Shown here piece by piece: positions 1-64,000 of a stretch of 64,000 nt of DNA. Both the position numbers and the translations under genes were made by a program. The stretch is from Corynebacterium efficiens YS-314. GTDB taxonomy: Bacteria; Actinomycetota; Actinomycetes; Mycobacteriales; Mycobacteriaceae. Under the pieces are notes generated by a model. The model ran no database searches. It was not told the DNA's origin and was given only the letters and a program-made list of their open reading frames with translations. Within the stretch, counting starts at the first letter, position 1; every line of letters starts with the position of its first letter. Location: the NCBI RefSeq assembly GCF_000011305.1, contig NC_004369.1:496001-560000 (forward strand), written 5' to 3'.

Positions 1-5
1 AAACC

Positions 6-1085
6 ATGTCTTCTCAGTTGATCCCCGCAACGCGTCGTGTCCTGAACAACGCCCCCCTCCTCGATGCCGCCCACGGCAAGACCCCCACCCGCACCCCGGT
101 GTGGTTCATGCGACAGGCGGGACGTTCCCTGCCCGAGTACCTCAAGGTCCGTGAGGGCATCAGCATGCTGGATTCCTGCTTCATGCCGGAACTGCTCGCC
201 GAGATCACCATGCAGCCGGTGCGCCGTCATGATGTCGATGCCGCGATCCTGTTCTCCGATATCGTCGTCCCCCTGCGTGCGGCGGGCGTGGGTGTGGAGA
301 TCGTCCCGGGCCGCGGTCCGGTCATGGACCAGCCGGTGCGCACCCGGGCGGATATCGACAACCTGCCCATCCTCGACCACGAGGTCACCGAGGTGTCCAA
401 GGGTATCTCCATCATCCTTGATGAACTGACCGACACCCAGGCCCTCATCGGTTTCGCCGGTGCCCCCTTCACCCTGGCCAGCTACCTGGTTGAGGGCGGG
501 CCCTCCAAGAACCACGAGCGCACCAAGGCCATGATCCACGCCGAGCCGGAGACCTGGCACGCGCTGATGGAACGCCTGGTACCCACCGTGGTCAACTTCC
601 TGAAAACCCAGATCGATGCCGGCATCGACGCCATGCAGCTGTTCGATTCCTGGGCCGGTTTCCTCACCGAACGTGACTACACCGAGCATGTCCTGCCGTA
701 TTCCACCCGGATCCTTCAGGAGGTCGAACAGTACCAGCTGCCACGCATCCACTTCGGTGTGGGCACCGGTGAGCTGCTCGGCGCGATGAGCCGCGCAGGC
801 TCCGAGGTCATGGGCGTGGACTGGCGCGTACCGTTGGACAAGGCAGCTGAGCGCATTGCCGCGGTGTCCGGTCCGAAGGTGCTGCAGGGCAACCTGGATC
901 CGGCGCTGCTGTTCGCGGGCACCGAACCCCTGACCCGTGAGATCAACCGCATCAAGGGGGAGGCCGCCGCCGCGATCGCCGCGGGCAACGCCACCGGCCA
1001 TATCTTCAACCTGGGTCATGGTGTCCTGCCGAACACCGTGGCGGAGAACATCACCGAGGCTGTCTCCATCATCCACGCTTCCTAG
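6..1085 (+). CDS. hemE: uroporphyrinogen decarboxylase
   Basis: Decarboxylates the four acetate side chains of uroporphyrinogen III to give coproporphyrinogen III in cytosolic haem synthesis. The 359-residue product has the usual family length. It carries the N-terminal 'PVWFMRQAGR' substrate-binding motif (about residues 31-40) and the 'GFAGAPFTLASY' segment (about 148-159). The ATG lies 5 bases into the window, so its promoter and any upstream partner are outside view. hemY starts 23 bases downstream on the same strand and hemL follows, which implies a hem operon. Identification is by recognised motifs and context. Confidence 0.96.
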   Translation: MSSQLIPATRRVLNNAPLLDAAHGKTPTRTPVWFMRQAGRSLPEYLKVREGISMLDSCFMPELLAEITMQPVRRHDVDAAILFSDIVVPLRAAGVGVEIVPGRGPVMDQPVRTRADIDNLPILDHEVTEVSKGISIILDELTDTQALIGFAGAPFTLASYLVEGGPSKNHERTKAMIHAEPETWHALMERLVPTVVNFLKTQIDAGIDAMQLFDSWAGFLTERDYTEHVLPYSTRILQEVEQYQLPRIHFGVGTGELLGAMSRAGSEVMGVDWRVPLDKAAERIAAVSGPKVLQGNLDPALLFAGTEPLTREINRIKGEAAAAIAAGNATGHIFNLGHGVLPNTVAENITEAVSIIHAS

Positions 1086-1108
1086 ACGATCACGAGGGGT
1101 TTTCACAC

Positions 1109-2506
1109 ATGCGCATCGCCATCATCGGCGCGGGTCTCGCTGGCCTGACCGCCGCCTATGAGATCCACAAGGCCGAACCGGATACCCACATCGATGTCCT
1201 GGAGGCGGGTGAACGCATCGGTGGCAAACTCTTCACCGTCCCGTTCGCATCCGGCCCCACCGACATGGGTGCGGAGGCCTACCTGGCCACCCGCGCCGAT
1301 GCCACCGAGCTCTTCCATGAACTCGGCCTCGGCGATTCACTGGTGACCCCGTCGGGCGCCCGCTCGCAGATCTATGCCGGTGGGCGCCTGCGCCCCATGC
1401 CGCGCGGCGGTGTCATGGGCATCCCGTCCTCCTCCGCGGGCCTGGAGGAGATCCTCTCCGAGGAGACCCGGACGCTTATCGACGCTGAAGCCGGCACCGC
1501 CCCAGTCGACTGGCAGGTCGGCGGGGACGCCTCCGTGGGCGCGCTGGTGCGCGCCAGGTACTCCGATGAGGTCGCCGATGTGCTGGTCTCCGCGCTGCTG
1601 GGTGGGGTGTACTCCTCCTCAGCCGACGACCTGGGCATCCGGGCAACCGTCCCGGCCCTGGCCGAGGCACTCGACCGCCTGGCGGAGTCCGGTGAGCCCG
1701 TCACCCTGAGTGGTGCGGTGAAACTCGTGGAGACTGAACGCGCCGAGGCGCGGAAGAACTCCGAGACCACCCCGGTGTTCCAGACCTTCCGCGGTGGTTA
1801 TGCCGAACTCTATGAGGCCCTGGCCGATCAGTGCGGTGCCGACATCCACCTCGACACCTTTGTCTCCGGCATCACCCAGGTCAACGGCGGCGGTTTCCAG
1901 ATCAAGGGTGGGGGAGAGGGCACCTATGACCGGGTGATCCTCGCCGTACCCGCCCCCACCGCGGCGGTCCTGCTGCGGGAGGTCGCACCGGGTGCCACCG
2001 AGCACCTCAAGACCATCCAGCTGGCCTCCTCCGCGGTGGTCGGCATGCGCTTTGACTCCGCCGAGGGGCTGCCGGATGTCTCCGGCGTGCTGGTGGCCAG
2101 CGGGGAGCCGGCCATCACCGCCAAGGCATTCACCTTCTCCTCGAAGAAGTGGCCCCACCTGGGCGAACGGGGTGGCGCGCTGGTGCGCGCGTCCTTCGGA
2201 CGGCTTGGCGACGAGGCCACCGCCCGCATGGATGAGGACAACCTGGTGGATGCGGCCCTGGATGATCTCCAGACCATCACCGGTTTCGACGGTCGCGCCG
2301 CCGGCCTGTCCGAGATCTTCGTCCAACGGTGGTTCGGGGGTCTGCCGAACTATGGTGTTGACCACATCGCCACCGTCGCCCGGGCACGCACAGAGATTTC
2401 CCAGGTTAAGGGTCTGGAAGCCATTGGAGCTTGGGCTTCCGGTGTGGGAGTGCCCGCCGTCATCGCCGATGCGAAGGCTGCAGTCGAACGACTGCTCGAT
2501 GCATAG
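1109..2506 (+). CDS. hemY: protoporphyrinogen/coproporphyrinogen oxidase (HemY type)
   Basis: FAD-dependent oxidase of a late haem step. Actinobacteria usually use the coproporphyrin-dependent route, so the substrate is probably coproporphyrinogen (family knowledge). The 465-residue protein begins with a Rossmann dinucleotide motif 'IIGAGLAGLTAAYEI' (residues 5-19) and 'LEAGERIGGK' (31-40). It ends with the C-terminal FAD contact region 'GAWASGVGVPAVIADAK'. 'AGGRLRPMPRG' near residue 95 is typical of the family. It sits 23 bases after hemE with the RBS-like 'CGAGGGG' upstream, so co-transcription is likely. Confidence 0.95.
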   Translation: MRIAIIGAGLAGLTAAYEIHKAEPDTHIDVLEAGERIGGKLFTVPFASGPTDMGAEAYLATRADATELFHELGLGDSLVTPSGARSQIYAGGRLRPMPRGGVMGIPSSSAGLEEILSEETRTLIDAEAGTAPVDWQVGGDASVGALVRARYSDEVADVLVSALLGGVYSSSADDLGIRATVPALAEALDRLAESGEPVTLSGAVKLVETERAEARKNSETTPVFQTFRGGYAELYEALADQCGADIHLDTFVSGITQVNGGGFQIKGGGEGTYDRVILAVPAPTAAVLLREVAPGATEHLKTIQLASSAVVGMRFDSAEGLPDVSGVLVASGEPAITAKAFTFSSKKWPHLGERGGALVRASFGRLGDEATARMDEDNLVDAALDDLQTITGFDGRAAGLSEIFVQRWFGGLPNYGVDHIATVARARTEISQVKGLEAIGAWASGVGVPAVIADAKAAVERLLDA

Positions 2507-2555
2507 GTTTCCCCCGTTAATCCGCAGGATTGGTTTGTGAGGTTGAATCAATACA

Positions 2556-3884
2556 ATGGTTGATATGTCTGCTTCCCCGTCGGGTACTTCCGCCAACGTC
2601 TCCCGTTCCATCGAGTGGTTTGAAAAAGCCAAGATGTTCACCCCGGGAGGTGTGAATTCGCCGGTGCGGGCCTTCGGCTCCGTCGGTGGTCAGGCCCGGT
2701 TCATCGACCGGGCACATGGCTCCACCCTCATCGACGTCGACGGCAACGAGTACGTCGACCTGGTCTGCTCCTGGGGCCCCATGCTCATGGGACACGCCCA
2801 CCCGGCCGTGCTGGAGGCGGTGCAGAAAACCATCGTCGACGGCCTGTCCTTCGGTGCCCCCACCATCGGTGAGGTGGAACTGGCGCAGGACATCATCAAC
2901 CGCACCTCCGTGGAGGAGGTCCGCCTGGTCAACTCCGGCACCGAGGCCACCATGTCCGCGGTCCGCCTGGCCCGCGGTTACACGCAGCGCCCCAAGATCC
3001 TGAAGTTCGACGGCTGCTACCACGGTCACGTGGATTCCCTGCTGGCCTCCGCCGGTTCCGGTGTGGCCACCTTCGCCCTGCCGGACTCCCCGGGTATCAC
3101 CGGTGCGCAGACCCGCGACACCATCGTGGTGCCCTACAACGACATCGAGGCCGTGCGCGCCGCCTTCGCCGAGTTCCCCGGCCAGATCGCCTGCATCATC
3201 TCCGAGGCGGCCGCCGGCAACATGGGCACCGTCGCACCGCAGGACCACTTCAATGAGCACCTGCTGGCCATCGCGCATGCCGACGGCGCACTGCTCATCC
3301 TCGATGAGGTCATGACCGGTTTCCGCACCTCCTACCGCGGCTGGTTCGGTGTGGACAAGGTCCGCGCCGACCTGGTCACCTTCGGCAAGGTCGTCTCCGG
3401 CGGTCTGCCGGCCGCCGCCTTCGGTGGTCGCGCCGAGATCATGAACATGCTGGCCCCGCAGGGTCCCGTCTACCAGGCCGGCACCCTGTCCGGTAATCCG
3501 GTGGCTGTGGCGGCGGGCCGGGCGTCGTTAAGCGCTGCGACCGAGGAGGTCTACCGCACCATCGACGCCAACGCCGACCGCCTGCACGGCCTGATCTCCG
3601 ACGCGCTCACCCGCGAGGGTGTGGCGCACCACATCCAGCGCGCCTCCAACATGCTGTCCATCCGGTTCGCCGAGGGGGAGGGGCACAACTTCACCGACAT
3701 GAAGAACGCCGACACCTTCCGGTTCGCACCGTTCTTCCACGCACTGCTCGATCACGGCGTCTACGCCCCACCGAGTGTGTTCGAGACCTGGTTTGTGTCC
3801 TCGGCCCTGACGGACGATGATTTCCAGAAGATCGACGATGCCCTGGTTCCTGCTGCCCGCGCGGCCGCAGCTGCCACCGCATAA
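2556..3884 (+). CDS. hemL: glutamate-1-semialdehyde 2,1-aminomutase
   Basis: PLP enzyme converting glutamate-1-semialdehyde to 5-aminolevulinate, the precursor step of the C5 haem pathway. The 442 residues match the family. '[16 protein letters not shown]' opens the core, '[17 protein letters not shown]' binds the cofactor phosphate, '[10 protein letters not shown]' holds the PLP-pyridine aspartate, and '[19 protein letters not shown]' contains the Schiff-base lysine. ATG 2556 is used; a second in-frame ATG three codons later is an alternative. It is third in the hem run, about 50 bases after hemY, and a strong hairpin follows the stop. Confidence 0.96.
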
Positions 3885-3905
3885 CAACCGGAAAACCCCC
3901 TTTGC

Positions 3906-3932
3906 GGTACGGTGCCACCCGCGCACCGTACC
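3906..3932 (+). terminator. perfect 10-bp hairpin after hemL
   Basis: GGTACGGTGC (3906-3915) pairs perfectly with GCACCGTACC (3923-3932) around a 7-base loop. No T-run follows, so it is either an imperfect terminator or an RNA-processing/stability hairpin between hemL and the phosphatase gene. Confidence 0.5.
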
Positions 3933-3953
3933 CACCCTGAACCCTAAGGTGTC

Positions 3954-4562
3954 ATGAGCTCCACGATTGTCCACCTCGTCCGCCACGGCGAGGTACACAA
4001 CCCCGAGAAGATCCTCTACGGTCGCATGCCCGGATACTCACTCTCCGAACGCGGACGGAAACAGGCCGCGACCACCGCAGCCTCCTTCGCCGACCACGAT
4101 GTGGCCTACCTCGCAGCCTCCCCGCTCCAGCGTGTGCAGGAGACCGCCGAACCCTTCGTGGAGGTCACCGGTCTGGAACTCCACACCGATGATGACCTGC
4201 TGGAGGCCGGCAACCGCTTCGAGGGTCTGCGCACCCGGGGATGGCGTTCCCAGCTGTTCAACCCCGTGCGCTGGCAGCTGATGTACAACCCGCTGCAGCC
4301 CAGCTGGGGTGAGCACTATGTGGATATCGCCGCGCGTGTGATGAAGGCCGTCGACCGTGCCCGCGAGGCCGCCGAGGGCCGCGAGGCGATCCTGGTCAGC
4401 CACCAGCTGCCGATTGTCTGCATCCAGCGTGCTGCCCGCGGCCAGCGGCTGTGGCACAACCCGGCCAGACGCCAGTGTGATCTGGCCTCCGTCACCTCAC
4501 TGGTGTTCCAGGACGACCAGATCGTGGACGTCCACTACACCGAACCAGCACAGGAGCTCTGA
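3954..4562 (+). CDS. histidine phosphatase (phosphoglycerate mutase-like) family protein
   Basis: A 202-residue member of the histidine phosphatase superfamily. The catalytic 'LVRHGE' is at residues 8-13 and the second histidine is in 'ILVSHQLPI' near residue 144. The substrate cannot be read from sequence; homologues hydrolyse small phosphomonoesters and need not be glycolytic mutases. ATG 3954 follows 'TAAGGTGTC'. The stop lies 6 bases before the next gene, a thioredoxin-like lipoprotein, so it appears to lead the cytochrome c maturation run. Any link to haem or cytochrome maturation is inferred only from position. Confidence 0.85.
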   Translation: MSSTIVHLVRHGEVHNPEKILYGRMPGYSLSERGRKQAATTAASFADHDVAYLAASPLQRVQETAEPFVEVTGLELHTDDDLLEAGNRFEGLRTRGWRSQLFNPVRWQLMYNPLQPSWGEHYVDIAARVMKAVDRAREAAEGREAILVSHQLPIVCIQRAARGQRLWHNPARRQCDLASVTSLVFQDDQIVDVHYTEPAQEL

Positions 4563-4568
4563 TCAACC

Positions 4569-5192
4569 ATGCGTGTCAGGAAAATCGCAGCCACCCTCGT
4601 CGCCATCATGCTCGGGTCCACCACCCTGGTGGCCTGCAGTGCCGAGGACACCGCGGGAACCAACGCGGTGGCTGCGGGTGGCACCTTCCAGTTCCATTCA
4701 CCGGGCGGGCAGATGGACATCTTCTATGAGGAGGGTGAACGCCAACCGCTTGAGCAGATCAGCGGTGACTCCCTGATGGATGAGAACACCCGGATCAACC
4801 TCACCGACTATGAGAACCAGGTGGTTGTCCTCAATGCCTGGGGCCAGTGGTGCGCGCCGTGCCGCTCGGAATCCGATGACCTGCAGGAGATCCACGAACA
4901 GCTCCAGGCTGCCGGTGATGGTTCCACCCCGGGTGGTACCGTCCTGGGCATCAACGTCCGTGACTACTCCCGGGAGATCGCCCAGGACTTCACGGTGGAC
5001 AACGGCCTGACCTTCCCGAGCATCTACGACCCACCGTTCATGACCGCCGCCCAGCTCGGTGGCGTGCCGGCCTCGGTCATCCCCACCACCATCGTCCTGG
5101 ACAAACAGCACCGCCCCGCCGCGGTGTTCCTCCGTGAGATCACCGCCGATGAGATCCTCGACGTGGCCCTGCCGCTGGTTGAGGAGGCCTGA
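4569..5192 (+). CDS. TlpA/ResA-like thioredoxin-fold lipoprotein
   Basis: Extracytoplasmic thiol-disulfide reductant, expected to keep apocytochrome c haem-binding cysteines reduced. The N-terminus has a positively charged start, a hydrophobic stretch and the lipobox 'LVAC' with cysteine at residue 23, so lipid anchoring is predicted. The active site 'WCAPC' lies near residue 94 after 'VVLNAWGQ', and the cis-proline segment 'GVPASVIPTTIVLD' follows near 163-176. The 207-residue length fits. ccdA starts one base after its stop, and CcdA normally supplies the electrons for this partner. Confidence 0.88.
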   Translation: MRVRKIAATLVAIMLGSTTLVACSAEDTAGTNAVAAGGTFQFHSPGGQMDIFYEEGERQPLEQISGDSLMDENTRINLTDYENQVVVLNAWGQWCAPCRSESDDLQEIHEQLQAAGDGSTPGGTVLGINVRDYSREIAQDFTVDNGLTFPSIYDPPFMTAAQLGGVPASVIPTTIVLDKQHRPAAVFLREITADEILDVALPLVEEA

Positions 5193-5193
5193 G

Positions 5194-6000
5194 ATGGATG
5201 AGATCATTCTGGCACAGGGGATAGGCCAGCAGTTCGCCGACATCGTCGGTTCCGGCCCCCTGCTCCTGGGTATCCTCGCCGCCCTGGCCGCCGGCCTCGT
5301 CTCCTTCGCCAGCCCGTGTGTGGTGCCCCTGGTCCCCGGGTACATCTCCTACCTCGCCGGCGTGGTCGGCGGGGATGTGGAGTACACCTCCGGCGGCACG
5401 ATGGTCAAAACCAAACGCCTCCAGGTGGGCACCGCGGCCCTGTTGTTCATCCTCGGGTTCACCGTGGTGTTCGTCCTGGCCACCGTCACCGTCTTCGGGG
5501 CGATCAGCATGCTCACCCTCAACGCCGAGACCCTCATGCGTGTCGGTGGTGTGATCACCATCCTCATGGGACTGGTGTTCATGGGCATGGTGCCCGCCCT
5601 GCAGCGGGACACCCGCATGGCACCGAAACGTTGGACCACCTGGGTGGGTGCCCCGCTGCTCGGCGGTGTCTTCGCCCTGGGGTGGACACCGTGCCTGGGG
5701 CCGACCCTGGCGGCAATCATCTCCGTCTCCGCCGGCACCGAGGGCATGACCGCCCTGCGTGGTGTGATCCTCATCCTCGGGTACTGCCTGGGTCTGGGCC
5801 TGCCGTTCCTGCTCATCGCCCTGGGGTCCTCGCGTGCGATCACCGGTGTGGACTGGCTGCGCAAACACTCCCGCCAGATCCAGATCTTCGGTGGTGTCAT
5901 GCTCATCCTCGTCGGTGTGGCACTGCTGTCCGGATCCTGGGCCATCTTCATCAACTGGGTGCGCCAGTGGACCGTGGAGTACGGTGCCACCATCATCTGA
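5194..6000 (+). CDS. ccdA: cytochrome c biogenesis transmembrane protein CcdA
   Basis: Polytopic membrane protein that passes reducing power from cytosolic thioredoxin to the extracytoplasmic TlpA/ResA partner. The ATG at 5194 was chosen because it lies one base after the upstream stop and gives the family-sized 268 residues; a longer in-frame extension only overlaps the previous gene. The first cysteine of the redox pair is in 'FASPCVVPLVPGYISYLAG' and the second in 'LGWTPCLGPTLAAI'. About six hydrophobic segments are visible. A 161-base gap separates it from resB. Confidence 0.93.
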   Translation: MDEIILAQGIGQQFADIVGSGPLLLGILAALAAGLVSFASPCVVPLVPGYISYLAGVVGGDVEYTSGGTMVKTKRLQVGTAALLFILGFTVVFVLATVTVFGAISMLTLNAETLMRVGGVITILMGLVFMGMVPALQRDTRMAPKRWTTWVGAPLLGGVFALGWTPCLGPTLAAIISVSAGTEGMTALRGVILILGYCLGLGLPFLLIALGSSRAITGVDWLRKHSRQIQIFGGVMLILVGVALLSGSWAIFINWVRQWTVEYGATII

Positions 6001-6161
6001 TGGTGATGGTGGAACCACCCGGGGTCGGGGTGAAGGCCCAGCCACCGGCGTCGTGAAGCACCACCCGGGCGCGCGCTCCGGCCCGCCCCGGACGCTCATG
6101 CAGATAACTGAATAACCTTTCATACCCCGTTTGAACCACAGGAAGAGAACCGGCAACGACA

Positions 6162-7796
6162 ATGCTTAAAACCGTGAAGGTCTACGCGCGGAAATCCTGG
6201 AACTGGCTGACCAGCATGCGTACCGCACTGGCATTGCTGTTCCTGCTGGCGATCGCGGCCATCCCGGGTGCCCTGCTGCCACAGCGGTCCCTCAACGAAT
6301 CCAACGTGATCGAGTACATCGAGAACAACGGGCGCCTCGCGGAGTTCTACGACCGCCTGCAGCTTTTCGACGTCTTCTCCTCCACCTGGTTCACCGCCAT
6401 CTATGTGCTGCTGCTGATCTCCCTGGTCGGCTGCATCCTGCCGCGCTCCTTCGAGCACTACAAGGCGATGAAGACCCCGGTGGTCCGCGCACCGCGCAAC
6501 CTCGCCCGACTGCAGCACCACGGCACCGGGGTGGTCACCAAGTCCGTCGACGAGGTGGAGGCCAAGGCCCTGCGCCTGCTCAAGGGCTGGCGGACCAACA
6601 CCTTCACCGCCGAGGAGGACCGCGCCGGAGCCCGCTCGATCTCCGCGGAGAAGGGCTATATCCGTGAGTTCTTCAACCTCGTGTTCCACCTGGGTATCGT
6701 GGGCATGATCCTCACCGCCGGTCTGGGCCGGTTGTTCTACTACGAGGGCATGGTCATCGTGGTCACCGACGGTGAACAGCATTCCCAGGACTCGGTGTTC
6801 TGCAACACCGCCACCGCCAACTTCGACTCCTTCCGGGCGGGTGCCAACTTCGACGGCACCGGCCTGACCACCTTCTGTTTCGAGGCCCACGACTTCAGCG
6901 CCGATTACCTACCCAGCGGCCAGGCCGAGATGTTCCGCTCGAACATCTCCTACGCGGTCGGCGATGACATCTTCAACGATCCGGAGACCTGGACCGATTA
7001 TGAGCTGCGCGTCAATCATCCCCTGCGCGTCGAGGGTGACCGTGTCTACCTCCAGGGTCACGGTTTCGCACCGACCTTCACAGTCACCTGGCCCAACGGT
7101 GAGACCCGTACCCAGACCGTGCAGTGGCGCCCGGATGACCTGACCTTCTTCCTGTCCTCCGGTGCCATGCGTTTCGACCCCCCGGCCGGCCTGTACCCGG
7201 ATCTCTATGACCGCCGCCAGAACCAGCTGGCCATCCAGGGACTGTTCGCCCCGACCGCCGAGTGGGGCGGCGAGAACGATGAACTGCTCACCTCCTCCTA
7301 CCCGGCGATGCGTGACCCGGCCGTGGCCATTGACATCTACCGCGGTGACAACGGTCTGGACACCGGCCGTGGCCAGCAGCTGTTCACCCTGGACCCCTCC
7401 CTGATGCACAGTGGACAGCTGCAGAAGATCGAACGTGTCAACCTCCAGGTGGGGGACACCGTCACCCTGGATGATGGTACGGAGATCACCTTCGACGGTG
7501 CCTCCGAGTTCGCCAACTACCAGGTCAGCCGCGACCCCACCCAGAACTGGGTGCTGGTGACCACGATGATCTCCCTGGGAGCCCTGGTCGGTTCCCTCAC
7601 CGTGCGTCGCCGTCGCATCTGGGTGCGCATGTACCCGCAGCCCGATGGCACCACCCGCGTGGAGACCGGTGGCCTGGCCCGCACCGACCGCGCCGGCTGG
7701 GGTGCCGAGTACGAGGACTTCCACCGTGAACTGCTCGGTCTTGAGGCCCGGGACGAGGACGAGGAGGTCTACTTCGATGACACCGACCGTGACTAG
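6162..7796 (+). CDS. resB: cytochrome c biogenesis protein ResB (Ccs1)
   Basis: Membrane subunit of the System II cytochrome c synthase, which with CcsB exports haem and attaches it to apocytochromes. The 544-residue protein has early transmembrane segments ('MRTALALLFLLAIAAIPGALLPQ' region, then about residues 75-93 and 165-185), a large extracytoplasmic domain, and a final transmembrane segment near 465-485 followed by a charged C-tail. 'LPQRS' and the conserved ResB opening support the family. It is on the same strand as ccdA and ccsB, but gaps of about 160 bases on each side allow separate promoters. Confidence 0.93.
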   Translation: MLKTVKVYARKSWNWLTSMRTALALLFLLAIAAIPGALLPQRSLNESNVIEYIENNGRLAEFYDRLQLFDVFSSTWFTAIYVLLLISLVGCILPRSFEHYKAMKTPVVRAPRNLARLQHHGTGVVTKSVDEVEAKALRLLKGWRTNTFTAEEDRAGARSISAEKGYIREFFNLVFHLGIVGMILTAGLGRLFYYEGMVIVVTDGEQHSQDSVFCNTATANFDSFRAGANFDGTGLTTFCFEAHDFSADYLPSGQAEMFRSNISYAVGDDIFNDPETWTDYELRVNHPLRVEGDRVYLQGHGFAPTFTVTWPNGETRTQTVQWRPDDLTFFLSSGAMRFDPPAGLYPDLYDRRQNQLAIQGLFAPTAEWGGENDELLTSSYPAMRDPAVAIDIYRGDNGLDTGRGQQLFTLDPSLMHSGQLQKIERVNLQVGDTVTLDDGTEITFDGASEFANYQVSRDPTQNWVLVTTMISLGALVGSLTVRRRRIWVRMYPQPDGTTRVETGGLARTDRAGWGAEYEDFHRELLGLEARDEDEEVYFDDTDRD

Positions 7797-7895
7797 CAGA
7801 CAGTTGTTCCCCGACCGTAGTCAACGGGCCTGAAACAGGCCGATCACCAACCCTGCCACCGCCTGACGGAACATGATTCTCCCATTGGTTTCGCA

Positions 7896-7925
7896 TTAGT
7901 TTCCGCCAGCGCAAGGGGGTAGGGT
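7896..7925 (+). promoter_or_regulatory. possible ccsB promoter
   Basis: TTAGTT (7896-7901), an 18-base spacer and TAGGGT (7920-7925), which fits the corynebacterial TAnnnT -10 pattern. It lies 45 bases before the ccsB start. Confidence 0.35.
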
Positions 7926-7970
7926 GTCAATAAAATCCCATGATTTCCAACGAATAGGGTGGATGAATCC

Positions 7971-9032
7971 ATGCCGGTCAATCAGACCTATGCAACCTTC
8001 TCGGATACCGCTTTCGCCAGCGCCTTCATCATCTACGCACTGGCCCTGATCCTCTCACTGGTCTACTACGTGAAGATCCAGGGTGTCATCGACGCCCGCC
8101 GCGAGGCCTCACGGGTGAAGGAACTGGTGGGCACGGGTGCCGGGGCGACCGGTGCCGTCGGCGCCGTCGACGACCTCGACCGCGACCACTTCAACGACGA
8201 CCATGATCTGCCCGGTGCGGCGGACATCAATGACGGTCTGGTGACCGATGAGGCGTTGGAGGCCCGCCAGGCCAGCGCCCGCAAACTGGCGAACATGACC
8301 CAGACCCTGGTGTGGCTGGGTGTGATCGTGCACCTGGTTTCCATCGTGCTGCGTGGTATGTCCGCGGACCGGTTCCCCTTCGGAAACCTCTACGAGTACA
8401 TCCTCGTGGTCACCTTCGGCGCCATGACCGGTGCCGCCTTCCTGCTGCAGCGCCCGCAGCTGCGCGTGCTGTGGCCGTGGGTGATCACCCCGATGCTCGC
8501 CCTGCTGTTCTACGGTGGCACCGAGCTCTACGCCGATTCCGCACCGGTTGTCCCGGCTCTGCAGTCCTTCTGGTTCCCGATCCACGTGTCCACCGTCTCC
8601 ATCGGTGGGTCCATCGGCATAGTCTCCGGTATCGCCTCCCTGCTGTACCTGCTACGCATGGCGCAGCCGAAGGGCCGGGAGAAGGGCTTCTTCGGTGCCG
8701 TGGCCAAGCCGCTGCCGTCAGCGAAGACCCTGGACAACCTTGCCTACAAGACCGCCATCTGGACCGTGCCGATCTTCGGTCTGGGCGTCATCCTCGGCGC
8801 CATCTGGGCGGAAGCCGCCTGGGGTCGTTTCTGGGGTTGGGACCCGAAGGAGACCGTCTCCTTCATCACCTGGATCCTCTACGCCGGTTACCTCCACGCC
8901 CGCGCCACGGTGGGCTGGCGCGATACCAGGGCCGCGTGGATCAACGTCGTCGCACTGGTCACCATGATCTTCAACCTGTTCTTCATCAACATGGTGGTCT
9001 CCGGTCTGCACTCCTACGCCGGACTGAACTAG
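7971..9032 (+). CDS. ccsB: cytochrome c biogenesis protein CcsB/CcsA (ResC), haem-handling subunit
   Basis: Polytopic partner of ResB. The tryptophan-rich WWD signature 'WGRFWGWDPKE' near residues 280-290 binds haem, and conserved histidines such as the one in 'VVSGLHSYAGLN' at the C-terminus probably ligate it. An unusual charged, acidic insert at about residues 45-90 separates the first transmembrane helix from the core; this is common in actinobacterial forms. ATG 7971 is preferred over GTG 7959 because GGGTGGA sits at normal RBS distance. A strong terminator follows, ending the cytochrome c cluster. Confidence 0.92.
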   Translation: MPVNQTYATFSDTAFASAFIIYALALILSLVYYVKIQGVIDARREASRVKELVGTGAGATGAVGAVDDLDRDHFNDDHDLPGAADINDGLVTDEALEARQASARKLANMTQTLVWLGVIVHLVSIVLRGMSADRFPFGNLYEYILVVTFGAMTGAAFLLQRPQLRVLWPWVITPMLALLFYGGTELYADSAPVVPALQSFWFPIHVSTVSIGGSIGIVSGIASLLYLLRMAQPKGREKGFFGAVAKPLPSAKTLDNLAYKTAIWTVPIFGLGVILGAIWAEAAWGRFWGWDPKETVSFITWILYAGYLHARATVGWRDTRAAWINVVALVTMIFNLFFINMVVSGLHSYAGLN

Positions 9033-9048
9033 CTCCCACGAAACCTTC

Positions 9049-9080
9049 GGCCCGCAGGAAGTGTCCTGCGGGCCGTTTGT
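9049..9080 (+). terminator. rho-independent terminator after ccsB
   Basis: GGCCCGCAGGA (9049-9059) pairs perfectly with TCCTGCGGGCC (9064-9074), followed by GTTTGTTG. It lies between ccsB and the convergent ArsR gene. Confidence 0.85.
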
Positions 9081-9153
9081 TGTGCGTCGATAAGCACCGT
9101 GCTTTGCGACGCCCCACCGCCGCGGTGGGTACCGCCCCAGAGGGGGGTCTCGG

Positions 9154-9528
9154 TCAGGCGGCCGTCACGGCAGCGAAGATCTTGGCCACGGTGTCGGCGT
9201 TGTCCGGATGCAGGGAGTGGTAGGCCCATTTGCCCACCTGTTCGCGGGTGACCAGGCGCGCGGAGACGAGCTTCTTCATGTGGTGGGTCACCGTGGGAGC
9301 AGAGATACCCAGTGCCTGGGCGAGGGCGTTGGAACTGACCCTGCCGTCCGGGTGGGTGGTGATGAGGTAGAGGATCGACAGGCGGGTCGGGTCGGCCAGC
9401 GATTTGAAGAACATGCTGGTTTTTTCAGCATGGTGGAGGATGTCGCTGGAGAGGTGTTCTGGTGGGGAGGTCGGGTATGTCGTCTCCCGGTTGCGGCCAG
9501 CGGAGGGTGGGGGTACGGCAGAGGTCAT
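9154..9528 (-). CDS. glyR: ArsR-family winged-helix regulator, GlyR-like
   Basis: A 124-residue DNA-binding repressor/activator of the ArsR fold. 'KSLADPTRLSILYLI' opens the domain and the recognition helix region is 'SSNALAQALGISAPTVTHHMKKLVSARLV'. No ArsR-type metal-binding cysteines are present, so metal sensing is unlikely. Position between ccsB and menA matches C. glutamicum glyR, the ArsR-type regulator of glyA reported as a DtxR target (established knowledge, recalled). A DtxR-like box lies just upstream here. The start is preceded by TATATT six bases before ATG, suggesting a leaderless transcript. The name rests on synteny. Confidence 0.8.
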   Translation of the reverse strand: MTSAVPPPSAGRNRETTYPTSPPEHLSSDILHHAEKTSMFFKSLADPTRLSILYLITTHPDGRVSSNALAQALGISAPTVTHHMKKLVSARLVTREQVGKWAYHSLHPDNADTVAKIFAAVTAA

Positions 9529-9582
9529 GAAACAAATATAGATGGGGCGTGACTTAACGTGACCCTTGACCCTCCGTTTTAG

Positions 9583-9601
9583 GCAGGTAAGCCTAAGCTA
9601 T
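9583..9601 (-). promoter_or_regulatory. candidate DtxR (iron) operator upstream of the ArsR gene
   Basis: The 19-base site contains AGGTAAGCCTAA and, by eye, matches about 15 of 19 positions of the corynebacterial DtxR consensus (TWAGGTWAGSCTWACCTWA). It lies about 55-73 bases upstream of the glyR-like start. Confidence 0.6.
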
Positions 9602-9617
9602 CCTACGTTTCCGCTGG

Positions 9618-9953
9618 TCACTGCTTGTCGTTGGTGTCCGGAGCGCCATCCGGGGTGCCGGATTCATCCTCTGATGTGGTCCCGGAGGTCTCCCCGGGTT
9701 TCCGGTACCGCTCGCGGGCGCGCTTGAGGCGTTCCTCCTCCTCGCGCATCGCCTCTTCCTGGGCCCGGCGTTGCTTGAACCGGTTCTTCTCGATGGTCCA
9801 GAGGAATTCCTCATCATCATCCGGCCCCTTGACCTGCTTGGGTGCCTGGGCCGCTCCCACCTGCTGATTGCGCTTCCAGGTGGATGGTTTGAACGCCATC
9901 CACACCAGAACTACAGCCGCAATGATGAGCAGTATTAACAGAAGCCGTCCCAC
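9618..9953 (-). CDS. small membrane-anchored protein of unknown function
   Basis: A 111-residue protein. The GTG at 9953 was chosen because AGGAGGAGAAC precedes it directly; an upstream extension of the frame is arginine-rich and lacks an RBS. The N-terminus is a single transmembrane helix (about residues 4-24), followed by a basic stretch and a highly charged coiled-coil-like segment rich in E, R and K ('RAQEEAMREEEERLKRARERY', shown here only as a descriptor of composition) with a disordered acidic tail. No enzymatic motif is seen. It is divergent from the DUF4229-like gene, with 118 bases between the starts. Confidence 0.75.
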   Translation of the reverse strand: MGRLLLILLIIAAVVLVWMAFKPSTWKRNQQVGAAQAPKQVKGPDDDEEFLWTIEKNRFKQRRAQEEAMREEEERLKRARERYRKPGETSGTTSEDESGTPDGAPDTNDKQ

Positions 9954-10071
9954 CGTTCTCCTCCTGGTTGATGTTGTTGATATCCACAATACGGAAAACA
10001 CCTGTCGAAGTAACAACCGTCTGCTTCTGCGCATTCGTGAGTCCCGGCGGGGGTTGAGTAGGGTGAATGGT

Positions 10072-10392
10072 GTGAGTGAGCCCATCAGTATCCAGCCCCC
10101 CGAGCTCGACCAGCAGGTCCAGCGCACCGCCCGGAAGAACGTGGTCATCTACGGTGCCGCACGTATCCTCCTCGTCGTCGTTCTCACCGCCATCATCCAC
10201 GGCATCGCCCTGCTGATCAGCTCCCCGGTGCCCCTGTTGATCTCAGCGATGCTGGCGCTGATCGTGGCCTTCCCGCTGTCCATGCTCATCTTCGACAAGC
10301 TGCGGATGAACGCTTCCGCAGCCCTGGCCGAATGGGATGCCCAGCGCAAGGCCCACAAGGAATGGGTGCAGCGCGAACTGGCTGACCGCTAG
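10072..10392 (+). CDS. DUF4229-like small membrane protein
   Basis: A 106-residue protein with two transmembrane helices ('ILLVVVLTAIIHGIALLI' and 'LLISAMLALIVAFPLSML') and a charged C-terminus ending in a helix rich in A, E, K and R. This resembles the actinobacterial DUF4229 family often found near menA. GTG 10072 was chosen because TAGGGT lies seven bases upstream, the leaderless spacing seen at several genes here. GTG 10063 is an alternative. Its function is unknown. It is convergent with menA, with 26 bases between the ends. Confidence 0.72.
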   Translation: MSEPISIQPPELDQQVQRTARKNVVIYGAARILLVVVLTAIIHGIALLISSPVPLLISAMLALIVAFPLSMLIFDKLRMNASAALAEWDAQRKAHKEWVQRELADR

Positions 10393-10418
10393 TCCAACAC
10401 CTGCTAGCCCGACACCTG

Positions 10419-11330
10419 CTAGCCCAACACCTGCGCCAGGGTGAGTGCCACGGCGGTGACCACCGCCCACACCGCCATGCCCCGGCCGGTGGAACCGATG
10501 ACCGGGATGAGCTCCCGTCCCACCGCACCGCGCAGCACCGGGCGGGCACCGGTGATCACCAGCGGGGCCACCAGCAACCCGGCGAGGGCAAACGGGGTGG
10601 CCACCCACCCCAGCACTAGCGACATGAGAAACGGCATGGATACCAGGACCATGTAGAGCCTGCGGGCACCCGCATCACCCAGCCGGACGGCCAGTGTGAT
10701 CTTGCCGGCCTCGGCATCGGTGGGGATGTCCCGGATGTTGTTGGCCAGGTTCACACCCGCGGAGATCGCACCGACACCCACCGCGGCCGCCAGCCCGGCC
10801 CAGCTGGCCGACCCGGTCTGGGTGAATTCGGTGCCCAGCACCGCCACCAGGCCGAAGAAGATGAACACGGCCACCTCACCCAGGCCCATGTATCCGTAGG
10901 GTCGGGAACCGCCGGTGTAGAACCAGGCACCGAGGACACAGAGCACCCCGATCAGCACCAGCCACCACGCACTGGTGAGGCTGAGCACGAGCCCGGCCAC
11001 ACCGGCCACCCCGAAGGAGAGGAACGCCGCCCGTTTCACATGGGCGGGTTTAGCCAGCCCGGAACCGGTCAGGCGCAGTGGGCCGGTGCGGTCCTCATCC
11101 GTGCCCTTGATGCCGTCGGAGTAGTCATTGGCGTAGTTGACGCCGATGATCAGGGCCCAGGCAACCACCAGGGCCAGCAGGGCCTTCCACCACACGAAAC
11201 CGTCATGGTGGGCGGCCACACCGGAACCCGCGATGACGGGGGCGAAGGCATTGGCCCACGTGCGTGGGCGAGCACCTGCCATCCACTGTGCGGGAGTGGG
11301 ACGGGAATGATCAGCAGCGGTCGAAGACAT
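10419..11330 (-). CDS. menA: 1,4-dihydroxy-2-naphthoate polyprenyltransferase
   Basis: Integral membrane UbiA-family enzyme that prenylates 1,4-dihydroxy-2-naphthoate to demethylmenaquinone. The 303-residue protein has the first aspartate-rich motif 'NYANDYSDGIKGTDEDR' (about residues 65-81) and the second region 'NLANNIRDIPTDAEAGK' (about 190-206), with eight or nine hydrophobic segments between and after. It is encoded apart from the other men genes but within the same 13 kb. A divergent glycosyltransferase gene starts about 150 bases away. Confidence 0.94.
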   Translation of the reverse strand: MSSTAADHSRPTPAQWMAGARPRTWANAFAPVIAGSGVAAHHDGFVWWKALLALVVAWALIIGVNYANDYSDGIKGTDEDRTGPLRLTGSGLAKPAHVKRAAFLSFGVAGVAGLVLSLTSAWWLVLIGVLCVLGAWFYTGGSRPYGYMGLGEVAVFIFFGLVAVLGTEFTQTGSASWAGLAAAVGVGAISAGVNLANNIRDIPTDAEAGKITLAVRLGDAGARRLYMVLVSMPFLMSLVLGWVATPFALAGLLVAPLVITGARPVLRGAVGRELIPVIGSTGRGMAVWAVVTAVALTLAQVLG

Positions 11331-11478
11331 GCCCCATATCTTTCCCCATCGGGGCGTGGTGGTCTAAACGCAGGTGGCGGTTCATAAACAGTCGTGTGAG
11401 CGACTTGGCGCTATTGTGTTCTGGGTAAGTAATTCTTAAGGGCGCGCGGGAATCGTTGATGGAGGTGGCACGGAGAAC

Positions 11479-12345
11479 ATGTGGATCGGATATGTGATCA
11501 GACAGGTGGCGAGTATCTTCCTCACCCTGCTGCGGATGCTGCCCCTGGCGCTGCGCAACAGATTCTCCCGGCAGACAATCCCCACCTCCGGCGAGGTGAT
11601 TGTCTCCCTGACCACCCACGGCAAACGCATCAACAAGGTGCACTTCACCATCGAGTCCATAGCCCGCGGTTACCAGCAGACGCCCATCGTGCTGTGGCTG
11701 GATGGACCGGACTACCACTCGGAGTGGCCCGTCGCCGTCCAGCGTCTGGTCAACCGTGGTCTGCAGGTGAAGTGCAGCGACGGCATGTACGGTCCGCACA
11801 CCAAGTACTGGAACCAGTTCCGTGAGGTCCACGGCACCGGTGTGCGGGTGGCCACCGTCGATGATGACATGATCTACCCCGAGTGGTTCCTGCAGCGTCT
11901 CCAGTTCATCGGCGATCTGCGCAACGACGCGGTGGTCGCCTACCGGGCGCACCGGATCGAGCTTCGCGACGGCCACATGCTCCCCTACGTCAAGTGGACC
12001 GCGGCGGACACCTCCGAGGCATCCTTCCTCCACTTCGCTACCGGGGTGTCGGGGGTGCTCTATCCCACCAGCTTCATCGACTACGTGGTCGCACAGGGGG
12101 ACGTGTTCCTGGAGACCTGCAAGCGTGCCGACGACGTCTGGCTCCACGTCTGCGCCCTGCGCTCCGGGCACCCGGTCCGCCAGGTCTACGCCCAGCCACG
12201 ACATTTCGCGGTCGTGCCCACAACCCAGGCCGGGGCGCTCGTGGTGGGCAACACCTTCCTCGGCGGCAATGATGAGCAGATCGCCAAGGTGTACACCGAT
12301 GAGGACGTGGCGCGGCTGGTGGAGTTCAGCCAGGCCGAGGATTAG
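11479..12345 (+). CDS. glycosyltransferase-like protein (GT-A fold)
   Basis: A 288-residue protein with an N-terminal hydrophobic stretch (about residues 5-28), then 'EVIVSLTTHGKRINKVHFTI', the usual first strand and nucleotide-sugar pocket of GT-A enzymes. 'VATVDDDMIYPEWFL' near 115-129 is an Asp-rich metal/nucleotide motif equivalent to DXD. The donor and acceptor cannot be deduced; a cell-envelope role is inferred from the membrane segment and the genus. GGAGGTGGCACGGAG lies upstream of ATG 11479. Its stop is three bases from the convergent menE stop. Confidence 0.78.
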   Translation: MWIGYVIRQVASIFLTLLRMLPLALRNRFSRQTIPTSGEVIVSLTTHGKRINKVHFTIESIARGYQQTPIVLWLDGPDYHSEWPVAVQRLVNRGLQVKCSDGMYGPHTKYWNQFREVHGTGVRVATVDDDMIYPEWFLQRLQFIGDLRNDAVVAYRAHRIELRDGHMLPYVKWTAADTSEASFLHFATGVSGVLYPTSFIDYVVAQGDVFLETCKRADDVWLHVCALRSGHPVRQVYAQPRHFAVVPTTQAGALVVGNTFLGGNDEQIAKVYTDEDVARLVEFSQAED

Positions 12346-12348
12346 GGG

Positions 12349-13479
12349 TCAGAACAGGGCGGTGATCGCCCGGCGGTCGACCTTGCCCGGTCCGATCATG
12401 GGCAGCGCCTCCACATGCTTGAGCTGCTTGGGGAGCTGCCACCTGGGAAGATCCGCCAGTCCGCGGATCACCTCGGCGGGGGAGAGGGTGCCGGAATACG
12501 CCGCGACGATGGCCTGCCCCAGACGCTGATCCGGCACACCGAGCACACACGCACCAGTGATGCCGTCCAGGTCCATGATGGCCTTCTCCAGCACCTCCGG
12601 ATGCAGTTTCAGACCACCGGAATCGATGATGGCGTCAAGACGACCCATGACGGTGAGTCGGCCGTCGACAAGCTCCCCGGTGTCCGAGGTGCGGAACCAG
12701 CCCGGTTCCGCGAAGTCCGGGTGCTTTTCGACGTTGCGATAGCCCCGCGCGATCATCGGCCCGCCCAGCTCGATGCGGGCATCACGCACCCGGATCTTCG
12801 CGCCGGGGATCGCCCGGCCGTCATAGACACAGCCCCCGGCGGTCTCCGAGGAACCGTAGGTGGTGACCACCCGGATGCCGAGCTCCGCGGCCGAATCCAG
12901 CGTGGGGCGTGAGGTGGCGGCACCACCGACCAGGATGGTGTCGAAGAGGCGGAGGGCCTCGATGCCCTCCAGGGAATCCATCGCCTTGGTCAGCTGCATC
13001 GGGGTCAGCGAGGTGTAGGTGCGGTCGCCGGTGTCCTTGAGTTCCTGAGCGGCCCGGGCGAAATCGGGGATGTCGAAACCCTCACTCAGATCCAGTGCCA
13101 GCGGTTCGACACCCGCGATGAGCGCGCGGATGAGCACCTGCATGCCGGCGATATGGTGGGCGGGCATGGCCAGCAGCCACTGCCCCTCGCCGCCGAGGTA
13201 CTGGTGCGTGGCATCCGCGGAACTGACCAGATTGGCGGGGGTGAGCTGAGCACCCTTCGGGGTGCCGGTGGAACCCGAGGTGGCCATCACCAGGGCGATA
13301 TCCGGATCAATCGGCTGCCCGGCGCGCTGGGAATCACGCAACGCCTGTGCGCGTGGCCGGTCGCGGGCGGGGATGGGCAGGAAGGTGCGGGTGCCGGCGA
13401 TCGCATCCTCGAGGTCGCCGAGGATCGCCACGGGGTTGGTGGGGTCAATAGGCAACGGTTCGAGAATTCGGGTGTTCAT
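12349..13479 (-). CDS. menE: o-succinylbenzoate-CoA ligase
   Basis: Adenylate-forming ligase that activates o-succinylbenzoate with CoA before MenB cyclisation. The 376-residue protein has the AMP-binding P-loop 'LVMATSGSTGTPKGAQL' (about residues 60-76), 'TYGSSETAGGCVYDG' and the hinge 'RTSDTGELVDGRLTVMGRLDAIIDSGG'. A C-terminal lysine in 'GPGKVDRRAI' completes the active site. ATG 13479 was chosen because TAGACT lies eight bases upstream (leaderless pattern). A longer frame of 27 residues has no initiation signal. It is shorter than plant homologues but usual for actinobacteria. Confidence 0.93.
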   Translation of the reverse strand: MNTRILEPLPIDPTNPVAILGDLEDAIAGTRTFLPIPARDRPRAQALRDSQRAGQPIDPDIALVMATSGSTGTPKGAQLTPANLVSSADATHQYLGGEGQWLLAMPAHHIAGMQVLIRALIAGVEPLALDLSEGFDIPDFARAAQELKDTGDRTYTSLTPMQLTKAMDSLEGIEALRLFDTILVGGAATSRPTLDSAAELGIRVVTTYGSSETAGGCVYDGRAIPGAKIRVRDARIELGGPMIARGYRNVEKHPDFAEPGWFRTSDTGELVDGRLTVMGRLDAIIDSGGLKLHPEVLEKAIMDLDGITGACVLGVPDQRLGQAIVAAYSGTLSPAEVIRGLADLPRWQLPKQLKHVEALPMIGPGKVDRRAITALF

Positions 13480-13631
13480 GGTTGGAAAGTCTAGTGGGAA
13501 CCGGGTCGGGCACCGAGACAGCGACACTTCGAGACACTGCGGGATGAAAAAGACCGGCACCCCTCCCGTGACCCGGTGGAGGGTCGGGGGAGGAGATGCC
13601 GGTGTGGGGGTGGTGCGGTTGGTGCGGTTTC

Positions 13632-14063
13632 CTAGGCGTTGACGAGCTCGCGTTCGGTGGTTCTCTTCTGCTCCAGGACAGCGTCGATGCTCCAGGCACC
13701 GGCGCCGGCGGCGATGAGGGCGAGCATGCCGGCACCGATGGCGCCGACCAGCTCCCAGCCACCGTTGGTGACATAGATGCCGGCGCTGACGTGTGCGGAG
13801 AGTGCGGCACCGAGCATGACCACGGCGACGACGGCGCTGACGTAGCGGGTGAAGACACCGAGGAGGATCATGATGCCTCCGATGAGTTCGATGGCACCGA
13901 CGAGCGGGGCGACGACGCCGGCTGCGGGGATACCCAGGGAGGCGAAGAATCCGCTGACGCCCTCGAGGCCGGTGATCTGGAACTTGTCCCAGCCGTGGGC
14001 GATGAGGATGACACCGAGGAGGACGCGGGACAGAAGAAGCGCAAGTGGCTTGATTGTTGACAT
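13632..14063 (-). CDS. DoxX-family membrane protein
   Basis: A 143-residue four-helix membrane protein of the DoxX family. It opens with 'LLLSRVLLGVILIAHGWDKF', the family signature with its conserved HG-K motif, and continues 'GLVGAIELIGGIMILLG'-like helices. Actinobacterial homologues have been tied to redox or thiol stress complexes, but no specific function can be assigned. ATG 14063 is preferred over TTG 14072 because it is the first strong codon after a good promoter. It is monocistronic, between menE and the pit transcription unit. Confidence 0.85.
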   Translation of the reverse strand: MSTIKPLALLLSRVLLGVILIAHGWDKFQITGLEGVSGFFASLGIPAAGVVAPLVGAIELIGGIMILLGVFTRYVSAVVAVVMLGAALSAHVSAGIYVTNGGWELVGAIGAGMLALIAAGAGAWSIDAVLEQKRTTERELVNA

Positions 14064-14070
14064 GTCAATC

Positions 14071-14100
14071 AAGTTAGCGTGTGAATGGTTACCGTGTCAA
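14071..14100 (-). promoter_or_regulatory. promoter of the DoxX gene
   Basis: On the minus strand TTGACA (14095-14100), an 18-base spacer and TAACTT (14071-14076) precede the ATG by 7 bases, so the transcript would be leaderless or nearly so. Confidence 0.6.
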
Positions 14101-14147
14101 CTATTCGGTGTGGGCTGGTCATTGAATGGCCGGTTGAAACATTGAAA

Positions 14148-14175
14148 CCCCGCACCGGGGTGATCCGGGGCGGGG
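14148..14175 (-). terminator. terminator of the pitA transcription unit
   Basis: Read on the minus strand, CCCCG..CCGG pairs with CCGG..CGGGG around a short loop and is followed by TTTCAATGTTTC. It lies 30 bases past the stop of the small gene after pitA. Confidence 0.6.
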
Positions 14176-14204
14176 TGGATGAGTTGATGGTGACCGAGGG
14201 GGCC

Positions 14205-14492
14205 TTAAGCCTCGGTGCCGAAGATGTCCCAGGCGAAGTACTGGTGGATCGTCGACTTGGTCACCCACAGGATGCCCAGCACGACGGCGAAGATGATGAT
14301 GCCGAAGCAGATCGCCGCGGCGGTCTTACCCAGCGGGCTGGCGTGGTGGGTGACGGCGCCGTCCGCCGTCACCACGGACGGCCCGTGGGTCAGGCGGATA
14401 CCCAGTGCGAAAAGTGCGGGCAGACCGGCACCCAGCAGGATGCCCACGAGGGTGACATCAATGAGGCTGCCGAAGAGGGTGGAGAGATTCAT
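14205..14492 (-). CDS. small membrane protein next to pitA
   Basis: A 95-residue protein with two clear transmembrane helices ('LVGILLGAGLPALFALGI' and 'AAAICFGIIIFAVVLGILWV') and a His-containing linker. Its ATG directly abuts the pitA stop (TAGATG), so translation is probably coupled. Similar small two-helix proteins follow pitA in related corynebacteria (recalled synteny). It may assist the phosphate carrier, but that is inference from coupling only; no enzymatic motif is present. Confidence 0.75.
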   Translation of the reverse strand: MNLSTLFGSLIDVTLVGILLGAGLPALFALGIRLTHGPSVVTADGAVTHHASPLGKTAAAICFGIIIFAVVLGILWVTKSTIHQYFAWDIFGTEA

Positions 14493-15755
14493 CTAGCTGC
14501 GCTCCTCGAAGGTCGTGGCCGGGGCGTGTCCCTGGGCGATGTTGGTGCTCTTCTGCGTGTTCTTCTGTCCGTTCTTCGGTGCGGGGGCGACGCCGTTGGT
14601 GGTGTCATCCCAGTCCTCATTGACATTGTTCGGATCCACCGGGGCCTTGCGGGAATGCAGCCACATGTGGACCGACAGGGCAATGAGGATGGCGAAGGCC
14701 ACGAGCACACCGAGGAGATCGGAGGAGAAGGCGCCGATACCGTGGGCGATCCACCAGCAGACGATGCCCACCAGGGCGGATGCCGGAAGGGTGATCAGCC
14801 AGGCAACAGCCATGCGGCTGGCCACCGACCAGCGCACCGACGCCCCCGTGCGGCCGATGCCGGTGCCCATGATGGAACCGGTAGCCACGTGGGTGGTGGA
14901 CAGCGCCATACCGAAGTGGGAGGAGGTCAGGATGATGGCGGCCGAGGAGGTCTCCGCGGCCATGCCCTGAGGGGAGTCGATCTCCACGAGGCCCTTGCCC
15001 AGGGTGCGGATGACCCGCCATCCGCCCAGGTAGGTGCCGAAGGCGATGAAGAATGCACAGGATGCCTTCACCCAGAAGGGGATATCGGCATCCGCACCCA
15101 CATGGCCGGTGGCCACCAGTGCCAGGAAGATGACACCCATGGTCTTCTGGGCGTCATTGGTGCCGTGTGCCAGGGAGACCAGGGAGGCGGAGCCGATCTG
15201 ACCCCACCGGAAATAACGGTTCTTGTCCTTGTCGGCTACGGTCTTGGTCAGCGCGTAGACGGCGAAGGTGCCGATCGCGGCAACCAGGCCGGCTACCACC
15301 GGGGCGGCGAGCGCCGGCAGGATCATCTTGGCCAGGACACCTTCCCACACAACGCCACCGAAGCCGATGGATGCGATTGCTGCGCCGATGAGACCACCGA
15401 ACAGGGCATGGGAGGAACTGGAGGGAATGCCCAGCAGCCAGGTCAGCAGGTTCCAGAGGATCGCGCCGATCAGTCCGGCGAACACAACCAGCAGCAACTG
15501 GTGGGAATCCCCGGGGTTGGAGAGGTTGAACTGGTCCAGATCCACGATGCCCTTGGCCACCGTGGCTGCGACCTCAACGGAGAGGAACGCACCCACGAGG
15601 TTGAGCACCGCGGACAGGGTTACAGCCACCTTGGGCTTGAGGGCGCCGGTTGCGATGGAGGTGGCCATGGCATTGCCGGTGTCGTGGAATCCATTGGTGA
15701 AGTCGAAGGCGAGCGCCGTGACAATCACGATCAGAAGAATTATCAACTCGGTCAC
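14493..15755 (-). CDS. pitA: low-affinity inorganic phosphate transporter
   Basis: PiT-family symporter moving metal-phosphate with protons across the inner membrane. The 420-residue protein has duplicated PiT signatures: 'DFTNGFHDTGNAMATSI' near residue 20 and 'LAHGTNDAQKTMGVIFLAL' in the second half. There are about ten to twelve hydrophobic segments. GTG 15755 was chosen because the helix 'TELIILLIVIVTALAF' begins there, and CATACT lies about ten bases upstream as a possible -10. The longer frame adds 25 non-hydrophobic residues without an initiation site. Confidence 0.93.
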   Translation of the reverse strand: MTELIILLIVIVTALAFDFTNGFHDTGNAMATSIATGALKPKVAVTLSAVLNLVGAFLSVEVAATVAKGIVDLDQFNLSNPGDSHQLLLVVFAGLIGAILWNLLTWLLGIPSSSSHALFGGLIGAAIASIGFGGVVWEGVLAKMILPALAAPVVAGLVAAIGTFAVYALTKTVADKDKNRYFRWGQIGSASLVSLAHGTNDAQKTMGVIFLALVATGHVGADADIPFWVKASCAFFIAFGTYLGGWRVIRTLGKGLVEIDSPQGMAAETSSAAIILTSSHFGMALSTTHVATGSIMGTGIGRTGASVRWSVASRMAVAWLITLPASALVGIVCWWIAHGIGAFSSDLLGVLVAFAILIALSVHMWLHSRKAPVDPNNVNEDWDDTTNGVAPAPKNGQKNTQKSTNIAQGHAPATTFEERS

Positions 15756-16060
15756 AACTGAGAAGTATGCAGCATGACCGGTGCGATCCGGGCATCGGGA
15801 AAGCGCCCCTGAGCAGGGGATGCGTGACAACGACCAGCATCGCCAGCCCCGGATTTGGGTAAGGGGTCGTACTGGGGTGGCCAGAATTGTTGGCTCCGGC
15901 CCAGCTTTGACATGGCCTTTCGGGGGCGGGCCGGAGCGCTACCCATCCCGGGTGGCACAAACATGACGGACATTGCCTAAGAGAACCAAACAGATGAACT
16001 TTGGGTGAATTCTTCCCTTATGGGGTGGGGGAGAGGGTATCAGGAGCCAGATCAGCAGAT
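15756..16060. other. pitA upstream region, no gene seen
   Basis: About 300 bases between the pitA start and the first palindromic repeat. I see no convincing coding frame, RNA or terminator here apart from the possible pitA -10 box. The rest of the gap to menB is occupied by two repeat elements. Confidence 0.4.
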
Positions 16061-16067
16061 ACCTCAT

Positions 16068-16142
16068 GAACGAAATCGTTGGTTTATAGGGCCCGGCCCC
16101 GCAAAAGCCCAGGATGCCCCTCACAAACCAACGATTTCGTTC
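16068..16142. repeat. palindromic repeat, type A (copy 1)
   Basis: Arms start GAACGAAATCG and end CGATTTCGTTC, 21 bases each, nearly perfectly complementary, around a C-rich centre with GCAAAAGCCCAGGATG. The core is inverted relative to the 25.7 and 29.9 kb copies. It lies downstream of menB. Confidence 0.85.
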
Positions 16143-16180
16143 ACCACCCCGGGAAGACGTCCACGAACACCCCGCACCCC

Positions 16181-16259
16181 GTGACAAAAATCGTTGGTTT
16201 GTGGGGCTGACCCCGGCAAAACCCCAGGATGCCCAACACAAAACAACAGTTTTTGCCAC
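16181..16259. repeat. palindromic repeat, type B (copy 2)
   Basis: Arms begin GACAAAAATCGTTGG and end CAACAGTTTTTGCCAC. The centre GCAAAACCCCAGGATG is shared with copy 1 in the same orientation. It is 38 bases from copy 1 and 27 bases from the menB stop. Confidence 0.85.
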
Positions 16260-16286
16260 GCCAGCCCGGAATACCCAGAGGCCCCT

Positions 16287-17246
16287 CTAGTAGTAGTAGG
16301 GGAACTCCGACCAGTCCGGGTCACGCTTTTCCAGGAACGACTCCTTGCCCTCCACGGCCTCGTCGGTCATGTAGGCCAGGCGGGTGGCCTCGCCGGCGAA
16401 GACCTGTTGGCCCATGAGGCCGTCGTCGGTGAGGTTGAAGGCGAATTTGAGCATGCGCTGGGCGGTGGGGGATTTGCCGTTGATCTCGCGGGCGACCTGG
16501 ATGGCCTCGGCCTCCAGGGAGCCGTGGTCGGCGACGATGTTGACGGCACCCATGCGGTGCATGTCCTCTGCGGAGTAGGTGCGGCCGAGGAAGAAGATCT
16601 CGCGGGCGAATTTCTGGCCGACCATTTTGGCCAGGTAGGCGGAACCGTAGCCGGCGTCGAAGGATCCGACGTCGGCGTCGGTCTGCTTGAAGCGTGCTTC
16701 CTGGCGGGAGGCGATGGTCAGGTCGCAGACCACGTGGAGGGAGTGTCCACCGCCGGCGGCCCAGCCGTTGACCACGGCGATGACCACCTTGGGCATGGTG
16801 CGGATCAGGCGCTGCACCTCCAGGATGTGCAGGCGTCCGCCCTCGGCCTTCACCCGGTTGCGGTCGACGGTGGATTCGTCCGCCACCGTGTCGTCGGAGT
16901 CATGGGCGGTTGCGTACTGGTAGCCGGAGCGGCCGCGGATGCGCTGGTCGCCACCGGAGCAGAAGGCCCAGCCACCGTCCTTCTTGCTGGGGCCGTTGCC
17001 GGTGATGAGGATGGTGCCCACATCGGGGGTGCGGCGGGCGTGGTCGAGGGTGCGGTAGAGCTCGTCGACGGTGTGGGGTCGGAAGGCGTTGCGGACCTCG
17101 GGGCGGTCGAAGGCGATGCGGACGATGCCGTCCCGGCGGTCGGTGCCCACGTGGCGGTGGTAGGTGATGTCGGTGAGGTCATCGAAGCCGGGGACGGTGG
17201 CCCACTGGGTCGGGTCGAAGGGGTTGTCGGTGCTGTAGTTGGTCAT
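16287..17246 (-). CDS. menB: 1,4-dihydroxy-2-naphthoyl-CoA synthase
   Basis: Crotonase-fold enzyme that cyclises o-succinylbenzoyl-CoA to 1,4-dihydroxy-2-naphthoyl-CoA. The 319-residue form with the long N-terminus is typical of actinobacteria. Visible motifs are 'FCSGGDQRIRG' (oxyanion region), 'VVIAVVNGWAAGGGHSLHVVCDLTIAS' and 'DADVGSFDAGYGSAYLA' with the catalytic aspartate/tyrosine area. The C-terminus 'REKRDPDWSEFPYYY'-type ending is family-like. On the minus strand TAAGCT lies six bases before the ATG, so the mRNA may be leaderless. The product feeds MenA after thioesterase action. Confidence 0.96.
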   Translation of the reverse strand: MTNYSTDNPFDPTQWATVPGFDDLTDITYHRHVGTDRRDGIVRIAFDRPEVRNAFRPHTVDELYRTLDHARRTPDVGTILITGNGPSKKDGGWAFCSGGDQRIRGRSGYQYATAHDSDDTVADESTVDRNRVKAEGGRLHILEVQRLIRTMPKVVIAVVNGWAAGGGHSLHVVCDLTIASRQEARFKQTDADVGSFDAGYGSAYLAKMVGQKFAREIFFLGRTYSAEDMHRMGAVNIVADHGSLEAEAIQVAREINGKSPTAQRMLKFAFNLTDDGLMGQQVFAGEATRLAYMTDEAVEGKESFLEKRDPDWSEFPYYY

Positions 17247-17289
17247 GCATACAGCTTAGGTGGGCCCCTGCCGCCCCAACGGAGAAGGT

Positions 17290-17595
17290 TCAGGAGGCTT
17301 TCTCCACCCCCAGCTGCTCCGCGTGGTCGTTGATCACCCGGGCGAGGTGCAGGTCGCGTTCGCTGAGGTCATCGATGTCGTGGCTGGTCAGGGTGACGGT
17401 CACGGTGGGGTAGGTCAGTTCGATGTCGGGGTGGTGGTTGTGGGCCTCGGCGGATTCACCGATGAGGTTGACCAGGGCCAGGCCGGTGGCGAAGTCGCCG
17501 GTCTTGAAGGTGGCGGTGATGGTCTTGTCGTTGATGGTCCAGCTGAGTCCGGCGTCGCGGATCTGTTGCGGTGTCACGCGGTCTGTGGATGTCAT
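17290..17595 (-). CDS. 4a-hydroxytetrahydrobiopterin dehydratase-like protein
   Basis: A 101-residue protein of the pterin-4a-carbinolamine dehydratase family. The signature '[E]AHNHHPDI' with the clustered catalytic histidines is visible as 'ESAEAHNHHPDIELTYPTV', followed by 'LTSHDIDDLSERDLHLA'. In bacteria lacking phenylalanine hydroxylase, such proteins may serve other pterin roles, so the physiological reaction is uncertain. ATG 17595 was chosen because the family starts here; a GGAGG lies very close upstream. It is divergent from menC, with 55 bases between starts, and 43 bases from the menB start. Confidence 0.87.
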   Translation of the reverse strand: MTSTDRVTPQQIRDAGLSWTINDKTITATFKTGDFATGLALVNLIGESAEAHNHHPDIELTYPTVTVTLTSHDIDDLSERDLHLARVINDHAEQLGVEKAS

Positions 17596-17650
17596 GCCTC
17601 CATCATGCCCGCACCGATGCCGCCTGGGCGAGGGCCTAAACTGGAGCCTC

Positions 17651-18667
17651 ATGACGCTGCCTTCCCTTTCCGAGATCCTCGAGCGCTCCCATGTGGTGTC
17701 GCTGCCCATGAATGTGAGATTCCGTGGGGTGACCACGCGTGAGGCCCTGCTCATCGACGGGCCCGCCGGGTGGGGTGAGTTCGCCCCCTTCCTGGAGTAT
17801 GACGCCGTGGAGTCGAGTGCGTGGTTGGCTGCGGGCATCGAGGCGGCCTGGCAGGGGTTCCCTGAGCCGCTGCGCACCCACATCGAGGTCAACGCCACGG
17901 TCCCGGCCGTCCCCGCGCAGGAGGTTGCGGCCGTGTTGGAGAAGTTCCCGGGTTGCCGCACCGTGAAGGTGAAGGTCGCGGAGAAGGGGCAGACGCTGGC
18001 CGATGACATCGCGCGTGTGCAGGCGGTGCGTGAGGCCCGCCCCGGCGCGGTGATCCGCGTGGATGCCAACACCGGGTGGACGGTGGAGCAGGCCCTGGAG
18101 GCCGCCCAACACCTGGGGCCGCTGGATTATCTCGAGCAGCCCTGTGCGACCGTCGAGGAGTTGGCGCAGGTGCGGGCCTCGCTGCAGCGCCGTGGGATCT
18201 TCGCGCGGGTGGCGGCGGATGAGTCGATCCGTCGCTCCGATGATCCCTACCGTGTCGCCGAACTGCGGGCCGCGGATGTCGCGGTGGTCAAGGTCGCGCC
18301 CCTGGGCGGGGTGCGCCGGGTGCTGGAGGTGGCGGAGCATCTGCGGGCGCGCACCATGGACATCACGGTGGCCAGCGCCCTGGATACGGTGGTGGGCATG
18401 AACGCGGGTCTGGCCGCGGTCGCCGCGTTGCCCAAGCTTGACGACGACGACCTGATCGACGTCCCCCCAGCCGCCGCGGGCCTTGCCACCTCGCAGTTCT
18501 TCATCGAGGATGTCGCCGCCCCGCACACCATCACCGACGGGTTCATGGAGACCCGCGTGATCACCCCGGAACCGGATCGTCTGGCGGGCCTGGCCGCGCC
18601 TGCGGATCGCCGCGACTGGTGGTTTGAGCGCGTGCGGGAATCCTATTCTGTCCTGGCCGGGATCTAG
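17651..18667 (+). CDS. menC: o-succinylbenzoate synthase
   Basis: Enolase-superfamily dehydratase converting SHCHC to o-succinylbenzoate. The 338-residue protein has the catalytic lysine in '[11 protein letters not shown]', metal ligands in '[10 protein letters not shown]' (Asp), 'LDYLEQPC' (Glu) and 'VAADESIR' (Asp), and the second lysine in '[11 protein letters not shown]'. ATG 17651 was chosen because TAAACT and GGAGCC stand just upstream; a longer frame runs into the divergent pterin gene. menD starts 10 bases after its stop but carries its own leaderless -10 box inside the menC end. Confidence 0.94.
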
Positions 18668-18677
18668 ACTGGTTGCC

Positions 18678-20309
18678 ATGTCCGTCACGCCTGCACAGGA
18701 ACTTGCCCGCGAAGTCATTGAAGCCCTGAGCCCGCACATCACTGACGTGGTGTTATGCCCGGGTTCGCGTAACTCACCGTTGTCGCTTGAGGTGCTCTCC
18801 CGGGAGGATCTGCGCGTCCATGTGCGTATCGACGAGCGCTCCGCCGCCTTCCTCGCCCTGGGGCTGGCGCGCGTCCAGCGCCGTCCGGTGCCGGTGATCA
18901 TGACCTCCGGCACGGCGGTGTCCAACTGCCTGCCGGCGGTCACCGAGGCCGCCCACGCCCACATCCCGCTGCTGGTGGTGTCCGCGGACCGTCCCGCACA
19001 CCTCATCGGCACCGGGTCGAGCCAGACCATCGACCAGACCGACATCTTCGGTGCCCTGGCACCGACCGTCACGGTCGCCGCCCCAGAGCACGTCGGACGG
19101 ATCAGCCAGGCGTTGGGGAACGGGGCGTCGCAAAGCCCGCGCCACATCAACGTCGCACTCGACATGCCGCTGGTGGCACCGGACCTGCCCGAGCTTCATG
19201 GGCAGCGCGGCCCGGTGGACTGGGAGCAGCGCTGGGTGGATCACGGGGTGGTCGATGTGGATCTGTCCCGCAACACGCTCGTCATCGCCGGTGATGAGGC
19301 CTGGGAGATCGAGGAGCTCGCCGAGGTGCCCACCATCGCCGAACCCACCGCCCCGGTCGCCTACCATCCCGTGCACCCGCTGGCCGCGGAGTTCCTGCTC
19401 AAGGACCAGGTCTCCGCGGAGGGGTATGTGGTGACCACCCGCCCCGATCACATCATCGTGGTGGGGCACCCCACCCTGCACCGCGGTGTGCTCAAACTGA
19501 TGACGGATCCCACCATCGAGCTGACCGTGCTGTCGCGCACCGATGTCATCACCGACCCCGGCCGCCACGCCGACCGGGTCGGATCCCGCGTGAAGGTCAC
19601 CGGTGAGCAGCAGAAACAGTGGCTGAAGATCTGCGACGCCGCCTCCGACCTGGCCGCCGAGGGCGTTCGTGAGGTACTGGCGAAGGAAGAGCACGGTTTC
19701 ACCGGTCTGCATGTCGCCGCCGCTGTCGCCGATGGACTGGGTACCGGGGACACGGTGTTCTGCGCCGCCTCCAACCCGATCCGTGATCTGAGCATCGTCG
19801 GCCTGCCGTTCGCCGGGGTGGATGTGCACTCCCCACGCGGCACCGCCGGCATCGACGGTTCCGTGTCCCAGGCCATCGGCACCGCCCTGGCCATCCAGGC
19901 CCGACACCCCGATGAGATCCGGGCCCCGCGCACCGTGGCGCTGCTCGGGGATCTCGCATTCATCCATGATGCCGGCGGCCTGCTCATCGGCCCCGATGAA
20001 CCACGGCCCGAGAACCTCACCATTGTGGTGGCCAACGACAACGGCGGCGGCATCTTCGAGCTCCTGGAAACCGGTGCCCCCGGCCTGCGTTCCCGCTTCG
20101 AGCGGGCCTTCGGCACCCCGCACGATGTCAACATCTCCGACCTCTGCGATGCCTACGGCGTGGACTACCGACGCGCCAACACCCTCCAGGACCTGCTCAT
20201 GGAACTGGAGGACACCATCGAGATCCCCGGGTTCACCGTCATTGAGGCCGTCACCGTTCGCGACACCCGTCGCGCACTGCAGCGCGAGCTCACCGCGAAG
20301 GTCCGCTAG
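18678..20309 (+). CDS. menD: SEPHCHC synthase (2-succinyl-5-enolpyruvyl-6-hydroxy-3-cyclohexene-1-carboxylate synthase)
   Basis: ThDP-dependent enzyme adding a succinic semialdehyde unit from 2-oxoglutarate to isochorismate. The 543-residue protein begins with '[15 protein letters not shown]', includes the catalytic glutamate region '[15 protein letters not shown]', and has the ThDP/Mg motif '[13 protein letters not shown] ... [12 protein letters not shown]'. ATG 18678 was chosen because TAGACT lies exactly seven bases before it, at the end of menC. That -10 box overlaps the menC stop region, so menD can be transcribed separately. Confidence 0.95.
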
Positions 20310-20747
20310 GTGGAGTGGGGGAGAATCCGGCGTCGGGTACGCCAGGCGGTGATCGCCCTCTACATCGCCGCCATCCTGGGCTGCGCCGCCATGGTGATCG
20401 GCCCGTTCCTCAACGACCGCACCATCGCCGCCGACCCGGGCCGGGCCCTGGCGGAGGTCACCGATGTCGGCGCCCTGCGCACCACGGTGGATTTCCAGGA
20501 TGAACACGGCATCTTCCACTCCCCGGCCACCGGCCTGCTCTACCCGACCGGGCTGGGGGAGGGGCAACGCGTCTGGGTCAACTACGCCACCACCGACCCC
20601 ACACTGGTCAAGGTGGAGGGCCGCGAATGGACGCTGTCGATCATCCCGGCACTCAGCGTTGCAGGTGTGGCAACAGTGATTGCAGGGTTATTATGGGTGG
20701 CGGTCGGGTTCCTCGGAGGACGATCCAAGGATCCGGCCAGCCTGTGA
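20310..20747 (+). CDS. two-helix membrane protein (DUF3592-like)
   Basis: A 145-residue protein whose GTG start directly follows the menD stop, so coupled translation is likely. There is a transmembrane helix near residues 14-34, an extracytoplasmic beta-rich middle ('VTDVGALRTTVDFQDEHGIFHSPATG' type region), and a second helix near 113-135. This is the layout of DUF3592 proteins, whose function is unknown. Its position between menD and mgtA matches the related corynebacterial and mycobacterial order as recalled. No catalytic residues are evident. Confidence 0.75.
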   Translation: MEWGRIRRRVRQAVIALYIAAILGCAAMVIGPFLNDRTIAADPGRALAEVTDVGALRTTVDFQDEHGIFHSPATGLLYPTGLGEGQRVWVNYATTDPTLVKVEGREWTLSIIPALSVAGVATVIAGLLWVAVGFLGGRSKDPASL

Positions 20748-20863
20748 GGGCGGGACGGTTAAGGGGGAATTCACCCTCCCTGGTCCAAGAATTAAACAAA
20801 GTTCTCGATAAAGCCATCCAGGGTTCACCGCCCCGGTGGTAAGACATGGAGATAATCAGACGC

Positions 20864-22093
20864 ATGCGTGTAGCAATCGTTGCAGAGTCATTCCTCCCGA
20901 ACGTCAACGGAGTCACCAACTCGGTTCTCCGCGTGTTGGAGTACCTGGCTGCCAACGGCCACGAGGCGCTTGTCATCGCGCCGGGTGCCCGCGAATTCGA
21001 GGAGGAGATCGGTGAATACCTCGGCTTTGAGATCGTCCGTGTGCCCACCGTCCGCGTCCCCCTCATCGATTCCCTGCCCATCGGGGTGCCGCTGCCCTCG
21101 GTGACCACCGTGCTGCGGGAGTACAACCCGGATATCATCCACCTGGCCTCCCCCTTCGTCCTCGGTGGTGCCGCCGCCTTCGCCGCCCGCCAGCTGCGCA
21201 TCCCCGCGATCGCGATCTATCAGACCGATGTCGCCGGGTTCTCCCAGCGCTACCACCTGGCACCCCTGGCCGCCGCCAGCTGGGAGTGGATCCGCACGGT
21301 CCACAACACCTGCCAGCGCACGCTCGCACCCTCGTCGATGAGCATCGATGAGCTGCGTGACCACGGCGTCAATGACATCTTCCACTGGGCACGTGGCGTG
21401 GACTCCACGCGCTTCCACCCCTCCAAGCGCTGCGGGGAGCTGCGCCGCAGCTGGGACCCCACCGGGTCGAAGAAGGTCGTCGGCTTCGTCGGTCGACTCG
21501 CCTCGGAGAAGGGCGTGGAGCGGCTGGTCAGCCTGTCGGGCCGGAAGGACATCCAGCTGGTCATCGTCGGTGACGGCCCCGAGGCCAAGTACCTGCGGGA
21601 GATGATGCCCGATGCCATCTTCACCGGTGCCCTCGGCGGCGAGGACCTGGCACGCACCTACGCCTCCCTGGACCTGTTCGTCCACCCCGGCGAATTCGAG
21701 ACCTTCTGCCAGGCCATCCAGGAGGCCCAGGCCTCCGGTGTGCCCACCATCGGCCCCCGTGCCGGTGGCCCCATCGACCTCATCGACGACGGCGTCAACG
21801 GACTGCTGCTGGACGTGGTGGACTTCAAGGAGAAACTGCCCGCAGCCGCCGAGTGGATCCTCGATGACTCCCGCCACCGGACCATGCGACTGGCCGCCCG
21901 CGAGGGCGTGCGCCACAAGAGCTGGGACGCGCTGTGCGAACAACTGTTCCAGCACTACACCGACGTCATCGCCCTGTCCCGCCGCGTCCCGCTGACCTTC
22001 TTCGGCCCCAACGCCGAAGTCACCCGGATGCCGCAGTGGGTGGCCCGCATGCTCGGCGTGCGCGCCGAGATACCCGTGCGTGTCGACGTCTAG
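20864..22093 (+). CDS. mgtA: GDP-mannose-dependent alpha-mannosyltransferase MgtA-like
   Basis: GT4-family (GT-B fold) enzyme. The C. glutamicum and M. tuberculosis orthologue at this locus (Rv0557; formerly called PimB) mannosylates a glucuronosyl-diacylglycerol lipid, a precursor of lipomannan-like glycolipids (family knowledge). The 409 residues open with 'MRVAIVAESFLPNVNGVTNSV', the N-terminal Gly-rich loop. The C-terminal domain has 'GFVGRLASEKGVERLV' and the EX7E-type 'HPGEFETFCQAIQEA'. ATG 20864 gives the conserved start; an in-frame ATG six codons upstream (20846) is possible. It lies inside the men cluster, between menD and menG. Confidence 0.9.
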   Translation: MRVAIVAESFLPNVNGVTNSVLRVLEYLAANGHEALVIAPGAREFEEEIGEYLGFEIVRVPTVRVPLIDSLPIGVPLPSVTTVLREYNPDIIHLASPFVLGGAAAFAARQLRIPAIAIYQTDVAGFSQRYHLAPLAAASWEWIRTVHNTCQRTLAPSSMSIDELRDHGVNDIFHWARGVDSTRFHPSKRCGELRRSWDPTGSKKVVGFVGRLASEKGVERLVSLSGRKDIQLVIVGDGPEAKYLREMMPDAIFTGALGGEDLARTYASLDLFVHPGEFETFCQAIQEAQASGVPTIGPRAGGPIDLIDDGVNGLLLDVVDFKEKLPAAAEWILDDSRHRTMRLAAREGVRHKSWDALCEQLFQHYTDVIALSRRVPLTFFGPNAEVTRMPQWVARMLGVRAEIPVRVDV

Positions 22094-22157
22094 GCCGGGT
22101 TAACCGGGGGAGCCCTCCGGCGTGGTCCCGCGTCGTAGGTGGCCTAGACTATGTGAC

Positions 22158-22850
22158 GTGGCTAAGGCATCACTAGACAAGGACCCATTCGACGTCGCCT
22201 CAATGTTCGATGACGTCGGAGACAAATATGACCTCACCAACACGGTGCTGTCCTTCGGGCAGGACCGCGTGTGGCGCAGACGAACCCGGGAGCGACTGGA
22301 TCTCAAACCGGGGGAGAAGGTCCTCGACCTCGCCGCCGGTACCGCGGTATCCACCGTGGAACTGGCCAAATCGGGCGCCTGGTGTGTCGCCTGCGACTTC
22401 TCCCAGGGCATGTTGGCCGCCGGTAAGCACCGCAATGTCCCCATGGTGGTCGGCGACGGCATGACACTGCCCTTCGCCGACAACAGCTTCGACGCTGTCA
22501 CCATCTCCTACGGGCTGCGCAACATCCACGATTTCCGGGCCGGCCTGCGCGAGATGGCCCGCGTGACCAAACCCGGCGGACGCCTCACCGTGGCGGAGTT
22601 CTCCACCCCGGTGATCCCCGTGTTCGGCACCCTGTACAAGGAATACCTCATGCGTCTGCTGCCGAAGGTCGCACGCGTGGTCTCCTCCAACCCCGAGGCC
22701 TACATCTACCTCGCCGAATCCATCCGCGCCTGGCCCGATCAGGAGGACCTGGCCCGCGAGATCAACGCCAACGGCTGGTCCGACTGCGGATGGCAGAACC
22801 TCACCTTCGGCATCGTGGCCATGCACTCCGCCATCAAGCCGGGGAACTAG
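22158..22850 (+). CDS. menG: demethylmenaquinone methyltransferase
   Basis: SAM-dependent C-methyltransferase making menaquinone from demethylmenaquinone, also called UbiE. The 230-residue protein has '[26 protein letters not shown]', the SAM-binding '[17 protein letters not shown]', '[27 protein letters not shown]', and the UbiE signature '[17 protein letters not shown]'. GTG 22158 was chosen because TAGACT lies seven bases upstream; an ATG 36 bases earlier lies upstream of that box. It is convergent with the menJ-like gene, with 13 bases between the stops. Confidence 0.95.
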
Positions 22851-22863
22851 GAACTCACAGGGC

Positions 22864-24159
22864 TCACAGGGTTGAATTCCACAGCGGGGTGCCCCGGCGG
22901 GCCGCACTGACGGTGCTGCCCGCCAGGCGCCATCCACGGGCGAGGATGTCCTTGTCCTCCTCCGTGATGAGGTTGCCCATGAGCCGGGCCGCCGCCGGCA
23001 TGGCCACCTTCTTCAACGGTCCCCGGAAGGCCAGCGGGCCCATCGCGGGCAGGAACGCCGGATAGGTCAGCAGCCTGGCCGCGGTACGCGCCAGCACGAA
23101 GGCCTCGCCGTAGTGGGTCTTCAACACATGGGGCCACAGCAGGGTGGCATCGCGCCGGGGGTGGGTGTGGATGAGCTCCACCGCGAGCTCAGCGGTTTCC
23201 AGACCGTAGTCGATGCCCTCACCGTTGAGCGGGTTCACACACGCCGCGGAATCACCGATGAGCATCCAGTTCGGGCCCGCCACATTGGAGACAGCCCCAC
23301 CCATGGGCAGCATCGCCGAGGCGACATCCTGTTCCGGGCCCAACTGCCACTCCTCCCGCTGCTGGGAGGCGTAGAACCCCAGCAGTTTCTTCGTGTTGAC
23401 CTTCGCCGGGCGCTGATCGGTGGACAGGGCACCGCACCCCAGGTTCACGGTGCCATCCCCCAGGGGGAAGATCCATCCGTACCCGGGTTGGACGGTGCCC
23501 TGTTCATCGCGCAGCTCCAGGTGGGAGTGGATCCATGGCTCGGTGGAGTCGGGTGAGGTGCAGTAGGAGCGCGCGGCGATGCCGTAGACCTCCCCGCGGT
23601 GCCAGATCCGGCCCAGCTTCTTGCCGAAGGTGGAGCGAACCCCGTCCGCCACGATCACATGCCTGGCAGTCACGGTGCGCCGCTGGCCGTTGTGGTTGAC
23701 CTCCACCGCAGACAGGCGTGAGCCGGTTAACACCGGGGTCTCCGCGGTGGCGTTCTCCCAGGTGGTTACCTCGGGATGTGATCTGGCCAGCTCGAAGAGG
23801 AGATTGTCGAAACTCGCCCGGGTCATCGCCGAGCCACGGGTGCCGAACGCGGATTCGGGCCAGGGGGCCTCCACCGACCCGCCGAAACCGTGCAGTTTGA
23901 GGCCCCTGTTGGAATAGGTGGAGGTCACCTGCTCCGCGCCCCCGAGCTTCTCCAGCTGGTGCACGGCGCGTGGGGTGAGACCATCCCCGCAGGTCTTGTC
24001 GCGGGGGAAGGAGGAGGCGTCGATAAGCAACGTCGACAGGCCCCGCCGGGCGGCGTACACCGCCGCAGCCGACCCCGAGGGCCCACCACCGACCACGAGA
24101 ACATCGACGGACGGGGAGACAGGGGAGGACACACCGGAAGATACAGACACGCATTCCAT
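22864..24159 (-). CDS. menJ: geranylgeranyl reductase-family FAD enzyme, MenJ-like
   Basis: FAD-dependent reductase expected to saturate one isoprene unit of the menaquinone side chain, as M. tuberculosis MenJ (Rv0561c) does at the same gene position. The 431-residue protein begins with 'VDVLVVGGGPSGSAAAVYAARRG', has 'FPRDKTCGDGLTPRAV' (the GGR-family CxxG region) and 'MLIGDSAACVNPLNGEGIDYGLETA' for FAD ribityl binding. ATG 24159 was chosen because the frame upstream shows no family sequence. It is divergent from the polyprenyl synthase gene, with 152 bases between the starts, which fits a shared role in quinone tails. Confidence 0.87.
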   Translation of the reverse strand: MECVSVSSGVSSPVSPSVDVLVVGGGPSGSAAAVYAARRGLSTLLIDASSFPRDKTCGDGLTPRAVHQLEKLGGAEQVTSTYSNRGLKLHGFGGSVEAPWPESAFGTRGSAMTRASFDNLLFELARSHPEVTTWENATAETPVLTGSRLSAVEVNHNGQRRTVTARHVIVADGVRSTFGKKLGRIWHRGEVYGIAARSYCTSPDSTEPWIHSHLELRDEQGTVQPGYGWIFPLGDGTVNLGCGALSTDQRPAKVNTKKLLGFYASQQREEWQLGPEQDVASAMLPMGGAVSNVAGPNWMLIGDSAACVNPLNGEGIDYGLETAELAVELIHTHPRRDATLLWPHVLKTHYGEAFVLARTAARLLTYPAFLPAMGPLAFRGPLKKVAMPAAARLMGNLITEEDKDILARGWRLAGSTVSAARRGTPLWNSTL

Positions 24160-24311
24160 TGTCGCAGGGGGCAGCGGGTGAAAGCCACCCCAGGGTGCTT
24201 TAGGTCCCTGCTGTCGACTACGGTTAAACGGAAAGCTATAACGTCCATTTTCTGGTATCCCCGGGTTGTCTACCGGCGGGAACCACACACGATCACCAAA
24301 GGTAGCGATGA

Positions 24312-25364
24312 ATGAGTAGCGGCCGAACCGTTCCAACCCGTTCCCACGGGCTCGGAAAAGAAGGTGCGTCAGGAAACAACGCATCTCAGGTCGAGTTTGG
24401 TGACCCGGCGCTCACCGCCAGGATCGACAACGCCATGCAGCAGGTCGAGGACCGCCTGCTGAAGGAACTGTCCATCGGGGAGGACTTCCTCGTGGACAAG
24501 GTCACCCACCTCGCCCGGGCCGGCGGCAAACGCTTCCGCCCCATGTTCGCACTGCTGGCCTCCGAGTTCGGTGCCAAACCACTCAGCGACAACGTGATCA
24601 AGGCCGCTGTGGTCGTGGAAATCACCCACCTGGCCACCCTTTACCACGACGACGTGATGGACGAGGCCACCATGCGTCGCGGGGTCCCCAGCGCCAACTC
24701 CCGGTGGGACAACTCCGTAGCCATCCTCGCCGGCGACATCCTCCTCGCCCACGCCTCCCGGATCATGAGCCAACTCGGCATGGAAACCGTCGCCCACTTC
24801 GCCGAGACCTTCGGTGAACTGGTCACCGGCCAGATGCGTGAGACGGTCGGCGCCCGCGGCGGTGATCCCGTCGACCACTACATGAAGGTCATCCGCGAGA
24901 AGACCGCCGTGCTCATCGCCTCCGCCGGCTTCCTCGGCTCCATGCATGCCGACGCCACCCCGGAACACGTCGATGCCCTCAAGAAATTCGGTGCGGCCGT
25001 GGGCATGATCTTCCAGATCGTCGACGACATCATCGACATCTTCTCCGAGACCGCCGAATCCGGCAAGACCCCCGGCACCGACCTCCGCGAAGGCGTGTTC
25101 ACCCTGCCCGTGCTCTACGCCATGCGTGAACAGACCGAGGTGGGTGCCCAGCTGCGTGAGATCCTCACCGGACCCATCGAGGACGACGACACCGTCGACC
25201 GCGCCCTGGAGCTGCTCGCCCAGTCCGGTGGTCGCCGCGAGGCGCTTGCCGACGTCCACCACTACATGGCCATCGCCAACGCCGAACTCGACCGCCTGCC
25301 CGACAACTCCGTCAAGGACGCCCTGCGCAACCTCGCGATCTTCACGGTGCAGCGCGTCGGCTAG
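24312..25364 (+). CDS. ispB: trans-polyprenyl diphosphate synthase
   Basis: Extends allylic diphosphates with isopentenyl diphosphate, presumably to the menaquinone side chain. The 350-residue protein carries the first aspartate-rich motif 'LYHDDVMDEATMRRG' and the second 'FQIVDDIIDIF', with 'GGKRFRPMFALLA' upstream. The residues before the first motif that set chain length ('ITHLATLYHDD') lack bulky aromatics at -4/-5 apart from the tyrosine at -2, consistent with a long product. The symbol is by synteny with C. glutamicum; the mycobacterial counterpart is GrcC1. tRNA-Tyr follows. Confidence 0.9.
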   Translation: MSSGRTVPTRSHGLGKEGASGNNASQVEFGDPALTARIDNAMQQVEDRLLKELSIGEDFLVDKVTHLARAGGKRFRPMFALLASEFGAKPLSDNVIKAAVVVEITHLATLYHDDVMDEATMRRGVPSANSRWDNSVAILAGDILLAHASRIMSQLGMETVAHFAETFGELVTGQMRETVGARGGDPVDHYMKVIREKTAVLIASAGFLGSMHADATPEHVDALKKFGAAVGMIFQIVDDIIDIFSETAESGKTPGTDLREGVFTLPVLYAMREQTEVGAQLREILTGPIEDDDTVDRALELLAQSGGRREALADVHHYMAIANAELDRLPDNSVKDALRNLAIFTVQRVG

Positions 25365-25491
25365 TTCTGGCCGGTCTAGTTCTGGCCGGTCTGGGCGACT
25401 CAGGGCGACCCCGGTTTACCCGCCATGACCTGCCGATTTGCCTTAATGCCCACTGTTCATAGTAAAGTGTGTAGCGCACCAAGCAGTGCAT

Positions 25492-25574
25492 GCCAGATTG
25501 CCCGAGCGGCCAATGGGAGCGGACTGTAAATCCGTCGGCTTGCGCCTACGTAGGTTCGAATCCTACATCTGGCA
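25492..25574 (+). tRNA. tRNA-Tyr (GTA)
   Basis: Acceptor arms GCCAGAT/ATCTGGC, a long variable arm, T-arm GTAGG-TTCGAAT-CCTAC, and anticodon loop CTGTAAA giving GTA. The discriminator is A. CCA is not encoded. It is followed by a terminator. Confidence 0.96.
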
Positions 25575-25580
25575 CAGACA

Positions 25581-25614
25581 ACACCCACCGAAGTTACTTC
25601 GGTGGGTGTTTTTT
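25581..25614 (+). terminator. terminator after tRNA-Tyr
   Basis: ACACCCACCGAAG pairs perfectly with CTTCGGTGGGTGT around TTA, followed by a run of T (25610-25614). Confidence 0.95.
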
Positions 25615-25649
25615 GCATTCCCGTGGTGGGGCGGATTCTAGGGGCGGTT

Positions 25650-25726
25650 GGCAAAAGCCGTTGTTTTGTGACGGGCGTCCTGGGGTTTTGCCCGCGCCGG
25701 CCCCACAAACCAACGGTTTTTGTCAC
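25650..25726. repeat. palindromic repeat, type B (copy 3)
   Basis: Arms begin GGCAAAAGCCGTTG and end CAACGGTTTTTGTCAC around the core TCCTGGGGTTTTGC. Both arms carry CCG where other type B copies carry CTG, which looks like a paired change. It lies 36 bases past the tRNA-Tyr terminator. Confidence 0.85.
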
Positions 25727-25762
25727 GGGTGGGACCGCTGGTGCCTGGCCCGCCGGGGCCGG

Positions 25763-25841
25763 GTGAACGATTTCGTTGGTTTGTGAAACCGGTCCTGGGG
25801 TTTTGCGGGGCCACCGCCGACAAACCAACCAAAACGTTCAC
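25763..25841. repeat. palindromic repeat, type A (copy 4)
   Basis: Arms begin GTGAACGATTTCGTTGG and end CAAAACGTTCAC, with core GGTCCTGGGGTTTTGCGGGG. The right arm is less perfect than in other copies. It is 36 bases from copy 3. Confidence 0.85.
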
Positions 25842-26151
25842 AGAAGGGCCTCTGGGACGACATCCAGGTCCTTGCGGGGCGTTCCCTGCAGAGTGAGGCA
25901 CCCGTGAGCGACGCCGGGGCCGGGGTTGGGCACGGACGCCGGTCCAGCAGGCTTGGAATGGGGCCTCGAGAGGGATGAACAGGCCACTTTGCTGGGTGTG
26001 CGGATCATTGTGTGTTTTAAGCGCATTTCAGGGCGTTCAAAAACATGCCCTCACCTGCGGATTTGTGTTGTGTGAACGATTCGGGTTAATGTACTTAAGG
26101 CTTCAACGGAGCGGGGCAAAACAAAAGCCTCCGAATCCTTGAGAAGCTGAT
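25842..26151. other. intergenic region before tRNA-Thr
   Basis: About 310 bases with no gene I can support. The final ~100 bases become AT-rich ('GGGTTAATGTACTTAAGG') and probably hold the tRNA-Thr promoter, but no clear -35/-10 pair was settled on. Confidence 0.35.
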
Positions 26152-26224
26152 GCCCCCTTAGCTCAGTCGGCAGAGCGTTTCCATGGTAAGGAAAAGGTCA
26201 ACAGTTCGATTCTGTTAGGGGGCT
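26152..26224 (+). tRNA. tRNA-Thr (GGT)
   Basis: Acceptor GCCCCCT/AGGGGGC, anticodon stem TTTCC/GGAAA with loop ATGGTAA giving GGT, and T-arm ACAG-TTCGATT-CTGT. 73 bases. Confidence 0.95.
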
Positions 26225-26279
26225 CAATTGTTTTTCTCCAGCTGCACCCAATCGGTTCATCGTGGGGATGAGCAATAAT

Positions 26280-26351
26280 GGCGGTGTAGCTCAGTGGTAG
26301 AGCAAGCGACTCATAATCGCTGTGTCGCGAGTTCAATTCTCGCCATCGCTA
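26280..26351 (+). tRNA. tRNA-Met (CAT, elongator-like)
   Basis: Acceptor GGCGGTG pairs with CATCGCT including G-U pairs. The anticodon loop CTCATAA gives CAT. T-arm is GCGAG-TTCAATT-CTCGC. The anticodon stem lacks the three G-C pairs of initiator tRNA, so elongator Met is preferred. Confidence 0.9.
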
Positions 26352-26507
26352 CTGCGAAAACACGGCCCCACACGGTCTCATTTCAGTGATCTCCGCGTGG
26401 GTGTCATTTCGCTAAAACCCGGATATCTCCAGTTTTACCGGTCATGTTACATCCGTAACCGGATATTTCTGGTAGTGTTATCCGTGCTGCAGAACACTGT
26501 GGCGCAT

Positions 26508-26580
26508 AGGGGCGTAGCTCAATTGGCAGAGCAACGGTCTCCAAAACCGTAGGTTGCAGGTTCAAGTCCTGTCGCCCCTG
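26508..26580 (+). tRNA. tRNA-Trp (CCA)
   Basis: Acceptor AGGGGCG/CGCCCCT, anticodon loop CTCCAAA giving CCA, T-arm GCAGG-TTCAAGT-CCTGT, discriminator G. secE starts 27 bases downstream, so the two may share a transcript. Confidence 0.96.
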
Positions 26581-26607
26581 CAAGATTTTTACAACCTGAG
26601 GAGTGCC

Positions 26608-26937
26608 TTGAGCGACGATCAGAACACCGGTGCAAGTGAAACTTCGCGTCCCACTGGTAAGCGTCAGCTGTCGGGTGTCTCCACCGCCTCCTATGAGGCG
26701 AAGCGCGCTCCCGCCGTCGCAGCCTCGGCTTCAGCCAAGGATGCGACCTATGGTGGGGGCGTTGTCAGTTTCCTGCCCGAGGTGGTTACCGAGATCCGCA
26801 AGGTGATCTGGCCGACCGCACGCCAGATGGTCACCTACACCATCGTGGTCCTGGTGTTCCTGATCATTCTCACCGCTCTGGTGTCGGGTGTGGATTTCAT
26901 CGCAGGCCTCGGAGTTGAGAAGGCACTTACTCCCTAG
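26608..26937 (+). CDS. secE: preprotein translocase subunit SecE
   Basis: Small membrane subunit of the SecYEG channel. The 109-residue protein has a polar N-terminal extension typical of actinobacteria, then the conserved amphipathic segment 'FLPEVVTEIRKVIWPTARQMVTYTIVV' and one transmembrane helix ('LVFLIILTALVSGVDFIAGLG'). The TTG at 26608 was chosen because GAGGAG lies five bases upstream; the frame runs back into tRNA-Trp and cannot start there. A hairpin terminator separates it from nusG. Confidence 0.93.
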   Translation: MSDDQNTGASETSRPTGKRQLSGVSTASYEAKRAPAVAASASAKDATYGGGVVSFLPEVVTEIRKVIWPTARQMVTYTIVVLVFLIILTALVSGVDFIAGLGVEKALTP

Positions 26938-26962
26938 GTAAGGTTGTCACCACAGTCTTTAA

Positions 26963-27005
26963 CATCCCGCTGGTTCCGGTAAGGAACCGGCGGGATGATT
27001 CTTTA
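26963..27005 (+). terminator. hairpin terminator between secE and nusG
   Basis: CATCCCGC-GGTTCC pairs with GGAACC-GCGGGATG around a 5-base loop, followed by ATTCTTTAT. It may be a partial terminator, as secE-nusG are commonly co-transcribed. Confidence 0.75.
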
Positions 27006-27162
27006 TCCCAACCCCCGGTCCGTGCTGGGTCGGTGAATGTCAACGGGGTGTCCGGGCAGTAGCATGGACCCCAGGAGCGTTACCCAGCGCCTGCGCTGCC
27101 CGACGGTATCTCGGCAGTGGGGTCGGGAATTGTGAAACATACATGTTTGGAGAACACGCAAG

Positions 27163-28026
27163 ATGAGCGAAGAGAACAACAACGAGTTCGCTGAGGAATT
27201 CGCTGTGGAGGAGCAGTCCGTCCAGGACGCCGACCTCGAGATCGGTGAGACCTTCGACGAGGCCGCCCCGGAGGGTGAGGCTTTCGCCGAGGCGCCTGCT
27301 GAGGAGTCCGAGGTTGCCACGGATGATGTGGCGCAGGCAGCTGCAGCGCTGGGTGATACCGGTGAGCAGGACGCCGACGCGGAGTACCGTGCGCGTCTGC
27401 GTCAGTTCACCCGTGACCTGAAGAAGCAGCCGGGCTCCTGGTACATCATCCAGTGCTACTCCGGTTATGAGAACAAGGTGAAGGCCAACCTGGATATGCG
27501 TGCCCAGACCCTTGAGGTCGAGGAGGACATCTACGAGGTTGTCGTCCCCATCGAGCAGGTCACCGAGATCCGTGACGGCAAGCGCAAGCTGGTCAAGCGT
27601 AAGCTCCTGCCGGGTTATGTCCTGGTCCGCATGGAGATGAACGACCGTGTGTGGTCGGTTGTGCGTGACACCCCGGGTGTCACCAGCTTCGTGGGCAACG
27701 AGGGCAACGCCACCGCCGTCAAGCACCGCGATGTGGCCAAGTTCCTCATGCCGCAGGAGTCCGCTGTGGTTGCCGGCGAGGCAGCCCCGACCACCGCCGA
27801 GGGCGAGCAGGTTGTGGCCATGCCCACCGATTCCGCCGCGCAGCAGGTCACCGTGGACTTCCAGGTCGGCGAGGCGGTCACCATCCTCACCGGTGCGTTC
27901 GCGTCCGTGTCCGCGACGATCTCCTCCATCGATGTGGAGAACCAGAAGCTTGAGGCCCTGGTGTCCATCTTCGGTCGTGAGACCCCGGTTGATCTGAAGT
28001 TCGATCAGGTCGAGAAGATCAGCTAA
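27163..28026 (+). CDS. nusG: transcription termination/antitermination factor NusG
   Basis: Couples RNA polymerase with Rho and the ribosome. The 287-residue protein has an acidic low-complexity N-terminal extension of about 80 residues rich in E, D and A, usual in actinobacteria. The NGN domain follows ('[20 protein letters not shown]' to '[17 protein letters not shown]'), then an Ala/Thr-rich linker and a C-terminal KOW domain ('[19 protein letters not shown]'). ATG 27163 has GAGAACACGCAAG upstream. It is followed by a hairpin and the rplK promoter. Confidence 0.96.
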
Positions 28027-28041
28027 CCTCTTTTCACCGCA

Positions 28042-28069
28042 CACCCCCTGGGACCTGTCCCAGGGGGTG
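28042..28069 (+). terminator. hairpin after nusG
   Basis: CACCCCCTGGGA pairs perfectly with TCCCAGGGGGTG around CCTG. There is no T-run, so termination strength is uncertain. Confidence 0.6.
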
Positions 28070-28150
28070 TCGACGTTGTACGGGTGCGCCCGCCGGGGAG
28101 CTTGACGACGGGGGACAGTGGCGGCGTCGACAAGCACCCGAAAGGTGCTT

Positions 28151-28179
28151 TTGGTGTGCAGGGTGCAGGGGTGTAAAGT
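28151..28179 (+). promoter_or_regulatory. rplK promoter
   Basis: TTGGTG (28151-28156), a 17-base spacer and TAAAGT (28174-28179). The rplJ promoter has the same architecture (TTGGTA, 17, TAAAGT). The implied leader of ~175 bases before rplK lies in a 334-base gap with no gene; it may hold an L1-type control site, which I could not define. Confidence 0.65.
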
Positions 28180-28360
28180 GGACAACCGCATGTTTTCCGA
28201 CATGTATTCATACGTTCATCCCCGGTGGCCCGGTTACGTGACGATCCAATGAATGCCTCAGAGCAGGCCTGTTGGTAGCGGCACCGAGCATCCGGACGGC
28301 AGCGCCCATGGGGTTTCATCGTCCCAGGCGCGAGCCGGTAACAAGGAAGCAGGTCAAACG

Positions 28361-28795
28361 ATGGCTCCCAAGAAGAAGAAGGTCACAGGCCTCATCAAGC
28401 TGCAGATCCAGGCAGGACAGGCCAACCCGGCTCCCCCGGTCGGCCCCGCACTGGGTGCCCATGGTGTCAACATCATGGAATTCTGCAAGGCCTACAACGC
28501 CGCCACCGAGAACCAGCGCGGCAACGTGGTCCCTGTTGAGATCACCGTCTACGAGGATCGCTCCTTCGATTTCAAGCTGAAGACCCCACCGGCAGCCAAG
28601 CTGCTGCTGAAGGCCGCCGGCCTGCAGAAGGGCTCCGGCGTTCCTCACACCAACAAGGTCGGCAAGGTCACCATGGACCAGATCCGTGAGATCGCCGAGA
28701 CCAAGAAGGAAGACCTCAACGCACGCGACATCGACGCCGCTGCGAAGATCATCGCCGGCACCGCCCGCTCCATGGGCATCACCGTCGAGGGTTAA
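28361..28795 (+). CDS. rplK: 50S ribosomal protein L11
   Basis: Binds the 23S rRNA GTPase-associated centre. The 144-residue protein begins '[20 protein letters not shown]', continues '[21 protein letters not shown]' (the thiostrepton-binding proline-rich helix region) and ends with the RNA-binding domain '[30 protein letters not shown]'. ATG 28361 was chosen by family start and the AAGGAAGCAGG upstream; a 36-residue longer frame is not conserved sequence. It forms an operon with rplA. Confidence 0.97.
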
Positions 28796-28922
28796 TTCCG
28801 AGGGTTGATTCCTCAACCCGCATCCCACCCGGTAAAAGGGGCGGGGTGCACCCCATAACTTTTCCTGTGGCAGGGCCAGCTCCGGCCCGCAAACCACAAA
28901 TTCCGCGAAAGGGAATTACACA

Positions 28923-29633
28923 ATGAGCAAGAACTCCAAGGCTTACCGCGAGGCCGCCGCCAAGATCGACGCCGGCCGCGAGTACACCCCACTGCAGGCT
29001 GCAGAACTGGTCAAGGAGACCTCCTCCAAGAACTTCGACGCCTCCGTCGACGTGGCCATCCGCCTCGGCGTTGACCCCCGTAAGGCTGACCAGCTGGTCC
29101 GTGGCACCGTCTCCCTGCCCAACGGCACCGGCAAGACCGTCCGCGTCGCTGTCTTCGCCGCTGGCGAGAAGGCAACCGAGGCTGAGGCCGCTGGCGCTGA
29201 CTTCGTCGGCACCGACGAGCTCGTCGAGCGCATCCAGGGTGGCTGGACCGACTTCGACGTCGCCATCGCAACCCCGGACCAGATGGCCAAGATCGGCCGC
29301 ATCGCCCGCGTCCTGGGCCCCCGTGGCCTGATGCCGAACCCGAAGACCGGCACCGTCACCAACGATGTCGCCAAGGCCATCGAAGAGGTCAAGGGCGGCA
29401 AGATCTCCTTCCGCGTTGACAAGGCCTCCAACCTGCACGCCGCCATCGGCAAGGCATCCTTCGATGCCAAGGCACTGGCTGAGAACTACGGCGCACTCAT
29501 CGATGAGCTCCTCCGTATCAAGCCTTCCTCCTCCAAGGGCATCTACCTGAAGAAGATCACCATGTCTTCCACCACCGGCCCAGGCGTTGCAGTGGATACC
29601 CACATCACCAAGAACTACACCGCCGAGGCATAA
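28923..29633 (+). CDS. rplA: 50S ribosomal protein L1
   Basis: L1-stalk protein and usual autogenous repressor of the L11 operon. The 236-residue protein has '[30 protein letters not shown]' and the family signature '[22 protein letters not shown]'. The ATG follows GAAAGGGAATTACACA. It lies 127 bases after rplK and is closed by a strong terminator, after which the four-copy repeat cluster begins. Confidence 0.97.
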
Positions 29634-29680
29634 ATCTGCCCTGACGGATCGGTTCTGCACCGGTTCTCCGGTTCTGACTG

Positions 29681-29722
29681 ACGCCCCTTCCTCCCCCTCT
29701 GCGGGGAGGGAGGGGCGTTGTT
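29681..29722 (+). terminator. terminator of rplK-rplA
   Basis: ACGCCCCTTCCTCCCC pairs with GGGGAGGGAGGGGCGT around a short loop, followed by TGTTC. Confidence 0.85.
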
Positions 29723-29735
29723 CGTGCCTGGGGTT

Positions 29736-29812
29736 GAACGAAATCGTTGGTTTGTGGGAGGGGTCCTGGGGATATGCGGGTGCCGGGCGCGCAAACCAAC
29801 GATTTCGTTCAC
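29736..29812. repeat. palindromic repeat, type A (copy 5)
   Basis: Arms start GAACGAAATCGTTGGTTTG and end GATTTCGTTCAC around the core GTCCTGGGGATATGCGGG. First of four alternating copies between rplA and the truncated ABC gene. Confidence 0.88.
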
Positions 29813-29839
29813 GGAGGCGTGGGGTGAAGGTGGGGTGCT

Positions 29840-29916
29840 GGCAAAAACTGTTGTTCTGCAAAGCCCGTCCTGGGGTTATGCCGGTGCGGGGCGCGCAAAC
29901 CAACAGTTTTTGTCGC
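29840..29916. repeat. palindromic repeat, type B (copy 6)
   Basis: Arms start GGCAAAAACTGTTGTTCTGC and end CAACAGTTTTTGTCGC around the core GTCCTGGGGTTATGCCGG. The left-arm tail TTGTTCTGCA replaces TTGGTTTGTG. Confidence 0.88.
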
Positions 29917-29929
29917 GGGCAGGGTGGTT

Positions 29930-30006
29930 GAACGAAACCGTTGTTCTGCAAAACCCGTCCTGGGGATATGCGGGTGCGGGGCATGTAAACCAACGATTTC
30001 GTTCAC
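29930..30006. repeat. palindromic repeat, type A (copy 7)
   Basis: Arms start GAACGAAACCGTTGTTCTGC and end CGATTTCGTTCAC around the core GTCCTGGGGATATGCGGG. It shares the TTGTTCTGCA left-arm variant with neighbours 6 and 8, suggesting local conversion or duplication. Confidence 0.88.
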
Positions 30007-30034
30007 GGGGGGCGTGGGGTGGAGGTGGGTTGCT

Positions 30035-30110
30035 GGCAAAAACTGTTGTTCTGCAAAACCCGTCCTGGCGTTTTGCTGGCCCCGCACCCACAAACCAACA
30101 GTTTTTGCCA
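30035..30110. repeat. palindromic repeat, type B (copy 8)
   Basis: Arms start GGCAAAAACTGTTGTTCTGC and end CAACAGTTTTTGCCA around GTCCTGGCGTTTTGC. Its end is the exact point where recognisable ABC transporter coding sequence begins. Confidence 0.88.
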
Positions 30111-30660
30111 GAAGGAACTCGCACGGGTGCGTCGTGAGCACATCGGGTTCGTCTTCCAGTCCTCCGGTAACCTGCCGTCGGCGCTCAAGGCGCGTGATCA
30201 GCTGGAGCTGGCGGCCCGGATCCTGGGGCGTCGTGGGCGTCGCAGCAATGATGAGCTGCTCGAGGCTGTCGGGATGGCGCACCGTGCGGAGCACCGTCCG
30301 GCGACCCTGTCCGGTGGTGAGCGTCAGCGCATCGGTATCGCCCGCGCCCTGGTGGGCGGGCCTGACCTGCTGCTTGTCGACGAACCGACCGCCGCCCTCG
30401 ACCGCAACCGCGCCCATGAGATCGTCCGGTTGCTCGCCCACGAATGCCACGAACTCGGTGTCGCCGGCGTCATGGTCACCCACGACCTCGAGGTGATCGA
30501 GCACTGTGACCGTGTCTACGACATGGTTGACGGGAAGCTCACGGCCAGGGACCAGGCTTCATGGTATGCCCAAGATAACCGAACCCTCGGTCCCGGAGCA
30601 CCGGGCTGCCCAGCACCGGGCCGTGCTCGACGCGGCGGAACGGTTGATCGTCGCCGGTGA
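30111..30660 (+). pseudogene. 5'-truncated ABC transporter ATPase
   Basis: Reads as the C-terminal two-thirds of a LolD/MacB-type ATPase. It contains 'REHIGFVFQSSGNLP' (Q-loop), the ABC signature 'LSGGERQRIGIARAL', Walker B 'LLLVDEPTAALD' and the switch histidine in 'VMVTHDLEV'. The Walker A lysine and about the first 75 residues are missing; coding similarity starts directly at the end of repeat copy 8. No start codon with an RBS is available at the junction. No permease partner is adjacent. The frame continues past the likely end into the tetR start, stopping at 30660. It is probably a deletion remnant. Confidence 0.8.
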
Positions 30661-31144
30661 GGGGAGGGTCCCCACCATCGCCGAGGTGGCCGCTGAGGTC
30701 GGGTTGGCCCGCTCCAGTGTCTACCTCGATGTGGCTTCCGGCAAGGATATGATCATTCAGCTGCTGCTCCAGGCCATCCCGGCATGGTTGGACAGTCTGA
30801 CCGCCGAACTCGACCGCGTGGGTCCTGGCCCGGCGGAGCGCCTGGCGGCGTATGTCCGGGTCACCCTGCCCCTGTTCGTGGAGGGTTCTCACGGGCCGCT
30901 GATGTCCGCGGCCAGCACCCTCCCCGAGACCTTCGCCGATGAACGGGTCCAGGAATCACACAATGGTCTGGACCCGGCCTTGCGTGAACTCCTGGGCGAT
31001 GAGGGGGACACCGTCCGCCCCTGATCGACGCCATGATCCACCGCGGTGCGGAGCTGGTCAACCAGTCCCACGCTGATGTCGATCAGATCGCTGATATCCA
31101 TCCAGTGGATGGCCCGTGCGGCGGTGACCCCACCCCGGGGTTGA
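30566..31144 (+). pseudogene. frameshifted TetR-family regulator
   Basis: The first open part (30566-31024) encodes a TetR N-terminal domain: 'AVLDAAERLIVAGEGRVPTIAEVAAEVGLARSSVYLDVASGKDMI'. The frame stops at TGA 31022-31024 after a CCCC run. In the next frame the text continues plausibly as 'LIDAMIHRGAELVNQSHADVDQIAD', and a second shift near 31105 leads to 'WMARAAVTPPRG' ending at TGA 31142-31144. Two indels are inferred from sequence sense only. If the stop is real, the product is a 152-residue protein lacking the end of the ligand domain. Confidence 0.6.
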
Positions 31145-31210
31145 TCGGAGTCAGCAGAACTGCGGTGGGCTATCCGGCCATGATTGCAGTGGAAAGGTAG
31201 CGTGGGTGGG

Positions 31211-32632
31211 GTGACGAAGCATCCTGAGAGAAAACGCCGTGCAGTGGTCGTGGGGTCGGGCCCGAACGGGCTGACAACAGCATGCCTCCTCGCCCGGGAG
31301 GGGTGGCAGGTCGATGTGTATGAGCAGGGCAGTCGTCCCGGTGGTGCCGCCAGATCCGCCCCCGTGCTGGGGGAGGGCACCATCGTGGATATGGGGGCCG
31401 CCGCCCACCCGTTCGGTATCGCCTCGCCGGCGTTCGCCGACCTCGATCTGCAGGCGCACGGCCTGACCTGGGCGCATTCGCGCTACGCCATGGCGCACCC
31501 CCTCGATGACGGTCGCGCGGCGTTTCTCAGCCGTGGTCTGGACACCACCGCCACCCAGCTGGGTGAGGATGCCTCCCGGTGGCGGCATGTCCACGGACTG
31601 GTCACCCGAGGGTTGGACAAGCATCTGGAAAACGTCCTGGGGCCGGTGCTCCGTTTCCCACCGCACCCGGTGAAGATGGCGGCCTTCGGGGCGCTCGCCC
31701 TGCTGCCGGCGCGCACCCTGGCCCGCGCCGCCTTCGAGACCGAGGAGGCGCGGGTGCTGTTCTCCGGGTCCGCGGTCCATGCGATCACCCCACCGGCACA
31801 GCCCCTGACAGCCTCCTTTGGTCTGCTGTTCGGCTCCCTGGGGATGGTGCATGGCTGGCCGGTCGCGGTCGGTGGCACGCAGAGCGTGGTGAACGCGCTG
31901 GTCCGGGTCCTGGAGAGCTTCGGTGGTGTCATCCACACCGATCATCCGGTGGAGGATCTGCGCGAGTTCTCCGGCGCCGACGCGGTGGTGCTCAACCTCA
32001 CCCCGGCCCAGGTATCCAGGCTCAAGGGTGTGGAACTGTCCCACCGTGCGTCCCGGATCATGAAGAAGTGGAAATACGGGCCCGGATCCTACAAGCTGGA
32101 TATCCTCCTGGACGGTCCCATCCCGTGGTCGAACCCGGAGGTGGCGGATGCCACCACAGTGCATGTGTGTGGGGGGCTGGATGAGATCCAGCTCGCGGAA
32201 TCCGAGGCGGCCGCGGGCCACCTGCCGGAGAAACCCTTCGTGCTGGTCTGTCAGCAGCAGGCGGCGGACCCCTCCCGTGGTCCGAAGGATGCGACGGTGG
32301 TCTGGGCGTATGCCCATGTGCCCCAGGGGTTTGTGGACAAGCAGGCCACCATGCGGATCCTCCGCCAGATCGAACGTTTCGCCCCCGGTTTCCGGGACCG
32401 CATCCTCAAGGTCGTGGAGAACAGTGCGGTGGACCTGGAGCGGTGGAACCCCAACCTGATCGGCGGGGATGTCGGGGGCGGAGCCACCAGCGGCATCCAG
32501 GCCCTGCGCCGCATGCCGTACAAGCTGGGCCCGGGGCTGTACATGGCGTCGTCGTCCACCAGCCCCGGCGGTGGGGTCCACGGCATGCCGGGGGAGTGGG
32601 TGGCCAGGAAGGTGCTGCACGACTTCAGCTGA
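31211..32632 (+). CDS. phytoene desaturase/CrtI-like FAD oxidoreductase
   Basis: A 473-residue flavoprotein with an N-terminal dinucleotide-binding motif 'AVVVGSGPNGLTTACLLAREGWQVDVYEQGSRPGGAARS', the CrtI/amine-oxidase-like layout. The C-terminal FAD contact region is 'LYMASSSTSPGGGVHGMPGEW', strongly CrtI-like. The substrate is unknown; no crtB or other carotenoid gene is nearby, so a carotenoid role is not supported. GTG 31211 was chosen because TAGCGT lies seven bases upstream (leaderless pattern), and it follows the decayed tetR gene by about 65 bases. It is isolated between ribosomal protein units. Confidence 0.82.
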   Translation: MTKHPERKRRAVVVGSGPNGLTTACLLAREGWQVDVYEQGSRPGGAARSAPVLGEGTIVDMGAAAHPFGIASPAFADLDLQAHGLTWAHSRYAMAHPLDDGRAAFLSRGLDTTATQLGEDASRWRHVHGLVTRGLDKHLENVLGPVLRFPPHPVKMAAFGALALLPARTLARAAFETEEARVLFSGSAVHAITPPAQPLTASFGLLFGSLGMVHGWPVAVGGTQSVVNALVRVLESFGGVIHTDHPVEDLREFSGADAVVLNLTPAQVSRLKGVELSHRASRIMKKWKYGPGSYKLDILLDGPIPWSNPEVADATTVHVCGGLDEIQLAESEAAAGHLPEKPFVLVCQQQAADPSRGPKDATVVWAYAHVPQGFVDKQATMRILRQIERFAPGFRDRILKVVENSAVDLERWNPNLIGGDVGGGATSGIQALRRMPYKLGPGLYMASSSTSPGGGVHGMPGEWVARKVLHDFS

Positions 32633-32663
32633 TGCCTGTCGACGCCCCAGGCCAGGCGACGAT

Positions 32664-32692
32664 TTGGTATGGGGCACGGTGTGGTATAAAGT
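32664..32692 (+). promoter_or_regulatory. rplJ promoter
   Basis: TTGGTA (32664-32669), a 17-base spacer and TAAAGT (32687-32692), the same design as upstream of rplK. Confidence 0.7.
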
Positions 32693-32698
32693 CAAAAC

Positions 32699-32963
32699 CC
32701 GAAGTTTGAACAACCTTTCACACGGTTGTATTCAAGGTTCACCGAAGACCGTTGGTCATCCGCTGTCGCGGATCGAAGGTTTCCACACTGTTGGAACGGC
32801 CCACGCAGGAGACACTTTGACGCCTTAGGTTCCCTTACGTGGAATATGATGCGCCCTGTGCTCTTGCACGGGGCTTTTTTCGTGAGCTGATCCCCGCTGG
32901 GATCTACTCATGGTGAAGGTCCCGCGGATCAGTAGACACACATAAGAGGAAGGAGGCGAAGTA
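32699..32963 (+). promoter_or_regulatory. ribosomal protein L10 leader
   Basis: The ~265-base untranslated leader before rplJ matches the expected place for the L10 leader, where L10-L7/L12 binds to regulate its own operon. It contains a kinked stem region around 'CGAAGACC...GAAGGTTTCC' and a terminator-like hairpin at 32853-32880. Assignment is by position and general layout; I did not derive a full fold. Confidence 0.6.
32853..32880 (+). terminator. attenuator-type terminator in the rplJ leader
   Basis: GCCCTGTGC pairs with GCACGGGGC around TCTT, followed by TTTTTT. It lies 84 bases before rplJ, so it can only be conditional or partial. Confidence 0.8.
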
Positions 32964-33479
32964 ATGGCAAATCCAAAGAACGAAGCAGCTCTGGCAGAGC
33001 TCAAGGCACAGTTCGCTGAGACCGATTCCATCGTTCTCACCGAGTACCGTGGCCTGACCGTGGCTCAGACCACCGAGCTGCGTCGCGCACTGGGTGATGA
33101 TGTCCAGTACTCCGTCGCCAAGAACACCCTTGTCAAGATCGCCGCTCAGGAAGCTGGCGTCGAGGGCCTTGATGATCTCCTGACCGGTCCGACCGCTGTT
33201 GCCTTCATCAAGGGCGAGGCTGTCGACACCGCAAAGGTGCTGAAGAAATTCGGCGATGACAACAAGGCATTCGTAGTCAAGGGTGGCTACATGGATGGCA
33301 ATGCTCTGACCGCAGATCAGGTCAAGGCAATTGCCGAGCTGGACAACCGCGAGACCACTCTCGCGAAGCTTGCCGGCGCCATGAAGGGCAACTTGGCAAA
33401 GGCCGCAGGCCTGTTCAACGCCCCTGCTTCCCAGGTCGCACGCCTCGCAGCTGCGCTCCAGGAGAAGAAGGACGCTTAA
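32964..33479 (+). CDS. rplJ: 50S ribosomal protein L10
   Basis: Base of the L7/L12 stalk. The 171-residue protein begins '[35 protein letters not shown]' and has the rRNA-binding '[11 protein letters not shown]' and '[12 protein letters not shown]' blocks. The C-terminal helix that holds L7/L12 dimers ends in '[12 protein letters not shown]'. The ATG has AAGAGGAAGGAGG upstream, a very strong RBS. The operon with rplL is preceded by a leader with an attenuator. Confidence 0.97.
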
Positions 33480-33555
33480 GTCGCCGCATCAGGCGCACCA
33501 GTTCTACCCCAAACTTTTACGGGCGTGAATACGCCCCAACAGAAAGGACGCCATC

Positions 33556-33942
33556 ATGGCTAAGCTCACCAAGGACGAGCTCATTGAGGCTTTCAAGGAA
33601 ATGACCCTCATCGAGCTCTCTGAGTTCGTCAAGGAATTCGAAGAGGTCTTCGAGGTCACCGCTGCTGCTCCGGTCGCCGTTGCTGCTGCAGGTGCCGCTG
33701 GCGGCGAAGCTGCTGCTGCTGAGGAGAAGGACGAGTTCGACGTCGTTCTCGAGGACGCTGGCGCCAAGAAGATCGGCGTGATCAAGGTTGTCCGCGAGCT
33801 CGTCTCCGGCCTGGGCCTGAAGGAAGCCAAGGAGCTCGTCGAGGGCGCACCTAAGGCTATCCTCGAGGGTGCAAACAAGGACGACGCTGAGGCTGCCAAG
33901 GCTAAGCTCGAAGAGGCTGGCGCAAAGGTCACCCTCAAGTAA
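33556..33942 (+). CDS. rplL: 50S ribosomal protein L7/L12
   Basis: Stalk protein recruiting translation GTPases. The 128-residue protein has the N-terminal dimerisation region '[29 protein letters not shown]', an Ala/Gly-rich hinge, and the C-terminal factor-binding domain '[32 protein letters not shown]'. An AGAAAGGACG RBS precedes it. It lies 76 bases after rplJ and is closed by a double-stem terminator. Confidence 0.97.
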
Positions 33943-33976
33943 GAACCTTCTTACACGCATCTTCCACGATGCCTGG

Positions 33977-34016
33977 AACCCCGTTTCCGCGATCTTGATC
34001 GCGGCAGCGGGGTTTT
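33977..34016 (+). terminator. terminator of rplJ-rplL
   Basis: AACCCCG outer and CCGCGATC inner stems pair with GATCGCGG and CGGGGTT, followed by TT. Confidence 0.9.
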
Positions 34017-34118
34017 CCCGTTGTCCCACCGGCGGGGCTGGCAACGGGCGGCGGGAACCCGCGTCGTAAAGCTCCGTCCCGTTAAGGAACGCCGCAGGCC
34101 TCAGGTAACATCGACCGC

Positions 34119-35108
34119 ATGCTGCCTAAAACCAGGATCTTCTCCGCGCTCCTGCTCGGAATTGGTGTGGCACTGATCGTGTGGGGGCTGGTCGCCCCCC
34201 GCTTTGTGCACGCTGATGGTCGACTGCCTCTGGACCTCGACGCCACCACCTACACGCTGACCGACGACAATGGTCAGACACTGCTGAACTCGGACCCCGA
34301 GGCCGGGTTGGTCACCACCCCGATCACCCGACAGCTGCACTTCCAGGTGATGGACCCCGCCGATGCGGACCGGGCGACCCTGCGCGTCGGTGACACCCTC
34401 CTGCACGGCGTGGAGGGCGTTGACGGCAATGATCAGGAGAGGCTGCTGTCGGCCTCCGTGTACAACTTCCGGGTGGACCGCTTCACCGGTGAGATCCTCT
34501 CCGAGATGGCCGTGACCAGTCAGCTCGCCAGCCCCACCCTCAACTACGACGTGGAGGGGATCTGGTTGAAGTTCCCCACGGATGCGGAGGCCACCTCCTA
34601 CCCGATGCTGGACACCACCCTCAGGCAGGCCCGCCCGGCTGATTTCGTCGAATCCACCGAGGTCGACGGTCGCACCATCATGCACTACCGGCAGGTGATC
34701 GACAGGGCGAATGTGGCGGAGTCCTTCGCGGACCCCTCCAACACCACCACCCTGACCCGCGAGGATGGCGGCACCACCACCGGTTACCTCTACCACGATG
34801 TGGTCCGTGACTTCTGGGTGGATCAGCGCACCGGTCTGATCGTGGATATGAACGAGCGGATCGACGATTTCTACGGTGACCGCACGGGGGAGAAGTACGA
34901 GCAGGTCCTGTTGTTCGAGGGGACGCTTTCCGACGGGCAGGTCAGCGACCTCATCGCCCAGGCGTCCGACATCCCGGACGGGGAGTCGGCACAGACCGCC
35001 AACACCATCGGCATGATCGTCGGGGGCGTCCTCGCCCTCATCGGGTTGGCCGGCAGCTTCGGGCTCTTCGACCGGGCACGTCGACGCCGGTCACGAGGCA
35101 CCGCATAG
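34119..35108 (+). CDS. DUF3068-like envelope protein
   Basis: A 329-residue protein with an N-terminal transmembrane helix (about residues 8-27), a long extracytoplasmic domain and a C-terminal transmembrane helix (about 298-317) followed by an RRRRSR-type basic tail. This is the layout of actinobacterial DUF3068 proteins, which are common between rplL and rpoB in corynebacteria (recalled synteny). Family function is unknown. The domain is rich in Thr, Asp and Val with 'MHYRQVIDRANVAESFADP' type text but no catalytic motif. ATG 34119 is preceded by TAACAT and seven or more bases, so it may be leaderless. Confidence 0.78.
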   Translation: MLPKTRIFSALLLGIGVALIVWGLVAPRFVHADGRLPLDLDATTYTLTDDNGQTLLNSDPEAGLVTTPITRQLHFQVMDPADADRATLRVGDTLLHGVEGVDGNDQERLLSASVYNFRVDRFTGEILSEMAVTSQLASPTLNYDVEGIWLKFPTDAEATSYPMLDTTLRQARPADFVESTEVDGRTIMHYRQVIDRANVAESFADPSNTTTLTREDGGTTTGYLYHDVVRDFWVDQRTGLIVDMNERIDDFYGDRTGEKYEQVLLFEGTLSDGQVSDLIAQASDIPDGESAQTANTIGMIVGGVLALIGLAGSFGLFDRARRRRSRGTA

Positions 35109-35160
35109 GTTCCTCCGCATGTCTGATACCTGTCAATCCCCGGGGATTCCCGTGCCCGAA

Positions 35161-35337
35161 TTGCGAAAAACCCCGGAATGTTTGTTAGGGTGCCTAAGTG
35201 AAAGAGATGCTGGGATCTCTGGGAAACGCCGGAGTGCTGTAGAACACCGGTAGGTTACCGGTGAGTCGCCGTCAGGCTCAGGCGTGGACGGCGTGGACGG
35301 CGTGGAGAATGCCCGCCGATAGCACGGGAGGCACCAG
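35161..35337 (+). other. structured intergenic region upstream of rpoB, possible small RNA
   Basis: Contains GGTGCCT (35189-35195) complementary to AGGCACC (35328-35334), which would enclose about 145 bases. Inside are AGAGAT/ATCTCT and the perfect CACCGGTA/TACCGGTG hairpin, plus a 9-base unit GGCGTGGAC repeated three times (35280-35307). TTGCGA and TAGGGT suggest a promoter at 35161-35191. A leaderless 14-codon frame starts at GTG 35198 and ends at TAG 35240-35242. No known riboswitch signature was recognised. Confidence 0.4.
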
Positions 35338-35353
35338 AAGAAAAATCTCCCTC

Positions 35354-35382
35354 TTTACTTTCGCATGGCTGTGGTATAAGCT
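35354..35382 (+). promoter_or_regulatory. rpoB promoter candidate
   Basis: TTTACT (35354-35359), a 17-base spacer and TAAGCT (35377-35382), preceded by TA as at rplK and rplJ. It implies a leader of about 205 bases before rpoB GTG 35597, where I see no other gene. Confidence 0.55.
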
Positions 35383-35596
35383 GAGTCGTTGCGTTGGAAT
35401 CCGTCTCTCTTTTTCGTCTGGATGATGCCCGAGACCTTGATCAAAATGGTTGGAAAAACCGATTTGACAAGGTCATTCAGTGTTATCTGAGGCCATGCGG
35501 GACACGGTTTCCTCAGCAGACCAATTGCTCAAAAATACCAGCGGTTGTGATGAGCATACGGGCCTTGACCAGCCCGGTGTGATTCACCCGCGTGAG

Positions 35597-39094
<3,498 letters not shown>

Positions 39095-39174
39095 CAGATC
39101 AACCAACCGCTAGAAATCAAGCCAACATCCCCTGGGAACCATGAAGAAGGTACCGGGGGGAAAGGGAGTTTTAC

Positions 39175-42100
39175 GTGCTCGACGTAAACGTCTTCGATGA
39201 GCTCCGCATCGGCCTGGCCACCGCCGACGACATCCGCCGCTGGTCCAAGGGTGAGGTCAAGAAGCCGGAGACCATCAACTACCGAACCCTCAAGCCTGAG
39301 AAGGACGGTCTGTTCTGCGAACGCATTTTCGGCCCCACCCGTGACTGGGAGTGCGCCTGCGGTAAGTACAAGCGCGTCCGTTACAAGGGCATCATCTGTG
39401 AGCGCTGCGGCGTTGAGGTGACCAAGTCCAAGGTCCGCCGTGAGCGCATGGGCCACATTGAGCTCGCCGCACCGGTGACCCACATCTGGTACTTCAAGGG
39501 TGTTCCCTCACGTCTGGGCTACCTTCTGGACCTCGCTCCGAAGGATCTCGACCTCATCATCTACTTCGGTGCCAACATCATCACCAGTGTGGATGAGGAG
39601 GCCCGTCACAGCGACCAGTCGACCCTGGAGGCAGAGATGCTTCTGGAGAAGAAGGACGTCGAGGCGGATGCCGAGTCCGAGATCGCCGAGCGTGCCGAGA
39701 AGCTCGAGGAGGACCTCGCCGAACTCGAGGCCGCCGGAGCCAAGGCCGACGCGCGCCGCAAGGTGCAGAACGCCGCCGAGAAGGAGATGCAGCACATCCG
39801 CGAACGCGCGGAGCGTGAGATCGACCGTCTCGAGGAGATCTGGCAGACCTTCATCAAGCTCGCCCCGAAGCAGATGATCCGCGACGAGAAGCTCTACGAC
39901 GAGCTTGTCGACCGCTACGAGGACTACTTCACCGGCGGCATGGGTGCGGAGTCCATCCAGACCCTCATCCGCGGCTTCGACCTCGACGCCGAGGCTGAGG
40001 AACTGCGCACCATCATCAACGAGGGCAAGGGCCAGAAGAAGATGCGTGCCCTCAAGCGCCTCAAGGTTGTCGCAGCCTTCCAGCGTTCCGGTAATGATCC
40101 GGCCGGCATGGTGCTCAACGCCATCCCGGTGATCCCGCCGGAGCTGCGTCCGATGGTCCAGCTCGACGGTGGCCGTTTCGCCACCTCCGACCTGAACGAT
40201 CTGTACCGTCGCGTGATCAACCGCAACAACCGCCTCAAGCGCATGATTGAACTCGGTGCCCCCGAGATCATCGTGAACAACGAGAAGCGCATGCTGCAGG
40301 AATCCGTCGACGCCCTGTTCGACAACGGTCGTCGTGGCCGTCCTGTCACCGGACCGGGTAACCGTCCGCTGAAGTCCCTGTCCGACCTGCTCAAGGGCAA
40401 GCAGGGTCGATTCCGTCAGAACCTCCTGGGTAAGCGTGTTGACTACTCGGGTCGTTCCGTGATCATTGTCGGCCCCCAGCTGCGCCTGCACGAGTGTGGT
40501 CTGCCGAAGCTGATGGCTCTGGAACTGTTCAAGCCGTTCGTGATGAAGCGTCTGGTGGAAAACGAGTACGCCCAGAACATCAAGTCCGCCAAGCGCATGG
40601 TGGAGCGTCAGCGTCCGGAGGTGTGGGATGTTCTCGAGGAGGCCATCTCCGAGCATCCGGTGATGCTCAACCGTGCACCCACCCTGCACCGCCTGGGTAT
40701 CCAGGCCTTCGAGCCGGTTCTTGTTGAGGGTAAGGCCATCCAGCTGCACCCACTGGCCTGTGAGGCGTTCAACGCCGACTTCGACGGTGACCAGATGGCA
40801 GTCCACCTGCCGCTGTCCGCCGAGGCACAGGCCGAGGCACGCATCCTGATGCTGGCCTCCAACAACATCCTGTCTCCGGCATCCGGTAAGCCACTGGCCA
40901 TGCCGCGTCTGGACATGGTGACCGGTCTGTACTACCTGACCCTGAAGAAGTCCCCCGAGGAGTTCGGCGGTCAGGGTGCCTACCAGCCGGCCGATGAGAA
41001 CGGACCCGAGAAGGGTGTGTACTCCTCCTATGCAGAGGCCATCATGGCCTACGACCGTGGTGTGCTCGGCCTGCAGGCACCGGTCAGGATCCGTCTGGAC
41101 CACCTGCGTCCACCGGCGGAGCTTGAGAATGAGCTGTTCCCGGAGGGTTGGAATCAGGGTGACACCTGGCTCGCCGAGACCACCCTGGGTCGCGTCATGT
41201 TCAACGAGATCCTGCCGTGGAACTACCCGTACCTTGAGGGCATCATGGTCCGTAAGGGTGGCGGTGCCGACAAGATCATGCTCGGTGACGTGGTCAACGA
41301 CCTCGCCGCCCGGTACCCGATGATCACCGTGGCACAGACCATGGACAAGATGAAGGACGCCGGCTTCTACTGGTCCACCCGCTCGGGTGTCACCATCGCC
41401 ATGTCCGACGTTCTGGTCCTCCCGAACAAGGATGAGATCCTCGACCGCTACGAGGCTGCGGCGCGACAGATCGAGACCAAGTACAACCGCGGTAAGCTCA
41501 CCGGCCGTGAGCGCTACGACCGTCTGGTCGAGCTGTGGAAGGACGCCACCGACGAGGTCGGTCAGGCCGTCGAGGATATCTACCCCGATGACAACCCGAT
41601 CCCGATGATCGTGAAGTCCGGCGCCGCCGGTAACATGCGTCAGATCTGGACCCTGGCCGGCATGAAGGGCATGGTGGTGAACTCGAAGGGTGACTACATC
41701 ACCCGACCGATCAAGACCTCCTTCCGTGAGGGCCTGACCGTTCTCGAGTACTTCAACAACTCGCACGGTTCCCGTAAGGGTCTGGCCGATACCGCCCTGC
41801 GTACCGCCGACTCCGGTTACCTGACCCGTCGTCTCGTCGACGTGGCCCAGGACGTCATCGTCCGCGTCGAGGATTGTGGTACCCGTCAGGGTGTCCGCGT
41901 CCCCGTCGCCGCCGAGGTCCTCGACGCCACCGGTGCTGTGTCGGGCTACACCCGCCATGACCTGATCGAGACCTCCGTGTCCGGTCGTGTCCTGGCAGGG
42001 GATGCCACCAACGCCGAGGGTGAGGTCATCCTCGCCGCCGGTTCCGATCTGACCGAGCTGAACATCGACCTCCTCGTCGAGGCCGGTATCCAGCAGGTCA

Positions 42101-43176
42101 AGGTCCGCTCCGTGCTGACCTGTCAGACCCCGACCGGTGTCTGCGCCAAGTGCTACGGCAAGTCCATGGCCTCCGGCAAGCAGGTCGACATCGGAGAGGC
42201 TGTCGGCATCGTCGCCGCACAGTCCATCGGTGAGCCCGGTACCCAGCTGACCATGCGTACCTTCCACCAGGGTGGTGTCGGTGGTGACATCACCGGCGGT
42301 CTGCCCCGTGTGCAGGAGCTGTTCGAGGCGCGTGTTCCGAAGAACCTCGCCCCGATCGCCTCTGCCGACGGTGTCATCCACCTCGAGGATGAGGGTAACT
42401 TCTACACCCTGACCCTCGTTCCGGATGATGGCTCCGACAACGTTGTCTACGACAAGCTGTCGAAGCGACAGGGCCTGGCCTCCATCCGTGTTCCGATGGA
42501 GCACAACCCGGCTGCGTTCATCGAGCGCACCCTGGCCGAGGGGGACCACGTCACCGTGGGTACCCGTCTGCTGCGCGGTGCCGCCGCTCCGCACGACGTC
42601 CTCGAGGTTCTCGGTCGCCGTGGTGTGGAGCAGCACCTCATCGATGAGGTGCAGGCTGTCTACCGTGCACAGGGTGTGGCCATCCACGACAAGCACATCG
42701 AGATCATCATCCGTCAGATGCTGCGTCGCGGTACCGTCATCGAGTCCGGTTCCACCGAGTTCCTCCCCGGTTCTCTCGTGGACCTGTCCGAGGCGAAGCT
42801 GGCCAACTCGGAGGCGATCGCCAACGGTGGTCAGCCGGCCGAGCTGCGTTCCGAGATCATGGGTATCACCAAGGCCTCGCTCGCAACCGAGTCCTGGCTG
42901 TCCGCGGCCTCCTTCCAGGAGACCACCCGCGTGCTGACCGATGCCGCCATCAACAAGCGCTCGGACAAGCTGATCGGTCTGAAGGAGAACGTGATCATCG
43001 GTAAGCTGATCCCGGCCGGTACCGGTATCTCCCGTTACCGCAACATCTCCATCAAGCCGACCGAGGCAGCCCGCAACGCCGCCTACTCGATTCCCACCTA
43101 CGGTGAGTCGATCTACGGTGACGATGGTTTCGGTGAGTTCACCGGTGCCTCCGTCCCACTGGATGAGGCTTTCTAG
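39175..43176 (+). CDS. rpoC: DNA-directed RNA polymerase beta' subunit
   Basis: 1333-residue beta' subunit. The N-terminal zinc ribbon '[19 protein letters not shown]' is visible, as are the active-site Mg motif '[13 protein letters not shown]' and the bridge/trigger region '[19 protein letters not shown]'. The C-terminal clamp ends '[14 protein letters not shown]'. GTG 39175 has GGGGGGAAAGGGAG upstream. A strong terminator closes the rpoBC operon 49 bases after the stop. The composite transposon lies about 350 bases further on. Confidence 0.98.
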
Positions 43177-43224
43177 AGCAAGGAAACCTTAAATCCAGCA
43201 CAGCTAATTGGTCGCTGAGAAGTT

Positions 43225-43274
43225 GAGGCCCCGTTCCTACTTGAAAAAGTAGGAACGGGGCCTCCTTTCTTTTG
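43225..43274 (+). terminator. terminator of rpoB-rpoC
   Basis: GAGGCCCCGTTCCTAC pairs perfectly with GTAGGAACGGGGCCTC around TTGAAAAA, followed by CTTTCTTTT. Confidence 0.95.
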
Positions 43275-43352
43275 CGCCCATACGTGGGGAATAAAACCCT
43301 TAACCCCCCAAATTCTTAGGAAAATACCCAAATCAGACTTAGTTTTAAAGCT

Positions 43353-43574
43353 ATGTGGAAACTATCTATTGGAGTCATCGTTGGTGGCATTTTGTTCGCT
43401 TTAGGTCTGTGGGGAACCCACTCTGAAGACACTGTTATTTCGATTGCCGGCTGGGTCGGTACGTTTGCGTCGTTTGCGATGTGGTTGTGGGTTATTTGGT
43501 GGGCAGCGGTAGGAAATATAGGTCAAGTCCGCGGGAGTGGTGTATCTGCCCTTTCGATAAAACAAGCAGCGTAA
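43353..43574 (+). pseudogene. small two-helix membrane protein, 3' end replaced by the transposon
   Basis: The intact portion encodes two transmembrane helices ('LSIGVIVGGILFALGLWG' and 'VGTFASFAMWLWVIWWAAV'). The last native codons GGA-AAT-ATA (43512-43520) are the 9-base target duplicated by the composite transposon. After that the frame runs 18 residues into IS256 sequence. On the far side, GGAAATATA at 55209 continues AAA-AGC-CCA-CTC-TAA, which would end the native protein with G-N-I-K-S-P-L at about 60 residues. The family is unknown. The fused tail may or may not destroy function. Confidence 0.75.
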
Positions 43575-43614
43575 CGACCTCACGGACCATCACGAGCTAA
43601 ATGCCGGCACTGGT

Positions 43615-44904
43615 TCATGCCACGTCCCTTCGGGTGATCTCAGACGCAGCAGCGTCGTCCGCATCGATGATATTCGCCGTCATCATCGCCCTGGTCTGCT
43701 CCAAGCTCGTCAACGACATGTACCGCTTCTGCTGAATCCAATCATCATGCTGCTCCGCCAGCACCGCCCCGACCAGACGGATCACCGCATCACGGTTCGG
43801 GAAGATCCCAACAACATCAGTGCGCCGGCGGATCTCACGATTGAGCCTCTCGGTCGGGTTATTCGACCACACCTTGGTCCACACCGCCTTCGGGCACTGC
43901 GTGAACGCCAGCAGCTCATCCAGGGCTTCTTCCAGGTAATCAGCCACATCCGGGAACTTCTGCTGACAGAACTCCACCACATCCCTGGCCTGAGCCCACA
44001 CAGACGCCGCATCAGGCTGCTGGAAAATCGTGTGGAACATCGCCGACAATGTTGGCCACTGCGTTTTCGACACCATCCCGTACAGGTTCTTGGAAAAGTG
44101 CGTGCGACACCGTTGCCACGAGGCATTCGGCAACACCTCACCAATCGCGTGCTGAATTCCCAGGTGGGCATCACTGGTGACCAGGTAGACCTCATTGAGC
44201 CCTCGGGCTTTCAAGTCGCGGAAGAAGCCCGTCCAGGATGCCACTGACTCACTCGTTGCAACCTGCATGCCCAACAACTCCCGATACCCTTCGGCGTTGA
44301 CACCGGTGGCCAACAGGACAGAAGTCTTGACCACTCGCCCGCCTTCGCGAACCTTCATGGTTAGTGCGTCGCACGAAACATAGAGGTAGGGTCCGGTATC
44401 AAGAGGGCGGGTGCGGAATTCTTCGACCATGACATCAAGATCTTTCGCCATCTCCGATACCTGGGACTTCGAGAGACTATTGATCCCTAAGGTGGCGACC
44501 AAGTCGTTCATCCGCCGGGTGGACACACCCTTCAAATAACACGTGGCAATCACGGTGGTCAGCGCTCGTTCAGCCCTCGTGCGCCGTTCCAGCAACCAGT
44601 CGGGGAAGAACGATCCGGTGCGTAGTTTCGGGACCGCGACATCGACCGTGCCGACCCGGGTGTCGAAGTCGCGGTGGCGGTATCCGTTGCGGGTGTTAAC
44701 CCGGTCCTGAGACACGGTGGCGTAGTCGGCGCCGCACACCTGGTCGGCTTGGGTGGAGAGGATCTGGTTGATGAAGCCTTGAAGCATTTCTCGCATGAGA
44801 TCGGGGGATGCTTGGGCGAGCAATTCGTCGAGGTAGGTGGTGGGGTCGATAGAATAGGGTCCAGCTGCCAAATGGGGTGAAATGGTACTGCAATTCCGGA
44901 GCAC
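43615..44904 (-). CDS. IS256-family transposase, N-terminus replaced by IS21 sequence
   Basis: Mutator-type DDE transposase. The native protein starts 'MAAGPYSIDPTTYLDELLAQ' (seen in copy 2). Here the IS21 element entered codons 3-4, so the native ATG is 2.7 kb away. A substitute ATG inside the IS21 end keeps the frame and adds a dozen foreign residues before 'AAGPYSIDP'. Motifs are 'LYVSCDALTMKV' (first Asp), 'VYLVTSDAHLGIQHAI' (second Asp) and the downstream Glu region 'WSNNPTERLNREIRRR'. The C-terminus is intact, ending 'ASEITRRDVA'. It could still be translated if the IS21 end supplies transcription. Confidence 0.85.
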   Translation of the reverse strand: MLRNCSTISPHLAAGPYSIDPTTYLDELLAQASPDLMREMLQGFINQILSTQADQVCGADYATVSQDRVNTRNGYRHRDFDTRVGTVDVAVPKLRTGSFFPDWLLERRTRAERALTTVIATCYLKGVSTRRMNDLVATLGINSLSKSQVSEMAKDLDVMVEEFRTRPLDTGPYLYVSCDALTMKVREGGRVVKTSVLLATGVNAEGYRELLGMQVATSESVASWTGFFRDLKARGLNEVYLVTSDAHLGIQHAIGEVLPNASWQRCRTHFSKNLYGMVSKTQWPTLSAMFHTIFQQPDAASVWAQARDVVEFCQQKFPDVADYLEEALDELLAFTQCPKAVWTKVWSNNPTERLNREIRRRTDVVGIFPNRDAVIRLVGAVLAEQHDDWIQQKRYMSLTSLEQTRAMMTANIIDADDAAASEITRRDVA

Positions 44905-44991
44905 TGGTACTGCGTTCTGATCCCGTGGTACCGGCAGGCTCCCTCAAAAACAGGAAACCCGCCAGCATCAGGGACAGGGCCGTGCTTTTAG

Positions 44992-45774
44992 CTACTGACC
45001 ATCGTGGGCAGCGATCCGCTCCCGACTGGTGATCTCACGCATATCCACCGTGCCTAAGGTGATCTTGCGAGACGATCTCGATAAACGGTTGACAATGGAA
45101 TCCCCGGAGTTCTTATCCGGTAACACATCCAACCAATGCCCCGGAGTCGACTGCGACCCGATGATCGTTGCGTGAATATTCTCCCGATTCGCTAGAATCG
45201 CAAACAGGTCACTTGCAGTGCGTTCATCAACACCCACGGTGAGAAAATCATCCAGAATCAACACATCAACACCAAACAAGCCTGCCAGCATGTCCTCGTG
45301 TTCCAACGTGTCGATCCGAGTGACCGCCAAACGCCTAGCCAGATCATCCATGCGCCAATACGCCACCGAATAGCCGTTATGGCACGCAGAAATCCCCACC
45401 GCACAGGTCAGATACGTCTTCCCGGACCCCGTCGGCGACAAGATCAACAAGTTGGTCGGATCTGCACCCCAATCATGATTACCCAGACGCTTCATCGTCA
45501 TCGGATTAAGATTTCGACCCTGTTCATAGCGAATTTCCGCGATCGAGGCATCCATAATAGGAAACCTCGCTTTCCTAATCGCCTCGGAAATACGTTTAGC
45601 CTCTCGATCCCTGGCCACCTGCTGGCCAGCCAACCGAAACGCCTCCTCCGGGGTTAGCACATCAGGATTATCGTCATCGATGTTGGCGGTGACGATCTCT
45701 TCAAAGGCCCTAGCCAAGCTACTGGCCCGCAGACTGCGAAACAACGCGTGATCATCATCATTAAACAGTGTCAC
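44992..45774 (-). CDS. istB: IS21-family helper ATPase IstB
   Basis: AAA+ ATPase assisting IstA in target selection. The 260-residue protein has Walker A 'LSPTGSGKTYL' (about residues 110-120), Walker B 'VDVLILDDF' and the sensor region 'HATIIGSQSTPGHW' typical of the DnaC-like IstB clade. Its start overlaps the istA end by four bases (45771-45774), the usual coupled arrangement. Length is standard, so it appears intact. Confidence 0.94.
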   Translation of the reverse strand: MTLFNDDDHALFRSLRASSLARAFEEIVTANIDDDNPDVLTPEEAFRLAGQQVARDREAKRISEAIRKARFPIMDASIAEIRYEQGRNLNPMTMKRLGNHDWGADPTNLLILSPTGSGKTYLTCAVGISACHNGYSVAYWRMDDLARRLAVTRIDTLEHEDMLAGLFGVDVLILDDFLTVGVDERTASDLFAILANRENIHATIIGSQSTPGHWLDVLPDKNSGDSIVNRLSRSSRKITLGTVDMREITSRERIAAHDGQ

Positions 45775-47420
45775 TGGTTGCCCTCCTGCTCATCATCAAA
45801 AGACAAAGACGGAATATCATCGACCTCATAGGCGCTGGATGAGCGCAGAAACACACCCGTATCCAGATCCTGGACTGGTTGTGGTTTCACCAGATCAGGA
45901 GCCGGCGTCGGCGCAGATCCAGCAACGCTGCGTTTGTGGGTATCGCGGTTGGTGATAATCGATGACTGCAGCTTTTTGATCACCGAATACGTCGGGTACA
46001 GATCAGCATCAAGAAGCTCTTGGCAGGCCTGTTCCAACCCGCTGCGGCTTTTCCCGCCCAGCGTTTTCAGGATGTTTTGGCAGTCCAACCAGCCATGGGC
46101 ATGATGGGCGTGCCGATTGATCATCATCTCGATCACCGTGGTGGTCGCGGGACCAACCAGGCGTGCCTGGTTGATAAACCACTGGTCACTCCACAACTCT
46201 GCAGTATCCAGGTGTGCTGGTGGGACATGATCGGCGTGGGTGGAATATTGCCCGAAGCGCCCATGGAGTCGACGGTGCGTAGCCACAACCTGATCTCCGG
46301 CAAAGACCGTGATGTCGGTGTTGGATAACCGGGCTTTGACGGTGGATCCCACAAGTTTCCAGGGCACCGAGTAGTACTGCTTATCGCAGGAAATATGGTA
46401 GTTGCGCTGGACTTTTAGCTCCTTCCACTCATAGGAGGTGTAGTCCTGATCCGGCAGTGGGATCAGCAGGTGGCGTTCTTCAGCCTGGAATTGCTCGTTC
46501 CTGCGTGTCCCATCTACCCGGACGATGTCGTAGTTGATCTCATGGACCTGATCAGCAACGATGTCCTCAATCTGGTCGATGCTGTGGAAGGGGCCTTCCA
46601 TTTCCAGCACCCCCAGGATGCGGCTGTAGGCGATTTGAACGGATCGTTCCACCCCGGCCTTTTGTTTCGGGGCTCGGACATCAGTCGGCATCACGGCAGT
46701 GTTGTAGAACTTGGCCAATGCTTCATACTCAGCACTCACGGCACGGGCGGGGTCGTTTTTCTTCGGCCGGTAGATCGCTGCGGTGTCATTGTCAGGGACC
46801 AGGACAAACGGGGCCCCGCCGAAGTAGCGCAGTGCAGCGATATGGCAATTCAGCCAGGCCTTGATATCCATGGTGAAACTGGGGTGGACATACATCATCG
46901 ATGAGTACGGCAAAACCGCGGTGAAGAAATGCACCTTGCGTGCCTGGCCGGTGATCCGGTCGGTGATCTTGATGGTATCGCCTGCCCAATCAACCTGCAT
47001 CGTGCGTCCTGGCTGGTGATGCAGCGTGCGGTAGAGGTCATGGGCGTCGACATAGGCATGGAAACGCTGGCAGTAATGCGAGTAGGAATAGGGCTGTTTA
47101 GCTGCACTGCCTGCTTCGACGAGGTAGTAGCGCCAGTCCAGCAGGAGGGTGTGATGCGGATTGGTTTTCAGCCGGTGCAAGGTGGTGGCAAAGTCTGGTG
47201 CCAGGTACTTCGATTCTTGCGGCAGCCCACGGAGGGGATTTTTCCACTCCTCGAGTTCCTCATCGGTGATCTGGCTCAGTGAGTGCAGCGTGATCTGATG
47301 GGCGTCGATGAGCTTATGCGCTGCGGAGATGTCTCTGCGCGAGCATTTCAGCCTGGTGCTGATGGTGGTATAGGAATCACCGAATAGGACTGCGGTGATG
47401 ATGTCCCGGGTAGAAGCCAT
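45771..47420 (-). CDS. istA: IS21-family transposase IstA
   Basis: DDE integrase-fold transposase of 549 residues. An N-terminal helix-turn-helix ('SYTTISTRLKCSRRDISAAHKL') is followed by the catalytic core: first Asp in 'MQVDWAGDTIKI', second in 'FVLVPDNDTAAIY', and Glu in 'APKQKAGVERSVQIAYSRIL'. A long C-terminal region with 'DKQYYSVPWKLVGSTVKARLSN' is typical. No stop or shift is visible, so the IS21 element looks capable of movement. Confidence 0.94.
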   Translation of the reverse strand: MASTRDIITAVLFGDSYTTISTRLKCSRRDISAAHKLIDAHQITLHSLSQITDEELEEWKNPLRGLPQESKYLAPDFATTLHRLKTNPHHTLLLDWRYYLVEAGSAAKQPYSYSHYCQRFHAYVDAHDLYRTLHHQPGRTMQVDWAGDTIKITDRITGQARKVHFFTAVLPYSSMMYVHPSFTMDIKAWLNCHIAALRYFGGAPFVLVPDNDTAAIYRPKKNDPARAVSAEYEALAKFYNTAVMPTDVRAPKQKAGVERSVQIAYSRILGVLEMEGPFHSIDQIEDIVADQVHEINYDIVRVDGTRRNEQFQAEERHLLIPLPDQDYTSYEWKELKVQRNYHISCDKQYYSVPWKLVGSTVKARLSNTDITVFAGDQVVATHRRLHGRFGQYSTHADHVPPAHLDTAELWSDQWFINQARLVGPATTTVIEMMINRHAHHAHGWLDCQNILKTLGGKSRSGLEQACQELLDADLYPTYSVIKKLQSSIITNRDTHKRSVAGSAPTPAPDLVKPQPVQDLDTGVFLRSSSAYEVDDIPSLSFDDEQEGNQ

Positions 47421-47699
47421 GGTTCCTCCATGGAAGTAAGGGGGCGTGTCACGGCTATCAGCGGATGTGCTGTAGCCGCCACCTTTATTTCTACCTGCGG
47501 TACCACTGGATCAGAATGGGGTACCACGATCCCCGGAATCCCGGTACCCCAAAACCCCATTTGGCACCAGCGGCCATCGTGGGTTGTCCTTTCGAGGATA
47601 TGTAGGAGTTGAGTCGAAAGGTACCTGCGGTGGTCGCCTCATGTGTTCATGGGGTCCCTCACCGGCAGTTACAGATACACCACGCTAATGGACTCCACC

Positions 47700-47880
47700 C
47701 GTCGTTAACGGATGTGCTCGTGGAATCCTCGAAGTGGATTGGGTGGTAAAACACCCGCCGGCTGCATTCCTCGTTGGGTTACCGACCGCCGCGAGAGGCG
47801 CATCAGGACTGGACAATGCTTCAGGTTCAAGCGGCCTGATGTTTAAGTAAATGACCCTCTACAAAACCCGGGGCTTGACA
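47700..47880. other. left part of the cargo region, no gene seen
   Basis: The first 180 bases between the IS256 copies. A short inverted segment near TTCAGG...CCTGATG is visible, but nothing coding was supported. Confidence 0.3.
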
Positions 47881-48230
47881 CTTTATAGATTTCGTCCAGC
47901 CCGGTCTGCGTATATTTGACCACACGAAAAATAGGCTGCGTATTTTTACCCTCAAAAACCGGCCCCAGGCCCACGACGGTCGCAAGCATAACCGCAGGTC
48001 AAACACCTGCTGCAACCCTGCTAGAAAGGCTGCGTATTTTTACCCTCAAATCTTCGCGTATTGACTCCCGCTACCGCACGCATGTTCCCTCTCACTTTTT
48101 GCGCATGTTCTGTAGCGCTACTCGGCACGTACTGCCCTGCACTTCTTCGCGTATTGACTCCCGATTGCACGCATTAACAGTCCCGCTTTATAGGTTTCGT
48201 CCAGCTCGGTCTGCGTATATTTGACCACAC
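47881..48230. repeat. nested short direct repeats in the cargo region
   Basis: A 45-base unit beginning CTTTATAG and ending TTTGACCACAC occurs at 47881-47925 and 48186-48230 with two differences. Between them GGCTGCGTATTTTTACCC occurs at 47934 and 48028, and CTTCGCGTATTGACTCCCG at 48052 and 48145. All contain a GCGTAT core followed by an ACC- or ACTCC-type tail. Offsets of ~94 bases recur. They could be iterons, protein-binding sites or ends of decayed elements. Confidence 0.75.
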
Positions 48231-48245
48231 AGATGCCTCTCCCGC

Positions 48246-48386
48246 CGGATACCCGACATCGACACCCTCAATCACGAGCTCGGTCGCTGGCAGGACACCA
48301 CCAATGCAGATCAACGACCCGTGAACTGGCAGTTCACCACCACGGACGCACGGATCAAGCTCCGCCACCTGTACCCAGAACATTAG
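48246..48386 (+). pseudogene. C-terminal relic of an IS630-like transposase
   Basis: In frame with the TAG at 48384-48386, the plus strand reads 'PDIDTLNHELGRWQDTTN' and then 'VNWQFTTTDARIKLRHLYPEH'. The W-x-FTT-x-DARIKL-x-x-LYP ending is characteristic of IS630-type transposase C-termini (recalled). Nothing recognisable precedes it except the 45-base repeat, so only about 45 codons remain. Confidence 0.6.
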
Positions 48387-48428
48387 TCACGACACTCTAC
48401 TAGTCATTCTCTATTGCAACACCTCTCC

Positions 48429-48812
48429 TCACTGGTCTTCGGAAAGAAGCACCTGTTCGATGGCCTCAGCGCGACTGGGATAACGATCAATATCGGCATC
48501 TCGGTCATCCATAATCAAGAATTCCGCTGCTTGTTCAAAATCCGCAGTATCGTCCAGGGTGACGACAGTAATGACCTTGCACAATATATGGTTTTCTGGG
48601 TATGCACCGTCATGTTCGATCTGAAACTGACTGGCAAGTGATTCCCATACGGATCCTTTATCGGCTTGGCGGAGGCCTTGAGAAACTGAAACTACCTCTA
48701 CTCCCTCTAGGGCTGAGAGTTTTTCCACTCGCGTGCGGTAAGTGCGGTACGCGTGCTCTTCATCGCCTTCTTCTGCAATGAAATGAGTGAGGAAAACATA
48801 GTTCTTCGGCAT
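48429..48812 (-). CDS. hypothetical protein, cargo of the composite transposon
   Basis: A 127-residue acidic cytosolic-looking protein: 'MPKNYVFLTHFIAEEGDEEHAYRTYRTRVEKLSALEGVEVV' opens it, and 'DFEQAAEFLIMDDRDADIDRYPSRAEAIEQVL' lies near the end. I do not recognise the family. There is no signal peptide, membrane helix or known catalytic motif. Composition and lower GC than the neighbouring housekeeping genes suggest transfer. It lies 20 bases downstream of the secreted-protein gene on the same strand, so they may form a pair. Confidence 0.65.
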   Translation of the reverse strand: MPKNYVFLTHFIAEEGDEEHAYRTYRTRVEKLSALEGVEVVSVSQGLRQADKGSVWESLASQFQIEHDGAYPENHILCKVITVVTLDDTADFEQAAEFLIMDDRDADIDRYPSRAEAIEQVLLSEDQ

Positions 48813-48832
48813 GAATTAGATAACCTTATCCT

Positions 48833-49138
48833 TTAGCTTCTGTGGAGTCCTTCAAACGGAAAGCGGTCAATGGGAACTGGGAGACAGTGCCGCTTGTAGT
48901 GCCCAAGTGGGACAAAGGTATTCGCCCGCTTTTCAGCTTCGGCTGGAAGGTAGGCATGTCCGACCACAACCCAGCCGTCATAGTTGTCGAGGCTCGGAAA
49001 AGACCAAATTTTGTGCACATTGCACTTTACCGCGATGCGATCCATAGCCTTAGGTGTGACCATCTCGGTAGCCTGCGCAGCGGGAGAGATAGACAAAGAT
49101 AAAGCTACGGCGACAGCTAGCGAAGCTAACTTTCTCAT
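48833..49138 (-). CDS. small secreted protein of unknown function, cargo
   Basis: A 101-residue product with a clear signal peptide: 'MRKLASLAVAVALSLSISPAAQA' with a likely AQA cleavage. The mature part is about 78 residues, has two cysteines ('VKCNVHKIW' and 'YKRHCLPV') that could form a disulfide, and several His/Trp residues. ATG 49138 was chosen because GGAG lies six bases upstream; a TTG four codons earlier is less likely. The function is unknown. It is followed by the hypothetical gene at 48429-48812. Confidence 0.68.
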   Translation of the reverse strand: MRKLASLAVAVALSLSISPAAQATEMVTPKAMDRIAVKCNVHKIWSFPSLDNYDGWVVVGHAYLPAEAEKRANTFVPLGHYKRHCLPVPIDRFPFEGLHRS

Positions 49139-49390
49139 ATTGCACTCCAAGTGATTAAAGGGGTGGGGCGGGTTGGTAGCTGAATTAAGCTACAAGGCGA
49201 TTTTGCCTTAGGGGTAGTGAAACATGTATATGTATATTTTTTCCCAAATTTACATATATATGTCTTTTGTTATAAAAAAGATAAGGTTTAGTTCAATTTG
49301 CGTAACAATATTGAAATGGTGTTGTTATCCACTGTAGAGATGTCTTGAAGTCCCAGCCGGTAGGGCTTGATACCTGTTTCGTGGACGCGC
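49139..49390. other. AT-rich upstream region of the cargo genes
   Basis: Markedly AT-rich (49210-49320, with TATATGTATATTTTTT and ACATATATATG), unlike the rest of the window. It probably contains the promoter for the two minus-strand cargo genes; no operator was resolved. It ends at the IS256 copy 2 terminus. Confidence 0.5.
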
Positions 49391-49413
49391 GGTCAAGATG
49401 CTCCTATAGTGTG

Positions 49414-50097
49414 TCAAGCGCTTTGTAGAAGTTTTTCGTAGGCAGTGGTTAATTCCATCAACGGGCGTTTTCCCGTTTCAATATCGCTGATCCTGGCAGG
49501 AGCGCACCCAAGACGATCCGCTATCTCTGCCTGAGTCAGGTGCTGGGCCTGACGACGTTGCTTTAAGTCTGGGCGACGCAGATCCCTCGGTTCAGGCCGG
49601 CTGGACTGTGCGCACAGCACGCGGTAAACCTCGCGCACGATGGCCCGCTTGAGACAGCGAATGATCTCCTTTTTCGACAATCCTTCCGCGGTGCGTTTAG
49701 CCACGTAGTCTTTGGTGCGTTGGTCACATCCCATGCGAACTACCGCGATTCGGTACAAAGCTGAATTCGCCCGCCGATCCCCACCACGGTTGAGTCTGTG
49801 GCGGGTGGTACGCCCAGAACTCGCTGGCAGTGGTGCCACGCCACATAGCTGAGCCAGGGCCGCCTCGGATGGGATACGTTCTGGATTCTCACCGATGCTG
49901 ACGATCAGTTCAGCGGCGATCAGCGGGCCGCTGCCGACTATGTTGCTGACATATGGGTTGATCCGTGAGAGAAGAGAACTGATCCGGGCCTCTAGCTCAT
50001 CGCATCGCCTACGCAACTGAAGGTATGTTGTAGCAAGAATCTTCAGGCTGGAGGCAACGGCATTCGCCGGGTTGTGATCGTCCGCTCCTGGCCGGCC
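49414..50097 (-). pseudogene. IS110-family transposase, C-terminal half of element BC
   Basis: Begins in coding sense at about 'RPGADDHNPANAVASSLKILATTY' and continues through the transposase C-domain 'ASSGRTTRHRLNRGGDRRANSALYRI' to a fused XRE-type helix-turn-helix 'LTQAEIADRLGCAPARISDIETGKR'. From the first Arg to the stop it has exactly 226 residues, identical to the equivalent part of the intact copy. The frame upstream of 50097 is IS3 sequence. The N-terminal half is at 52921-53478. Confidence 0.88.
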
Positions 50098-50164
50098 AGG
50101 ACCTGACCCCCGGATGGTAGACACCCTGATGCCAGCATGATGCTGGGAAAGGTAATCTGCCACC

Positions 50165-50473
50165 ATGCCAAGCAAGACCTACACAGAGGAGTTCAAGCGC
50201 GACGCTGTCGCCTTGTATGAGAACTCCCCAGGGGCTTCGATTCAGACCATTGCCGCTGACCTCGGGATCAACCGGGCTACCCTTCATAACTGGTTAAAGA
50301 AGTACGGGACAGGTGCGCGCACCAAAACCGGCACCGCGGAGTCGCCCTCGTCGATGTCGGTGACCGAGGCTGAGCGGATCCGCCAACTAGAACGGGAAGT
50401 CAGCCGACTGCGCGAAGAGCGTGACATCCTGCGGAAAGCAGCCAAATATTTCGCGGAAGAGACGAACTGGTGA
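50165..50473 (+). CDS. IS3-family transposase OrfA
   Basis: A 102-residue helix-turn-helix/leucine-zipper protein: 'YTEEFKRDAVALYENSPGASIQTIAADLGINRATLHNWLKKYG' binds DNA, and a heptad-like 'IRQLEREVSRLREERDILRKAAKYFA' helix mediates oligomerisation. It overlaps orfB by four bases in the next frame, the usual set-up for programmed -1 frameshifting to the OrfAB transposase. The sequence appears intact. Confidence 0.92.
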   Translation: MPSKTYTEEFKRDAVALYENSPGASIQTIAADLGINRATLHNWLKKYGTGARTKTGTAESPSSMSVTEAERIRQLEREVSRLREERDILRKAAKYFAEETNW

Positions 50474-51366
50474 TCCGCTTCCAGTTCGTTGACGACGCCC
50501 AGAAGAACCATTCGGTTAAGCGGATATGTGAAGTCCTGAAACTCAACAGGTCCTCCTATTACAAATGGAAAAACAGCAGCTCAGCCCGGAGAAAACGACT
50601 CATATCCGACGCCATCCTCGGTGCACGGGTCACGACTGTCTTCACCGCCGAAAATGGTTGCTACGGGGCCAAACGGATCACGGCCGAACTCAAAGATCAG
50701 ATAGATCATGACCCCGTGAATCACAAGCGGGTCGCCCGGATCATGCGCTCGTTGAAACTGTGTGGATACACCAAGAAACGCAAGGTCACCACCACCGTGT
50801 CCGATCAGAAGAAACCAGTGTTTCCTGACCTTGTCGGTCGGAAATTCACCGCCGACAAGCCGAACCAGCTCTACGTCGGGGACATTACCTACCTACCGAT
50901 CGCGGATGGGTCGAATATGTACCTGGCCACGGTTATTGATTGTTATTCCCGCAGGTTGGTGGGTTTTTCTATCGCAGATCACATGCGCACGAGCTTGGTC
51001 CAGGATGCGCTGCTGATGGCCAAGGGCCAGCGCGGAAACCTCAAGGGTGCGATTTTTCACTCGGACCACGGCAGTGTTTATACGTCGAACGCATTCCAGG
51101 ACGCCTGTAAAGACCTCGGGATTAAGCAGTCGATGGGATCAATCGGGACCAGTGCTGACAACGCCCTCGCGGAGTCCTTCAACGCAGCACTGAAGCGGGA
51201 AGTCCTCCAGGATTCCAAGACATTCATGAACCAGTTGCTCTGTCGCCGGGACGTCTTCCGCTGGTGTACCCGCTATAACACGGTGCGCCGGCATTCCTGG
51301 TGCAGATATCTCGCCCCTGCGGTGTTTGAGGAGCGTGGTCCTGCTATCCTGAAATCTGCTTCCTGA
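50470..51366 (+). CDS. IS3-family transposase OrfB (DDE integrase core)
   Basis: A 298-residue rve-type core. An N-terminal HTH_21 region 'NGCYGAKRITAELKD' precedes the catalytic residues: Asp in 'LYVGDITYLPIADG', Asp in 'IFHSDHGSVYTS' and Glu in 'NALAESFNAALKRE'. The C-terminus 'YNTVRRHSWCRYLAPAVFEE' is family-like. The frame is open, so the coding part is intact, but the right terminal repeat of the element is separated from it by the IS110 insertion. Confidence 0.92.
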   Translation: MIRFQFVDDAQKNHSVKRICEVLKLNRSSYYKWKNSSSARRKRLISDAILGARVTTVFTAENGCYGAKRITAELKDQIDHDPVNHKRVARIMRSLKLCGYTKKRKVTTTVSDQKKPVFPDLVGRKFTADKPNQLYVGDITYLPIADGSNMYLATVIDCYSRRLVGFSIADHMRTSLVQDALLMAKGQRGNLKGAIFHSDHGSVYTSNAFQDACKDLGIKQSMGSIGTSADNALAESFNAALKREVLQDSKTFMNQLLCRRDVFRWCTRYNTVRRHSWCRYLAPAVFEERGPAILKSAS

Positions 51367-51396
51367 TTAAATCCTTCGTGATGCTCCTATGGTGTG

Positions 51397-52626
51397 TCAA
51401 GCAGTTTTAAGGAATTCTTCGTAGGTTAACTTCAACTCCGATAGTCGACGCTTGCCGGTTTCAATATCGCTAATTCTTGCTGGAGCGCATCCAAGTTTCT
51501 TGGCGACTTGGGTTTGTGAAAGCCCTTTTTTCGAGCGCAGAGCTCTGAATTCATCGCTACGCAACCCACTGGATTGTCTCACAGGTCGCCCCAGACACAG
51601 CACTTGATAGATCTCTCGGACGATGGCGCGTTTTAAGCACCGCATGATTTCTTTCTTCGACAACCCTTCTTTGATTCGACGTTGAACATAGTCCCTGGTG
51701 CGTTCATCGTGACGCATCCTGACCAGGACTATGCGGTGCAGTGCTGCGTTGGCTTGGCGATCACCCCCTCTATTTAACCGGTGTCGGTTCGTCCGCCCTG
51801 AGCTCGCCGGGATAGGTGCAACGCCCCACAGATGAGCCAACGCAGCCTGTGATCGGATCCGTTGTGGATTCTCACCGAGGCTCACCAGCAATTCTGCGGC
51901 AGTAACAGCCCTGCAGCCGAAAATTTGTGTCATCGCGGGATTGATGACCTCGACCAGATCGGTGATCTTGTTATCGAGTTCATCGCATTGCGCCCGCAGC
52001 ATGTTGTAGGTGGTAGCCAAGCTCTTCAAACTGGTTAAGGTGCCATTGACGGGATCAGTGACATCTGCGGGTGGGCGGCACCGCGACAATGTCATAACCA
52101 GGGTGGTGGTCGTCATCGTCGCATAACGCTGCCGAACAGTCACGGGGGCCGTGACCAGCAGAGACTTGATGAGAGTCAATAGTTTTGCCGCCGTGGCGAC
52201 CAGTTGATGGCGGGTAATCTGGAGCATGCGCAGTGACTCCACTGGCCCGGTGGTGTCTTTCGGGATGCTGAGTGCTTGACCGGTGAGCACCTGCCGGGCG
52301 GCGGCGAGTGCATCAACAGGGTCTGATTTGCCATCCCGGCGTCGAAGGGCACGGGTAGGACGCAAAACCTCGAAAACTACATGTCCATGGCCAATAAGAT
52401 GCCGGGTCAGACCAGCTCCGTAGGAGTTAGTACCTTCTATCCCCGCAGCTACGACGCTGTAAGCTGAGAGGAACTCGGTGACCTGCTGGTATCCGTTGCT
52501 GGTGGTGGGAAAGGTATCGGTCGCCAGATGTTTACCAGTCTCGGTCACGATGGCCACGGTGTGGGTATCGGTGTGCGTATCGATGCCGGCTACGGGGCCA
52601 GCAAGGTCAATGGTTGGTGTGGGCAT
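51397..52626 (-). CDS. IS110-family DEDD transposase with C-terminal XRE domain
   Basis: A 409-residue recombinase with a RuvC-like N-terminal domain: 'VAGIDTHTDTHTVAIV' (Asp), 'AAGIEGTNSYGAGLTRHL' (Glu) and 'RDGKSDPVDALAAARQVL' (Asp pair). The C-terminal Transposase_20 domain includes 'GCRAVTAAELLVSLGENPQRI' and the serine motif 'PASSGRTNRHRLNRGGDRQANAAL'. An additional XRE helix-turn-helix at the end ('LSQTQVAKKLGCAPARISDIETGKRRL') is unusual for the family. ATG 52626 was chosen by alignment with the BC copy; a longer frame exists. Confidence 0.9.
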   Translation of the reverse strand: MPTPTIDLAGPVAGIDTHTDTHTVAIVTETGKHLATDTFPTTSNGYQQVTEFLSAYSVVAAGIEGTNSYGAGLTRHLIGHGHVVFEVLRPTRALRRRDGKSDPVDALAAARQVLTGQALSIPKDTTGPVESLRMLQITRHQLVATAAKLLTLIKSLLVTAPVTVRQRYATMTTTTLVMTLSRCRPPADVTDPVNGTLTSLKSLATTYNMLRAQCDELDNKITDLVEVINPAMTQIFGCRAVTAAELLVSLGENPQRIRSQAALAHLWGVAPIPASSGRTNRHRLNRGGDRQANAALHRIVLVRMRHDERTRDYVQRRIKEGLSKKEIMRCLKRAIVREIYQVLCLGRPVRQSSGLRSDEFRALRSKKGLSQTQVAKKLGCAPARISDIETGKRRLSELKLTYEEFLKTA

Positions 52627-52689
52627 GATGTTCACGGGCTTTCTGAAGCGGTGGGACACGGGGGATCCACATATCCGGAGCTTCAGACA

Positions 52690-52897
52690 GACAAGACGCT
52701 GATGGGACTACTACCATGACACCTGCCAGGGTGGTCACGGAAACGGTCACGCTCCTATAAGGTCATGACCGAAACTCCGGATCGCGGTACGGGACCGGAA
52801 CTACTCCGAAAGACAGATCACGAGCAAGGCACACAGTGTGGCCAGTCCACTTTGGGGTCATTTCGGATGGCTCCGATCCCGTACTCCCATTATCAGC
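52690..52897 (-). ncRNA. candidate bridge RNA region of IS110 element A
   Basis: Non-coding end upstream of the transposase, on the same strand. Blocks shared with element BC flank a small hairpin (TGGCCACA/TGTGTGCC). Segments beside it match this copy's own target: GTCCACTTT (52845-52853) equals the right flank, and CACGA (52819-52823) is the complement of the left flank TCGTG. GCTCCTAT (52751-52758) repeats the element's left end. Inferred by analogy with IS621-type bridge RNAs. Confidence 0.5.
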
Positions 52898-52920
52898 GTC
52901 CACTTTCCGGGGGTCGGGCC

Positions 52921-53478
52921 CCAACGAGACAGGGCAATGATCAGGGCGTGGTTGGTCATCGTGGTATAGCGGGCCCGGATGTCATCGGGTGCGGTGACCA
53001 GCAACGACTTGATCGTATTCATGAGTTTGACGGTCGTTGAGACCAACTGTTTCCGGGTGATGTGCAGCGTTCTTAACGATTCGACTGGCCCGGTCGAATC
53101 TTTAGGGATACTCAACGCTTCCCCGGTGAGGACTTGCCGGGCGGCAGCCAGGGCATCGACTGGGTCTGATTTGCCGTTGCGCCGACGAACTGCGCGGGTC
53201 GGGCGCAGCACCTCGACGACCGTATAGCCGGCGTCAACGAGATGGCGTGTTAGTCCTGCCCCGTAGGAGTTGGTTCCTTCGATCCCCACGGTGCCGACAC
53301 CGTGGGCGTTCAGGAACTTCGCCAGGTGTGTATAACCCGACGTGGTGGCAGGAAACGTTTCGGTCGCCAGATGCTGGCCCGTAGCGGTGATAGCGGCGAC
53401 GGTGTGGGTATCAGTATGGGTGTCGACCCCGGCGATAGGGGGAGACAGGATGGGGATATCTGTGATTGTCATGGGCAT
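52921..53478 (-). pseudogene. IS110-family transposase, N-terminal half of element BC
   Basis: Starts 'MPMTITDIPILSPPIAGVDTHTDTHTV' and includes the Glu ('VGIEGTNSYGAGL') and Asp ('RNGKSDPVDALAAARQVL') motifs. It is interrupted after 'IIALSRW' at 52921, where IS3 sequence begins. It pairs in order and frame with the C-terminal half at 49414-50097. ATG 53478 or 53472 is possible; AAAGAG favours the second. Confidence 0.87.
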
Positions 53479-53529
53479 CTCTTTCGACAGAAGGGGGTTA
53501 CCTACGGCCGCGGATCCGAGATGTCGGGC

Positions 53530-53745
53530 AGACAAGACGCTGATGGGACTACTACCATGGCACCTGCCGGGGTGGTCACGGTGAGAGGTCACGCTCCTAT
53601 GAGGTCATGACCGCATCACCGGATCGCGGTGCGGGGCCGGAACCGGCCCGGAAGACAAATCTTGACGAAGGCACACAGTCAGACTGTGGCCAGTCCATAG
53701 GTGGGTCATTCCGAGTGGTTCCGGTCCCGCACTCCCATTATCAGC
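53530..53745 (-). ncRNA. candidate bridge RNA region of IS110 element BC
   Basis: Same layout as in element A, with a longer hairpin (CACAGTC/GACTGTG). At the equivalent left-guide position it has CTTGAC (53661-53666), the complement of its own target GTCAAG, whereas A has CACGA. The right guide shares GTCC (53693-53696) with its target and then diverges. GCTCCTAT recurs at 53593-53600. Confidence 0.5.
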
Positions 53746-53925
53746 GTCCGCGGGAGTGGTGTATCTGCCCTTTCGATAAAACAAGCAGCGTAACGACCTC
53801 ACGGACCATCACGAGCTAGAAACCGGTGCCGGTTCATGCCACTTCCCTCCGCGTAACCTCAGGCGCAGCAGCCTCCGCATCGATGATATTCACCGTCATC
53901 ATCGCCCTGGTCTGCTCCAAGCTCG

Positions 53926-55086
53926 TCAACGACATGTACCGCTTTGCTGGATCCAATCATCATGCTGTTCCGCCAGCACCGCCCCGACCAGACGGATCAC
54001 CGCATCCCGGTTCGGGAAGATCCCCACCACATCAGTGCGCCGGCGGATCTCACGATTGAGCCTCTCGGTCGGGTTATTCGACCACACCTTGGTCCACACC
54101 GCCTTCGGGCACTGCGTGAACGCCAGCAGCTCATCCAGGGCTTCTTCCAGGTAATCAGCCACATCCGGGAACTTCTGCTGACAGAACTCCACCACATCCC
54201 TGGCCTGAGCCCACACAGATGCCGCATCAGGCTGCTGGAAAATCGTGTGGAACATCGCCGACAATGTTGGCCACTGCGTTTTCGACACCATCCCGTACAG
54301 GTTCTTGGAAAAGTGCGTGCGACACCGTTGCCACGAGGCATTCGGCAACACCTCACCAATCGCGTGCTGAATTCCCAGGTGGGCATCACTGGTGACCAGG
54401 TAGACCTCATTGAGCCCTCGGGCTTTCAAGTCGCGGAAGAAGCCCGTCCAGGATGCCACTGACTCACTCGTTGCAACCTGCATGCCCAACAACTCCCGAT
54501 ACCCTTCGGCGTTGACACCGGTGGCCAACAGGACAGAAGTCTTGACCACTCGCCCGCCTTCGCGAACCTTCATGGTTAGTGCGTCGCACGAAACATAGAG
54601 GTAGGGTCCGGTATCAAGAGGGCGGGTGCGGAATTCTTCGACCATGACATCAAGATCTTTCGCCATCTCCGATACCTGGGACTTCGAGAGACTATTGATC
54701 CCTAAGGTGGCGACCAAGTCGTTCATCCGCCGGGTGGACACACCCTTCAAATAACACGTGGCAATCACGGTGGTCAGCGCTCGTTCAGCCCTCGTGCGCC
54801 GTTCCAGCAACCAGTCGGGGAAGAACGATCCGGTGCGTAGTTTCGGGACCGCGACATCGACCGTGCCGACCCGGGTGTCGAAGTCGCGGTGGCGGTATCC
54901 GTTGCGGGTGTTAACCCGGTCCTGAGACACGGTGGCGTAGTCGGCGCCGCACACCTGGTCGGCTTGGGTGGAGAGGATCTGGTTGATGAAGCCTTGAAGC
55001 ATTTCTCGCATGAGATCGGGGGATGCTTGGGCGAGCAATTCGTCGAGGTAGGTGGTGGGGTCGATAGAATAGGGTCCAGCGGCCAT
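53926..55086 (-). pseudogene. IS256-family transposase, copy 2, C-terminally frameshifted
   Basis: 386 residues from the native start 'MAAGPYSIDPTTYLDELLAQ' with all three catalytic motifs. After 'EQHDDWIQQ' a single-base deletion near 53943 (GCTTTGCTGG against GCTTCTGCTGA in copy 1) changes the frame, so it ends 'SGTCR' instead of the ~40-residue native tail. Another 3-base deletion lies in the lost tail near 53872. Whether the truncated protein is active is unknown. Confidence 0.85.
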
Positions 55087-55243
55087 CGTGGGTTGTCCTT
55101 TCGAGGATATGTAGGAGTTGAGTCGAAAGGTACCTGCGGTGGTCGCCTCATGTGTTCATGGGGTCCCTCACCGGCAGTTACAGATACACCACGCTAATGG
55201 ACTCCACCGGAAATATAAAAAGCCCACTCTAAGATGACAGGGT

Positions 55244-56026
55244 ATGGATGAGCTGCTCAAACAGGAAGTTAAAGATTTCCTCACCACCAGGCGTGCACGG
55301 ATTAAGCCGGCGGCTGCGGGACTAGAAACGCAGCCGTGGAGTGATCGTCGTGTGCCGGGGCTTCGGCGGGAAGAAGTCGCGGATCTGGCGGGCATTTCTT
55401 TGGAGTACTACATCCGATTCGAGCGCGGCAATCTCAAAGGTGCATCGACTGAAATTTTGCAATCGTTAGCTAAGGCCCTCCAGCTGAGCCCGATTGAGCG
55501 CGAGCACCTGAACAACTTGGCGTATCGCGCTGATCATCCGCGCAACCTACCTACTGTGGAGACGCCAACGGCACCCCTCCAGGACATCGTTGATGCGGTC
55601 ACAGATAAGCCAGCGTGGATCCGCAACGAGCAGATGGATATTTTGGCTACAAATCAGCTCTGCGCGGAACTTTACGCCCCGATTTTGAGGGATTTGCCCG
55701 ATCGGCCCAACACTGCGCGGCACTGCTTTATCGGCGCAACAGCCGCGGAGTTTTGGGTTGATCGGGAGCAGTTCAGCGCGGAGTTCGCAGCCAAACTGCG
55801 CCTCGAGTACGCCCGACGCCCCAGCGCGCCAGGTTTAAAGGAGCTTATCGACGAGCTCCATCAGAAAAGTTCTGTTTTCCGCCAGAATTGGGCGTCTGCT
55901 GATGTTTTGTCATTCGGATCTGGCATCAAACGTTTTAGGCACCCAACACTGGGGGAGCGGGCCTACGAATACGAGACATTTAGTCTCAATAGTGCACCGG
56001 GGTATGTGTTGAGCATTTACTTTTAG
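55244..56026 (+). CDS. XRE/MmyB-type helix-turn-helix regulator
   Basis: A 260-residue transcription regulator with an N-terminal XRE domain ('RVPGLRREEVADLAGISLEYYIRFERG', about residues 37-63) and a C-terminal MmyB ligand-binding domain ('PAWIRNEQMDILATNQLCAELY' onward). Such proteins often control adjacent dehydrogenase or reductase genes; none is adjacent here. The start lies 35 bases after the transposon end, with TAAGAT eight bases upstream of ATG. Its -35 region (about 55207-55212) therefore spans the insertion junction. Before insertion it lay just downstream of the small membrane-protein gene. Confidence 0.88.
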   Translation: MDELLKQEVKDFLTTRRARIKPAAAGLETQPWSDRRVPGLRREEVADLAGISLEYYIRFERGNLKGASTEILQSLAKALQLSPIEREHLNNLAYRADHPRNLPTVETPTAPLQDIVDAVTDKPAWIRNEQMDILATNQLCAELYAPILRDLPDRPNTARHCFIGATAAEFWVDREQFSAEFAAKLRLEYARRPSAPGLKELIDELHQKSSVFRQNWASADVLSFGSGIKRFRHPTLGERAYEYETFSLNSAPGYVLSIYF

Positions 56027-56054
56027 GTGGTGGAGGGGCGCGTCGACAAGCTTT

Positions 56055-56759
56055 CTAAATGTTTCTCTTGGTGACTACGCTGACTCCGCCCATGAACGCC
56101 AGGCCCTTGACGTGAACCGTGGGCGCATTGTTTGGCAGGCGCGCGGGATTGAGCGCACCGGCCTTGTCCACGGACTGCTCGAAACCACCAAAAATGCCGA
56201 TGCCGTCACAAATGACAAAAACGCCTTCGGGAACGATGATCTCGATGCCTCCCATGAATGTGTAGGCGTTGATCTGAATGCGGTCGCTCTCCAGGAAGGC
56301 GTCGCGCAGGTCGATCTGATTGCCACCCATCATGGCGAAGGAGGTGTGGAGATTAGGCACATGCCATCCACCTTTGCGCACGGTGCCACCCATAAATGAG
56401 AAAGACATTTTGGAGCCATTCGGATTGCCAGTGATTCTGTTTCGGACAATATTGACCGGATCCACCGCGTTTTGCATGGCTGGGGGAGTGGTCTCGTAGG
56501 ACGCCGGCGTATAGGAAGCACCGGGAAATTGCTGGCCAAGCAATGTGGAGGGGTTGTCGTTCACGTCAGAAATTAGCTCTATAAGAGTGTCTAAATGACG
56601 GGCGTTCCACGCTTTGGTGGAACGCTGCTCAAACTCCTCCAAAGTAAGTTGACCTCGGGAGACAGCTTCAGAAAGCTCATCCACGACTTGGTTTCGGTTG
56701 AGGTCAGTGGCGAGTTTCCTTGCTGGTTCGTTTCCTTGAGGAACAGTCACATGAACCAT
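56055..56759 (-). CDS. DUF1707 / LiaF-C-like domain protein
   Basis: A 234-residue protein. The N-terminal ~55 residues ('[39 protein letters not shown]') match the DUF1707 pattern. The C-terminal half is a beta-helix-like region with repeated '[12 protein letters not shown]', '[13 protein letters not shown]', '[13 protein letters not shown]' and 'AFMGGVSVV' blocks, as in cell-wall-active-antibiotic response (LiaF C-terminal) proteins. No transmembrane helix links them, so it may be cytosolic. ATG 56759 was chosen by domain content. It is convergent with the XRE regulator. Confidence 0.8.
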
Positions 56760-57069
56760 TCTAACAAGGGATTTGGTGTTTTCCGGTCGTAGCTGATAAT
56801 GTGGGTGGCTGAGTCCCACTCTTGTAGTTGGGAATTGACGGCACCTCGCACTCAAGCGCGGTATCGCCCCTGGTTATCCGGGACGCGGTGGCGCATGTTT
56901 GCATTTGAGTAGGTTGTTCGTGACATGTTTGGACGGGCCCCAAAAAGAGCCCCCTTTTTTGCGTGTCTGGACACTTTTCAAATCCTTCGCCATCGACAAG
57001 CTCAGCCTTCGTGTTCGTCCCCCGGGCGTCACGTCAGCAAAAAGAACAACTCCGAAATAAGGATGGTTC
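56760..57069 (+). promoter_or_regulatory. rpsL upstream region with promoter candidate
   Basis: TTTGCA (56898-56903), a 17-base spacer and TGACAT (56921-56926) form a plausible promoter for rpsL-rpsG. A weak hairpin with GGGC/GCCC and a following T-run (56935-56960) may attenuate. Nothing coding was seen in this 310-base stretch. Confidence 0.4.
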
Positions 57070-57438
57070 ATGCCAACTATTCAGCAGCTGGTCCGCAAGG
57101 GCCGCCACGATAAGACCGCTAAGGTGGCTACCGCGGCACTGAAGGGTTCCCCTCAGCGTCGTGGCGTGTGCACCCGTGTGTACACCACCACCCCCAAGAA
57201 GCCCAACTCCGCTCTGCGTAAGGTCGCCCGTGTGCGCCTCACCTCCGGCATCGAGGTTTCCGCCTACATCCCGGGTGAGGGCCATAACCTCCAGGAGCAC
57301 TCCATGGTGCTCGTCCGTGGTGGTCGTGTGAAGGACCTTCCGGGTGTCCGTTACAAGATCATCCGTGGTGCACTGGACACCCAGGGCGTCAAGGACCGCA
57401 AGCAGGCTCGTTCCCGCTACGGCGCGAAGAGGGGATAA
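57070..57438 (+). CDS. rpsL: 30S ribosomal protein S12
   Basis: Decoding-centre protein of 122 residues: '[19 protein letters not shown]' start, then '[22 protein letters not shown]' and '[21 protein letters not shown]'. Both lysines whose change gives streptomycin resistance in other bacteria (in PKKPNS and GRVKDLPG) are present in wild-type form. rpsG starts 6 bases later. The start ATG has GAAATAAGGATGGTTC upstream. Confidence 0.98.
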
Positions 57439-57444
57439 GAAACA

Positions 57445-57912
57445 ATGCGTAAATCAGCAGCTCCCAAGCGTCCTGTAGTCAAGGACCCAGTATACGATTC
57501 CGAGCTCGTCACCCAGCTCGTGAACAAGATCCTCCTCGACGGCAAGAAGTCCACCGCAGAGCGCATCGTCTACGGCGCTCTCGAGATCTGCCGCGAGAAG
57601 ACCGGTCTCGAGCCGGTCGGCACCCTCGAGAAGGCTCTGGGCAACGTCCGCCCCGACCTCGAGGTCCGTTCCCGCCGTGTCGGTGGCGCAACCTACCAGG
57701 TTCCTGTCGAGGTTCGCCCGGCACGTGCCACCACCCTGGCTCTGCGTTGGCTGGTGACCTTCACCCGTCAGCGTCGTGAGAACACCATGGTGGAGCGTCT
57801 CGCCAACGAGATCATGGATGCAGCCAACGGCCTTGGCGCTTCCGTGAAGCGTCGCGAGGACACCCACAAGATGGCAGAGGCCAACCGCGCCTTCGCTCAC
57901 TACCGCTGGTAG
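57445..57912 (+). CDS. rpsG: 30S ribosomal protein S7
   Basis: Primary 16S rRNA 3'-domain binder of 155 residues, standard length. '[30 protein letters not shown]', '[32 protein letters not shown]' and the C-terminal '[14 protein letters not shown]' are typical. RBS AGGGGATAAGAAAC overlaps the rpsL stop, so translation is coupled. Confidence 0.98.
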
Positions 57913-58275
57913 TAAGAAATGCCATGACCGCCCAATCACTTCTCCCCACCGGCTGTCCGACTGCGTCCGTTCCACGGTCGTACCGCACAGTCATGGTGGG
58001 GAAACGGTGACTGGGCTTTTGGTCTCATTAGTGGAGATCAAAACCCCGCGACCTCTCCGGTCGCCACTGCCTGGGCAGTGTGTTACACAGGAACTTACAC
58101 GTGGTTGCGGCTGGCACTATGCCAGCACCACCACTTAGTGGCAAAATGTAACGAGAGAATTATCCGTAGGTGTCTGACCTGATCATCTGGGCACCGGGAA
58201 CTGAACCCGATGGGATCAACTCCCGGTGCCCCGGTGGGAGGGGAAGCGCCACAACCAACAAGTTGGGGTACCACT
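57913..58275. other. rpsG-fusA intergenic region
   Basis: 363 bases with no gene. A hairpin TTTTGGTCT/AGATCAAAA is visible at 58017-58044. I could not settle on a fusA promoter; GGGGTACCACT precedes the GTG. Confidence 0.3.
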
Positions 58276-60402
58276 GTGGCACAAGAAGTGCTTAAGGATC
58301 TGAACAAGGTCCGCAACATCGGCATCATGGCTCACATCGACGCCGGTAAGACCACGACCACCGAACGCATCCTCTTCTACACCGGCATCAACCGTAAGGT
58401 CGGCGAGACCCACGACGGTGGCGCAACCACCGACTGGATGGAGCAGGAGAAGGAACGCGGCATCACCATCACCTCCGCCGCGGTGACCTGTTTCTGGAAC
58501 GAGAACCAGATCAACATCATCGACACCCCGGGTCACGTCGACTTCACCGTCGAGGTCGAGCGTTCCCTCCGTGTCCTCGACGGCGCAGTTGCTGTTTTTG
58601 ACGGCAAGGAAGGCGTTGAGCCACAGTCCGAGCAGGTCTGGCGTCAGGCCACCAAGTACAACGTCCCACGTATCTGCTTCGTCAACAAGATGGACAAGCT
58701 GGGCGCTGACTTCTACTTCACCGTGGGCACCATCGAGGACCGCCTCGGTGCGAAGCCACTGGTCATGCAGCTCCCGATCGGTGCAGAGGATGCCTTCGAC
58801 GGCGTCGTCGACCTCATCGAGATGAAGGCTCTGACCTGGCGCGGCACCACCGAGATCGGCACCGAGGCCACCGTCGAGGAGATCCCCGCTGATCTCGTCG
58901 ACCGCGCCCAGGAGTACCGCGAGAAGCTGCTCGAGACCGTCGCAGAGTCCTCCGAGGAACTCATGGACCGCTACTTCGGTGGCGAGGAGCTGACCATCCC
59001 GGAGATCAAGGCCGCCATCCGCAAGATGGTCGTCAACTCCGAGGTCTACCCCGTGTTCTGTGGCACCGCCTACAAGAACAAGGGTGTCCAGCCACTGCTC
59101 GACGCTGTCGTCGACTACCTCCCGAGCCCACTGGACACCGGTGAGGTCGAGGGTATCGACGTGAAGGACCCGGAGGTCACCCTGACCCGTAAGCCTTCCG
59201 ACGATGAGCCACTGTCCGCACTGGCCTTCAAGATCGCAGCACACCCGTTCTTCGGCAAGCTGACCTTCGTCCGCGTCTACTCCGGCAAGGTTGAGCCAGG
59301 CGAGCAGGTCCTGAACTCCACCAAGGGTAAGAAGGAGCGCGTCGGCAAGCTCTTCCAGATGCACGCCAACAAGGAAAACCCTGTTGAGATTGCACACGCC
59401 GGCAACATCTACGCGTTCATCGGCCTGAAGGACACCACCACCGGTGACACCCTCTGCGACCCGAACAACCCGATCATCCTCGAGTCCATGGACTTCCCGG
59501 ATCCGGTGATCCAGGTTGCCATCGAGCCGAAGACCAAGTCCGACCAGGAGAAGCTGGGTGTCGCCATCCAGAAGCTCGCTGAAGAGGACCCGACCTTCAC
59601 CGTCCACCTGGACGAGGAGTCCGGCCAGACCGTCATCGGCGGCATGGGCGAGCTGCACCTCGACGTCCTGGTCGACCGCATGAAGCGCGAGTTCAAGGTT
59701 GAGGCCAACATCGGTGACCCACAGGTTGCCTACCGTGAGACCATCCGCAAGCCGGTTGAGTCCCTCAGCTACACCCACAAGAAGCAGACCGGTGGTTCCG
59801 GCCAGTTCGCTAAGGTCATCATCTCCATCGAGCCTTACGCACCTGCACAGGAAGAGCTGGAAGAGGGCGAGTCCGCCATCTACAAGTTCGAGAACGCCGT
59901 CACCGGTGGACGTATCCCGAAGGAATACATCCCCTCCGTGGACGCAGGTATCCAGGACGCCATGCAGTACGGCTACCTCGCCGGCTACCCGCTGGTCAAC
60001 GTCAAGGCCACCCTCGAAGACGGTGCCTACCATGACGTCGACTCCTCGGAAATGGCCTTCAAGCTCGCCGGTTCCCAGGCGTTCAAGGAAGCTGTCGCCA
60101 AGGCGAAGCCGGTTCTGCTCGAGCCGATCATGTCCGTTGAGATCACCACTCCTGAGGAGTACATGGGTGAGGTCATCGGTGACGTGAACTCCCGTCGTGG
60201 ACAGATCTCCTCCATGGAGGACCGTGCCGGCGCCAAGCTGGTCAAAGCCAAGGTTCCGCTGTCCCAGATGTTCGGCTACGTCGGTGACCTCCGCTCCAAG
60301 ACCCAGGGTCGTGCAAACTACTCCATGGTCTTCGATTCCTACGCTGAGGTTCCCACCAACGTTGCTGCAGACGTCATCGCAGAGCGCAACGGCACCGCTT
60401 AA
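58276..60402 (+). CDS. fusA: elongation factor G
   Basis: Ribosomal translocase GTPase of 708 residues. G1 '[19 protein letters not shown]', the G2 region '[10 protein letters not shown]', G3 'DTPGHVDF' and G4 '[10 protein letters not shown]' are visible, with domain IV '[20 protein letters not shown]' near residue 555. GTG 58276 was chosen by family start ('[17 protein letters not shown]'); a longer frame of 22 residues is not conserved. No fusidic-acid-type change can be judged without alignment. Confidence 0.98.
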
Positions 60403-60745
60403 ATCCTGAGCGGATAACGGGAGGTTCGTCTCCCACCCACCCCGCGTGCAGGGCCGTGCCAGCGTACGCGTAGGGTGGTGTGGGGTAGCGGCCCGCAGGA
60501 TGCATCCAACTGCTCTTTACACAGGCAGTGGGGATGGACTCTGCTGGCCGTTACCCTGCGAATGTCCACAGGGTAACTGGTAGTTTGAATTTGACCGCCG
60601 GTGCCCCTAGGATCATGTAACTGGCACATTTTGTAATGCGCTAGATCTGTGTTCCACAGTCCTTGTGGCTGGTCCTCACAGTGAAGGCAAAACCAATTCG
60701 TGGCTGCGAAAGTCGTAGCCACCACGAAGTCCAGGAGGACATACA
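60403..60745 (+). other. fusA-tuf intergenic region with tuf promoter
   Basis: 343 bases without a gene. The tuf promoter candidate is near its end, leaving a leader of about 125 bases. The first 100 bases are GC-rich and show no clear terminator with a T-run. Confidence 0.4.
60585..60613 (+). promoter_or_regulatory. tuf promoter candidate
   Basis: TTGAAT (60585-60590), a 17-base spacer and TAGGAT (60608-60613), a good corynebacterial sigma-A pattern. Confidence 0.65.
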
Positions 60746-61936
<1,191 letters not shown>

Positions 61937-61988
61937 TGATCTCCTCAGATCCCGCGGTTGTATGACCGTGAAGATCTGAACCCTTGAG

Positions 61989-62025
61989 AAAGGCCCAGAG
62001 GATTTCTTCCTCTGGGCCTTTCTTG
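61989..62025 (+). terminator. tuf terminator
   Basis: AAAGGCCCAGAGGA pairs perfectly with TCCTCTGGGCCTTT around a short loop, followed by CTTGTTGTTT. Confidence 0.95.
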
Positions 62026-62045
62026 TTGTTTGCTCCCCCGGGGGC

Positions 62046-62122
62046 GTGAACGATTCCGTTGGTTTGCACCCCCGAACCCCGACATCAGACCGTTTCCACC
62101 ACAAACCGATGATTTCGTTCAC
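62046..62122. repeat. palindromic repeat, type A (copy 9)
   Basis: Arms start GTGAACGATTCCGTTGG and end GATTTCGTTCAC. The core differs from the other clusters (AACCCCGACATCAGACCG) but matches copy 10. It lies just after the tuf terminator. Confidence 0.82.
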
Positions 62123-62148
62123 ACCGAGATCCCACCCGCACCCGGCCA

Positions 62149-62224
62149 TGACAAATTCTGTTGGTTTGCGCCCCCAGAACCCCGATATCAGCCCGTTTCC
62201 GCCACAAACCAACAGTTTTTGCCA
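62149..62224. repeat. palindromic repeat, type B (copy 10)
   Basis: Arms start TGACAAATTCTGTTGG and end CAACAGTTTTTGCCA around AACCCCGATATCAGCCCG. 26 bases from copy 9. The cluster ends 60 bases before the next gene. Confidence 0.82.
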
Positions 62225-62284
62225 AACCCCCGCGGTCGGCACGAACCACACCATCGCCAACAGCAGTGGACTAACATCGACCGG

Positions 62285-62986
62285 ATGAAGGATCCCACAC
62301 GCATACCCCGCATCCTGGAGGAACTTCGAGCGACCTGGGAGGGACAACCGGACCTGGAACTGGCCACCCTCTTCGGTGTTCTGCAGAACCGGGGCGTCGG
62401 GTGGGGGACAGATGATGACACCCTCGTGGAGGCCCTCCGGGAGTTGCGCCATCGTCGGCCACCGCGGGTGGAGAACGGGGACACCGGACGGTTCATCGTA
62501 GACACCACCGGGCCGGACTGCCGGGTGATGATCGATCCCCACCGCGTCGTGGTCCGGCGTCCGGGTGCATCTGGGGTGGCTTGCCAGCCGGGGGTGTGGG
62601 AATACAGTGGCATCATCCGGTGTGAGGTCGGTAGTCCCCTGCTCATCGATGATCGGGAGCAGGTACGCCACCGGCTGGGTGTGGTCACGGGGATTGAACG
62701 GGTCAGTGAGCACCCGCTGCGGCAGGAGACCTCCCTGGGTGGGTTGACCCGGAAGCTTCTCGACGACCGCGTGCTCCTCATCCGCGTGGAAGGTGGCACC
62801 TCCGTGGTGGTTTCCCGTGCTCTCAGTGTGTTCACCCCCACCCGCCGGACCGTGGAGCAGACCCGGCATCCCTGGGCCCGGCTGGTCACCGTCACCCCGG
62901 GGGAGCCTCTGGTGATTGAGCTGCCGGGGCGGGGTCAACGACTGGAGCTGGGCCCGGTCACGGAGTGTTTCTTCCTGGAGGGTTAG
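62285..62986 (+). CDS. conserved-looking hypothetical protein
   Basis: A 233-residue protein I do not recognise. An N-terminal helical part ('IPRILEELRATWEGQPDLELATLFGVLQNRGVGWGTDDDTLVEAL') resembles small helical adaptor domains. The rest is rich in Arg, Val and Gly and predicted to be beta-rich, with 'RFIVDTTGPDCRVMIDPHRVVVRRP' and a closing 'TPGEPLVIELPGRGQRLELGPVTECFFLEG'. No membrane segment. ATG 62285 was chosen because TAACAT lies seven bases before it (leaderless pattern). A longer frame runs through the repeats and is not real. Its stop overlaps the convergent regulator's stop by four bases. Confidence 0.7.
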   Translation: MKDPTRIPRILEELRATWEGQPDLELATLFGVLQNRGVGWGTDDDTLVEALRELRHRRPPRVENGDTGRFIVDTTGPDCRVMIDPHRVVVRRPGASGVACQPGVWEYSGIIRCEVGSPLLIDDREQVRHRLGVVTGIERVSEHPLRQETSLGGLTRKLLDDRVLLIRVEGGTSVVVSRALSVFTPTRRTVEQTRHPWARLVTVTPGEPLVIELPGRGQRLELGPVTECFFLEG

Positions 62987-63948
62987 ACCGAGGACCGGAA
63001 GGTGGAGCTGAACCTCGCCCGGTATTCGGAGGGGGTGCTGCGCAGACGGCGTTCGAAGGCGCGGCGCATGCTGTCGTCGCTGGGGAATCCGGATTTGCGG
63101 GCTGCGGCGGTCACGGTGTTGCCGTCGAGGATCAGCTGTTGGGCGATGCTGAGCCTGAACTGTTCCAACCAGGAGGTGGGTGTGGTGCCGAGTTCCTCAC
63201 GGAAGAGTCTGCCCAGGTGCCGGGGACTGACGGCGGCGTCCTCGGCGAGGCCGGCGATGGTGTGCTGTTTCCCGGGCTGTTTGCGGATGGTGTCCAGCAC
63301 CTTCTGCAGGATGGGGTTGCTCACGGAAGGTGAGTGGGTGGCGGCTGCGAACTGTGACTGGCCCCCGGGGCGGTGCATGAACATCACCATGTCGCGGGCG
63401 ATGCTGCGGGCGACCTCCGCGCCCTGGTCCTCCTCGATGAGGGAGAGGGAGAGGTCGATGCCGGCGGTGATGCCGGCGGAGGTGATGTACTTGCCGTCGT
63501 GGACGTGGAGGGTGTCGGGTTGGACCCGCACGAGGGGGAATCGGCGGGCGAGGTCCTGGGCGTTCTTCCAGTGGGTGGTGGCGCGCCTGCCGTTGAGGAA
63601 GCCGAGTTCGGCGAGGATGAACGCCCCCGTGCACACGCTGGCGACACGCTGGGGGCCGTCGGCGAGGTGACGTGTGGCGTCGAGAAGCGCAGGGGGGATG
63701 GGGGACATGGGCAGCTCATCGGCGCCGGCGATGATGACAGTGTTGAAGTCGCGGGGGTTGACCCCGGCCGCGGGCTGGGTTTCGCTCAGGGTGATGCCCG
63801 CGGCGGTGGTGACGGAACCGCCGGCGGGGGAGAGCAGTGTCAGTTCATAACCGTCGGCGCGGCTCAGGGTTTCGGCGGGGCCGGAGACATCAAGCATGGT
63901 CACGCCGTCGTAGATCAGGAGGGCAATCTTCTTCATGGGCTGGTCCAT
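62983..63948 (-). CDS. GlxA-type transcriptional regulator (DJ-1/PfpI + AraC domains)
   Basis: A 321-residue regulator. The N-terminal ~190 residues are a DJ-1/PfpI class I amidotransferase-like domain: 'KIALLIYDGVTMLDVSGPAETLSRA' opens it and 'VASVCTGAFILAELGFLNGRRATTHW' holds the nucleophile-elbow cysteine. The C-terminal AraC domain has two HTHs: 'HTIAGLAEDAAVSPRHLGRLFREELGTTPTSWLEQ' and 'VTAAARKSGFPSDDSMRRAFERRL'. The target is unknown. ATG 63948 or 63936 could start it. The remaining ~50 bases of the window probably contain its promoter. Confidence 0.9.
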   Translation of the reverse strand: MDQPMKKIALLIYDGVTMLDVSGPAETLSRADGYELTLLSPAGGSVTTAAGITLSETQPAAGVNPRDFNTVIIAGADELPMSPIPPALLDATRHLADGPQRVASVCTGAFILAELGFLNGRRATTHWKNAQDLARRFPLVRVQPDTLHVHDGKYITSAGITAGIDLSLSLIEEDQGAEVARSIARDMVMFMHRPGGQSQFAAATHSPSVSNPILQKVLDTIRKQPGKQHTIAGLAEDAAVSPRHLGRLFREELGTTPTSWLEQFRLSIAQQLILDGNTVTAAARKSGFPSDDSMRRAFERRLRSTPSEYRARFSSTFRSSV

Positions 63949-64000
63949 AGGGTGGGTCGGGGTGGTTTAAAATCTTGCTCTCATGTAGCTGATGTCCGAT

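What the first reader, a model, noticed from the sequence alone, without database searches (positions are those of the whole stretch)
52690..53745. IS110 elements carry candidate bridge RNAs whose guide segments match their own different targets
Both IS110 copies have 260-280 bases of non-coding sequence upstream of the transposase with shared blocks around a short hairpin. In register beside that hairpin, element A has CACGA while its left target ends TCGTG, and element BC has CTTGAC while its left target reads GTCAAG. On the other side element A has GTCCACTTT, identical to its right target GTCCACTTT (52898-52906); BC shares only GTCC there. Both also repeat GCTCCTAT from the element's own left end. 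One guide is the complement and the other is the same sense as the top strand, as expected for a bispecific RNA (established for IS621/IS110). If correct, these corynebacterial IS110s are RNA-programmed recombinases with loops visibly re-tuned per insertion.
Basis: partly seen in the sequence, partly recalled or inferred. Interest (0 to 1): 0.85.

Follow-up and report, generated by a model that had tools for sequence, protein, structure and literature searches.

The report
RNA-guided jumping genes in other transposons
Two jumping genes in this Corynebacterium genome appear to encode a guide RNA that matches the spot where each one sits, usually the tip of another jumping gene, and relatives with different guides sit in correspondingly different spots, as expected for the recently discovered bridge-RNA recombinases.

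Summary
Both IS110 elements carry, upstream of the transposase, a conserved hairpin whose internal loop holds two guides: one equals the left target, the other complements the right target. In the 35 Corynebacterium copies with both ends readable (of 40 rows) guide and target track each other: mean match 8.81 of 11 against 4.97 for swapped pairs, 0 of 20,000 shuffles. A scan of all registers of the leader ranks the two guide registers first. Nine more distant elements, not used to build the RNA model, give 9.56 against 4.51, 0 of 20,000. The donor guide covaries with the element's own end, the hairpin shows compensatory changes, and the joined ends would form a promoter (33 of 34). Correction: guides are tuned per lineage, not per insertion; seven copies of A share one guide pair. 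This is a well-supported new member of the known IS110 bridge-RNA kind, with variant features (C core, terminal helix-turn-helix). Transcription and activity are untested.

The parts
51380..52897 (-). IS110 element A, from the right end (ATC in sense) to the first base of the left end (GCTGATAATGG in sense)
   Evidence: Ends set by comparing seven copies and two relatives and uninterrupted IS3-type ends
51397..52659 (-). Transposase of A, 420 aa: DEDD domain, Transposase_20 domain with catalytic-type serine, C-terminal helix-turn-helix
   Evidence: DEDD residues and serine aligned with ISCro4 and, through L082, IS621
51380..51396 (-). Right non-coding end of A (17 bases), with left donor sequence ATAGGAGC; the -35-like TTGACA (51395-51400 in reverse) overlaps the stop codon
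52779..52884 (-). Target hairpin of the putative bridge RNA of A
   Evidence: Covariance model hit 108.5 bits (A is in the model); pair counts; fold z -3.33 for 52680-52890
52846..52854 (-). Left target guide of A (AAAGTGGAC in sense)
52820..52825 (-). Right target guide of A (complement of CACGAG)
52751..52758 (-). Left donor guide of A (ATAGGAGC in sense)
52695..52704 (-). Right donor guide of A (complement of GACGCTGATG)
52889..52894 (-). -10-like GATAAT that meets TTGACA of the right end when the ends are joined (18-base spacing)
   Evidence: 33 of 34 copies with TTGACA, 34 of 34 with GATAAT
52898..52906 (-). Left target of A, inside the end of the IS3-family element
51375..51379 (-). Right target of A (ACGAA in sense)
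49397..53745 (-). IS110 element BC, interrupted by the IS3 element (which itself contains A)
   Evidence: Ends; transposase halves
52922..53479 (-). 5' part of the BC transposase gene (approximate)
   Evidence: DEDD domain
49414..50098 (-). 3' part of the BC transposase gene (approximate)
   Evidence: (Transposase_20 and helix-turn-helix)
53621..53732 (-). Target hairpin of the putative bridge RNA of BC
   Evidence: Model hit 131.6 bits (BC is in the model); fold z -4.34 for 53525-53735
53693..53701 (-). Left target guide of BC (CCTATGGAC in sense); weak match to its site, 3 of 6 plus GAC
53662..53666 (-). Right target guide of BC (complement of TTGAC); 5 of 5 match
53593..53600 (-). Left donor guide of BC
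53536..53545 (-). Right donor guide of BC (complement of GACGCTGATG)
50099..52921 (+). IS3-family element inserted in BC and itself carrying A in its right end (approximate ends)
   Evidence: orfA and orfB; rve domains; ends seen
53746..55208 (-). IS256-family element that holds BC near its left tip; its last bases are at 49391-49396 beyond BC (ends inferred from other IS256-type ends)
   Evidence: Transposase_mut; ends

Best explanation
A and BC are IS110-group insertion sequences that move by bridge-RNA-guided recombination. Inferred cycle: the element leaves as a circle; its joined ends make a promoter (TTGACA from the right end, GATAAT from the left end) that transcribes the leader; the RNA forms a long target hairpin with a left guide (six variable bases plus GAC, pairing with the bottom strand) and a right guide (five bases, pairing with the top strand), followed by a donor part whose guides pair with the element's own ends; the DEDD/serine recombinase then exchanges strands at a shared C, with GAC in the target and ATC in the donor. 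Shown here from sequence: guide-target covariation, donor-guide covariation, hairpin with compensatory changes, junctions without duplication, promoter-like joined ends. Inferred: transcription, RNA binding, circle, catalysis. In Corynebacterium different lineages have guides that match ends of different IS3- and IS256-family elements, and a few copies sit at other sites.
For: 12 guide types match their own sites at 8.81 of 11 against 4.97 when swapped, 0 of 20,000 shuffles. Unbiased register scan puts the two guides first. Held-out distant elements 9.56 against 4.51, 0 of 20,000. Agreement falls to the swapped-pair level just outside the guides at -11, -10 and +6, +7. Right donor guide 4.88 of 5 against 3.09, 0 of 20,000. 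Hairpin: 38 two-sided cells against 13.9. Joined ends TTGACA-18-GATAAT in 33 of 34. Uninterrupted sites. IS110 domains and catalytic residues.
Against: No transcript, binding or recombination data. BC matches its left site in 3 of 6 variable positions only, L049 and L119 match the right site in 2 of 5. A mismatches its right target at the fifth position in all seven copies. No separate 5' stem-loop as in IS621 and no well-supported donor-loop fold. In the hairpin count one measure (further pair types) was reached by 499 of 500 shuffles. Of 23 loci searched with the model, 7 gave no hit, among them L101, a 45% relative.
Confidence: 0.94

Rival explanations
1. The match reflects common descent or co-mobilisation: related elements inherit both leader and flank, so guides and flanks look correlated without any RNA guidance.
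For: Several copies share flanks because they sit in copies of the same IS family, and three distant elements share one left guide.
Against: Shuffling whole guide types leaves 0 of 20,000; with five hand-picked target classes the true pairing is 1st of 120. Solitary sites without a neighbouring IS3/IS256 transposase match as well: L030 9, L041 10, L046 9, L047 8, L055 7 of 11. Agreement is confined to the two loop registers.
Confidence: 0.03
2. Target choice is made by the protein (for example by the C-terminal helix-turn-helix) and the loop repeats are relics of target sequence captured into the leader.
For: The Corynebacterium transposases carry a helix-turn-helix.
Against: A and L030 are 88% identical in protein yet have different guides and sites; L063 and L082 follow the same rule without a detected helix-turn-helix; the two guides lie on opposite strands and face each other in one internal loop.
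Confidence: 0.02
3. The leader hairpin is only an attenuator or terminator of the transposase gene and the guide matches are incidental.
For: A stable hairpin lies just before the gene; a double role is not excluded.
Against: Does not explain covariation of loop with target or of donor guide with the element's end.
Confidence: 0.01

Closest known systems
IS621 bridge RNA system (IS110 group; PMC11208160 sections 5, 6, 7, 12 and passages; PMC11208158 passages)
   Same: Guide RNA in the left end, promoter rebuilt at the circle junction, target loop before donor part, left guide equal to the top strand and right guide complementary to it, DEDD plus serine recombinase.
   Different: Shared core is C (GAC in target, ATC in donor), not CT; target hairpin has a long basal stem and no separate 5' stem-loop was found; Corynebacterium proteins have an added C-terminal helix-turn-helix; sites are mostly IS ends.
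ISEc21 seekRNA (IS110 type; PMC11187229 passages and section 13)
   Same: Target-matching bases in the upstream non-coding region, bottom-strand match before top-strand match; natural redirection between relatives was reported there.
   Different: Here many lineages and independent insertions of one clade show the redirection, and donor guides covary as well.
IS1383 into IS1384 inverted repeats, and IS4321/IS5075 into Tn21-family ends (titles seen only in reference lists)
   Same: IS110/IS1111-family elements that insert in terminal repeats of other mobile elements.
   Different: Here one clade uses ends of IS3- and of IS256-family elements, with the guide change visible.

Membership tests
IS110 family | DEDD RuvC-like domain plus C-terminal domain with conserved serine | tested here: met
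   PF01548 and PF02371 in A and in the two halves of BC; D26, E74, D112, D115, S285/S286 of A invariant in nine proteins and lining up with ISCro4/IS621
IS110 family | Insertion between two target halves without a target duplication | tested here: met
   Uninterrupted IS3-type and IS256-type ends and the L055 site
IS110 group (IS621 type) | Left end much longer than right end; guide RNA encoded in the left end | tested here: met
   Right end 17 bases; hairpin and guides in the left end
IS110 group (IS621 type) | Promoter rebuilt across the joined ends | tested here: met
   Sequence only: TTGACA-18-GATAAT in 33 of 34 copies, TTGACC in one
Bridge RNA | Target loop with left guide (bottom strand) and right guide (top strand) that covary with the target | tested here: met
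Bridge RNA | Donor guides complementary to the element's own ends | tested here: met
   Right donor guide covaries, 4.88 of 5; exact left donor guide ATAGGAGC in 47 of 48 leaders
Bridge RNA | Fold: 5' stem-loop, target loop, donor loop | tested here: inconclusive
   Target hairpin well supported; no separate 5' stem-loop and no clear donor-loop fold
IS621 and close orthologues | CT core dinucleotide in target and donor | tested here: not met
   Only C is shared between target GAC and donor ATC. This excludes IS621 itself, not the IS110 family
Bridge RNA | RNA is transcribed, binds the recombinase and is required | not testable with these tools
   Needs experiments
IS1111 group | Guide RNA in the right end, downstream of the gene | tested here: not met
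   Right end is 17 bases; hairpin is upstream

The most novel reading that the evidence does not exclude
A Corynebacterium branch of bridge recombinases specialises in the terminal repeats of unrelated insertion sequences: it re-tunes both target guides from one IS family, or one end of the same IS, to another, works with a one-base core, and carries an added DNA-binding domain that may regulate or dock it. Insertion in the repeat would disarm the host insertion sequence, making the element a parasite, and perhaps a brake, of other transposons.
Probability: 0.3. Interest if true: 0.6.

Novelty: new member of a known kind. Interest (0 to 1): 0.47.

Why it matters
Bridge RNAs were described in 2024, with detailed work on a few elements such as IS621 and ISEc21. 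This clade is a natural experiment: close relatives with different guides at correspondingly different sites, uninterrupted copies of the targets in the same genomes, and a core that differs from CT. It gives a tractable set for learning pairing rules (six plus five positions, constant GAC and ATC) and for asking why such elements settle in the ends of other transposons.

Tried and rejected
The first attempt to set the ends by agreement among the seven copies overshot, because copies share the flanking IS3 end; ends were then set with L007-L009 and uninterrupted IS3-type ends. Rfam gave nothing for the leader (one sub-threshold hit outside it, E 0.58). A search for an uninterrupted L047 site found only the interrupted genome itself (1 of 41 genomes); for L055 it found uninterrupted homologues in G007 (70%) and G013 (65%), with the interrupted genome 3 of 41. 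In the first run of the distant test a motif error mis-read the left guide of L060 and missed those of L082 and L057: 7 complete of 14, 8.86 against 4.51, 2 of 20,000; the motif was mended after seeing this and the test repeated. Retuning per insertion was rejected. A one-base stagger of the cuts was considered from the clean GAC/ATC junctions but is not claimed, because in IS621 the strands are cut several bases apart and mismatches may be repaired (passages). Rows dropped: from the 43 loci looked at, the four distant ones L044, L045, L050, L101 were set aside (L044, L050 later used in the distant test; L045, L101 gave no model hit); of the remaining 39 loci plus BC (40 rows), L038, L043, L051 (no left end found), L042 and L054 (no right end) were dropped. 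Of 14 model hits taken into the distant test, L058 and L064 (right site cut by the contig end), L061, L062 and L050 (ends or guides not found) were dropped; L108 overlaps L050 and was not taken.

Full report
Where it lies. Its genus is Corynebacterium: same-genus genome G181 holds the 5,794-base contig that names C. flavescens.

Element ends. The genome has seven copies of A with identical proteins and two relatives at 67% and 62% identity. Comparing them gives sharp junctions: target...GAC | GCTGATAATGGG on the left and ATAGGAGCATC | target on the right. Eight uninterrupted IS3-type ends in the same genome, 83-91% alike, read GACACGGAGG through the site, so insertion adds and removes nothing. 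A spans 51380-52897 and BC spans 49397-53745.

Anatomy of the window. BC sits six bases inside the left tip of an IS256-family element (53746 to about 55208, plus 49391-49396; transposase). An IS3-family element (about 50099-52921) interrupts the BC transposase, and A sits in the right end of that IS3 element: a four-level nest. The exact tips of the IS256 and IS3 elements are inferred from other copies.

Guide-target covariation. I compared the six bases before GAC and the five bases after the right junction with the loop, leaving out the constant GAC and ATC. Of 40 rows, 35 had both ends. The mean match of 12 guide types with their own sites was 8.81 of 11, against 4.97 (sd 0.63) for swapped pairs, 0 of 20,000 shuffles; left part 4.98 of 6 against 2.86 (0 of 20,000), right part 3.83 of 5 against 2.13 (1 of 20,000). 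For five hand-picked target classes the true pairing ranks first of 120. Against 2,332 GAC sites elsewhere in the window, 24 of 35 insertions beat every site and the other 11 lie in the best 1.1%. Weak cases: BC left 3 of 6; L049 and L119 right 2 of 5; L055, L106, L116 and L119 in sum 7 of 11.

Those positions were chosen after looking, so I also scored every six-base register of the leader against every target register on both strands, 5,676 per strand. Twelve passed the listing threshold; eleven are shifts of the two guide registers, including the top ten; the other is an unrelated stretch at leader columns 233-238. Per-position agreement is 0.62-0.99 at -9 to -4 and 0.57-0.88 at +1 to +5, each above the swapped-pair level; at -11, -10 and +6 it is at or below that level, at +7 about equal, at +8 slightly above (0.38 against 0.29).

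More distant relatives. A covariance model of the target hairpin from 15 Corynebacterium leaders was run on the window and 23 loci. Apart from the window and L042, which are in the model, 15 loci gave a hit in the sense of the transposase, 14 after merging the overlapping L050 and L108 (weak, E 0.058); 7 loci gave none (L010, L012, L013, L043, L045, L051, L101). Several of these seven are fragments or lie at contig ends, but L101 is a 45% relative with flanks. Hit loci include Geodermatophilus, Blastococcus, Pseudarthrobacter, Brevibacterium, Saccharopolyspora, Nocardia and Cryobacterium (names) and two Corynebacterium elements at 44% identity. Weaker hits on the opposite strand of the same hairpins also appear. 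Nine of the 14 gave complete sets: 9.56 of 11 against 4.51 (sd 0.81), 0 of 20,000; an earlier run with a faulty motif gave 8.86 from 7, 2 of 20,000. L066, L059 and L075 share one left guide and are not independent.

Donor side. The right donor guide complements the element's left end and changes with it: GCTGA in 24 leaders, ACTGA in 13, and six further variants in the distant elements; eight distinct pairs give 4.88 of 5 against 3.09, 0 of 20,000. The left donor guide ATAGGAGC equals the right end and is exact in 47 of 48 leaders; the exception is L039, which has a three-base gap there. Joined ends give TTGACA-18-GATAAT in 33 of 34 copies and TTGACC in one, L030. For IS621 the promoter is likewise rebuilt in the circle (PMC11208160, section 5).

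Hairpin. On 15 leaders the target hairpin has 30 pairs in three helices, 97.3% of cells paired, 11 pairs with two-sided changes (7.5 in shuffles; 9 of 500 reach it) and 38 such cells (13.9; 0 of 500). Versions slid by 1-3 columns give at most 47.5% paired and 4 two-sided cells. One measure goes the other way: the number of further pair types (22) was reached by 499 of 500 shuffles. The guides lie in the internal loop between the second and third helix. Single-sequence folds of A and BC are more stable than shuffles (z -3.33 and -4.34). No separate 5' stem-loop appears, and the donor part has no well-supported fold.

Targets. In 29 of 34 copies an IS3- or IS256-type transposase match (E up to 1e-5) lies in the flank held, in 25 of 34 within 200 bases of a junction; L030, L041, L046, L047 and L055 have none (BC not in this count, but it lies in an IS256 element). 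Nearness alone proves little in IS-rich genomes; the uninterrupted IS ends, which read through the site, are the stronger evidence. L030, 88% identical to A in protein, has a left guide ending TTGGTAGAC that matches a left-end form of the IS3 type (GTTTGGTAGACACCTAAC beside L001), whereas A matches the right end (AAAGTGGAC). The L030 site itself carries that sequence within a palindrome, with no IS3 gene found beside it. L055 sits inside an open reading frame; the joined flanks read through in one frame and align with an uninterrupted homologue in G007 with no gap at the junction. Sites without a neighbouring IS still match: L041 10, L030 9, L046 9, L047 8, L055 7 of 11.

Mechanism. The best-supported reading is bridge-RNA-guided recombination as in IS621. 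The constant bases fit the handshake model (inference; IS621 passages): next to the core the right target guide reads AT, the donor's bases, and the right donor guide reads GA, the target's bases, as if each accepts the partner strand after exchange. Between target GAC and donor ATC only C is shared, so the core is C rather than CT.

Protein. A has both IS110 domains and a C-terminal helix-turn-helix, and so has the 3' half of BC. Of eight further proteins scanned, the six Corynebacterium ones have the helix-turn-helix and L063 and L082 have none detected. The solved IS621 and ISCro4 chains are 328 and 341 residues, A is 420.

Literature. IS110 bridge RNAs and seekRNAs are established: PMC11208160 (sections 5, 6, 7, 12 and passages), PMC11208158 (passages), PMC11187229 (passages and section 13), where natural redirection is reported. 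Insertion of such elements in ends of other mobile elements is in print (titles in reference lists). Listings for Corynebacterium with IS110 (14 papers), IS110 with IS256 and terminal repeats (10 papers), bridge-recombinase terms (28 listed) and IS110 with helix-turn-helix (12 listed of 30) show no title on bridge RNAs of Corynebacterium; I did not read those papers, and the library is partial. Verdict: new member of a known kind.

Noticed in passing
window 49391-55208: Four-level nest: IS256-family element holding IS110 BC, holding an IS3-family element, holding IS110 A.
   Followed up: yes
window 51397-52659: The IS110 transposases of this Corynebacterium clade carry a C-terminal helix-turn-helix not seen in L063 and L082; role unknown.
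   Followed up: partly
L038, G094:C1 about 238543-239978: The left end of this IS110 copy seems split by an IS256-type element within its donor-guide region, with an apparent 8-base repeat (GCGTGACC) at the two junctions.
   Followed up: no
L039: Three bases are missing from the left donor guide; the copy may be unable to excise.
   Followed up: no
L030 junctions: The target is a near-perfect palindrome bearing an IS3-like end sequence but no IS3 gene beside it; perhaps a miniature element or a terminator.
   Followed up: partly
window 57070-60402: Open reading frames that look like rpsL, rpsG and fusA (names from recall, not searched) lie a few kb beyond the insertion nest.
   Followed up: no
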